Of a DNA stretch of 33,655 nucleotides, positions 1 to 33,655 are shown piece after piece (position 1 is the first letter of the stretch; the number at the start of each line of letters is the position of its first letter). Origin of the DNA: an uncultured Halomicronema sp. GTDB lineage: Bacteria > Cyanobacteriota > Cyanobacteriia > Phormidesmidales > Phormidesmidaceae. The stretch spans positions 1-33,655 of the forward strand of contig CALCCA010000133.1 in the NCBI GenBank assembly GCA_937899725.1. The letters are read 5' to 3'. Made by a program: the position numbers and the translations under genes. The notes under the pieces were generated by a model. That model searched no databases. It saw only the letters and a program-made list of their open reading frames with translations, and had not been told where the DNA came from.

Positions 1-234
1 GCCTCCGCCAGTGGTGATGGCACGGTGATTCTCTGGAATTTTGACCTCGAGGATTTGCTCGACAGAAGCTGTGACTGGTTCAGCGACTATCTGCAAAATC
101 CTGCTGTGCCAGACGCCGAAAAGCGGGCATTGTGTCCTGATCGGGTCGCTCCGCTGCGGCAAGCGGCGAGTCCAACGAGGTCGCCGTTTGGGCAGGTGGT
201 GGGGTGGGTGCGGCAGTGGTTTGACCTCTCCTAA
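1..234 (+). CDS. WD40-repeat protein, C-terminal end (5' truncated by window)
   Basis: The open frame runs from the first base to a TAA at 232-234, giving the last 77 residues. It begins inside a WD40 blade (ASGDGTVILWNFDLEDLL), the usual 'SGDGTV-LWN' end of a beta-propeller repeat. A C-terminal tail with the motif CDWFSDYLQNP follows; this is a typical ending of large cyanobacterial WD40 proteins whose N-terminal part is often an NTPase or effector domain (family knowledge). The N-terminal part is outside the window, so the full architecture cannot be stated. Repeat DNA starts right at the stop codon. Confidence 0.75.
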   Translation, partial: ASASGDGTVILWNFDLEDLLDRSCDWFSDYLQNPAVPDAEKRALCPDRVAPLRQAASPTRSPFGQVVGWVRQWFDLS

Positions 235-376
235 CCTCTACTTGTCTTTGGCGCAGCCTGCCCGGAGGGCTTAGGAGAGGGACCGGATGTATTTAGACGC
301 TTCTGTTCACCAACCAGAATGTTCATCAACCTCTCCTTAGTAAGGAGAGGTGCCGCAGGCAGTGAGGTTCCTCACC
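222..376. repeat. Dispersed repeat, copy A (with hairpin 330-350)
   Basis: This is the first of two degenerate tandem copies. It starts TGACCTCTCCTAACCTCT and ends with GTGCCGCAGGCAGTGAGGTT. It contains a near-continuous palindrome: CCTCTCCTTA (330-339), one loop base, then TAAGGAGAGG (341-350). The left half (about 246-286, GGCGCAGCCTGCCCGGAGGG and onward) is matched in inverted orientation at 30684-30745. It looks like a non-coding interspersed repeat of the kind that litters cyanobacterial intergenic DNA. Confidence 0.7.
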
Positions 377-390
377 CCACAGGTTACAAA

Positions 391-518
391 TGACCTCTCC
401 TAACCTCTCCTTATCAAGGCGAGGAACCGGAAGTGCTTGAGTATTTTTAGTTGCCAACTAGAATGTCCATCAACCTCTCCTTATCAAGGAGAGGTGCCGC
501 AGGCGGTGAGGTTCCTAC
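391..518. repeat. Dispersed repeat, copy B (with hairpin 474-494)
   Basis: This is the second, shorter copy of the repeat at 222-376. The same opening 18 bases occur at 391-408, and the same ending (GTGCCGCAGGCGGTGAGGTT) follows the hairpin CCTCTCCTT (474-482) / AAGGAGAGG (486-494). The middle section differs by indels, so the two copies diverged after duplication. No coding gene lies in 235-674; the short reverse ORF across this stretch is made mostly of repeat sequence. Confidence 0.7.
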
Positions 519-674
519 CCTCGCAACGCACAAATCACCTGGGCAATCTGCTCGGCACTGGTCTCTAAAAGGGTGATGGATCGCGAGGAGCCTTGATTTG
601 AAAGGATTATAGCCATTCTCCCAGGAAATGCCTGGAATACTTACCTCACAATGCTTTTCAAGCTCTATCACCCC

Positions 675-800
675 TCAACAGGACAGTGCCATCTGCTCAA
701 TCACCGCTTCCAAATGCTCATACACTTGCTGATTCGTACAGCGAAGAAATTGAATGCCCAAAGCCGCGATCGCACCACCGGCCATCGTCCTAAAAATCAC
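675..800 (-). pseudogene. DUF559-type nuclease, C-terminal remnant
   Basis: The minus-strand frame ending at TGA (675-677) reads about 41 residues containing LGIQFLRCTNQQVYEHLEAV. This closely resembles the end of DUF559 (Vsr/PD-(D/E)XK-like endonuclease) domains, which have a 'GI-FLRFTN-QVYE-LE-VL' pattern. No catalytic N-terminal part and no start codon with a ribosome site are visible, and unrelated sequence and a large hairpin lie directly upstream. I read it as the relic of a deleted DUF559 gene. Family assignment rests on one motif recalled from memory. Confidence 0.45.
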
Positions 801-806
801 CTGGAT

Positions 807-870
807 GCCGGGCATCGCGGCGCGGCTGGCAGCCACGGTTTTTAGAGTTTGGCGTGGCGCGATGCCCGGC
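807..870 (-). terminator. Long hairpin downstream of the secreted acidic-tail protein gene
   Basis: A perfect 13-bp inverted repeat, GCCGGGCATCGCG (807-819) / CGCGATGCCCGGC (858-870), encloses a second arm pair, GCCACG (832-837) / CGTGGC (853-858). The structure begins 42 bases past the stop of the minus-strand gene at 912-1721, as a transcription terminator would. There is no classic U-tract after the stem, so it could instead be a dispersed palindromic element. Confidence 0.45.
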
Positions 871-911
871 CGGGGTCATGGCGGCGATCGCCGTGACCTC
901 AAGGTATTCGT

Positions 912-1721
912 TTATTCAGGGAGTTCTTCAAGGGGGGTGGCGGGTGACTCCACTGGGTCTAGGGGCTCATCGGTTGGCGACATCGGATCAGCGCTCGGGT
1001 CTAAGGGCTCATCGGTCGGCGACATGGGCTCTTCAGTGGGGCTGATCGGATCACCGGCAGGCGATTCTGGTTCATCCATCGGCGTGATCGGATCTTCAGC
1101 CGGAATATCTTCGAGGGGGGCGTCTTCAATCGCCCCGTCTTCAATGGAACCATCTTCAATCGCATCGTCTTCAAGGGAACCGTCTTCGGCGGCACTGATG
1201 GGGGGCTCACTGGCCATCGAGCGGGCGATCGCAATGAACTCTTCCTGTGAGGACGAATCAGCCAGCGTGGCGATCGCATAGGTCAGCCCGTCTTGCTGCC
1301 ACATCACCAGTTGATTCATCGCCTCCCCTGCGCCCCGCAGTAGATAGTAGCCCTCAATGCCGGGGCCTAAATCAACGGGGGTGACGTTCTCACCGGTGGG
1401 TGGCCAGTTGTCAGCCGTGGGTTCGACATCAGTCACGCCGATCAGGCCAACGGCACAGCTGGGGTCGGCACAGTCAGGGGTGAGCCCCAAACTCACCACC
1501 ACTTCTGTCTCAGAGGCCTGACTAATAAATGGATACAGTTCACTGTCTGAGGGCAGGGCGGCCGGTAAGCGAAACTGCCAACCGTCGGGGAGTTCTTGCT
1601 GCAGATCGTCCAATATGGGCTCAAAAAGTGGATCAGGTGCCGCCTGAGCAGCGAACAAAGCACCCGAATATCCGAGCAAAAGCGCTGCTAAACCGACTCG
1701 ATGGGTAAATTTTCTAATCAT
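912..1721 (-). CDS. Secreted protein with acidic Pro/Glu/Asp repeat tail
   Basis: A 269-residue protein of unknown function. I chose the ATG at 1721 because AGGAAA lies 8 bases upstream and the product then starts with a clear signal peptide (MIRKFTHRVGLAALLLG, small residues near ALFAAQAA). An earlier in-frame start at 1760 would add 13 residues. The mature part has a compact region (about residues 30-165) with two Cys in DCADPSC. From about residue 170 the protein is low complexity: first ED-rich units (DGSIEDGAIEDAPLEDI), then Pro-rich units (SPTDEPLDP). A 14-residue unit, MSPTDEPLDPSADP, is nearly repeated in tandem. Probably periplasmic or extracellular. It stands alone and ends before a hairpin. 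Confidence 0.75.
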   Translation of the reverse strand: MIRKFTHRVGLAALLLGYSGALFAAQAAPDPLFEPILDDLQQELPDGWQFRLPAALPSDSELYPFISQASETEVVVSLGLTPDCADPSCAVGLIGVTDVEPTADNWPPTGENVTPVDLGPGIEGYYLLRGAGEAMNQLVMWQQDGLTYAIATLADSSSQEEFIAIARSMASEPPISAAEDGSLEDDAIEDGSIEDGAIEDAPLEDIPAEDPITPMDEPESPAGDPISPTEEPMSPTDEPLDPSADPMSPTDEPLDPVESPATPLEELPE

Positions 1722-2058
1722 GTTTAGGTTTCCTAATCGGGACTTCAAGCGCAGCCTCAAACCGCCCTCACAAGTGGCTGGGTCTGGGCAACTGCGCCCC
1801 TAAACAATGGCGTTGTCGGTAAATTTGCCACATCATCTAGTCGGTTTCTGTAGAGCGACCAATGGGTCAGGGTGAACTGGCCGATCAGCTGACTCATGAG
1901 GATATGGGGGCGGCAGCGATCGGGCTCCCTGTCCTAATCGTTGCCAGCCAGCCTATCGGCAGCAACGCGTTGGGCTTCAGGTAGTGCAGCATCTTTGACC
2001 AGTTGGTCGATGTGCGGTCTGTTTTGACTTGTGAAAAATACACTTTATTTAGGCACAG
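1722..2058. other. Intergenic region, no supported gene
   Basis: This gap separates a minus-strand and a plus-strand gene and should hold both promoters. I see no convincing -35/-10 pair. A protein-like minus-strand stretch without a start codon (around 1938-2030, reading HIDQLVKDAALPEAQRVAAD, then a stop) may be a relic of a lost gene. Confidence 0.35.
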
Positions 2059-2543
2059 ATGCCTGAGTTATCTAGCCGATGGCGGGAGACCCTGGTGCAA
2101 GATTCACTCACGATTACGCAGTCAATTGAGAGCGACGCTTCTGGCCGACAAGTTAGGGACGTGTTGGCAAATCTGGCGACTCACCATGATTGGCACCCCA
2201 CCTTTCGGAGCGAGAGGGTTCCGGCTGCTTTGCAAGTGGCGGCCCAAGCTCGCCGGTGTGCTGCCCCCGACACGCCTCAAGAGCGCGTTTTCACCATTGA
2301 AATCTGGCAGTTACAATCCCAACGGTGTTGGTATGGCAGGGGGGAGAGCCAGAGCTCTTCGCCGGCATTCATCGCTTTGAACTACAGGCACTGGCAACGC
2401 ATCAGACCCGACTCGTGAGCAGCGAATCCTTCTCTGGGCAGATGACAGCGGATATTCTGCAGACCAGTCGCGCCCTAATCGAACCAGAATTTGCGGCGTT
2501 TAACCAAGCCCTCAAGCAGAGAGTTGCAACCGTGTATGAATGA
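2059..2543 (+). pseudogene. SRPBCC-family protein, frameshifted
   Basis: Two overlapping frames together resemble one SRPBCC (START/polyketide cyclase-like, hydrophobic-ligand-binding) protein. The first frame, from ATG 2059 (AGG upstream), contains the N-terminal pattern IESDASGRQVRDVLANLA followed by HHDWHPTF, where family members have 'QVW-VL-DLA-Y-EWNP'. The second frame contains WQGGEPELFAGIHRFELQ and then TRLVSSESFSG, the usual C-terminal half, ending at TGA 2543. The frames switch around 2320-2345, which includes a run of six G (2339-2344). One extra G there would join them into about 161 residues. It may be a real mutation or a base-calling error in the run. The stop overlaps the start of the next gene, suggesting a former two-gene operon. 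Confidence 0.6.
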
Positions 2544-2706
2544 CTCGCAAAGCTATGGCATTGGTTGGGGCACGCTAGCGCTGATCACCGCTGGGGTTGC
2601 TCAAGGTAAAAATCGCAGTGGTGGCAACTGGTTTCTATTGTCATTTTTGCTAGGCCCGATCGCCCTTTTCATTCTCGTCGCCTTTTACGACAGGCTTGAG
2701 CAGTAG
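2536..2706 (+). CDS. Small membrane protein (56 aa)
   Basis: The ATG at 2536 overlaps the last 8 bases of the SRPBCC frame, a typical translational-coupling layout. The product has a short polar N-terminus, a hydrophobic stretch (about residues 9-20), a basic turn (QGKNRSGGN) and a strong transmembrane segment (WFLLSFLLGPIALFILVAF), then a charged end. This 'K-R-GGWFLL-LLLGP-A' pattern is common in small uncharacterised bacterial inner-membrane proteins. Function is unknown. A longer in-frame start at 2491 would lie inside the SRPBCC gene and is unlikely. Confidence 0.6.
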   Translation: MNDSQSYGIGWGTLALITAGVAQGKNRSGGNWFLLSFLLGPIALFILVAFYDRLEQ

Positions 2707-3086
2707 CCTGCTTAAGCCAGCACAGAATAGGAAAAATCAGCTCCGACGATGAGGTTTAGCTTTATGAGAGCGACTGAGTCGCCCTGGGCTGATATGGCCG
2801 CAAGCGATGCCAATCACCTGCGGACTCAGTCCTTAAAGGCGGCGTTGCTGGGCTCAAATATAAGTTGCTCTCGAATAGCCGATCCACACTGTTGGCGATC
2901 GCTCTGTCGCAAGTGTGGATTTCCTTCGGTCGCTTCGTATTTTGTCGGGCGATCTAAGAGAATAACGTTTAGCTTTCGGGAATTCTTTAAGCGCAGGTGC
3001 TTGGGGAGTTCAGACTTCTCCGCCAGTGCCCTAATATTCTCCGAATGACAGGGTTATTTGCCCACTCGCTCAGAAGTGTCAGGTAT
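2707..3086. other. Intergenic region upstream of the five-PAS kinase
   Basis: No gene is supported. A plus-strand ORF (2749-3048) has no recognisable protein character and lacks a ribosome site. A minus-strand frame stays open for about 75 codons (about 2840-3050) and reads protein-like (KNSRKLNVILLDRPTKYEA) but has no usable start codon. The region presumably holds the promoter of the downstream kinase. Confidence 0.3.
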
Positions 3087-6000
3087 ATGCTGAACCGTCA
3101 CCCTCAACTAGACCCGTCACCCTTAGAGGTGGCTAATCGAACGCTGCAGCAAAAACTTGTGCAAGCCGAGCAAGCCTGCTTAGCGCTAGAGACGCTTGAG
3201 CCCCAGCAGCGTCTGCTGCTGGGGCAACTTTTGCAAGAGGCGCAGATTGCTCAGGCAACCTTAGAGCAGCAAATCGAGGCGGTAATTCACCCTGATCGCC
3301 CGGCCCAATCGGCTCCCGTGACTTCCTTAGAGCCACCCTGTTGGTCACCGTCTGAGACCGCGAACCCAGCGATCGACTCTGAGGCTGAATTGCGCGAGCA
3401 AGCGCAGATCTTGCGCAGCACCTATGAAGGGGTCGAGCATTCTATCTGCATTATTAATGTGTCGGCAGAGGGGGAGTTTCGTTTTGCCGGTTGGAATCCC
3501 AGCACGGAAAAAATGACCGGTATTTCGAGTGCTGCCACGGTCGGCAAAACCCCAGAAGAGTTGCTGGGAGAACCGCATGGAGCAATCGTTCGGCAAAACT
3601 ATCAGCGTTGTTTAGAGGCGGGACACTCGATCAGCTATGAAGAAACGGTGCCCTTTCAAGGACGTGACATCACCTGGTTGACCACCTTAAATCCGCTTAA
3701 AGATGCTCTCGGCAAAATTTATCGAATTGTGCTGACCACCTTTAACATCACTGAACGCAAAGCGGCTGAGGCCGCGCTAGAGCAAAAAGAATATCAATAT
3801 CGCAGCATTTTTGAAGCGATTAACGACGGGATTTTCATCGTTGAATTAGACACGGGCAAAGTTGTCACAGTTAATCCGGCTAACTGTAAGATGCACGGCT
3901 ACAGCCAGTCTGAGTTTATGCAACTCCAACCATCCGACTATATTCATCCTGACTCGCTGCCCATATTTACGAATTTTATTGCAACCGTTAAGGCGGGGCG
4001 GCGTTTTGTCGGTGAAGCCGTCGATCTGCATCAAGATGGCAGCCTGATCAATATTGAGGTAACTGGGGTGCCCTTTTGTTATGGCGATCGCCCCCACGTT
4101 TTGTCAGTAGTGCGAGATATTAGCGAGCAAAAGCAGCTAGAGACCGATCGCGCCGCCGCTGAACAAGCTTTGCAAAAGACCAATACCCTGCTGAATTCTT
4201 TACTGGAGACCATCCCTGGATTTTTCTTCGCCAAAGACCTTGAGGGTCGACATATGGCGTTGAATTCCAACTTGGCCGAGTTTTTTGGTAAGCCCATTGC
4301 TGAGGTCATTGGCAAAACCGACGCCGACCTGTTTGCCCCAGACATGGCGGCCGCAATCATGGCTAAAGACCAAGCGGTGATCAGGCAGGGGGTAGGTCAG
4401 CGGTTTGAAGAAGTGATCTCAATTCATGGGGTCGATTGCACCTATCTCACCATCAAAACTCCCCTGCGTGATGCGGCAGGAACGACGGTCGGCCTGCTGG
4501 GTTTAGCGCAAGACATTAGCGATCTGAAATCGATGGAAGTCTCACTGCGGCAAAGTGAGCAGCGGTTTCGCGATGTGACGGAAGCCGCCGGAGAATATAT
4601 TTGGGAAATTGCGGCCGACGGCACTTATACCTTTGTGACCGATCGCGCCAAAGCGGTTAAAGGCTATGACCCGGCTGCACTCATCGGGCATACGCCCTTT
4701 GAGTTTATGTCCCCAGAAGATGTGACCCAAGTCGAGGCCATCGTGCAAGCCGCCGCGATGAACAAATCGGCGTTTACCCTCGAACACCGCAATATTCTGC
4801 CCTCAGGCGACATCGTTTGGGAAGCCGTGAACGGTGTCCCGGTGCTGAATGAGCCGGGAGAGATTATCGGCTTTCGGGGCACAGGGTTGAGCATTACCGA
4901 TCGCAAAGTTGCCGAAGCGGCGATCGCCGAGAGTGAGGCCAAGTTCCGGCGACTGGTCGAAGGCGCCAATGACCTGATCTACGCCGTTGCCCCGGATGGC
5001 ACCTTTACTTATCTCTCACCGCAGCTAACAAAAATGTGGGGATATGAGGTCGCTGATTTGCTCCATCAATCCTTTACCTCCTTAGTGCATCCCGATGATT
5101 TACCCCCGGTGCTCGCCTCTCACCAGCGGCTATTTGAAACGGGCAAAAGACAAATGGGGCTAGAGTTTCGCTTGCAGCATCACGAGGGGCATTGGACGTG
5201 GGTCACCTGCAGCAATTCGCCCATTAAAGATGCGACCGGTCAGGTCATTGGCTTTCAAGGCATTGCCCGCGATGTGAGCTATCGCAAGGTAGCAGAAGCC
5301 AAACTGCAGCAAAAAGCGGAAGAACTTGAGGCCGCCCTGCAGGAGCTGCAGCAGACCCAGTTGCAAATGATTCAGAGCGAAAAAATGTCTTCTCTTGGGC
5401 AACTGGTGGCGGGCGTTGCCCATGAAATCAATAATCCCGTTAGTTTCATTTATGGCAACATTACGCCGACCGATCAGTACGCCCAAGATTTACTCAATCT
5501 GGTTAATCTCTACGCAACGCACTACCCTGAGCCTCTACCGATTATTCAAGATGAAATTGCCGCGATTGATCTGGACTTTTTGAAAGAGGATCTGCCGAAA
5601 ACCTTGTCATCAATGAGAATGGGGGCCGATCGCATTCGTCAAATCGTCAACTCACTGCGCAATTTCTCCCGACTCGATGAGGCTGATTACAAAGCGGTGG
5701 ATATTCATGCAGGCCTGGATAGCACGCTGGTGATTTTAGAACATCGCATCAAAGCCGCCCCTGATCGTCCGGCGATTCAAGTGGTCAAACAGTATGGTGA
5801 GCTGCCGCTGGTGGAATGCTATGCGGGGCAGCTCAATCAGGTCTTTATGAACATCTTGGTGAATGCTTTAGATGCGCTGGAAGAGCGCGATCACGATCGC
5901 ACGCCAGCGGCCATGCAGCAGTGTCCTAGCACGATTACGATTCAAACTCGGTTAGTCCACGGCGATTGCATTGCCGTCCACATTGGGGATAATGGCCCGG

Positions 6001-6212
6001 GCATTCCCAAGACAGTGCAAAATCGAGTGTTTGATCCCTTTTTCACCACCAAACCTTGGGGCAAAGGGACTGGCATGGGCATGTCAATCAGCTATCAAAT
6101 TGTGACTGAAAAGCATGGCGGCACTCTGGAGTGCGTTTCAGCTCCAGAGCAAGGCTCAGAGTTTGTGGTGCAGATTCCACGTCGGCAGCATCAGAGCAAT
6201 CCTCTGTCGTAG
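3087..6212 (+). CDS. Soluble multi-PAS sensor histidine kinase (five PAS domains)
   Basis: A 1041-residue protein without transmembrane segments, so a cytoplasmic sensor. Domains in order: a Gln/Leu/Glu-rich coiled coil (about 10-70); five PAS/PAC units (about 105-225, 235-350, 370-480, 490-608, 616-736), each closing with the PAC-type 'DIS/ITERK' end; a coiled-coil linker; the H-box with phospho-acceptor in LVAGVAHEINNP (His about 779); and the HATPase domain with N-box NQVFMNILVNALDAL, G1 DNGPGIP, F-box FDPFFTT and G2 GTGMGM. All catalytic boxes look intact. There is no receiver domain and no neighbouring regulator, so it is an orphan kinase. Start uncertain: GTG 2997 and ATG 3045 are in frame; ATG 3087 has AGAAG 10 bases upstream. 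A paralogous catalytic core is at 8409-11894. Confidence 0.9.
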   Translation: MLNRHPQLDPSPLEVANRTLQQKLVQAEQACLALETLEPQQRLLLGQLLQEAQIAQATLEQQIEAVIHPDRPAQSAPVTSLEPPCWSPSETANPAIDSEAELREQAQILRSTYEGVEHSICIINVSAEGEFRFAGWNPSTEKMTGISSAATVGKTPEELLGEPHGAIVRQNYQRCLEAGHSISYEETVPFQGRDITWLTTLNPLKDALGKIYRIVLTTFNITERKAAEAALEQKEYQYRSIFEAINDGIFIVELDTGKVVTVNPANCKMHGYSQSEFMQLQPSDYIHPDSLPIFTNFIATVKAGRRFVGEAVDLHQDGSLINIEVTGVPFCYGDRPHVLSVVRDISEQKQLETDRAAAEQALQKTNTLLNSLLETIPGFFFAKDLEGRHMALNSNLAEFFGKPIAEVIGKTDADLFAPDMAAAIMAKDQAVIRQGVGQRFEEVISIHGVDCTYLTIKTPLRDAAGTTVGLLGLAQDISDLKSMEVSLRQSEQRFRDVTEAAGEYIWEIAADGTYTFVTDRAKAVKGYDPAALIGHTPFEFMSPEDVTQVEAIVQAAAMNKSAFTLEHRNILPSGDIVWEAVNGVPVLNEPGEIIGFRGTGLSITDRKVAEAAIAESEAKFRRLVEGANDLIYAVAPDGTFTYLSPQLTKMWGYEVADLLHQSFTSLVHPDDLPPVLASHQRLFETGKRQMGLEFRLQHHEGHWTWVTCSNSPIKDATGQVIGFQGIARDVSYRKVAEAKLQQKAEELEAALQELQQTQLQMIQSEKMSSLGQLVAGVAHEINNPVSFIYGNITPTDQYAQDLLNLVNLYATHYPEPLPIIQDEIAAIDLDFLKEDLPKTLSSMRMGADRIRQIVNSLRNFSRLDEADYKAVDIHAGLDSTLVILEHRIKAAPDRPAIQVVKQYGELPLVECYAGQLNQVFMNILVNALDALEERDHDRTPAAMQQCPSTITIQTRLVHGDCIAVHIGDNGPGIPKTVQNRVFDPFFTTKPWGKGTGMGMSISYQIVTEKHGGTLECVSAPEQGSEFVVQIPRRQHQSNPLS

Positions 6213-6226
6213 CTCAGCTGGTTATC

Positions 6227-6427
6227 CCAATTCTCTGAAATTGGACTACCGCTCTTGCGTTCGACGCCGCTCCAGGAACGTCGGCTGAGCGGCGGCGTCA
6301 GCCCGACGGGCAGGCCAGGCCAACCCGCAGTGTCTCCGACTGGGAGAAAGCCGACTGGTCTGTGTCGCTGTAATTTGTAGGCCCAGGATTACACCAATTC
6401 TCTAAGTCTGGACTATATAGAGAATTG
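6227..6427. repeat. Pair of direct repeats with a hairpin
   Basis: The 22-base sequences starting CCAATTCTCT and ending GGACTA occur at 6227-6248 and 6394-6415, 167 bases apart, matching at about 18 positions. The right copy extends into a perfect 10-bp inverted repeat: CAATTCTCTA (6395-6404) / TAGAGAATTG (6418-6427), with a 13-base loop. The GC-rich middle contains GACGCCGC / GCGGCGTC palindromes. It fills the gap between the five-PAS kinase and the minus-strand small gene; I see no gene in 6213-6514. Probably a decayed miniature element. Confidence 0.5.
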
Positions 6428-6514
6428 CCGTAGCGCTCCCCAGCCGCTTGAATCAATGCGGTGAAGTCCGGTCGAGCGGTCTGAGACGTCGCAACGAGTC
6501 CGCTCACCCATCGC

Positions 6515-6745
6515 CTACGAGGCTTCGGTACCGAGATCGTGCTTAATGGGAGCATCTGCTGGCAGCTCGGCAAACTCCTGAATATCAACATTCATCTCGT
6601 CGCAGGCTGATTTTAAGGCAGCCTGAAAAGCCGCAATGTCATCGCCATAACCGCAGCGATCGCAAGCTTTGGCGAGACCACTGGCGACATTGGCTTTCGC
6701 ACAGTCAACCAAGATGACGCCGGTGAGGGGAACGGAGCTAGCCAT
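6515..6745 (-). CDS. Conserved small Cys-containing protein (76 aa), function unknown
   Basis: The ATG at 6745 has AGGA at a good distance upstream. The soluble product has three Cys in its first half (ILVDCAKAN, KACDRCGYGDD) and a fourth in KSACDEMNV, with alternating amphipathic helices; I see no CxxC pair beyond CDRC. It resembles short proteins found widely in cyanobacteria as hypotheticals, but I cannot assign a function. The CDRC could bind metal or be redox active (inference only). It is divergent from the lipoprotein gene at 6939 across a 193-bp spacer. Confidence 0.6.
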   Translation of the reverse strand: MASSVPLTGVILVDCAKANVASGLAKACDRCGYGDDIAAFQAALKSACDEMNVDIQEFAELPADAPIKHDLGTEAS

Positions 6746-6938
6746 CGCATTTGCTTCCTGACGAGTTTTGACAATAACGCGAAGCGATCACAAAGAATTT
6801 TTGCAGAAATCTCGCTGAGGAATGATTTTCGCGCGGAGTTGGTGAATTGAGTGGGTACTTTGTGAGAGGCGATCGCTCTGCGTGTATCGCCGTCCCCAAT
6901 GCCTCTCTTATCATTAGATTATTGAAGCTTGCCGCCCT

Positions 6939-7787
6939 ATGAAACGCCTAAAGACTTTTGGTATCGTCGTTTTGCTCAGCACCAGCGCTTTGCTGGGGTG
7001 TGGTCAAAAAGAGGCGGCGGTAAAATCCCCCGCCACTGAGTCAGAAACGCCGACTGCCGGAACAACGGAGACGGATGCCGATGCCGCAGAGACGGTTGCC
7101 GATGGGACGACCGCCGGAACGCCAGATGCGTCCACAGTGGTTGAAACTGCCATCAATCCAGCACAATCGGCGACCTTAAAGGCGACTGAGGCCGATGCCC
7201 AAATCAATTTGCGCGAGCGACCGACGACGCAGGCGACGTCTAAGGGATACGGCTTGGTGGGCGATCCTGTGCAGTTGATGAAGGCGGCAGAAGGTGAACA
7301 AGGGCTGACCTGGTACTACGTCAAATTCGACGGCTCTGGTGCCGAAGGGTGGGTTCGTGGTGATTTTATCGATACGTCAGGCCAATCTGCTGGCGGTGGC
7401 TCGGCCGCAACTGTCAGTGTTGATGGCTTCACGACCGATGAGTTATTTGCGGCGGGGAGTGGCGGCTGCGGGATGACACTGTGGACCACTAACGCCGGGA
7501 TGGACGACTATATTTTCTTTAACGGGCTGCCGCAGGAAGACATGTGGATGAAGCTGGATGGCACGATGACCAAGTTTCAACGCACCGCAGCGTCAGGTGA
7601 TGAGTTTTATGGACAGGCCAACTTTCAGAGTTTTGTAAGTTTAGACGGCACTACTGAGGTCGAGGTGACGGTGACCGTGGGTACCGAGAAAGGATATGAG
7701 GCAGTCAATATTGAGCCGGGCACGCTGAGGCTAAATGACGCGAACGGTGTCGTGGAGAAAGTCGTCGTTGGTGATGCCGGATGCTAA
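6939..7787 (+). CDS. SH3b-domain lipoprotein
   Basis: A 282-residue predicted lipoprotein. The N-terminus MKRLKTFGIVVLLSTSALLGC carries a clear lipobox (LLGC, Cys21), so it should be lipid-anchored outside the cytoplasmic membrane. A Thr/Ala/Glu-rich linker (about 25-75) leads to a bacterial SH3 domain (about 78-145; ADAQINLRERPTTQA, WYYVKFDGSG, GWVRGDFID), which in this family usually binds cell-wall or protein ligands. The C-terminal domain (about 160-282) has two Cys (GGCGMTLW and the final DAGC) that could form a disulfide. This SH3b-plus-C-terminal layout is common in cyanobacterial lipoproteins of unknown role. In the shared upstream spacer, GAGAGGC and GCCTCTC form an inverted repeat before the start. 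Confidence 0.8.
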   Translation: MKRLKTFGIVVLLSTSALLGCGQKEAAVKSPATESETPTAGTTETDADAAETVADGTTAGTPDASTVVETAINPAQSATLKATEADAQINLRERPTTQATSKGYGLVGDPVQLMKAAEGEQGLTWYYVKFDGSGAEGWVRGDFIDTSGQSAGGGSAATVSVDGFTTDELFAAGSGGCGMTLWTTNAGMDDYIFFNGLPQEDMWMKLDGTMTKFQRTAASGDEFYGQANFQSFVSLDGTTEVEVTVTVGTEKGYEAVNIEPGTLRLNDANGVVEKVVVGDAGC

Positions 7788-8408
7788 GGCGGGTTTGAAT
7801 GTTCAGGATGCACTGGCTGGCAATGTTCTACCTCTGTGTAATCCGGCAAAATTGGGGAGACCTCTATTCTGTCATGCCCCTCATGTTTCTCGAACCGGTT
7901 GGTTATCCTCACGGTCCCACGACTGATATGGTCAAGCATGGTAAAGGCGATGAAGACAGCGGCATTCCAAATCCGGCTCGGGTGTTGCCGATCAGCCCCA
8001 CCACGATGATTGAGGGACTCAAAAAATATCGTCATCTAGAAGCAATTAATCAAATGGTGCTAGAGGAACGGCAAAGTCCGCGGCCCGTCGGCGGGTGGTG
8101 TGTATTGAGGCATCTGAGATAGACGAAATGTGGAGCTGTGTCCAGTCGAAGCGGCAGCAACGCTGGCTCTACGCGCCATCGACCATCAGAGTCGTGAAGT
8201 GTCCTCAGCCCCCATGAAGATACCGCCCTCTCCGTCCTCATGGTGTTGCTCACTCTCCATCAACTAGACTATGATTCTGATGATTTCAATAGAGAAACTC
8301 ATCAAGAGGGTGTTAATACTCCTTTTTCTGAGGGAATAAAGCTTAAAGAGAAATCTAAATCTCTGACTTTAGGCTCATATATTCTTCTTATACTTTTTTT
8401 CGTAAACA
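7788..8408. other. Intergenic region, no recognised gene
   Basis: The first part (7799-8122) has a plus-strand frame of 107 codons whose second half looks protein-like (GIPNPARVLPISPTTMIEGL, then KKYRHLEAINQMVLEE). I recognise no family and see no ribosome site, so it could be a small gene or a relic. From about 8260 the DNA becomes AT-rich and non-coding. It includes a weak stem AGAGA/TCTCT near 8348-8370 and probably the promoter of the CBS-containing kinase. Confidence 0.35.
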
Positions 8409-11400
8409 GTGGATCTTAAACCTGCGACCATTCGAAATCCTCTGACAGTTTCACCCCAGACTCCAGTACTAGAAGCCATCGCTCAAATGAGCGACTGCTA
8501 TCAAGTTTCTGATGCAGCTGACAATCAACTTGACGATCCTTTTGGGGCAGTGCGCTCGAGCTGTGTCGTGGTTGTGGACAATGAGCGAGTGGTCGGCATA
8601 CTGACCGAGCGCGATGTCGTCCGTCTGAATGTGCAGCAACAACCGCTCAATACTTTGGTCATGCAGCAGGTCATGTTGTCTCCCGTCATCACCCTGCAGG
8701 AATCTGCCTTCACAGATGTCAATACGGCGATTCATCTACTGCAACGACACCATGTACGTCATCTGGCCATTCTAGACAACCAAGATCATCTAGTGGGGTT
8801 AATTACCGACGAAAGCCTCCAGCAATCGATCAACGCCTACCAGTTACAAACAGAACAGCATATCCGACAGCAAGTTGAAGTCCGTCTGCAAGAAACTGAG
8901 CAGCGTCATGCCAGTTTAATTGCCGCAGCACCGGTAGCTATTTTTCGCGCTGATGCTGCAGGGCATTGTATCTACGTTAATGAGCAGTGTTGTCAGATTA
9001 CCGGTTACGCGCCAGCAGCTTTGATAGGCAAGGCATGGCAACCTTGGATTCATCCAGAAGATCGTGACCGGCTGATAGCCCAATGGCGGCAATTTGCCCC
9101 AACAGGAGATCCTTTCCAGGTTGAGTGTCGTTATCAACGCTCCGATGGTGATTATCGATGGGGCTATGCCCAAGTCGTTCCTGAACACGATTCAGAAGGA
9201 CAGGTCATTGGCTATGTCGGCACCCTAACGGACATTAGCGATCACCAACAAACTGAAACTGTTCTGCACAACATCGTTGAAGGAACCACAGTCATCACTG
9301 GACAAGACTTTTTCCCAGCTTTAGCGAGCTATCTTGCCAGCGCCTTAAGTGTTTCCGCTGTCTTAGTGACCGAAGTGGTGGATGAGGAACTGCGGTCACT
9401 AGCCTTTTGGGCCAACGGTGGTTTGCAGCCAGCCTATCAATCTCATCCTGCGAGAACTCCCTGTGGAAGATCTTTACAAGCGGGGCAGTTTTATTGTGCC
9501 GGTTCAGTGCAGCAGATGTTTCCTGAAGACTCAGGTTTGGTTGAGATGGAGGCAGAGAGCTATTTAGGGATTGCCTTACAGGATAGCCAAGGGAGGGCCA
9601 TTGGTAATCTAGGCATCTTTCACCAGCAACCGATTCACTTGCCAGATCAGGCAAAACAGATTCTGCGAGTGTTTGGGGCTCGGGCTGCCGCTGAATTAGA
9701 GCGGCAACGAGCCCTCACTTCATTCGAGCACCTGAATCAAGAACTTGAAACCAAGGTTGTCGAACGCACGGCTAAACTGCAGCATAAAGAAGCCCAGATT
9801 CGGGCCATTGTCGAGGCGATTCCAGATTTACTCTTGCACGTTGGGCGAGATGGCACTTGCCTCAATTACCTCCACTCGCCTAACTCAGTGGGGGAATTTC
9901 TGCCCATTCAACAGGAGCTTGCAGAAGTTTTGCCCCCCGCATTATTGCAACAACAGCTCTATCGAATTGACCGAGCAATTACCACCGGTACCTTACAGGT
10001 CTATGAACACCAATTCGAGAAACAGGGACGCTTAGTCCATGAAGAAATTCACATTGTGGCCATCAACTCAGCGGAAGCGCTCATCATCGTGCGCGATATT
10101 ACCTATCGTAAGCAAGCCGAGCAGGCACTACAAGACTCTCAGCAGTTTGCTCAAGCCGTGCTTGATACGATTCCTCTGCCAGTGTTCTGGAAAGATCGCA
10201 ATTCGGTCTTTCTCGGCAGTAATCAGCCCCTGCTCGAGGCGATCGGCTTATCATCAGCGGCAGAGTTAATTGGCAAAACAGACTTCGACTTTGCCGCCAC
10301 CCAAGCCAATGCCATACACTATCGGGCCGATGACCAAGCAACCATGACATCTGGCGAGGCCCAGTTGGGCATTGAAGAAACCCTCATGGCCTCTGAGGGT
10401 GAACAGCGATGGCTGGAAACACACAAAGCTCCTCTACGAGACTGGGCTGGCAATGTAGTAGGGGTTGTGGGAACATTTCAGGATGTGACCGAACGCAGGC
10501 AAGCAGAAGACAAAGTTCGCACGCTGCTGAATCGGGCCCAGTTACTCAACCAAATCAGTTCAGAAATCCGAGACTCTCTCCATCTGGATCGGATTTTACA
10601 GACCTCGGTGAATGCGATTGTCACCAAACTACCGGCTGACATTTGTACCTTTGCTTGGTATCAAGAGACGAATGGCACCAATCTCTGGGAAGTGGTCAAA
10701 GAACAAAAGAAACCTGAATTGCCGACTTGGTTAGGCACTCATCAACTTAATGAATTGCCGACGCTTCTAGAGCATCTCTTACAGAATCACCTTTGTCAGG
10801 TGGATAGTTTAGCTAAGTTAGAGAGCTTATCTCTCAAGACATTTTTAGAGAATGCTGGGATTGCCGCCTACTTGTGTTTGCCAATTCACACGACTGATGG
10901 CAAGATTGGCAGTCTGCAAATTGGACGTATTGAGAATGAACACCCTTGGAAAAAGGGAGAAATCCAGCTTTTGCAGGATATTTGCAATCAGATTGCGATC
11001 GCGATTTATCAAGCGAATCTCTATGAAGAATCTCAAGCTAAAACAAAAGAGCTTCAACGTTCTTACCACGATCTAAAAGAGACTCAATTACAGCTAATCC
11101 AGTCTGAGAAAATGTCTAGCTTAGGGCAGTTAGTCGCTGGGATTGCCCACGAGGTCAATAATCCAATGAGCTTTATCTATGGCAACTTGCAGCCAGCCTC
11201 AGAATATGCTCAGGATTTAGGCAAACTGATTCAAATTTATCAAGAGACTTATCCAACTCCTCCTCCAAAGATTTCCGCTTTCATCAAACAAGCAGATATC
11301 AAATATATTCTGAGCGATTTTCCTAAGCTTCTCTCATCAATGAAAACAGGGGTGAATCGTATCCAGGATATTATCCAATCCCTACAAACCTTCTCTCGAT

Positions 11401-11894
11401 CAGGTCGAATAGGTATTCAATCAGCCAACCTTCATGAAAATATCGATAGCACTTTAATGGTTTTGCAAAACCGATTGAATGGTCGAGCGGGAAGACCGGA
11501 AATCGAAGTCATTAAAGACTATGGAGATTTACCGTTAGTTGAATGTTATGTCGATTCATTGAACCAAGTCTTCATGAACTTGCTAGTCAATGCGATCGAT
11601 GCGATTGAAGAACAGCAGGTAGATGCTGAGCCAGATTATGTGGGGTGCATCACCATTACAACCAGATTGGCCTCAGATAATAAAATCACTATTTCAATTC
11701 GAGACAACGGCAGTGGTATGTCCCCGGACACACAAGCTAAAATCTTTAATCCCTTTTTTACCACCAAACCAGTTGGGGTTGGTACAGGTATGGGATTATC
11801 TGTTAGCTATCAAATCGTGACGAGTAATCACCAGGGACAACTACATTGCTATTCAGAAGTTGGAGTTGGAACTCAGTTTGTTATTGAGCTGTAG
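8409..11894 (+). CDS. CBS-PAS-GAF-PAS-PAS-GAF sensor histidine kinase
   Basis: A 1161-residue soluble sensor kinase. Start: GTG 8409, directly preceded in frame by a stop; the CBS domain begins almost at residue 1, so a later start would cut it. No clear ribosome site. Domains in order: two CBS motifs (about 1-78 and 85-143; VVGILTERDVVRL, LVGLITDESLQ), which in this fold sense adenine nucleotides; PAS (about 166-282); GAF (about 285-435); coiled coil; PAS (about 461-567); PAS (about 579-698); GAF (about 709-862); coiled coil; H-box GIAHEVNNP (His about 914); and HATPase with NQVFMNLLVNAIDAI, RDNGSGM, FNPFFTTKP and GTGMGL. All boxes look intact. No membrane segment, no receiver and no adjacent regulator. 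The catalytic part aligns visibly end to end with that of the five-PAS kinase. The 3' third is more AT-rich than neighbouring genes. Confidence 0.9.
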   Translation: MDLKPATIRNPLTVSPQTPVLEAIAQMSDCYQVSDAADNQLDDPFGAVRSSCVVVVDNERVVGILTERDVVRLNVQQQPLNTLVMQQVMLSPVITLQESAFTDVNTAIHLLQRHHVRHLAILDNQDHLVGLITDESLQQSINAYQLQTEQHIRQQVEVRLQETEQRHASLIAAAPVAIFRADAAGHCIYVNEQCCQITGYAPAALIGKAWQPWIHPEDRDRLIAQWRQFAPTGDPFQVECRYQRSDGDYRWGYAQVVPEHDSEGQVIGYVGTLTDISDHQQTETVLHNIVEGTTVITGQDFFPALASYLASALSVSAVLVTEVVDEELRSLAFWANGGLQPAYQSHPARTPCGRSLQAGQFYCAGSVQQMFPEDSGLVEMEAESYLGIALQDSQGRAIGNLGIFHQQPIHLPDQAKQILRVFGARAAAELERQRALTSFEHLNQELETKVVERTAKLQHKEAQIRAIVEAIPDLLLHVGRDGTCLNYLHSPNSVGEFLPIQQELAEVLPPALLQQQLYRIDRAITTGTLQVYEHQFEKQGRLVHEEIHIVAINSAEALIIVRDITYRKQAEQALQDSQQFAQAVLDTIPLPVFWKDRNSVFLGSNQPLLEAIGLSSAAELIGKTDFDFAATQANAIHYRADDQATMTSGEAQLGIEETLMASEGEQRWLETHKAPLRDWAGNVVGVVGTFQDVTERRQAEDKVRTLLNRAQLLNQISSEIRDSLHLDRILQTSVNAIVTKLPADICTFAWYQETNGTNLWEVVKEQKKPELPTWLGTHQLNELPTLLEHLLQNHLCQVDSLAKLESLSLKTFLENAGIAAYLCLPIHTTDGKIGSLQIGRIENEHPWKKGEIQLLQDICNQIAIAIYQANLYEESQAKTKELQRSYHDLKETQLQLIQSEKMSSLGQLVAGIAHEVNNPMSFIYGNLQPASEYAQDLGKLIQIYQETYPTPPPKISAFIKQADIKYILSDFPKLLSSMKTGVNRIQDIIQSLQTFSRSGRIGIQSANLHENIDSTLMVLQNRLNGRAGRPEIEVIKDYGDLPLVECYVDSLNQVFMNLLVNAIDAIEEQQVDAEPDYVGCITITTRLASDNKITISIRDNGSGMSPDTQAKIFNPFFTTKPVGVGTGMGLSVSYQIVTSNHQGQLHCYSEVGVGTQFVIEL

Positions 11895-12031
11895 GAATCT
11901 ATCTGTCAATTAGGTTGGGGGTATCACGCGGGGCGATTACGCCCTTAAGATTACGCCTTTAAGGCGACCATTTCAGTCTTCAGGCTCCCTTTGCGCCCGA
12001 TTCCCGAGCCATCGGCAATACGCCTCAATTT

Positions 12032-12064
12032 GGTTGCAGTCAACTAGTGGTACTGACTGCAACC
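12032..12064. terminator. Hairpin between the CBS kinase and methyltransferase genes
   Basis: A perfect 11-bp inverted repeat, GGTTGCAGTCA (12032-12042) / TGACTGCAACC (12054-12064), with an 11-base loop, 138 bases after the kinase stop. No U-tract follows, so termination is plausible but unproven. A shorter palindrome, CGCCTT-T-AAGGCG, lies upstream near 11955-11967. Confidence 0.4.
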
Positions 12065-12148
12065 CTGTGGCCCATGGCCCCGCCCCCGCGAATCATCCAT
12101 CGCGGCAGTTTGAACCTATGATATTCATACTTGCAGCAGGTCTTGAGC

Positions 12149-13051
12149 ATGAACCGGAAGGCAAAAATACTACGTCATATTGACCGTAGTGGACGCGGCA
12201 TCGAAATTGGCCCTAGCCACAATCCGGTTGCTCCTAAAAGAGACGGCTATCAGGTGCATATTATCGATCATATGAGCCGTGAGCAGCTGATCGAAAAGTA
12301 TCAGGCGCATGGCTTAGACCTGAGTCAAATTGAGGCAGTCGATTTTGTCTGGCAAGGTGAATCCTATGCGAAGCTGACGGGCAAAACTGATTACTACGAC
12401 TGGATTATTGCCTCCCATGTGATTGAGCATGCCCCTGATTTAATCAGCTTTATCAACAGTTGTGATGAGGTGCTCAAAGCGGATGGTGTGCTGTCTCTCG
12501 TGATTCCTGATAAGCGCTACTGTTTTGATCATTACCGGCCCATCACAGGCTTAGCTAAAATCATTGACAATCATTTGCAAAAGTCGATCAACCACACGCC
12601 GGGAACGATCGCAGAATACTTTTTGAATGTGGTGTCTCAGTCAGGTCAGATTGCCTGGAATGCGGAAACAACCGGGGACTACCAGTTCGTTCATTCTATC
12701 GACAACGCGCTGGAGGGAATGGCCTCGGTGATGCAAGAAGACGCTTACATCGATGTTCATGCCTGGTGTTTTGTGCCGCATTCTTTTCGGCTGATGATGC
12801 ACGATTTATTTGGTCTCGGCTTGATTACTCTGAAGGAAATTGACTTTTATCAGACGGATGGCTTTGAGTTTTACATGACGCTGGGTCGACAAGGCGCGGG
12901 CATTCAACAGTCGAGGATGGATTTATTGAAGCAGGTGGATGCCGAAATTGCGGTGGGCATGCAAACGCCCTCACGGTGGCGTCAGCTATCGGTAAAGAAA
13001 TCAGTGAAGCAAGTGGCTAGGAGCTTGAAGGCGCGGTTGCGATCGCCCTGA
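12149..13051 (+). CDS. SAM-dependent methyltransferase (class I-like)
   Basis: A 300-residue soluble protein. Start: ATG 12149, with AGG 8 bases upstream; an in-frame TTG at 12131 is less likely. Near the N-terminus, GRGIEIGPSHNPVAPKRDGY matches the glycine-rich SAM-binding loop variant ('G-EIGP--NP') of methyltransferases that often sit in sugar and surface-glycan clusters. Then come YDWIIASHVIEHAPDLISF (motif with the conserved HVIEH) and VLKADGVLSLVIPDKRYCFD (post-motif strand). The C-terminal third (HAWCFVPHSFRLMMHDLFGL) is typical of the same group. It may modify a sugar nucleotide or glycan, but the substrate is unknown. It is 11 kb from the glycan cluster, so a link is only a guess. 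Confidence 0.8.
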   Translation: MNRKAKILRHIDRSGRGIEIGPSHNPVAPKRDGYQVHIIDHMSREQLIEKYQAHGLDLSQIEAVDFVWQGESYAKLTGKTDYYDWIIASHVIEHAPDLISFINSCDEVLKADGVLSLVIPDKRYCFDHYRPITGLAKIIDNHLQKSINHTPGTIAEYFLNVVSQSGQIAWNAETTGDYQFVHSIDNALEGMASVMQEDAYIDVHAWCFVPHSFRLMMHDLFGLGLITLKEIDFYQTDGFEFYMTLGRQGAGIQQSRMDLLKQVDAEIAVGMQTPSRWRQLSVKKSVKQVARSLKARLRSP

Positions 13052-13181
13052 TGGGCATGGGTGGAGAGGCAGGGAGACGGGAGTCACGTATTCCTGTGGT
13101 GGGGTGAAGCAAAAGGCGGTGTTTGCCGGCTGTCTGCGATCGCCCAGAGCCGCTTGAAAACAAGCACGGGTAACGAGAATT

Positions 13182-13219
13182 GGCCTATGTATAGAGTTGG
13201 AGAAATTTTGGTCGCTAAG
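13182..13219 (-). repeat. Candidate Tn3-family terminal inverted repeat (38 bp)
   Basis: The 38 bases end in CGCTAAG, the conserved inner end of Tn3-family terminal repeats, and sit one base beyond the transposase stop codon, exactly where this family places its end. The outer end (GGCC...) departs from the usual GGGG. No matching partner repeat is visible in the window, consistent with loss of the other half of the element. Confidence 0.5.
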
Positions 13220-13220
13220 G

Positions 13221-14078
13221 CTATAACGTAGGCAGGCGAAGCGATCTGAACCCATATTTCTGGCCAATCCGCGCTAATTCGAAGAGGTATTTGCCATAGA
13301 CGTTGAGATGCCCATATCGGGTGGGCCAGATCGCTTTGATGTCTTCATCGCTAATCGACAATTCCTCATGCTTGAGTTGTCGGAGTACCTGCTCGATATA
13401 AACCGTGTTCCAAACGATGATCGCGTTCGTGACCCAGTTCAAGCAGCCCACTTGGTGGCGCAATTCCTCATCTTTCTGACTCCGCAACTTACCTTGATTC
13501 GCCAAAAACAGATGCGAGCGGAGACTATGGAGCGCCTCCCCCTTGTTGAGCTGACGATTGAGCCGCCGCCGATTCGCCTCATCGGCGTACCACCGCAGAA
13601 TATGAATCGTTTTGATCAGTTTGCTGTACTCCTGAAGTGAGCGCATGAGGGGATGCTTGCGCGGAAATGCCTGGAGCTTCTGAAGCATGAGCGAAGCTGT
13701 CACCCAGTCCAGCTTCATCGAGCCAGCTAAGCGCAACATCTCATCCCAGTCATCGATAATTCGCGCCGTCTGGATCAGGTCTGAAATATGGGCTTTGAGT
13801 TGAGGATACAGCTCCATCTTGACGTTGACTGTGCGGTAAAGCTTTTGGTCAGCCAAGTCCCGAATGCGGGGCGAAAACCGAAGACCCAGAAGGTCGAATA
13901 AGGCAAAGATCAGCTCCGTATAGCCTGCGGTATCAGTGGTGTGCTCAACGATCGGGAGTTCCGTCTCGTTATTGAGAATCGCGTCGAGCACGTAAGTCGC
14001 ATCTCTCACGGTTGCCAGAATCGGTTTCGAGCCATATTGAGAGAACTGGTCGCTCGTCCAGCTATAAAGGTAGCCTGA
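13221..14078 (-). pseudogene. tnpA: Tn3-family transposase (tnpA), C-terminal remnant
   Basis: About 285 residues of the DDE domain of a Tn3-type transposase, roughly the last third of a protein that normally has about 950-1000 residues. The frame opens after a stop at 14079-14081 and reads LYSWTSDQFSQYGSKPILAT, then NNETELPIVEHTTDTAGYTE (including a catalytic Asp) and ADQKLYRTVNVK. The likely catalytic Glu is in LNKGEALHSLR, and the end is RSLRLPTL. An internal ATG at 14009 is not the true start. The whole N-terminal and middle part is absent, and the DNA just upstream does not continue the family pattern, so the copy cannot transpose by itself. It is flanked on its 3' side by a candidate terminal repeat. 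Confidence 0.85.
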
Positions 14079-14176
14079 TCATCGTTCCCACCACCAATGA
14101 CCACTCGCAAACCTAACACAATACTCGTAACCTAACATCTCTGTAGTGCTAGTCCCGTCTAGTTTCACTTCCAAAG

Positions 14177-14284
14177 CTAGTGCAGTGTCAACTCTAAGAA
14201 TTAGGGTGAGCAGTTTCTGAAAGCTTGATCTCTAAAGCTTCTAGAAAAGAGCAACCCTAAAATTCAGTCTTGACAGAGCACTAG
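14177..14284. mobile_element. MITE-like element, 108 bp, with terminal inverted repeats
   Basis: The ends CTAGTGCAGTGTCAA (14177-14191) and TTGACAGAGCACTAG (14270-14284) are inverted repeats with two mismatches. Weaker pairing continues inward (TTAGGGTGAGC against GAGCAACCCTAA). The centre holds two AAGCTT sites. There is no coding capacity, as expected for a miniature element moved in trans. The 10-mer CTAGTTTCAC occurs at 14159-14168 and again at 14281-14290, overlapping the right end, a possible trace of target duplication or of nested insertions. It lies between the transposase remnant and the end of the beta-propeller gene. Confidence 0.6.
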
Positions 14285-14327
14285 TTTCACATGCATCACC
14301 ACTTGCACTCTCCCTCTGCTATCAGAC

Positions 14328-15425
14328 TTAAAAGTAAACTAACCCTTCATTTACATTGTAGAGCTGTACTGTATCATCTAGACCGACAGCCAGCACTTGA
14401 CTGTCAGGTGACCATATTGCCCCGTGCAAGTGCCCATCTAGCTCGAAATGTTTCAGCACAGTTCCGTCTCGTCGCCGAATAGTTATTGTCTCAGTTTGAG
14501 CTCTGCGATTCCTTCCCTTAATGACTAATAGCTCACTATCAGGCGAGATATAAATCCACCTAGGAAACTGCTGTTCACTCAGTAATTCAAGTCCTGTTGT
14601 GTCTGGTGTAGACGCGTCATCCAAAGGTTGAATGTCGACCATAAATCGGTCATTTGAGTTTTCTGAAAGTCGTAAAACTACTTTGAAGGTGCGATCAGGT
14701 GAAACTACGTCACTGCTACCTCGACCAATCGGATCACCCGACGGTGTCTGGGTGACTAAGGCTTGCTGGTCGTCTTCGGTCAGATTCAAGACTATCCCGT
14801 CACTGATTCGTATCTTGCGTTCGTCACAGATTAGGTGCTGATTGTCCACAGCGAAAGTCATGTGATTACAGGCGTGTACAGGAACTCTCCAAAGACGCTC
14901 GCCATTAGACACATTCCAAAGGTAAGTAGCCGTAATATCCTCGTACTTAACGTGAGCCGCGAATAGAGTTTCGTCTAGTGAGAAGCTTCCGCTGATGGGA
15001 AGTAGCGCGCCGGGTGGCTTACTCAGTGAGTAGTAAGTTTCATCTGCTAGGAAAGATTGTCGAAGAGTGCCGCTGTTGGTGTTGACTAGAGCGATCGCAA
15101 TACCATTCTTGGGCCTGCGAGCTTCGTCTTGTGTTTCGACGATTCCCGGTATCGCAATCAGCTCACCTGTCGGAGAAAAGGCAAAGGGCTGAGCATGAGG
15201 CTGATAAGGAGTTGAACCCGTAAATGATTGAAGCAGAAAAAACGGACTCTGTAATTCTTCGGAATTGACTGTGATGGTTTGGAAACAGCCGCTGCGCTGA
15301 AGATATCGATCAAGCGGTTGGCAGGGGGCCAACTTTACGACAAGCTGCCAAGCACCAAGCCCAGCTAATCCTAGAGTAGTTAAAACCTTGAGCCAGAAGA
15401 CCCGATTCGACAGAAAGTTAGTCAT
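14328..15425 (-). CDS. Membrane-anchored WD40/beta-propeller-like protein
   Basis: A 365-residue protein. Start: ATG 15425, with GGGA 7-8 bases upstream; TTG 15437 is an alternative. One N-terminal transmembrane anchor (VFWLKVLTTLGLAGLGAWQL) is followed by a domain outside the membrane with repeated propeller signatures: FAFSPTGELIAI, FSLDETLFAAHV, WNVSNGERLWRV, YISPDSELLVIKG and AIWSPDSQVLAVGLDDTVQL. The 'SPD--L-A-G--D--V-LY' end is a classic last blade. Function is unknown; such proteins usually act as protein-interaction platforms. The broken gene at 15471-15982 lies 46 bases upstream on the same strand, suggesting a former shared operon. Of the accessory genes in this part, it looks intact. 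Confidence 0.7.
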   Translation of the reverse strand: MTNFLSNRVFWLKVLTTLGLAGLGAWQLVVKLAPCQPLDRYLQRSGCFQTITVNSEELQSPFFLLQSFTGSTPYQPHAQPFAFSPTGELIAIPGIVETQDEARRPKNGIAIALVNTNSGTLRQSFLADETYYSLSKPPGALLPISGSFSLDETLFAAHVKYEDITATYLWNVSNGERLWRVPVHACNHMTFAVDNQHLICDERKIRISDGIVLNLTEDDQQALVTQTPSGDPIGRGSSDVVSPDRTFKVVLRLSENSNDRFMVDIQPLDDASTPDTTGLELLSEQQFPRWIYISPDSELLVIKGRNRRAQTETITIRRRDGTVLKHFELDGHLHGAIWSPDSQVLAVGLDDTVQLYNVNEGLVYF

Positions 15426-15470
15426 GTCAAGTCCCAAGAACGATTAGCAGAATTTTTGCTAGCCTTGATC

Positions 15471-15982
15471 TCAACTCAATAGCTTCACAACTAATTCCAG
15501 AAAGTTCCGATAGTCCTGGTTGAAGCGAAGCTGCGACATAGTCTGAGAACGCACTACTCTTTTTGCCATCGGTAGCTTCTGAACATCCTCAGTCAACAGC
15601 GCCTCTGTCCAGGTTTGCTGCTCTGGTGTGAGCTGCTCCAAATGCTCATACAATTATCGTTGCGCTTCAGTGTATACCGTCTCAAAACTAAGACCTAGCT
15701 CCCAAGACATGAGCCAGCTCTTTAATTCTGGCAATAAAATCGATAGCAGCTGCACCTGCCTTCGCTGGCGGCGAAACGCTTCGGGTGGAACAGTTTCTAG
15801 CTGTTCGACATAAGCTTTTAGTCCCAACCCAACCTCAATCGGGCCATCTCAATCGGGCCATCCCAATCAGCTTCTGAAGCAGTATCAGTGGCGTTGTCTT
15901 CTTTTACCCACACTTCATCATTAAGCAAATCCAGCAGATTGCCCGTTTTTACTAGTTGCTGAGCTAGTTGCTGATCTTCCAT
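15471..15982 (-). pseudogene. Unknown protein gene, broken by a 14-bp duplication and a stop codon
   Basis: Reading from ATG 15982 gives MEDQQLAQQLVKTGNLLDLL and then WDGPIE. Here the 14-base unit TCAATCGGGCCATC is present twice in tandem (15835-15848, 15849-15862) and throws the frame to an early stop. Removing one copy restores a frame continuing VGLGLKAYVEQLETVPPEAF and on through ELKSWLMSWELG. That frame then meets a TAA (probably from CAA or CGA) before LYEHLEQLTPEQQTWTEALL and the end at 15471. The restored protein would be about 165 residues, helical, acidic and soluble. I do not recognise the family. It directly follows a GNAT remnant and precedes the propeller gene. Confidence 0.6.
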
Positions 15983-15994
15983 AGGATTAACCGT

Positions 15995-16139
15995 CTAAGA
16001 TCGCAAGGCCATGTACCCGAAGTATACCAACCTGTCTCTGTCTGGGTCAGGGTCACAGTCGAGCATATTGTAACGGCAATAGAAGCCTTCTTCGGCACCA
16101 GGCAGAGAGTGCAGACCAATGCGGCCCTCATAGCCTGAA
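15995..16139 (-). pseudogene. GNAT acetyltransferase, C-terminal remnant (48 codons)
   Basis: The minus-strand frame ending at TAG 15995 reads GYEGRIGLHSLPGAEEGFYC and then VYFGYMALRS. This matches the last part of GNAT-fold N-acetyltransferases, with the 'G-IGLHSLP-AE-FY---GM' helix-strand and the 'LRYFEM' end known from a cyanobacterial GNAT group. It starts abruptly at the pxcA stop codon, so the acetyl-CoA-binding N-terminal part has been deleted, possibly together with the intergenic DNA. Downstream by 12 bases is the broken gene at 15471-15982, its likely former operon partner. Confidence 0.5.
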
Positions 16140-17426
16140 TTACGTGTTCATCCGTTCATAAATCGCAGAAGTTGAGGGTGAGTAGCGGGTCAGATAGTTG
16201 AAGATCCAAAACTTGATGCAGGAATCAATGAAGACGGGCACGGTGGCAATAAACCCATTGATGAAAATTTTGCTTTCAGGAATGCCGAAATGTCCGAGGA
16301 TGCTTTCTAAAAACACTTCCCAGCCTTCTGCTGAGTGGAAACCGACGAAGATGTCAGTGATCAAAATAAAGAGAAACACCTTCATCGGATCCCGCAGATT
16401 AAGAAAGGTGCGATTAGAGACGGCTCTGATCAGATTAACCTGTCGTCTGCCGACGAGCACCAACCCCACAAAAACCACAAAGGCAATCACATCGGCCAGC
16501 AAATTTTTTAAGCCGTTGAGTTCACTTTCTCTCGCTTCGCGCCAGATATCGAAGGCTGATTCTTGCAAATATGCCTGCCTGATTTCATCATTCATTTCGT
16601 CGTAGTAGCCCAGCAGCGTGGCGACTTCGAGCTTTTCTTTGGCAAAGAGATATTCGCGGGCAAACTCTTCTTGAATTTCCTCACTCAGACTGATTTCGGT
16701 GGGATTGACGTTACTATAGCTGCCCATCAGGGGCTCAAAGAGCAGGTTGCGGGTCAGAATTTGAATCGAGAGAGGAATGATCAGCAGCACCGCCAGCCAG
16801 CGCAGGGCCACACGATTTTGCTGGCGCTGTAGTCGCAGTTGACCGATGAGCTGCTGCTCGTAATCACTCTCTGTTTCTTTGTTGGGCGATCGCAGGCGGG
16901 GCAAAAAAGACTCGCGCGGGCGATCTCGATCGGCGGCCAACATGGGCGGGTCGAGGGTGACCTCTTTGACCGGCATCGATTCTACAGCGGGCATTGGAGT
17001 GTCTAAGGCAGCGTCACCCGTCAAAAAAGTAAGGGTGTTCCCGGCAGTGCGATATTTGGCCACCACCGATTCGATGAATTCTAGCTGGGCCAGCACCGGC
17101 TCGCGATCGCGCTGCACTTCATCCTCAGATGCATCCGGCTTGGCCTCAACGGGCGGCGCCGTGGCGGCGGTGTCGAATAAAAAGCTATTGGCTTTGAACT
17201 GGGTCAGGTTGAAGCGAATTTTGAGGAGCTGGCGATCGCGCAGGCTAGCAGCATAGTCGGCGACGGTTTTGCTTTTATCGGGCGCGTCGGTAATTTTCTG
17301 ACCGTCAAACAGTTCGACTTCTAACTTTTGAATCGTTAACGCCCCCTCGTAGGCTGCTTCTAAAGCTTTTCGACGTCTTTGGGTGAACCAAGCAAAAACT
17401 TGGTTAGAAGCATTACGAAATTCCAT
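16140..17426 (-). CDS. pxcA: Proton extrusion protein PxcA (CemA/CotA family)
   Basis: A 428-residue inner-membrane protein of the PxcA/CemA family, required in cyanobacteria for light-driven, Na+-dependent proton extrusion and pH homeostasis and tied to inorganic carbon uptake (family knowledge). Start: ATG 17426, because AGGAAGG lies just upstream; a frame start at 17504 is rejected. The soluble N-terminal region (about 1-210) is rich in charged residues. Four membrane segments follow: WLAVLLIIPLSIQILT, NLLADVIAFVVFVGLVLVG, MKVFLFILITDIFVGF and INGFIATVPVFIDSCIKFWI. Family hallmarks are FVGFHSAEGWE, the FIATVPVFIDS segment and the C-terminal LTRYSPSTSAIYERMN. It looks intact although decayed genes lie next to it. 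Confidence 0.92.
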   Translation of the reverse strand: MEFRNASNQVFAWFTQRRRKALEAAYEGALTIQKLEVELFDGQKITDAPDKSKTVADYAASLRDRQLLKIRFNLTQFKANSFLFDTAATAPPVEAKPDASEDEVQRDREPVLAQLEFIESVVAKYRTAGNTLTFLTGDAALDTPMPAVESMPVKEVTLDPPMLAADRDRPRESFLPRLRSPNKETESDYEQQLIGQLRLQRQQNRVALRWLAVLLIIPLSIQILTRNLLFEPLMGSYSNVNPTEISLSEEIQEEFAREYLFAKEKLEVATLLGYYDEMNDEIRQAYLQESAFDIWREARESELNGLKNLLADVIAFVVFVGLVLVGRRQVNLIRAVSNRTFLNLRDPMKVFLFILITDIFVGFHSAEGWEVFLESILGHFGIPESKIFINGFIATVPVFIDSCIKFWIFNYLTRYSPSTSAIYERMNT

Positions 17427-17546
17427 ATCCTTCCTGCGAGAAAGTCGACCCAGGCAATTGCCCTCAAATATAAGGGCTCGGGCTCGGTTCTGAACGTTGG
17501 TCAACCCCGGTGACCGCCAGAAGGTGATTTTTTCTTGTCACGGTAA

Positions 17547-17597
17547 TGCTTTCTCTCTAGTGGAAATGACTGAGACAGATTCACTAGAGAGAAAGCA
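17547..17597. repeat. Perfect 16-bp inverted repeat upstream of pxcA
   Basis: The arms TGCTTTCTCTCTAGTG (17547-17562) and CACTAGAGAGAAAGCA (17582-17597) are exact reverse complements around a 19-base loop. The structure lies about 120 bases before the pxcA start. No U-run follows on either strand, so it is not a standard terminator. It could be a protein-binding site, a mobile-element end pair or an RNA structure in the pxcA leader. Confidence 0.6.
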
Positions 17598-17608
17598 CAG
17601 GGATTCGT

Positions 17609-17866
17609 GATCAAGTGAAGCAGGGACTTCGGCGTCGTTTTCGGATGACCGAAAACCTCACCCTCGATAGGGTCCAAAATGCTCTGCAAGAGGATAGTGC
17701 GCAGCTGATTCGCTCAAGCTTCACGAAGGAGTAGGAAGAAAAACTCAAAGAACATTTCAGCGCCATCTAAAAACTTGCCGAGCAGCCGTTTGAGCCTCTC
17801 TGGAGATTGACAATCCTCGGGAATGAGTTAAATCCAGAAATCCACGAAGCCTTAAACCTAGGCAAT
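17609..17866 (+). pseudogene. Possible degenerate protein gene fragment
   Basis: One plus-strand frame stays protein-like through two stops: DQVKQGLRRRFRMTENLTLD, then VQNALQEDSAQLIRSSFTKE, stop, EEKLKEHFSAI, stop, EQPFEPLWRLTILGNELNPE. There is no plausible start codon with a ribosome site. The amphipathic character suggests a decayed gene rather than chance, but I recognise no family. It occupies most of the gap between pxcA and the PEP-CTERM gene. Confidence 0.3.
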
Positions 17867-17876
17867 ACCGCCATAG

Positions 17877-17917
17877 CGAAAAGCGGCCATCTCTAGACAA
17901 GAGATGGCCGCTTTTCG
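17877..17917 (-). terminator. Strong bidirectional hairpin terminator
   Basis: The perfect 18-bp arms CGAAAAGCGGCCATCTCT (17877-17894) and AGAGATGGCCGCTTTTCG (17900-17917) enclose a 5-base loop. The GC stem GCGGCCATCTCT is followed by TTTT in both directions. It lies 57 bases after the stop of the minus-strand PEP-CTERM gene and should insulate pxcA from it. Confidence 0.8.
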
Positions 17918-17974
17918 TTGTTAGTCGCTGATCAGTTGCTCGACGTTGTGAGTCGCCGTAGCCACACAGCTTAC

Positions 17975-18775
17975 CTAGGCAACAGTGCTATCACCTTGAC
18001 GCTTGCGGAGGCCGAGGCCACCAGCCACGACAAAGGCACCTAGTCCCATCATCAAGCCTGGTTCTGGTACCGCTACACCATCAACTTGGAAGTTGACCCC
18101 GTCGCCAGTGCGACCATGGCGCTCACCTAGATTGAGAATAATCGACTTAACGTCGGTGAGTGTGGTTTCCTGGACGTTGCCGTTGGGGCCTTTGTTAATG
18201 ATGCCTGTGGCAATCTGGTCGCCATGGCTATTAAACGCAGTGTAGCTAGTGCCACCGGCTCGCTCAGTATCAAACCAGTTCACCGTCAAGTCGCTAAGCA
18301 CCTTGCTAAAGGTGAATTCGAAGGTGCCCACTTCAAGCTGCCCATCTTCCACTAGCGGCGCATTGCCAGTTGCGTCCATGGCTACAGGGCGAAACCAGAA
18401 GTCTCCAGAGCCGTCAGAAGTGCCGATATCGGTGGAAAGAAACTGGATAGCGCCATAAGTATTGTTGGTGCCAGCTTGGTCGACAAACAGGCGACTCTGG
18501 GTGCCTGTCGAGTCATCCGTCAGGCTCACAATGGACTCAATGGTGGGATCTAGGGTCAGATAGCTACAGCCACCACCCAAGCAATTGCCGAGACCAACGT
18601 TTACTTCACCTTCTTGTTGAGGCACGAGGGAGCTGGCTTGGGCTGACGGCGCGATCGCTCCCAGGCCGACAACTGACGCCGCTAAAATCGGAGCGACGTA
18701 GCCAACCTTTGTGAGCGCGCGAAAAATTGAATGTGCGATCATCGTTTTAATGTTGAGTTTGCGTGTGCAGGTCAT
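17975..18775 (-). CDS. PEP-CTERM sorting domain protein
   Basis: A 266-residue exported protein. The C-terminus has the full PEP-CTERM tripartite tag: VPEP, a hydrophobic helix (GLMMGLGAFVVAGGLGL) and basic RKRQ. This tag is recognised by exosortase, which anchors or releases such proteins in bacteria that make extracellular polysaccharide. The N-terminus carries a signal peptide ending near PSAQASS. The middle domain has a Cys pair (GNCLGGGCS) and a beta-rich region with LEVGTFEFTFSKVLSDLTVN and WFDTERAGGTSYTAFNSHGD. The first ATG (18775) has AGGAA almost touching it; ATG 18742 (MIAHSIFRALTK) gives a cleaner signal peptide and is a real alternative. A terminator lies downstream and a promoter dyad upstream. 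No exosortase is in the window. Confidence 0.85.
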   Translation of the reverse strand: MTCTRKLNIKTMIAHSIFRALTKVGYVAPILAASVVGLGAIAPSAQASSLVPQQEGEVNVGLGNCLGGGCSYLTLDPTIESIVSLTDDSTGTQSRLFVDQAGTNNTYGAIQFLSTDIGTSDGSGDFWFRPVAMDATGNAPLVEDGQLEVGTFEFTFSKVLSDLTVNWFDTERAGGTSYTAFNSHGDQIATGIINKGPNGNVQETTLTDVKSIILNLGERHGRTGDGVNFQVDGVAVPEPGLMMGLGAFVVAGGLGLRKRQGDSTVA

Positions 18776-18783
18776 TTCCTAGC

Positions 18784-18831
18784 TGATCAAGGTTGATGTC
18801 TATAAAAAGTCATCAAACACAACCGTGATCA
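18784..18831 (-). promoter_or_regulatory. Nested dyad over the PEP-CTERM promoter
   Basis: The outer arms TGATCAAGGTTG (18784-18795) and CAACCGTGATCA (18820-18831) match at 11 of 12 positions. Inside them, TTGATG (18793-18798) pairs with CATCAA (18811-18816). On the minus strand the centre reads TATAGA (18799-18804), a good -10 hexamer; the -35 is poor. The arrangement looks like an operator or activator site around the transcription start. Confidence 0.45.
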
Positions 18832-19158
18832 ACACACCCTTGTAACTAAAACAACACTAATCTGCTTTTGAACTACGTAATATGGCTAGAGGTCACAATT
18901 TACAGCACCTTGAAGCAACTACCGACTCCATAAAGGCTTTACCCAAATGAAGGAACTTTCTCTGAGAGCATTTCAGCACGAGAAAGCAGTCGAACCTGTA
19001 TTTAGGGTGTATGGCTTGGTTCGGCAATCACGTAGATCGACTCAGGTCGCGATTGCAGTCATCTGGGGGTAACCTGACTAAATTTCGGTCGGTAATAAAT
19101 GCCTGGAAAAATCAGCAAGTTCACTCGATCAGTTGCAGTGCTCATCAACGGTTCTAAA
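18832..19158. other. Intergenic region, nothing recognised
   Basis: This is AT-richer DNA between two minus-strand genes. I see no gene, no clear terminator for the pilin-like gene and no repeat shared with the rest of the window. Confidence 0.4.
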
Positions 19159-19662
19159 TCAGCGGTCGGCACCTGGGGGATTGCTGAGAGGTTGTGCTTC
19201 TAGCATCGGCAAGGCTGGTGGCTGTTTTGAGTTTTCTGTTGTCCAACACAGGCCATAACTTAGGCCCGTGTCATCGCTGTACCAAGTGAATCCGGTCAGG
19301 CTATCAAGACCATCAATATTAGCGGTAGCGGTCATGACGATAGTTTGTGGGTTGAGCGGTTTGATGGCAAACCTGTAGGGTTCAGTACCGTCAATCGGCT
19401 TGTTGTGGTCTTTGATGCGCAAATCTGCTGCCTCGCTAACCGCATCAAAATCTTCTAGAAACCTTTCGTTCTCCCAGTAAGAGACGACTTGCAGTGTCGC
19501 TAGTGCACCGATCACTTTCCGAGCGGCGTTTTCACGGCCCTCATACTTTCCAGTCGGGGTACCGCTCAGGGATGGCAACAGAATCCCGACCGACGTTGCG
19601 CCAATACCAACAATCATGATGGCGGCTGCCATCATGATGATCCGAGCCTTAGAAAACCTCAT
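19159..19662 (-). CDS. Type IV pilin-like G/H family protein
   Basis: A 167-residue protein. Start: ATG 19662, with AAGGGG directly upstream. A single N-terminal hydrophobic helix (IIMMAAAIMIVGIGATSVGILL) anchors an extracytoplasmic domain. ENAARKVIGALATLQVVSYW and NERFLEDFDAV match the alpha-helix and loop of cyanobacterial 'pilin-like G/H' proteins ('A--Y---L---Q--Y--E--F'). YRFAIKPLNPQTIVMTATAN and the final LCWTTENSKQPPALP match their beta-sheet and Pro-rich end. It lacks the canonical GFTLIE prepilin cleavage site, so it is a relative rather than a true major pilin. Role unknown; the group is often linked to pili or secretion by homology only. Confidence 0.65.
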   Translation of the reverse strand: MRFSKARIIMMAAAIMIVGIGATSVGILLPSLSGTPTGKYEGRENAARKVIGALATLQVVSYWENERFLEDFDAVSEAADLRIKDHNKPIDGTEPYRFAIKPLNPQTIVMTATANIDGLDSLTGFTWYSDDTGLSYGLCWTTENSKQPPALPMLEAQPLSNPPGADR

Positions 19663-19840
19663 TCCCCTTATCCCCTACCTAGGATGCAGTTAAGGATAAG
19701 GTTACCCATGCAGGGTTTTGCTCTTGACTGCGCTTAGGGCATGACCTCAAGCCGCATAAAGATCGACCTCATTCTCTAACAAGCTTAGATGCCGAGCATT
19801 TCAGACTTTGATTGAGTGATTTTCCAATGCGATAGGGTCG

Positions 19841-20278
19841 CTAGAATCTTATTCCTCTGCACACACCCTCGCCCCAAAATGGCCGCTTCCATAACTCTCT
19901 AAAACGCGCCACCGATGAGCGGGGCTGATCGAACGAAAGGAGCTCAATAGTCACTTCAAACAGAGACGTGTCTTCAATAATGCCAATAGCTTCTTTTTGT
20001 GAGTAGTTGCGGTATACGCAACCAATCTGATCAACCAAACCCCTTCCAAAAAGAAGCTCTGATATTGCCGCACAGATTCTGGACTGATTTTGGACTAAAT
20101 TTGACACTAATTCTCAATGAGCCAGAGAAGGGCGATCGCAGCTACCCGCGATCGCCACAATCGTAGTCGCATCCCGCTCAGAAATCATCCGCAGAGCAAT
20201 CTCCAAGGAGTAAGCTAGTCTTTCAAGAAGTCTCTTTGCTCTATTCCTAGGACTCCAAAAGCACCGATCGAGTCTCAT
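19841..20278 (-). pseudogene. Unknown small gene split by an in-frame TGA
   Basis: From ATG 20278 (AGG immediately upstream) the frame reads MRLDRCFWSPRNRAKRLLER, then LAYSLEIALRMISERDATTI, and stops at TGA 20114-20116. The same frame continues without shift: SNLVQNQSRICAAISELLFG, then EAIGIIEDTSLFEVTIELLS, ending at 19841. Read through, it is a 145-residue soluble protein with one interrupting codon (TGA, one change from CGA or TGG). Both halves have the same helical, protein-like character, which argues for one gene. I recognise no family. A GTG at 20107 could start the second half alone. An unusual HIP1 palindrome pair (GGCGATCGC / GCGATCGCC, 20130-20157) lies inside. Confidence 0.45.
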
Positions 20279-20437
20279 CCTGCATCACAGATTGGCCTAG
20301 ATGTCGCTACCGCTGTATCAAGTGGTGACAGTTAGATCTCAATGAACTGCCCCTTGAGATCGGCATGGGTTGGCCCCCGACATCCTCCATTCGAGCAAGG
20401 GCATTAAGTCTCTCAGCAAGACTCAACACCTCCAAGC

Positions 20438-20467
20438 AAGGACTTGAATTGAGCGTTTCAAGTCCTT
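20438..20467. terminator. Hairpin in the gap 20279-20606
   Basis: The arms AAGGACTTGAA (20438-20448) and TTCAAGTCCTT (20457-20467) are perfect around an 8-base loop. It lies 140 bases past the stop of the minus-strand receiver gene, so it may end that transcript. The rest of 20279-20606 holds no gene that I can support; reverse and forward ORFs there lack ribosome sites and family features. Confidence 0.45.
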
Positions 20468-20606
20468 TATTGAGACTTTTAGAATGTATTGGCACCGATT
20501 TAGTCTGTGGCGAAAAGGGATGGTGGGGTGCGGGTGCGATCGCTGAGCATGTCGCACGGCTCATCATCACCCTGTAAACACGATGGTTCTTCCGAAGTCA
20601 GCAGAT

Positions 20607-20999
20607 CTATTCCGTTGTGTCTAGCTCAGAGTTTGCTGATTCAGCGTTCAGCAGTTCACGAACTTTTTGGAGCAGCTTTTTCATCAAAAATGGCTTGCTG
20701 AAAATTGTTATGTCAAACAAACGAAATACTTGCTGGTCAATCGGCTCAAGCTCCCGAGCTGTCACGACAACAATGGGCAAAGCGCTCCCTTGTTGTTGTA
20801 TTTCTCTCAAGATCTCCATCCCATCCTTGCCGGGTAGCCCTAAATCTAGCAGCAAGAGATCAAAATTTTCTGCCAGCACCTTCTCCAAAACCGCATTGCC
20901 GTTTTCGGCTACGTCGGTCATAAATCCTGAGCGTTTAAGGCCTTTTTCGATAAAAGCTGCAATTTTCGGCTCATCTTCTGCGATCAAAATGCGACTCAT
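20607..20999 (-). CDS. Stand-alone response-regulator receiver (CheY-like)
   Basis: A 130-residue single receiver domain. Start: ATG 20999 (GAGAG upstream), which aligns the protein with its neighbour; an earlier frame start at 21032 is unlikely. Key residues are present: acidic pair in IAEDE, phospho-acceptor Asp52 in LLLLDLGLPG, Thr80 in VVVTA and Lys102 in FSKPF. It aligns without gaps through residue 104 to the receiver of the OmpR-type regulator at 21140-21811. The usual G-D-YL before the Lys has become LFDITIF, and no DNA-binding domain follows. This suggests duplication of the regulator followed by loss of the output domain. It may act as a phosphate sink or protein-protein switch for the adjacent kinase (inference). 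Confidence 0.85.
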   Translation of the reverse strand: MSRILIAEDEPKIAAFIEKGLKRSGFMTDVAENGNAVLEKVLAENFDLLLLDLGLPGKDGMEILREIQQQGSALPIVVVTARELEPIDQQVFRLFDITIFSKPFLMKKLLQKVRELLNAESANSELDTTE

Positions 21000-21139
21000 A
21001 CTCTCTGATAGGGTAATGCGTACTACAGACAAGCAACCCTATGCTGATAAATTCTCCGCTTAATAAAAATTTACGGGTTGCTTCTCTACAGTAAAAATGG
21101 CTCAGTTAAGGCCAGCATTGATTGCAGATGAAAGTTTTC

Positions 21140-21811
21140 TCATGGGCGGAGACGATAGCCCATGCCTCTAACCGTTTCAATCAGGCCATCCCCGAACTTT
21201 TTGCGCAAATATCCCACATAAACATCAACAATATTAGAGCCGGGCGCATAGTCATAGCCCCAAACCGTGTCCAACAGTTGCTCACGACTCATGACTTGAT
21301 TAGGGTGGCGCAAAAACGTTTCCGCCAGGGTAAACTCACGAGCTGAGAGATCAATTATTTGACCCTCGACCTGAAGCCGCCGCGTCCGCAAATCAAGCAC
21401 TAAAGGCCCGACTGCTAGCATATTGCTCTGGCTCTCATGGGCCGCCGTCACCACTGTTCGCAGCCGCGCCCGCACCCGTACCAGCAGCTCTTCGAAGCGA
21501 AAGGGTTTGGTCATATAATCATCGGCCCCCCGCTCAAAGCCGCTGATTTTGTCTTGAATATCGTCCCGTGCTGTCAAAATTATGATCGGGGCTAAAAACC
21601 CCTGGCCCCGCAGGTCTTCAAGCAATTCCAGGCCATCGCGGCCTGGAATTCCCAGATCTAAAATCATCAAATCGATTTGACCATCTAAAGAGATTGCTGA
21701 CGCTTCTTCACTGTTACCTGCCACCGAAATCGTGAAGCCATTGGAGACTAATCCTTTTTTCACAAAGGCGGCAATTCGCACTTCATCCTCCACAACCAGA
21801 ATGTGAGTCAT
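21140..21811 (-). CDS. OmpR/PhoB-type response regulator
   Basis: A 223-residue DNA-binding regulator. Receiver domain (1-115): VVEDE, Asp52 in LMILDLGIPGRDG, Thr80 in IILTARDD, Lys102 in GADDYMTKPF. C-terminal winged helix (about 130-223): LDLRTRRLQVEGQIIDLSAR, then EFTLAETFLRHPNQVMSREQ, recognition helix near NIVDVYVGYLRKKFG, and the ending ETVRGMGYRLRP, all typical of the OmpR family. The start codon overlaps the stop of the kinase gene by one base (TAATG), so the two are translationally coupled. It should be phosphorylated by that kinase; targets are unknown. Confidence 0.92.
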   Translation of the reverse strand: MTHILVVEDEVRIAAFVKKGLVSNGFTISVAGNSEEASAISLDGQIDLMILDLGIPGRDGLELLEDLRGQGFLAPIIILTARDDIQDKISGFERGADDYMTKPFRFEELLVRVRARLRTVVTAAHESQSNMLAVGPLVLDLRTRRLQVEGQIIDLSAREFTLAETFLRHPNQVMSREQLLDTVWGYDYAPGSNIVDVYVGYLRKKFGDGLIETVRGMGYRLRP

Positions 21812-23313
21812 TAGCTCACCATCCTGACCTGGGGAGCCACCGGGGCTAAGCGCTCGATCGGCACAATCAAATTGAAGGTGGAGCCCACATTGACTTGACT
21901 GCTGAGTTCAATATGGCCACCATGGGCTTCGGCAATCGTTTTGACGATCGCCAGTCCTAAGCCTGCCCCTTCTGACCGGCGATAGGTATTAGCCACTCGG
22001 GCAAAGCGATCAAAAATTCGGGTTTGGTCGGCCAAAGAAATGCCCTCGCCCGTGTCGCGCACCCAAAACCGAACGTGACCATTAATACGCTCAACGCCCA
22101 GCTCAATCACATCGTTGGGGAAGGTATGCTCCACAGCATTTTGCGCCAAGTTCACCAGGGCCCCCGTCAGCCACTGACGATCAGCCACAAACTTGCCCGA
22201 CCAGCGAACGCTCAGTTGCCAGTCGCGATCGCCCAGCGGCTGAATTTTGGCAAACACCTCGGGCGTAAACGCGCTCGCCTGCAGCGTTTCTAATTGCAAA
22301 AAGTCAGGCCGCTCTGCCTTGGCTAAGAGCAACAAATCATTCACGAATCGTCCCATTCGCGCTAACTCATCCATGACCAAGGCTAGCGTTTTCTGCTGCT
22401 CTTGAGGGTCATCATCCATCAGTTCTAAATGACCTTGAATGATAGTCAACGGGGTGCGGAGTTCATGACTGGCATCGTTAATGAAGCTGCGCTGTGTATC
22501 AAAAGCCTTTTGCACCCGATCCATCATGGTGTTAAAGGTTGTAGCCAAGTCGGCGAGTTCGCCTGACCCATGAATCTCTAACCGCTCCGACAGATTCGTC
22601 TCATTGATGTCTTTAGCTGTTTTGGCCAGCTGTTGCACTGGGCGCAGCAGTTGATAACTGACTAGCCAAGCCAGCAAAAATGACACCCCCACGACGCCTC
22701 CAGCGACTTGGGCAAAAATGTAAACACCTTCTAGGGCCTCAGCCCGTTCTCCGGCTGACAGGTGCGCGGCGATAAAGACCCCCATCGGCACGTCGTTGAC
22801 CTCTAATACGTGGGTCTTGTATAAAACATTGCCGATTGCTGGCTCGCCGGTCGGCACGTTCGCTTCCACCGGCTCTTGCAAATTTGCCCACTCCTGAGCC
22901 AACTCAGAATCAACCAGCGCCGTCGGCAAGATCCGCGGACTCGACTGATAAAATTCACCCCTGAGCGTCACGATGTGAAAATTGTCATCTTCGGGCAAAT
23001 CATCTTCCAGATACGTCTCAATAAACTCCAGCAGCGCCTCCTGGGTTTCGGGGCTGTCAACATTCCAATCGCGATAGGATTGCTGAAATTCTTCGAGTTC
23101 TTCTTGCAGATCGGCTCTTACCCGTTCATCAACCGCTGAGAATAAGAAATAACGGAAGAGGGGCACCGCTGTGGCTACCACTCCCAACATCGTCACGGCG
23201 TAAACCAGCAGAATGCGAGTGCGGGTTTCGCGTCTAATCTTTTTGAGCCAGTGACGGAGCGACCATAAGGGTAGGCTCTTTGACGCGAGTGGGAGCAGCA
23301 TAGAACTTCTCAT
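21811..23313 (-). CDS. Membrane sensor histidine kinase with HAMP domain
   Basis: A 500-residue membrane kinase, first gene of a two-component operon with the OmpR-type regulator. It has two membrane segments (RILLVYAVTMLGVVATAVPL; VYIFAQVAGGVVGVSFLLAW) enclosing an acidic periplasmic sensor region of about 140 residues (EELEEFQQSYRDWNVDSPET, IETYLEDDLPEDDNFHIVTL). Then come HAMP (LLRPVQQLAKTAKDINETNL), HisKA with FINDASHELRTPLTIIQGHL (His about 283), and HATPase with NLAQNAVEHT, RDTGEGI, FDRFARV and GAGLGLAIV. The sensed signal is unknown; the sensor's strong negative charge would suit a cation (speculation). Start uncertain: in-frame ATGs at 23376, 23358, 23313 and 23301; the last has GAGAAG upstream. 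Confidence 0.9.
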   Translation of the reverse strand: MRSSMLLPLASKSLPLWSLRHWLKKIRRETRTRILLVYAVTMLGVVATAVPLFRYFLFSAVDERVRADLQEELEEFQQSYRDWNVDSPETQEALLEFIETYLEDDLPEDDNFHIVTLRGEFYQSSPRILPTALVDSELAQEWANLQEPVEANVPTGEPAIGNVLYKTHVLEVNDVPMGVFIAAHLSAGERAEALEGVYIFAQVAGGVVGVSFLLAWLVSYQLLRPVQQLAKTAKDINETNLSERLEIHGSGELADLATTFNTMMDRVQKAFDTQRSFINDASHELRTPLTIIQGHLELMDDDPQEQQKTLALVMDELARMGRFVNDLLLLAKAERPDFLQLETLQASAFTPEVFAKIQPLGDRDWQLSVRWSGKFVADRQWLTGALVNLAQNAVEHTFPNDVIELGVERINGHVRFWVRDTGEGISLADQTRIFDRFARVANTYRRSEGAGLGLAIVKTIAEAHGGHIELSSQVNVGSTFNLIVPIERLAPVAPQVRMVS

Positions 23314-23519
23314 ACACAAACCGATACAGGGGGCTAACGATGTGGAAGTGTGAGTCATGCCCGGAATGATGGCCATCTCTCATCGGACTAACGCATAGCC
23401 CCTGGCATTTCCTTGCGCGCAGCGTGGCCAGAGGGCGTATTGCCGGAGAGATTTGCACTCGGTTTCCCCAAAACCAGGGATTAGGGGCCAAAAACGCAGG
23501 CAATTGCTTGAGTTCTGCC

Positions 23520-23741
23520 TCAAAGTCTTTGAAGCTTCTTCAGGTGGGTGATCAGATGTCCTGAGGCATTAAAAGGTTCCTCAAGAGACTGGCCAGCGAT
23601 CTCGAAGGCGACACGTAAAGGTGACGCCTGTCGGCAACCGATGATCACCCCTGCCCCGAGCAGTACAAAAGATTCAGCCCCAGGCGTTGCTGCGCTCTCA
23701 ACTAGCCGCAGCGGCAGCAATTTGTTCTATTCGTGCCATAG
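23520..23741 (-). other. Possible broken small gene
   Basis: A minus-strand frame (ending at TGA 23520) reads GAESFVLLGAGVIIGCRQAS, then FEIAGQSLEEPFNASGHLIT, with no ATG of its own. An ATG at 23741 in another frame reads MARIEQIAAAAAS and then stops. A third frame continues beyond 23520 with FKDFEAELKQLPAFLAPNPW. These could be pieces of one frameshifted gene, but I recognise no family and the case is weak. Confidence 0.25.
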
Positions 23742-24076
23742 TGACTCGATTCAATCGTAAGTATAGATCTCCGCAATTTTAACTAAGGAAAAGCCCGATT
23801 TTTCTAAGAATCTTCTCATCAAAGATTAATGAGCCTTCATGAAGTGGGTCTCACAAAAACTTCATCTTTTCTTTAAAGAAGGACTGCAGAGTAGAAATAT
23901 CGAACGATAACCGTCCCTACTCCCAGGCTACACAAACCAATCGTTGGGGCATCACATCAGTTGCGCTTCGTTACTAAACCCGACTTTGTGGCCCTGTTCT
24001 GGGTTGTCGATTATCACCCACCTGTGTTCCCACCGTTCAATTTTGCTCCTTCCACACTCACTAAGGGACTTACGTG
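23742..24076. other. AT-rich leader upstream of the glycan cluster
   Basis: There is no gene in this stretch. It is distinctly AT-rich from about 23755 to 23880 and probably carries the promoter of the glycosyltransferase operon. TTCATGAA and ATGAAG/CTTCAT palindromes occur at 23836-23868. I cannot point to a specific -35/-10 pair. Confidence 0.35.
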
Positions 24077-25279
24077 ATGAGGTTAATGGTCTATTCCCAC
24101 GATGCGTTCGGATTAGGCAATATCCGACGCATGGTCGCCATCTGTGACTACTTGCTCAAAGCCATTCCTAACGTCTCGATTTTAGTGGTTTCAGGTTCAC
24201 CCGCTCTGCATCAGCTCCGACTGCCTGATGGGCTCGACTACATTAAACTGCCTTGTCTGGGCCGCGATGCCCAGGGCAAGATGGGGGTTAAGTTCCTCCG
24301 AACTGAGCTGACCGACACGCTCAAACTCCGCAGCGAGCTGATTCGCACTGCGGCCACGAACTTTCAGCCTGACGCCCTGCTCGTCGACAAAAAGCCCAAT
24401 GGCCTCTGGAAAGAGCTGCAGCCCACCCTAGACTATTTGCAGCAGCACTCGCCCCAGACTCGGCTCATCCTGCTGCTGCGCGATATTCTCGACAGTCCGG
24501 CTGTGACGATCGCCCAGTGGCAGCGTGAAAACTACTACACCCTGACCACCACCCGCTACGACCAAGTGTGGATTGTCGGCAGCCCCCATGTTTTTGATGC
24601 GCCCAGGATGTATGAGTTTTCGCCCGAGCTGCAGGCCAAGACCCGATTTATGGGCTACATTCGCCGGGGTCAGGGGCAACGCTCAGCGGCGGCGGTGCGG
24701 CGATCGCTGAATGTCACTGCCGCTGAGCGGTTGATATTGGTCACACCGGGCGGCGGCGGTGATGGGTTTCGCTTGGCCAATACCTACCTGGATGCCAGCG
24801 CCGCGATCGTGTCTGATCAGCCTTTAATCAGTCTCATTGTCGGCGGCCCAGAGATGCCGGCGGCGCAAAAGCGGCACCTGCGGCAGCGCATTGAGTCGCA
24901 GCCATACCTGCACTGGTTGGAATTTACCGATGATCTGGCCAGCTATATCACGGCTGCCGATTTAGTCGTCTCGATGGGCGGCTACAACACCATCGGCGAA
25001 ATTTTGTCACTGCAGCGACGCGCGATCGTGGTACCCCGCATTGACCCCGTCGAAGAGCAGTGGATTCGGGCTCGGCGGATGGCCGCATTAGGACTGTTCA
25101 CCACGATCCATCCCGATCAGCTCACGGTGCCTCATCTGACTCAAACTCTGAGCCAAGAACTGCGAGCCCACTTGCCTGCCCCCGGTTATCTACTCGATTT
25201 CAATGCCCTGCCCCACATTACGGCCGCACTGTTGGGGCTCGTCCATGCGCCGCCGCGCCAGCCCGAACTGGTTGCCTAG
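24077..25279 (+). CDS. MurG-like (COG4671-type) glycosyltransferase 1
   Basis: A 400-residue GT-B-fold glycosyltransferase, first gene of the glycan cluster. Start: ATG 24077, 8 bases after AAGGGA; GTG 24074 is also possible. The N-terminal domain opens MRLMVYSHDAFGLGNIRRM, the 'YS-D--G-GN-RR' pattern of predicted glycosyltransferases related to MurG and COG4671. The nucleotide-sugar-binding half has LILVTPGGGGDG and then ITAADLVVSMGGYNTIGEIL, the 'D--VS-GG-NT--E' acceptor loop typical of this fold. RAIVVPRIDPVEEQWIRARR follows. No membrane segment, so it probably works at the inner face of the membrane. Donor and acceptor cannot be predicted. A second member of the same family is at 26647. 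Confidence 0.8.
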   Translation: MRLMVYSHDAFGLGNIRRMVAICDYLLKAIPNVSILVVSGSPALHQLRLPDGLDYIKLPCLGRDAQGKMGVKFLRTELTDTLKLRSELIRTAATNFQPDALLVDKKPNGLWKELQPTLDYLQQHSPQTRLILLLRDILDSPAVTIAQWQRENYYTLTTTRYDQVWIVGSPHVFDAPRMYEFSPELQAKTRFMGYIRRGQGQRSAAAVRRSLNVTAAERLILVTPGGGGDGFRLANTYLDASAAIVSDQPLISLIVGGPEMPAAQKRHLRQRIESQPYLHWLEFTDDLASYITAADLVVSMGGYNTIGEILSLQRRAIVVPRIDPVEEQWIRARRMAALGLFTTIHPDQLTVPHLTQTLSQELRAHLPAPGYLLDFNALPHITAALLGLVHAPPRQPELVA

Positions 25280-25333
25280 CGCATTGGAGCTACAGGGCTA
25301 TGTTTTCCGTTTGCTGTTCATTTCCTCACTGCT

Positions 25334-26650
25334 ATGACTGCTCAAAAAACTGTGATTGGGTACTTGCTCAAAACCTTTCCCAAGCTTTCTGAAACGTTTA
25401 TCTTGAACGAAATTTTGGAGCTCGAGCGACAAGGGCTCAACCTGCACATTTTCTCGCTGCGCCGCCCCGTCGATCGCCGCCAGCATCCGGCTTTGAGCCA
25501 ACTGCAAGCACCCGTCACCTATATTCCTTCTCTACTGCCTGAGTGGCATCATGACGAAGAAACTCAACTGATCAAAAACCAGGTGGCCTGGGGGCAGCGT
25601 GACCCTAATCAGCTGATGGCAGCCCTGCAGTTTTACGGCGATCGCCCCGAAACTCGCCGCTTTAACGAGTTTTTGCAGGGTTGTTATCTCGCCACCGAAT
25701 TAGAGCGCTTGGGCATTGAGCATCTGCATGTTCACTTTGCCAACATTCCCGCTGCTACCGCCGAGATGGCCCAGCGCTTGAACGGTGTGCCCTTTAGCAT
25801 CACGGCCCATGCCAAAGACATTTATCTGACCGAGCCTGTCGCCCTCGATCGCCGCCTGCGCAGCGCCGAATTTGTGCTGACCTGCACCGATTACAATCGT
25901 CGCTATTTAGCGTCGGTTTCCACTTCTGACACGCCGATTCACCTGTCCTATCACGGCATCGACCTGTCGCGGTTTACTCGGCCACCGGGTGGGTCACCCG
26001 TCGCGGCGGCGGCCCCGGCAGCTCGACCACTGCAGCTGCTCTCGGTTGGCCGGTTTTGCGAAAAGAAAGGCTTTGCCTACTTGCTAGAAGCTTGCCAGCA
26101 GCTGCGGGTCGCGGGAGTGAACTTTCACTGCAACCTAGTGGGCTATGGGCCGTTGCAAGCCGCCCTAGAAGCGCAAATTCAAGCTTTGGAGCTGGCGGAG
26201 CGCGTCACCCTGGTCGGCCAGCTCACCCAAAACCAGGTGATCGAGCAATACCGCCAGGCCGATGTCTTTGTGCTGCCCTGTTTGGTGACCGACGACGGCG
26301 ATCGCGACGGCATTCCCAACGTGTTGTTAGAAGCGATGGCCTTAGGCGTACCGGTGGTATCTACCGCGATTTCGGGCATTACCGAGCTGGTGCAGTCTGG
26401 GCAAAACGGCCTACTCATTCCCGAAAAAGATGTCGCCGCGCTCACGCTAGCCCTGCGACAACTCACCCAGGATGCCGCGCTCCGTGAGCGACTCGGCCAA
26501 GCAGGGAGTCGCACCGTACACCAAAATTTCACCCTTGGGCACAACGTGGGTCAAGTCAAAGACTGGCTGCTGCACGCCTTGCGCTCCCCCGCTCGGGAGC
26601 CGCTCCGGCCCACCACCCTCTCCCCCACTTTGGAGGCGGCTATCCGATGA
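25334..26650 (+). CDS. Glycosyltransferase family 4 protein
   Basis: A 438-residue GT4 enzyme (GT-B fold). The N-terminus VIGYLLKTFPKLSETFILNE is the signature of the GT4 subgroup that includes WcaL-like exopolysaccharide enzymes. Middle motifs are HVHFANIPAATAEM and SITAHAKDIY. The donor-binding domain has LLSVGRFCEKKGFAYLLEA, LVGYGPL, and the E-x7-E motif region DGIPNVLLEAMALGVPVVST followed by GITELVQSGQNGLLIP. No signal peptide or membrane helix. It is 54 bases after the first GT, and its stop overlaps the next start (ATGA), so translation is coupled. Retaining transfer of a sugar onto a growing glycan is expected; the linkage is unknown. Confidence 0.9.
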   Translation: MTAQKTVIGYLLKTFPKLSETFILNEILELERQGLNLHIFSLRRPVDRRQHPALSQLQAPVTYIPSLLPEWHHDEETQLIKNQVAWGQRDPNQLMAALQFYGDRPETRRFNEFLQGCYLATELERLGIEHLHVHFANIPAATAEMAQRLNGVPFSITAHAKDIYLTEPVALDRRLRSAEFVLTCTDYNRRYLASVSTSDTPIHLSYHGIDLSRFTRPPGGSPVAAAAPAARPLQLLSVGRFCEKKGFAYLLEACQQLRVAGVNFHCNLVGYGPLQAALEAQIQALELAERVTLVGQLTQNQVIEQYRQADVFVLPCLVTDDGDRDGIPNVLLEAMALGVPVVSTAISGITELVQSGQNGLLIPEKDVAALTLALRQLTQDAALRERLGQAGSRTVHQNFTLGHNVGQVKDWLLHALRSPAREPLRPTTLSPTLEAAIR

Positions 26651-27885
26651 AACGCTTACTGTTTTACTGCCAGCACATTCTCGGCATCGGCCATCTGATG
26701 CGCAGCATGGAAATCGTCAAAGGCCTCACTGCTGATTTCCAGGTGTGCTTTATCAACGGCGGCGAAGCGATCGCCGATTTCCCTATTCCCCCTGGTGTCG
26801 AGGTCGTGCAGTTGCCGCCCCTCAAAACCGACGATGAATTTTCAGAACTGCACCTGCCGCCGGGGTTTAACAGTTTACCGGCGGTCTTCAGCGCTCGCTG
26901 TCAGCAGATGACCACCGTGGTCGAGCAGTTTCAGCCCGACATTTTTATGGTGGAGCTGTTTCCCTTTGGCCGACGGCGCTTTTCTGCCGAGTTGATTCCG
27001 GTGATTGAGGCCGCCCGCGATCGCGGTGCGCACATCGTTTCTAGCCTGCGTGACATCGTGGTGACGAAACAAGACCAGGCTCGCCACGAAGCCAAAATCT
27101 GCAAGCTGATCAACCAATATTTTGACTTGCTGCTGATTCACGGCGATCCGGAGTTTATGCCGCTAGAGCGCAGCTTTTCCCGCGTGGCTGACCTGCGCTG
27201 CGCCGTCCATTACACCGGCTATGTGGTGCAGGCGGCGCCCCCCCAGCCGCTAGCCACCGAGGGCGATCGCCGCGCTCAACCCAGGGGCTCCTCACCAACG
27301 ATTCTGGTCTCCGTCGGCGGGGGCCGCTTTGGGCATCAGCTACTGCACTGCGTCGCCCAGGCCAGTCCTTATCTGCAGGCACAGATTCCCCATCATATTC
27401 ACCTGTTTGCTGGGCCGTTTTCTCCTGACAGCGTTTATGAACCCCTGCGAGAGCTGGCGCAAGCCTACTCAAACCTGACCGTTCAACGCTATACGCCTGA
27501 CCTGGTCAGCTATATGCAGCAGGCCGATCTCTCGATCAACATGGGCGGCTACAACACCACGCTTAACGTACTCAAAACCGGCACCCGTTCCATGCTGCTG
27601 CCCTTCACTGGCAACGGTGACCAAGAGCAAATCATCCGGGCCGAACGGCTCGAAGCTTTGGGCGTCGTGTCGATTATTCAGCCCGCCGACCTGCAGCCGC
27701 AGCGGCTAGCGCAGCGCATAGTCGCGCATCTGCAAACCCAGCCCACTCCCCTGCAGTTTGATTTGAACGGGGTGGCCCAAACGGCCCAGATTTTGCGTGA
27801 CTGGGTGGCTGCCTCGCCAGTAGCCGAACGGCGCGCGCGCGCCAGCCTCGCCACCGCCACCTCAGTCTGCACATCTTTCCCCTAA
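26647..27885 (+). CDS. MurG-like (COG4671-type) glycosyltransferase 2
   Basis: A 412-residue relative of the first cluster gene. The N-terminus is MKRLLFYCQHILGIGHLMRS, again an 'F--H-LG-GH--R' substrate loop. The second half has TILVSVGGGRFGHQLLHCVA and LSINMGGYNTTLNVLKTGTR, sharing MGGYNT with the first GT. MLLPFTGNGDQEQIIRAERL and LEALGVVSIIQP follow. The last 25 residues are low complexity (Ala/Arg-rich) and may be a frame extension. It starts inside the stop of the GT4 gene (ATGA), so both are made together. Two such enzymes flanking a GT4 suggests consecutive additions to one acceptor, but this is inference. Confidence 0.8.
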   Translation: MKRLLFYCQHILGIGHLMRSMEIVKGLTADFQVCFINGGEAIADFPIPPGVEVVQLPPLKTDDEFSELHLPPGFNSLPAVFSARCQQMTTVVEQFQPDIFMVELFPFGRRRFSAELIPVIEAARDRGAHIVSSLRDIVVTKQDQARHEAKICKLINQYFDLLLIHGDPEFMPLERSFSRVADLRCAVHYTGYVVQAAPPQPLATEGDRRAQPRGSSPTILVSVGGGRFGHQLLHCVAQASPYLQAQIPHHIHLFAGPFSPDSVYEPLRELAQAYSNLTVQRYTPDLVSYMQQADLSINMGGYNTTLNVLKTGTRSMLLPFTGNGDQEQIIRAERLEALGVVSIIQPADLQPQRLAQRIVAHLQTQPTPLQFDLNGVAQTAQILRDWVAASPVAERRARASLATATSVCTSFP

Positions 27886-27911
27886 ACATTCCCCTAACTG
27901 GACTAACCCCC

Positions 27912-29111
27912 ATGACGACCCAACGTATTTGCATCACCACCTTAGAATTTCCGCCTGATGTGGGTGGCGTCGGTGAATCCGTCGCTCGCATTGCTCGCAT
28001 GATGCAGGCGATCGGCTACGAAGTGCATGTCGCGGTGTTTCATTCCAAACAGCGTAAAGCTGATACCCTGCGGCGATCGCAGTGCCTGTCTAAAGTTCAA
28101 GACGGCCTCTATGTGCATCGTCTATACCCCGCCATTCGCTCTGAAAACCCCATCGTGCAGGACTTCCTCAGCGAAGTCTATTTCCTGTTAGAGCAGCTGC
28201 ATCAGCAATTTCGGTTCAGCTTGTTTCACGGCTTTTTTATCAACGAAACGGGCTTTTTGACGACCCTGCTGGCCAAAGAGCTGGGCATCCCCGTGATCAA
28301 CAGCGTGCGGGGCAGCGACCTGCATAAGCACGTGTTTAACCCCAAGCAGCATGGTCAGGTGACGTGGACTTTGGCAAATTCTGACTGGGTCACCTGCGTC
28401 AGCGATGCCCTGAAAGCGCGAGCCTGTGTGCTGGTGCCCGAACTGCGCTCCCGTGTCACCGCCTTTTGGAACTCGATTCAACCGCTGAATCTGGCCCACC
28501 TGCCCACCGCCACGCACCACGATCGCCTGCAGGGCACCGTCATTGGCTCAGTCGGCCGGTTTCGCGATAAAAAAGGGCTGGAATATTTGCTCGATGCGGG
28601 GGCTGAGCTGGCTCGCCAGCAGACCATCACCTTGTTGCTGGTTGGCGATTACGCCGATCGCGAACGCACCTATTGGCAGCAGCAGGTGGCAGACAGCCCC
28701 CTGCGCGATCGCGTCATTCTCACCGGTTTGGTTGACCGCCGCGAAGCCCTCGCCTACCTGCCCTACATCGATATCTTCGCCGTACCCTCACTGCATGACG
28801 GCTGCCCCAACGCCCTGTTAGAAGCCATGCTGGCCGAACGGGCGATCGTCGGTACCGATGTCGATGCCATTGGCGAAATTTTGCGCGATCGCAGCAATGC
28901 CCTCGTCGTGCCTCCCGGCAATAGTCAGGCGCTGGCCTATGCCCTCTGGCAACTGCTGCAATCGCCGGCCCTGCGCCAAAAACTGGGTCAGCAAGCCCGC
29001 GACACCGTCCTGACTCAACTTGCCCCCAACGTCGAGCAAAAAAATTGGGCTCAAGTTTACCAGCGGGTTTTGCAGCCTGAGTCTGAGCCCGTTTTTGCGC
29101 TGTCGGCCTAA
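27912..29111 (+). CDS. Glycosyltransferase family 4 protein
   Basis: A 399-residue GT4 enzyme. The N-terminus ICITTLEFPPDVGGVGESVA is the glycine-rich acceptor-side loop of GT4 ('T-EFPP--GG-G'). INSVRGSDLHKHVFNP lies in the cleft. The donor side has IGSVGRFRDKKGLEYLLDAG, LLLVGDYADRERTYW and the E-x7-E region HDGCPNALLEAMLAERAIVG. It is 26 bases downstream of MurG-like gene 2. No transmembrane segment. A different subgroup from the other GT4 in the cluster, judging by the N-terminal loop. Substrate unknown. Confidence 0.9.
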   Translation: MTTQRICITTLEFPPDVGGVGESVARIARMMQAIGYEVHVAVFHSKQRKADTLRRSQCLSKVQDGLYVHRLYPAIRSENPIVQDFLSEVYFLLEQLHQQFRFSLFHGFFINETGFLTTLLAKELGIPVINSVRGSDLHKHVFNPKQHGQVTWTLANSDWVTCVSDALKARACVLVPELRSRVTAFWNSIQPLNLAHLPTATHHDRLQGTVIGSVGRFRDKKGLEYLLDAGAELARQQTITLLLVGDYADRERTYWQQQVADSPLRDRVILTGLVDRREALAYLPYIDIFAVPSLHDGCPNALLEAMLAERAIVGTDVDAIGEILRDRSNALVVPPGNSQALAYALWQLLQSPALRQKLGQQARDTVLTQLAPNVEQKNWAQVYQRVLQPESEPVFALSA

Positions 29112-29236
29112 GGCCTTGGGGCCGAACTGCTCACTTCTGCTTCGGGCGTGGGAGGTCGGCCCTCCGTTTTTCGCCCCAACGCCATTGCCCCGATCGAAAA
29201 TGCTCTGCTCACTGTCAACCTATCATCCAATTTGCT

Positions 29237-30286
29237 ATGCATCCCAACATCACCCTCATCATCTCGCCACGCGAGCGCTTTAGCCACACTCGCCAAGCGC
29301 TCGAAAGCCTCTATGCCAACACCGAGCTGCCCTTTCAGCTGGTTTATGTAGACGGCGGCTCGCCGCGCCAGACCCGCGACTATCTCCAGCAGCAATCCAT
29401 TGAGCGCGGCTTTGAGCTGGTGCGCACCGAAAGCTACCTGGCCCCTAACCAGGCTCGCAATCTCGGCCTAGCCAAAGCCACCACTGAATACGTCGTCTTC
29501 ATCGATAACGACGTCGAAGTGGCCCCCGGCTGGCTGCGTCACCTCGTCGCCTGCGCGGATGAGACTCAAGCGACTGCTGTCTGTCCGCTCACCTGCATTG
29601 GCCAACCCCTCGGCCACAAAATTCACCTGGCCGGGGGCGAAGCCCGCATTGTGTTGCAGGTCAAAGGGGACGATCGCCAGCGCCGAGTCCATGAAAAGCA
29701 TTACTTCGTCAATCGCGCCGTAGCCGACGTACAAGACCAGCTGCAGCGGCGTCAGTGCGAATTTGCCGAATTTCACTGTGTGCTCGTGCGGCGATCGCTG
29801 TTTGACACCATCGGTCCGCTGGATGAAAACCTGCTGAGCACCCGCGAACATATCGACTTTTGCCTCACTCTGGCGCGGGTCGGCGGCACCGTTTACTGCG
29901 AGCCCGCTGCCGTCGTCACCTATGTACCAGCCGTACTGTGGCAGCCCTCTGACCTGACCTTCTTTATGCTGCGCTGGAGTGACGAATGGGAAATTCGCAG
30001 CCTCAAATATTTCCGCAAAAAGTGGGACTTACCCAAAAAAGATAAGTACTTCCGCAAGCGCTATCGCCGTCTGGGCTACCGGCGTCATCAGGCGTTTATC
30101 AAACCCTGGGTCAAACAGCTGCTCTGGGGTCAAGCGCCCCCCGCCGTCATGCGCCCCCTGATTGCCGTCGATCACCAACTCAACCGCTGGCTCAGCGATC
30201 GCTACTATCGTCAGCATCCAGACCGCGTCAAATTGCCCAAACGCCCGGTCGTCCCAGCCAGCCCAGCCCACGATCTGGTGGCGTAG
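29237..30286 (+). CDS. Glycosyltransferase family 2 protein
   Basis: A 349-residue GT2 (GT-A fold) enzyme. The N-terminus ITLIISPRERFSHTRQALES leads to LVYVDGGSPRQT (nucleotide site) and EYVVFIDNDVEVAPGWLRHL, where DND fills the role of the metal-binding DXD. The base region is probably LLSTREHIDFCLTLARVGG (the 'ED/EH-D' position). The C-terminal 90 residues are very basic (KYFRKKWDLPKKDKYFRKRY) with no transmembrane helices; the basic tail may bind the membrane surface or an anionic acceptor. No ribosome site is obvious at ATG 29237, and the upstream spacer is 125 bases. Confidence 0.88.
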   Translation: MHPNITLIISPRERFSHTRQALESLYANTELPFQLVYVDGGSPRQTRDYLQQQSIERGFELVRTESYLAPNQARNLGLAKATTEYVVFIDNDVEVAPGWLRHLVACADETQATAVCPLTCIGQPLGHKIHLAGGEARIVLQVKGDDRQRRVHEKHYFVNRAVADVQDQLQRRQCEFAEFHCVLVRRSLFDTIGPLDENLLSTREHIDFCLTLARVGGTVYCEPAAVVTYVPAVLWQPSDLTFFMLRWSDEWEIRSLKYFRKKWDLPKKDKYFRKRYRRLGYRRHQAFIKPWVKQLLWGQAPPAVMRPLIAVDHQLNRWLSDRYYRQHPDRVKLPKRPVVPASPAHDLVA

Positions 30287-30314
30287 GGTGCGTCATCGCA
30301 GCGCGTGACGCACC
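30287..30314. repeat. Palindromic repeat right after the GT2 stop
   Basis: The perfect 9-bp arms GGTGCGTCA (30287-30295) and TGACGCACC (30306-30314) surround a 10-base loop, starting at the base after the stop codon. Palindromes of the 'GGTGCGT-ACGCACC' type are frequent in cyanobacterial intergenic DNA. It may act as a transcript end or stability element, but no U-tract follows. Confidence 0.6.
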
Positions 30315-30511
30315 GCAGCTCATCTGCTGCTGGTGCATTAGGCCAATGCCACAACACTCCCGACATTACCCTGCGATTTAGAAATCAGTCAAAGCTATGC
30401 CCGCCATAGCTTCTAGACTATGCCTACGCGGATTAACCGCATCGCCTGCGGCACCTCCCTCTGTTAAGGCTACTGCTTATACAGAAGTCTCTAGTTTGTC
30501 ATTTTTGGCGA

Positions 30512-30576
30512 TCTATCCCCCTAAATCCCCCAAGTTTGGGGGACTTGAACTTCGATCTCCCCGCAGAATTGGGGGA
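30512..30576. repeat. Interspersed CCCCCTAAATCCCCC-type repeat
   Basis: ATCCCCCTAAATCCCCCAAG is followed by the hairpin TCCCCCAA (30526-30533) / TTGGGGGA (30536-30543) and a second G-run, ATTGGGGGAC, near 30570. This motif is a well-known type of dispersed repeat in cyanobacterial genomes (family knowledge). Only one copy is in this window. Confidence 0.55.
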
Positions 30577-30683
30577 CAAATGTAGCGTTTTAAGGAAGCC
30601 ACCGAAATGTCTATACTTCGGAGCCTCAACAAGGAGAAGCTGATAAAAATCTGCAGAAGAATTTGCTCTGATTGAGACAGAAG

Positions 30684-30745
30684 TTCCGGTTCCTCTCCTA
30701 AGCCCTCTAGGCAGGCTGCGCCAAGGGTAAGGAGAGGTGGCCGGT
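30684..30745. repeat. Dispersed repeat, inverted copy of the 222-376 element
   Basis: The reverse complement of this stretch reads CCTTGGCGCAGCCTGCCTAG and then AGGGCTTAGGAGAGGAACCGG, matching 246-290 almost base for base. It forms its own stem (CCTCTCCTAAGCCCT against AGGGTAAGGAGAGG). It lies between the GT2 and ABC exporter genes; no coding sequence is present anywhere in 30315-30804. Confidence 0.65.
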
Positions 30746-30804
30746 AAAACTGCTACTGCAGATGGGCTAACGCCGCAATACCCCTATACCGTTGTTTTAT
30801 CACC

Positions 30805-32643
30805 ATGCCTAAACAAAAAGCTCAAACTCTGGGGGCCGCGTTGCCCAGCCTAGGCAAAATCCTGCGCCATTTTTGGCCCTATCTGCGGCAGCAGCAACAG
30901 CTGATTGGCACCGCCTTTGTTGCCCTCCTGGCCGAAACAGCCATGCGCCTGCTAGAACCCTGGCCCCTCAAACTGATGTTCGATCGCGTCATTCTGCCGG
31001 GGTTTCAGGCTGACTCGGCGGTTTTGCCAGGGCTGTGGAACCTGTCGCCCATGGCCCTGCTTACGGCATTAGCGATCGCCCTGGTGCTAATTGCCGCCTT
31101 GCGCGGCATGTTTGCCTATGTCAGCGCCGTCAACATGGCCGTCGCGGCGACCCGCATCATGACCGACATTCGCAGCACGCTGTACAGTCACCTGCAGCGG
31201 CTGTCCCTCTCCTTTCACAACCAGGCTAAAAGTGGTGACCTGATTACCCGCGTCACCTACGACATTGAGCGCCTGCGAGAGGTCACCGTGGTCGCTGTGC
31301 TGCCGTTGCTCGCCAATACGCTCACCCTGCTGGGCATGGTCGGCGTCATGTTCTTTTTGAACTGGGAGCTGGCCCTAATCGCGATCGCGATTTTGCCCCT
31401 GTTTTTGTTCACGACCCGCCATATGGGCGGCAAAATTCAGACCGTGGCCCGACGACAACGCAAGCGTGAAGGCGCGATGGCGGCCTCAGCAGCGGAGGCG
31501 ATCGGGGCCATGCAGGTGGTGCAGGCACTGTCGCTAGAATCCATGCTGGAAAAATCCTTTGCCAAGCAAAACCAAAAGAGCCTGAAAGAAAGCGCCGAAG
31601 CGCAACGCCTGCGAGCCGGGCAGGAACGGTTAGTCGAGATTCTCGTGGCCGTGGCGACGGCCCTCGTGCTCTGGCGCGGCGTGCAGCTCACCATTCAGGG
31701 GGCAGTTACCCCCGGCGACCTGCTCGTGTTCATCACTTACCTCAAAGTCGCCTTTAAGCCCATGCGGCAGCTGGCAAAATACACCGGGCAAATCGCCAAA
31801 GCCACCGCCTCGGGCGAACGCATCATTAGCCTGATGGAAATTCAACCCGACGTCCGTGACTGCCGGGGCGCGATCGCCGCGCCGCCCTTTCGCGGGGCCG
31901 TACAGTGCCAAAACGTCACCTTTGCCTACCGCCCCGAGCAGGGCATTTTGCGCAACCTGAGCTTTACCGTGCAGCCAGGAGAGCAGGTGGCGATCGTCGG
32001 CCCCTCCGGCAGTGGTAAATCAACCCTCGTGAGCCTGCTGCTGCGTCTCTACGACCCGATCGCTGGCGGCGTGCTGATCGACGGTCACGACCTGCGCGAA
32101 TATACCCTCGCCTCCCTGCGCCCCCAGATCAGCATCGTGCTGCAAGATAGCGTGCTCTTTGCCACCAGCGTCGGCGACAACATTGCCTACGGTAACCCTC
32201 ACGCTACCCCCGATGACATCGTGGCCGCCGCCCAGCTCGCTAATGCCCACGAGTTCATCATGGCCCTACCCGATGGCTACGACACCCCCCTTGGGGAACG
32301 CGGTGCGACCCTATCCGGCGGGCAGCGCCAGCGCCTCGCGATCGCCCGTGCCGCCGTCCGCAATGCCGCGATCGTCATTCTGGATGAACCCACTACCGGC
32401 CTCGATAACGCTAGTGAGCACCTCGTCACCGAGGCCCTCCAGCGCCTCACCCAAAATCGCACCACCTTCTGGATTTCTCACAACCTCCACACCGCCCAAG
32501 ACGCCGATCAAATCTTTTATCTCGAACAGGGCCAGCTACAAGAACGCGGCACCCACCCCGAACTCATGGCCCTCAACGGTCACTACGCTCGGCTCTATCG
32601 CCTGCAAGAAAATCAATCCGCCTTAGCCGTCGGCACTTCCTAG
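30805..32643 (+). CDS. ABC exporter, fused permease and ATPase (MsbA-like)
   Basis: A 612-residue half-transporter that should work as a homodimer. The N-terminal membrane domain (about 20-340) has about six helices (for example LLTALAIALVLIAALRGMFA and LPLLANTLTLLGMVGVMFFL). The ATPase domain (about 365-600) has Walker A GPSGSGKST (399-407), Q-loop SIVLQDSVLFATSV, signature LSGGQRQRLAIARA (from 503), Walker B VILDEP (from 524) and switch His in FWISHNLH. The type I exporter fold matches lipid, glycolipid and peptide exporters. Next to five glycosyltransferases it may flip or export the assembled glycan or a lipid-linked intermediate (inference). The 518-bp gap before it suggests it may have its own promoter. 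Confidence 0.9.
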   Translation: MPKQKAQTLGAALPSLGKILRHFWPYLRQQQQLIGTAFVALLAETAMRLLEPWPLKLMFDRVILPGFQADSAVLPGLWNLSPMALLTALAIALVLIAALRGMFAYVSAVNMAVAATRIMTDIRSTLYSHLQRLSLSFHNQAKSGDLITRVTYDIERLREVTVVAVLPLLANTLTLLGMVGVMFFLNWELALIAIAILPLFLFTTRHMGGKIQTVARRQRKREGAMAASAAEAIGAMQVVQALSLESMLEKSFAKQNQKSLKESAEAQRLRAGQERLVEILVAVATALVLWRGVQLTIQGAVTPGDLLVFITYLKVAFKPMRQLAKYTGQIAKATASGERIISLMEIQPDVRDCRGAIAAPPFRGAVQCQNVTFAYRPEQGILRNLSFTVQPGEQVAIVGPSGSGKSTLVSLLLRLYDPIAGGVLIDGHDLREYTLASLRPQISIVLQDSVLFATSVGDNIAYGNPHATPDDIVAAAQLANAHEFIMALPDGYDTPLGERGATLSGGQRQRLAIARAAVRNAAIVILDEPTTGLDNASEHLVTEALQRLTQNRTTFWISHNLHTAQDADQIFYLEQGQLQERGTHPELMALNGHYARLYRLQENQSALAVGTS

Positions 32644-32748
32644 CCTGAACCCTCGTCACTCTCCCTACCCTCACCCTTGGCTCCAGTGCTTCCTACCTTG
32701 CCCCCACCCGCTACCCGCTATTCCTCACCCGCTACCCTCCTCACTCCC

Positions 32749-33621
32749 ATGATTGCCCAACTCCGTTCCCCCTCCCCACCGTCAACCTTTCTCCCCGGCT
32801 ACGATTTCCCGCCCGTAGCTCCCACCCGCACCCGCGTAATTTTGCTGCGCCATGGTCGCAGCGATCGCAACGACGCTGGCTGCTATCAGGGCAGCAGCGA
32901 TGTCGGCCAGCTCACCCCCAGTGGCCTGGCCGCCTCCCAAGTGATGGGGCAATACCTGACCCGCTGCCCCATCCAGGCGGTTTACGTTAGCCCCCTCAGA
33001 CGAGCTAAAGATACCGCCGCTGCCCTTTTACCCCACCTCACGACCCCCACGCTCAAACGCGTGAGCACCCACAACCTGCTGCGTGAGATTAGCCTGCCGG
33101 CATGGGAAGGTTTGCGCTATGAAGACGTGCGATCGCACCAGGCAGCGGCCTACCACACCTGGCAAACCGCGCCTCACGAGTTTCAAATGCGGCCGGAACG
33201 GGGCGAGCCTTGTTACCCAGTGCATGACCTCTACCAACGCGCCCAGCAGTTTTGGCACACCACCCTGCCCCACCATCACGGTCAGACGATTCTTATCGTT
33301 AGTCATGGCGGCACCAACCAGGCGCTCATCAATACTGCGCTGCAGCGCTCCCCCCAAGACCATCACAGCCTACAGCAAACCCATAGCGGGCTCACCGTTT
33401 TTGATGTGGATGCCACCCCCCATCAGCCCGCTCAGCTGCACCTACTGAATCTCACCCTAGGCTCTGCCCCCAGCGCGATCGCTACGCCCCACCTGCCCAA
33501 ACTCAAAGCCGGCAAGCACGGCGTGAGGCTATTGCTTCTGCCCTATCAGCCCGGTCTCAGGCCCGACCCCGCTCTGGCCTCACTGCTGCGATCGACCACC
33601 ATTAGACTTTATCGGAAATAA
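32749..33621 (+). CDS. Histidine phosphatase family protein (phosphoglycerate mutase-like)
   Basis: A 290-residue protein with the RHG motif ILLRHGRSDRND (catalytic His about 35) and the second catalytic motif IVSHGGTNQAL (His about 186). YVSPLRRAKDTAAAL and LREISLPAWEGLRYED supply the conserved Arg and Glu, so the active site is complete. I chose ATG 32749; the frame opens at TTG 32677 but that extra part is Pro/Thr low complexity without a ribosome site. The C-terminal about 70 residues go beyond the usual domain. It is 105 bases after the ABC exporter. In a glycan cluster it could dephosphorylate a sugar phosphate or an inhibitory product, but the substrate is unknown. Confidence 0.85.
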   Translation: MIAQLRSPSPPSTFLPGYDFPPVAPTRTRVILLRHGRSDRNDAGCYQGSSDVGQLTPSGLAASQVMGQYLTRCPIQAVYVSPLRRAKDTAAALLPHLTTPTLKRVSTHNLLREISLPAWEGLRYEDVRSHQAAAYHTWQTAPHEFQMRPERGEPCYPVHDLYQRAQQFWHTTLPHHHGQTILIVSHGGTNQALINTALQRSPQDHHSLQQTHSGLTVFDVDATPHQPAQLHLLNLTLGSAPSAIATPHLPKLKAGKHGVRLLLLPYQPGLRPDPALASLLRSTTIRLYRK

Positions 33622-33655
33622 GAGAGGGGTCGATTTAACCCACCATTTCCCCTGA

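Follow-up and report, generated by a model that had tools for sequence, protein, structure and literature searches.

A cyanobacterial histidine kinase, OmpR-type regulator and stand-alone receiver that may form a feedback module beside polysaccharide genes

The locus described here lies in a 33,655-nucleotide stretch of DNA from an uncultured Halomicronema sp. (hereafter, the window), the minus strand of which encodes between 20607 and 23376, in order of transcription, a sensor histidine kinase (HK, 521 aa), a response regulator (R, 223 aa) and a stand-alone receiver (S, 130 aa). Five glycosyltransferases and an MsbA-like ABC transporter are encoded divergently from the kinase. The features considered are the following.

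20607..20999, minus strand: S, stand-alone receiver, 130 aa (open reading frame, Pfam, alignment, AlphaFold2 model)
21021..21093, minus strand: predicted stem-loop in the presumed S leader, arms AAGCAACCC / GGGTTGCTT plus outer pairs (RNA fold)
21088..21093, minus strand: weak candidate for a −10 element, TACTGT, on the downstream side of the box (sequence)
21110..21139, minus strand: OmpR-style candidate operator box, GAAAACTTTCATCTGCAATCAATGCTGGCC, directly after the R stop codon (de novo motif, held-out score)
21140..21811, minus strand: R, OmpR/PhoB-type response regulator, 223 aa (open reading frame, domain search)
21811..23376, minus strand: HK, sensor histidine kinase with HAMP, HisKA and HATPase_c domains, 521 aa (open reading frame, domain search)
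23808..23841, plus strand: strong candidate box in the divergent HK/glycosyltransferase gap, oriented to the glycosyltransferase, 23.2 bits (motif scan)
23846..23865, plus strand: second, degenerate 11-bp-spaced copy, TCTCAC-N6-TTCAT (by eye)
24074..33621, plus strand: glycan cluster, the probable target: GT28-like, GT4, GT28-like, GT4, GT2, MsbA-like ABC transporter, histidine phosphatase (domain searches)

The HK and R genes share one base, at 21811, and the distance from the R stop codon to the S start is 140 bases if S begins at the ATG at 20999, or 107 if it begins at the alternative in-frame TTG at 21032 that opens the reading frame. Pfam finds a receiver and the winged helix of the OmpR/PhoB family in R (Response_reg and Trans_reg_C), which scores 184 bits against the PhoB family model, under the cut-off of 296 bits. 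In S it finds Response_reg alone (residues 4–114 of 130, E 6.6e-23), so that S is a single-domain, CheY-like response regulator, a receiver with no other domain. The AlphaFold2 model of S, obtained with five alignment rows, has a mean pLDDT of 89.8 and the strand and helix order of the usual receiver. By eye, the FATGUY motif is absent from the window S, which reads TARELEPIDQQVFRLFDITIFSKPF there. A consensus promoter and terminator scan of 20500–24200 gave no signal above shuffles, and a plasmid collection of 3110 records gave no match at ≥60% identity. Elsewhere in the window, an open reading frame at 13221–14009 (minus strand) matches the Tn3 transposase DDE domain and possibly belongs to a partial element, and 16140–17504 (minus strand) encodes a CemA-family protein with an N-terminal extension of more than 200 residues.

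Sequence comparison confirms S as a real gene. Its copy in genome G002 is 94% identical, with dN/dS of 0.027/0.135 by NG86 and 0.033/0.082 by YN00, that is, a ratio of 0.2 or 0.4, and because this constrained copy is accompanied by related trios in other genomes, S is not a chance open reading frame. The recurrence of the kinase-regulator-receiver trio in other cyanobacteria, which the first-pass annotation had offered as a check, was indeed found, at 42 loci. S-like matches were sought in 59 genomes including the window's own, of which 26 gave one at E 1e-20, and the kinase in 388 genomes of the class, of which 114 matched at E 1e-85; 20 neighbourhoods were taken from the S-like search and 80 kinase loci from the upper part of the matches listed. 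We defined a trio as an OmpR-type R followed on its own strand, after a gap of <800 bases, by a single-domain receiver, with a kinase no more than 400 bases away, and left L038 and L039, which are copies of other loci, out of the counts. On this definition, 42 of the 94 kinase-bearing cyanobacterial loci gathered are trios: the 80 kinase-led loci supplied 31, and the window or the receiver-led searches, which are biased towards finding S, the other 11; four more R-S pairs have no kinase in reach under the same rule. When the 100 kinase reading frames are ranked by score, the first 20 include 15 that belong to trios and the first 40 include 26; the whole set includes 42. They span at least six family codes (f1, f11, f15, f24, f26 and f31), with S reading frames of 112–154 aa (n = 42). 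A short S match (frame ≤200 aa, judged by eye) was counted in at least 47 genomes among the matches listed, weaker S matches being uncounted; every one of these 47 belongs to the 114 of 388 genomes that have the kinase. In one genome S lies directly behind HK and the R orthologue is on another contig, and a further 17 S-clade receivers stand outside complete trios, several of them lacking both kinase and R over the stretch covered. At L128 and L129 the kinase is convergent with S and overlaps its 3' end, and R and S remain together. Stand-alone receivers are common in cyanobacteria and two-component triads have been reported there without their routes being worked out (PMC9953108). A literature search covering the titles and abstract starts of the papers listed gave no account of the HK-R-S trio or of the box described below.

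The S and R receivers had been said to align without gaps to residue 104; the alignment is gap-free over 1–119, with Asp52, Thr80, Lys102, IAAF and DLGxPG in the same register, as claimed, and alignment and Pfam bear out that S kept the phospho-residues and lost the winged helix. The replacement of GADDYM by LFDITIF holds for the window S (RGADDYM, 94–100) and is not typical of the family: position 99 is aromatic (Tyr, Trp or Phe) in 36 of 42 S and Tyr in 25, the window having I99 and its clade having lost the switch Tyr. The further proposal that S derives from the neighbouring regulator stands in part, in that both belong to one receiver family, and fails as to a local copy. A quick tree of 160 receivers unites all 42 trio S with 17 of the 20 other single-domain receivers in a single clade (SH-aLRT 99) inside the R family. 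A second, careful tree, whose 86 rows comprise 36 of S type, 41 of R type (the C78 regulator among them) and 9 other receivers of the genome, was made after 25 long, redundant or outlying rows had been removed by name, among them the three single-domain receivers that the quick tree places outside the S clade, and the remainder thinned. It recovers the S clade at 100/100 and splits R and S from the other receivers at 100/99. A separate R clade is not rejected (p 0.74), and S may thus be sister to R or nested in it. Local duplication, with the window S and R and their G002 copies all in one group, is rejected by the AU test (p 0.00181). Tree placement, the check that had been suggested, therefore puts the S clade beside or within the R family, by an old duplication and not by a local copy, and the trees fit a single origin of S from an R-family receiver. 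Within its own genome, the best relative of S is the receiver of another OmpR regulator, C78:5010 (46%, 90 bits), and the neighbouring R comes second (40%, 79 bits). A second related kinase-OmpR pair lies at C78:3587-5360 of G000 (L248), its kinase 39% identical to HK and its receiver 46% to S.

The distance matrices of S and R correlate (Mantel r 0.69, against a maximum of 0.17 in 1000 permutations), as expected of long co-inheritance, and S, with a mean pairwise distance of 0.52 vs 0.33 for R, is the faster-evolving of the two. This faster rate and an eroded dimer face are what one would see if S were a decaying, functionless remnant of an R duplicate. Against that stand the dN/dS ratios relative to G002, an occurrence in no fewer than six family codes, the box in front of S and an active site complete in 41 of 42 S, and we give the idea hardly any credence.

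The kept and lost parts of S can be read directly from the alignments. All five active-site residues (the acidic pair, phospho-Asp, Thr/Ser and Lys) are present in the window S and in 41 of the 42 trio S, the sole exception being L229, which ends before the Lys. In OmpR, kinase specificity is set by alpha1 and the beta5-alpha5 loop (PMC2991266). Across alpha1, S is on average 0.54 identical to its own R (0.50 in the window), and P0001 compared with 12 other OmpR-type receivers, drawn from 20 receiver stretches of its own genome, gives a mean of 0.24 and a maximum of 43%. Locus-by-locus coevolution of alpha1 is weak, with same-locus identity of 0.537 vs 0.521 across loci (permutation 0.067, or 0.033 for variable positions), and the beta5-alpha5 loop of the window reads KPFLMKK in S vs KPFRFEE in R.

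The alpha4-beta5-alpha5 surface is the dimer face of the OmpR family (PMC2586830). Over this surface S and R are 39% identical (26% in the window), compared with 55% between other OmpR receivers and R. At six charged positions (88, 93, 97, 98, 112 and 116), chosen because R keeps nearly all of them, R retains 5–6, the genome's 12 other OmpR receivers retain 3–4, and S retains 0, 1, 2 or 3 in 9, 23, 6 and 4 cases, respectively, and so has at most half of these OmpR/PhoB dimer residues. D98 and R112, which we take to be the central pair of this charged network, occur together in 42/42 R and 6/42 S, the window S not among the latter. The S/R entropy ratio is 1.0–1.2 for alpha1, alpha2 and beta3, 2.0–2.2 for alpha3 and beta4, and 2.8–6.8 for alpha4, beta5 and alpha5, with the beta4-alpha4 and beta5-alpha5 loops also among the most relaxed parts of S relative to R. 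In absolute terms the two most variable elements of S are alpha4 (entropy 2.93), which ranks first, and alpha2 (2.39), which exceeds beta5 and alpha5. Taken together, the conserved active site and alpha1 and the relaxed alpha4-beta5-alpha5 suggest that phosphorylation and the kinase side were held about as in R and the dimer side was set free. Two homologous receivers encoded together could in principle form mixed dimers, through which S would inhibit R, but since S is largely without the dimer-face residues (0–3 of the six in 42/42 S, and the D98/R112 pair in just six) we consider competition by heterodimerisation highly improbable.

A different use of the phosphorylated form would be a CheY-like output, in which HK~P passes its phosphoryl group to S and the partner of S~P is some other protein, perhaps one of glycan export or pili, so that a rapid branch bypassing transcription runs parallel to R. 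The roles proposed for single-domain receivers are binding to other proteins and service as shuttles or sinks (PMC5964349); such an output agrees with the first of these, as it does with the common aromatic at 99 and the near-universal active site. The variability of alpha4, the 4.5–6.8-fold relaxation of beta5 and alpha5 relative to R (of tempered weight, given the absolutely more variable alpha2), the loss of the switch Tyr in the window clade and the glycan-related nature of the largest recurrent families in the flanks (which are short, with smaller families unnamed) argue against it, and we regard it as unlikely.

On comparing the R-S gaps, we saw TTCTCAT recurring after the R stop codon, and TTTCTCAT or its complement occurs in 20 of 42 gaps, at 2.16 per kb vs 0.16 in other intergenic sequence. 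An unsupervised motif fit on 40 gaps (two having been dropped as identical over 60 bases) yielded, de novo, the 30-base motif GAAaaTTCTCATcnannnTTcATnnn in 38 of them, the two gaps with no box being those of L042 and L185; its log-likelihood is 371.6 (40 starts) vs 92.7–100 in eight base-shuffled sets (12 starts each). The core pattern is TTCTCAT-N6-TTcAT with an 11-bp period, often with a third repeat, and the extended consensus, ATgAGAAaaTTCTCATcnannnTTcATnnncatcTTA, consists of 11-bp direct repeats, the first part being palindromic. Measured from the R stop codon, the box lies at position 0, directly behind it, in 14 gaps, and as far as 622 bases beyond it in others. With the window's clade removed from the weight matrix, and the full model supplying the sites for the remaining gaps, 11 of 11 held-out gaps scored above the 99th percentile of their own shuffles, the weaker copies including the window box (13.3 bits vs 10.8) and that of L170 (5.1 vs 4.8). 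The PHO box of PhoB/PhoP is described as 11-nt direct repeats with seven conserved and four less conserved positions (PMC4415409). The present box shares this layout, with at least two 11-nt direct repeats of seven conserved and four loose positions, a match of format only: it differs in sequence and is not known to be linked to phosphate. Such a PHO-box-like motif in R-S gaps is new here.

Downstream of the box, TAnnnT stands at −10 distance in 12 of 38 loci, compared with a mean of 4.3 in three comparison windows, and such an element is suggestive only. The stem-loop predicted for the window leader has an RNA fold z of −3.67 (coordinates hand-read off the dot-bracket), recurs in G002 with bases of the 3' arm changed, and has arms with a single occurrence in the genome. 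A conserved RNA hairpin is not a general feature of these gaps, for which the median z over 42 is −0.36, with 12/42 below −2. The RNA folds predicted for the R-S gaps of L176 and L192 are particularly stable (z −6.4 and −7.4).

Beyond the gaps, the box lies within 800 bases upstream of HK in 20/41 trios vs 7/183 control windows of the same loci (p 6.6e-12), a count independent of motif training, and its density in 75 non-cyanobacterial loci is 0.04 per kb. It also stands upstream of HK where no S was seen in a trio (14/37 HK+RR loci and 7/21 HK-only loci), and within 300 bases downstream of 10 of 40 response regulators outside complete trios. A repeat-period test upstream of HK was highest at period 11 (z 8.4), and, because many periods were raised relative to simple shuffles, we replaced it by the motif model. 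Twenty trios have a divergent GT28-family or UDP-sugar dehydrogenase (UGD) gene beyond HK, and in 18 of these, the window included, a box lies between the two, 16 times oriented to the glycan gene. A strict pattern drawn up after the window site at 23808 was known is, at ≤1 mismatch, unique to that site in the 7-Mb draft genome (its reversed control matches once) and does not match the weaker window box at 21139. A three-repeat pattern matched once elsewhere in the genome, vs 3 for its reversed control, and missed the window site, where the third repeat is spaced by 10. At L248, a scan of 2.7 kb gave no match to the box.

The S-clade genes outside complete trios carry the box upstream in 6 of 17 cases. 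Two of these (L124 and L198) are still behind R and cut by a contig end, and the others are among 12 not following R: L181, with S convergent to R; L205, with S directly behind HK; L185, with the box at 621 and S divergent from a second kinase that could own it; and L132, with a weak box of 11.4 bits. The other 11 show no box, the scan at L123 covering 76 bases. These scattered receivers, several with no kinase or R beside them, together with kinase specificity loosely matched per locus and the changed beta5-alpha5 loop of the window S, are what would be expected if S mainly served other kinases as a phosphate shuttle or hub, its place beside HK and R being partly historical. The presence of the kinase in all 47 listed short-S genomes, the OmpR-style box in the R-S gap and the correlated S and R distances point the other way, making this reading quite unlikely.

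As to output, GT28-like or UGD genes lie within 2.6 kb of the kinase in 26/42 trios, 13/37 HK+RR loci and 2/21 kinase-only loci (trio vs HK+RR, p 0.024). The HK-R-S system seems to control surface polysaccharide genes, and from the box we infer that R probably controls the glycan cluster of the window.

The reading we prefer, to which we give about an even chance, is of a single module of HK, R and S, conserved in cyanobacteria, in which R drives the glycan cluster and S, and S acts back on HK. HK would phosphorylate R; R~P would dimerise via its alpha4-beta5-alpha5 face, bind the PHO-box-like operators and turn on both the divergent glycosyltransferase and export cluster and S, the latter through a promoter of its own in the R-S gap. 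S, as an old duplicate of an R-family receiver that kept the phosphoacceptor site and kinase-facing alpha1 and shed the dimer face and DNA-binding domain, would probably act back on HK as phosphoryl sink, competitor or inhibitor, a negative feedback limiting or sharpening R~P output. Binding of the box by R, activation from it, phosphorylation of S by HK and the sign of the feedback are what we infer. The conserved phosphorylation site favours a sink or competition, although the data do not separate a sink from inhibition of HK. The module is favoured by the trios, the S clade, the active site, the likeness in alpha1, the loss of D98/R112 and the boxes, as well as by the kinase in all 47 listed short-S genomes and the genome with S directly behind HK. 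It is weakened by same-locus alpha1 likeness barely above cross-locus, the altered loop (a specificity determinant in OmpR) of the window S, the boxless gaps (2/40) and S-clade genes outside trios (11/17), the boxes behind non-trio regulators and upstream of HK without S in a trio, the aromatic at 99 in most S, which is compatible with an output role, and the place of the window R-S box among the weaker copies. The one-kinase, two-receiver idea of the first-pass annotation survives, now with another account of where S came from and with a regulatory link; the role of sink or competitor proposed there fits, and the new argument for it is the OmpR-style candidate operator ahead of S. More tentatively, and somewhat short of an even chance, the module would be a surface-polysaccharide switch of three parts, widespread in cyanobacteria, in which R, through an operator at or after its own stop codon, drives transcription of a pared-down version of its own receiver, which in turn drains the kinase they share or inhibits it.

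Among known systems, HepK/DevR of Anabaena pairs a kinase with a single-domain receiver in the control of a polysaccharide, and is not known to have an OmpR partner. Judged from the parts of the published accounts used here, the closest analogue is Osp/CckA/CtrA. Osp of Rhodobacter sphaeroides is a single-domain receiver that directly inhibits the kinase CckA in feedback on CckA/ChpT/CtrA, and its gene is activated by CtrA, with a CtrA-site-like sequence ahead of it in most species examined (PMC9430884). Common to Osp and to S would be a single-domain receiver under the output regulator and negative feedback onto the kinase, and the corresponding regulator site ahead of the gene would be the candidate box in 38/40 gaps, which also occurs at HK and glycan genes. 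Osp works on a hybrid kinase in a phosphorelay, whereas HK is HAMP-type and R OmpR-type; unlike Osp, S is encoded beside HK and R and is an R-family paralogue with a full phosphorylation site. CheA/CheY1/CheY2 of Sinorhizobium meliloti, a one-kinase, two-regulator phosphate sink reconstituted in vitro (PMC4214558), likewise has one kinase and two receivers, one the proposed sink for the other, but its kinase is a chemotaxis kinase, and in HK-R-S the control of the sink gene by the regulator would be a further, presumed step. RfpA/RfpC/RfpB and RcaE/RcaF/RcaC also combine a cyanobacterial kinase, a small CheY-like receiver and a DNA-binding regulator, but with phytochrome-class photosensors and multi-receiver regulators in light acclimation, whereas the trio has a HAMP-type kinase and one receiver per protein (PMC4390838). 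XssS/XssR/XssQ control sulfated exopolysaccharide in Synechocystis 6803; XssS and XssR resemble HK and R in lying beside a polysaccharide cluster, and are found near such clusters in many cyanobacteria, but the third partner, XssQ, is a STAND activator and not a single-domain receiver (PMC8205485).

The candidate operator offers a handle on who controls cyanobacterial polysaccharide clusters. Few cyanobacterial stand-alone receivers have, to our knowledge, an assigned partner, and the S family gains here a kinase, a sister regulator, a candidate DNA operator and a likely output, glycan assembly. If the module is as proposed, it would add to Osp an independent example of a receiver that is controlled by a regulator and feeds back on its kinase, and the three-part switch, if true, would be a genetically encoded, self-installed phosphate sink giving a threshold or pulse in polysaccharide production.
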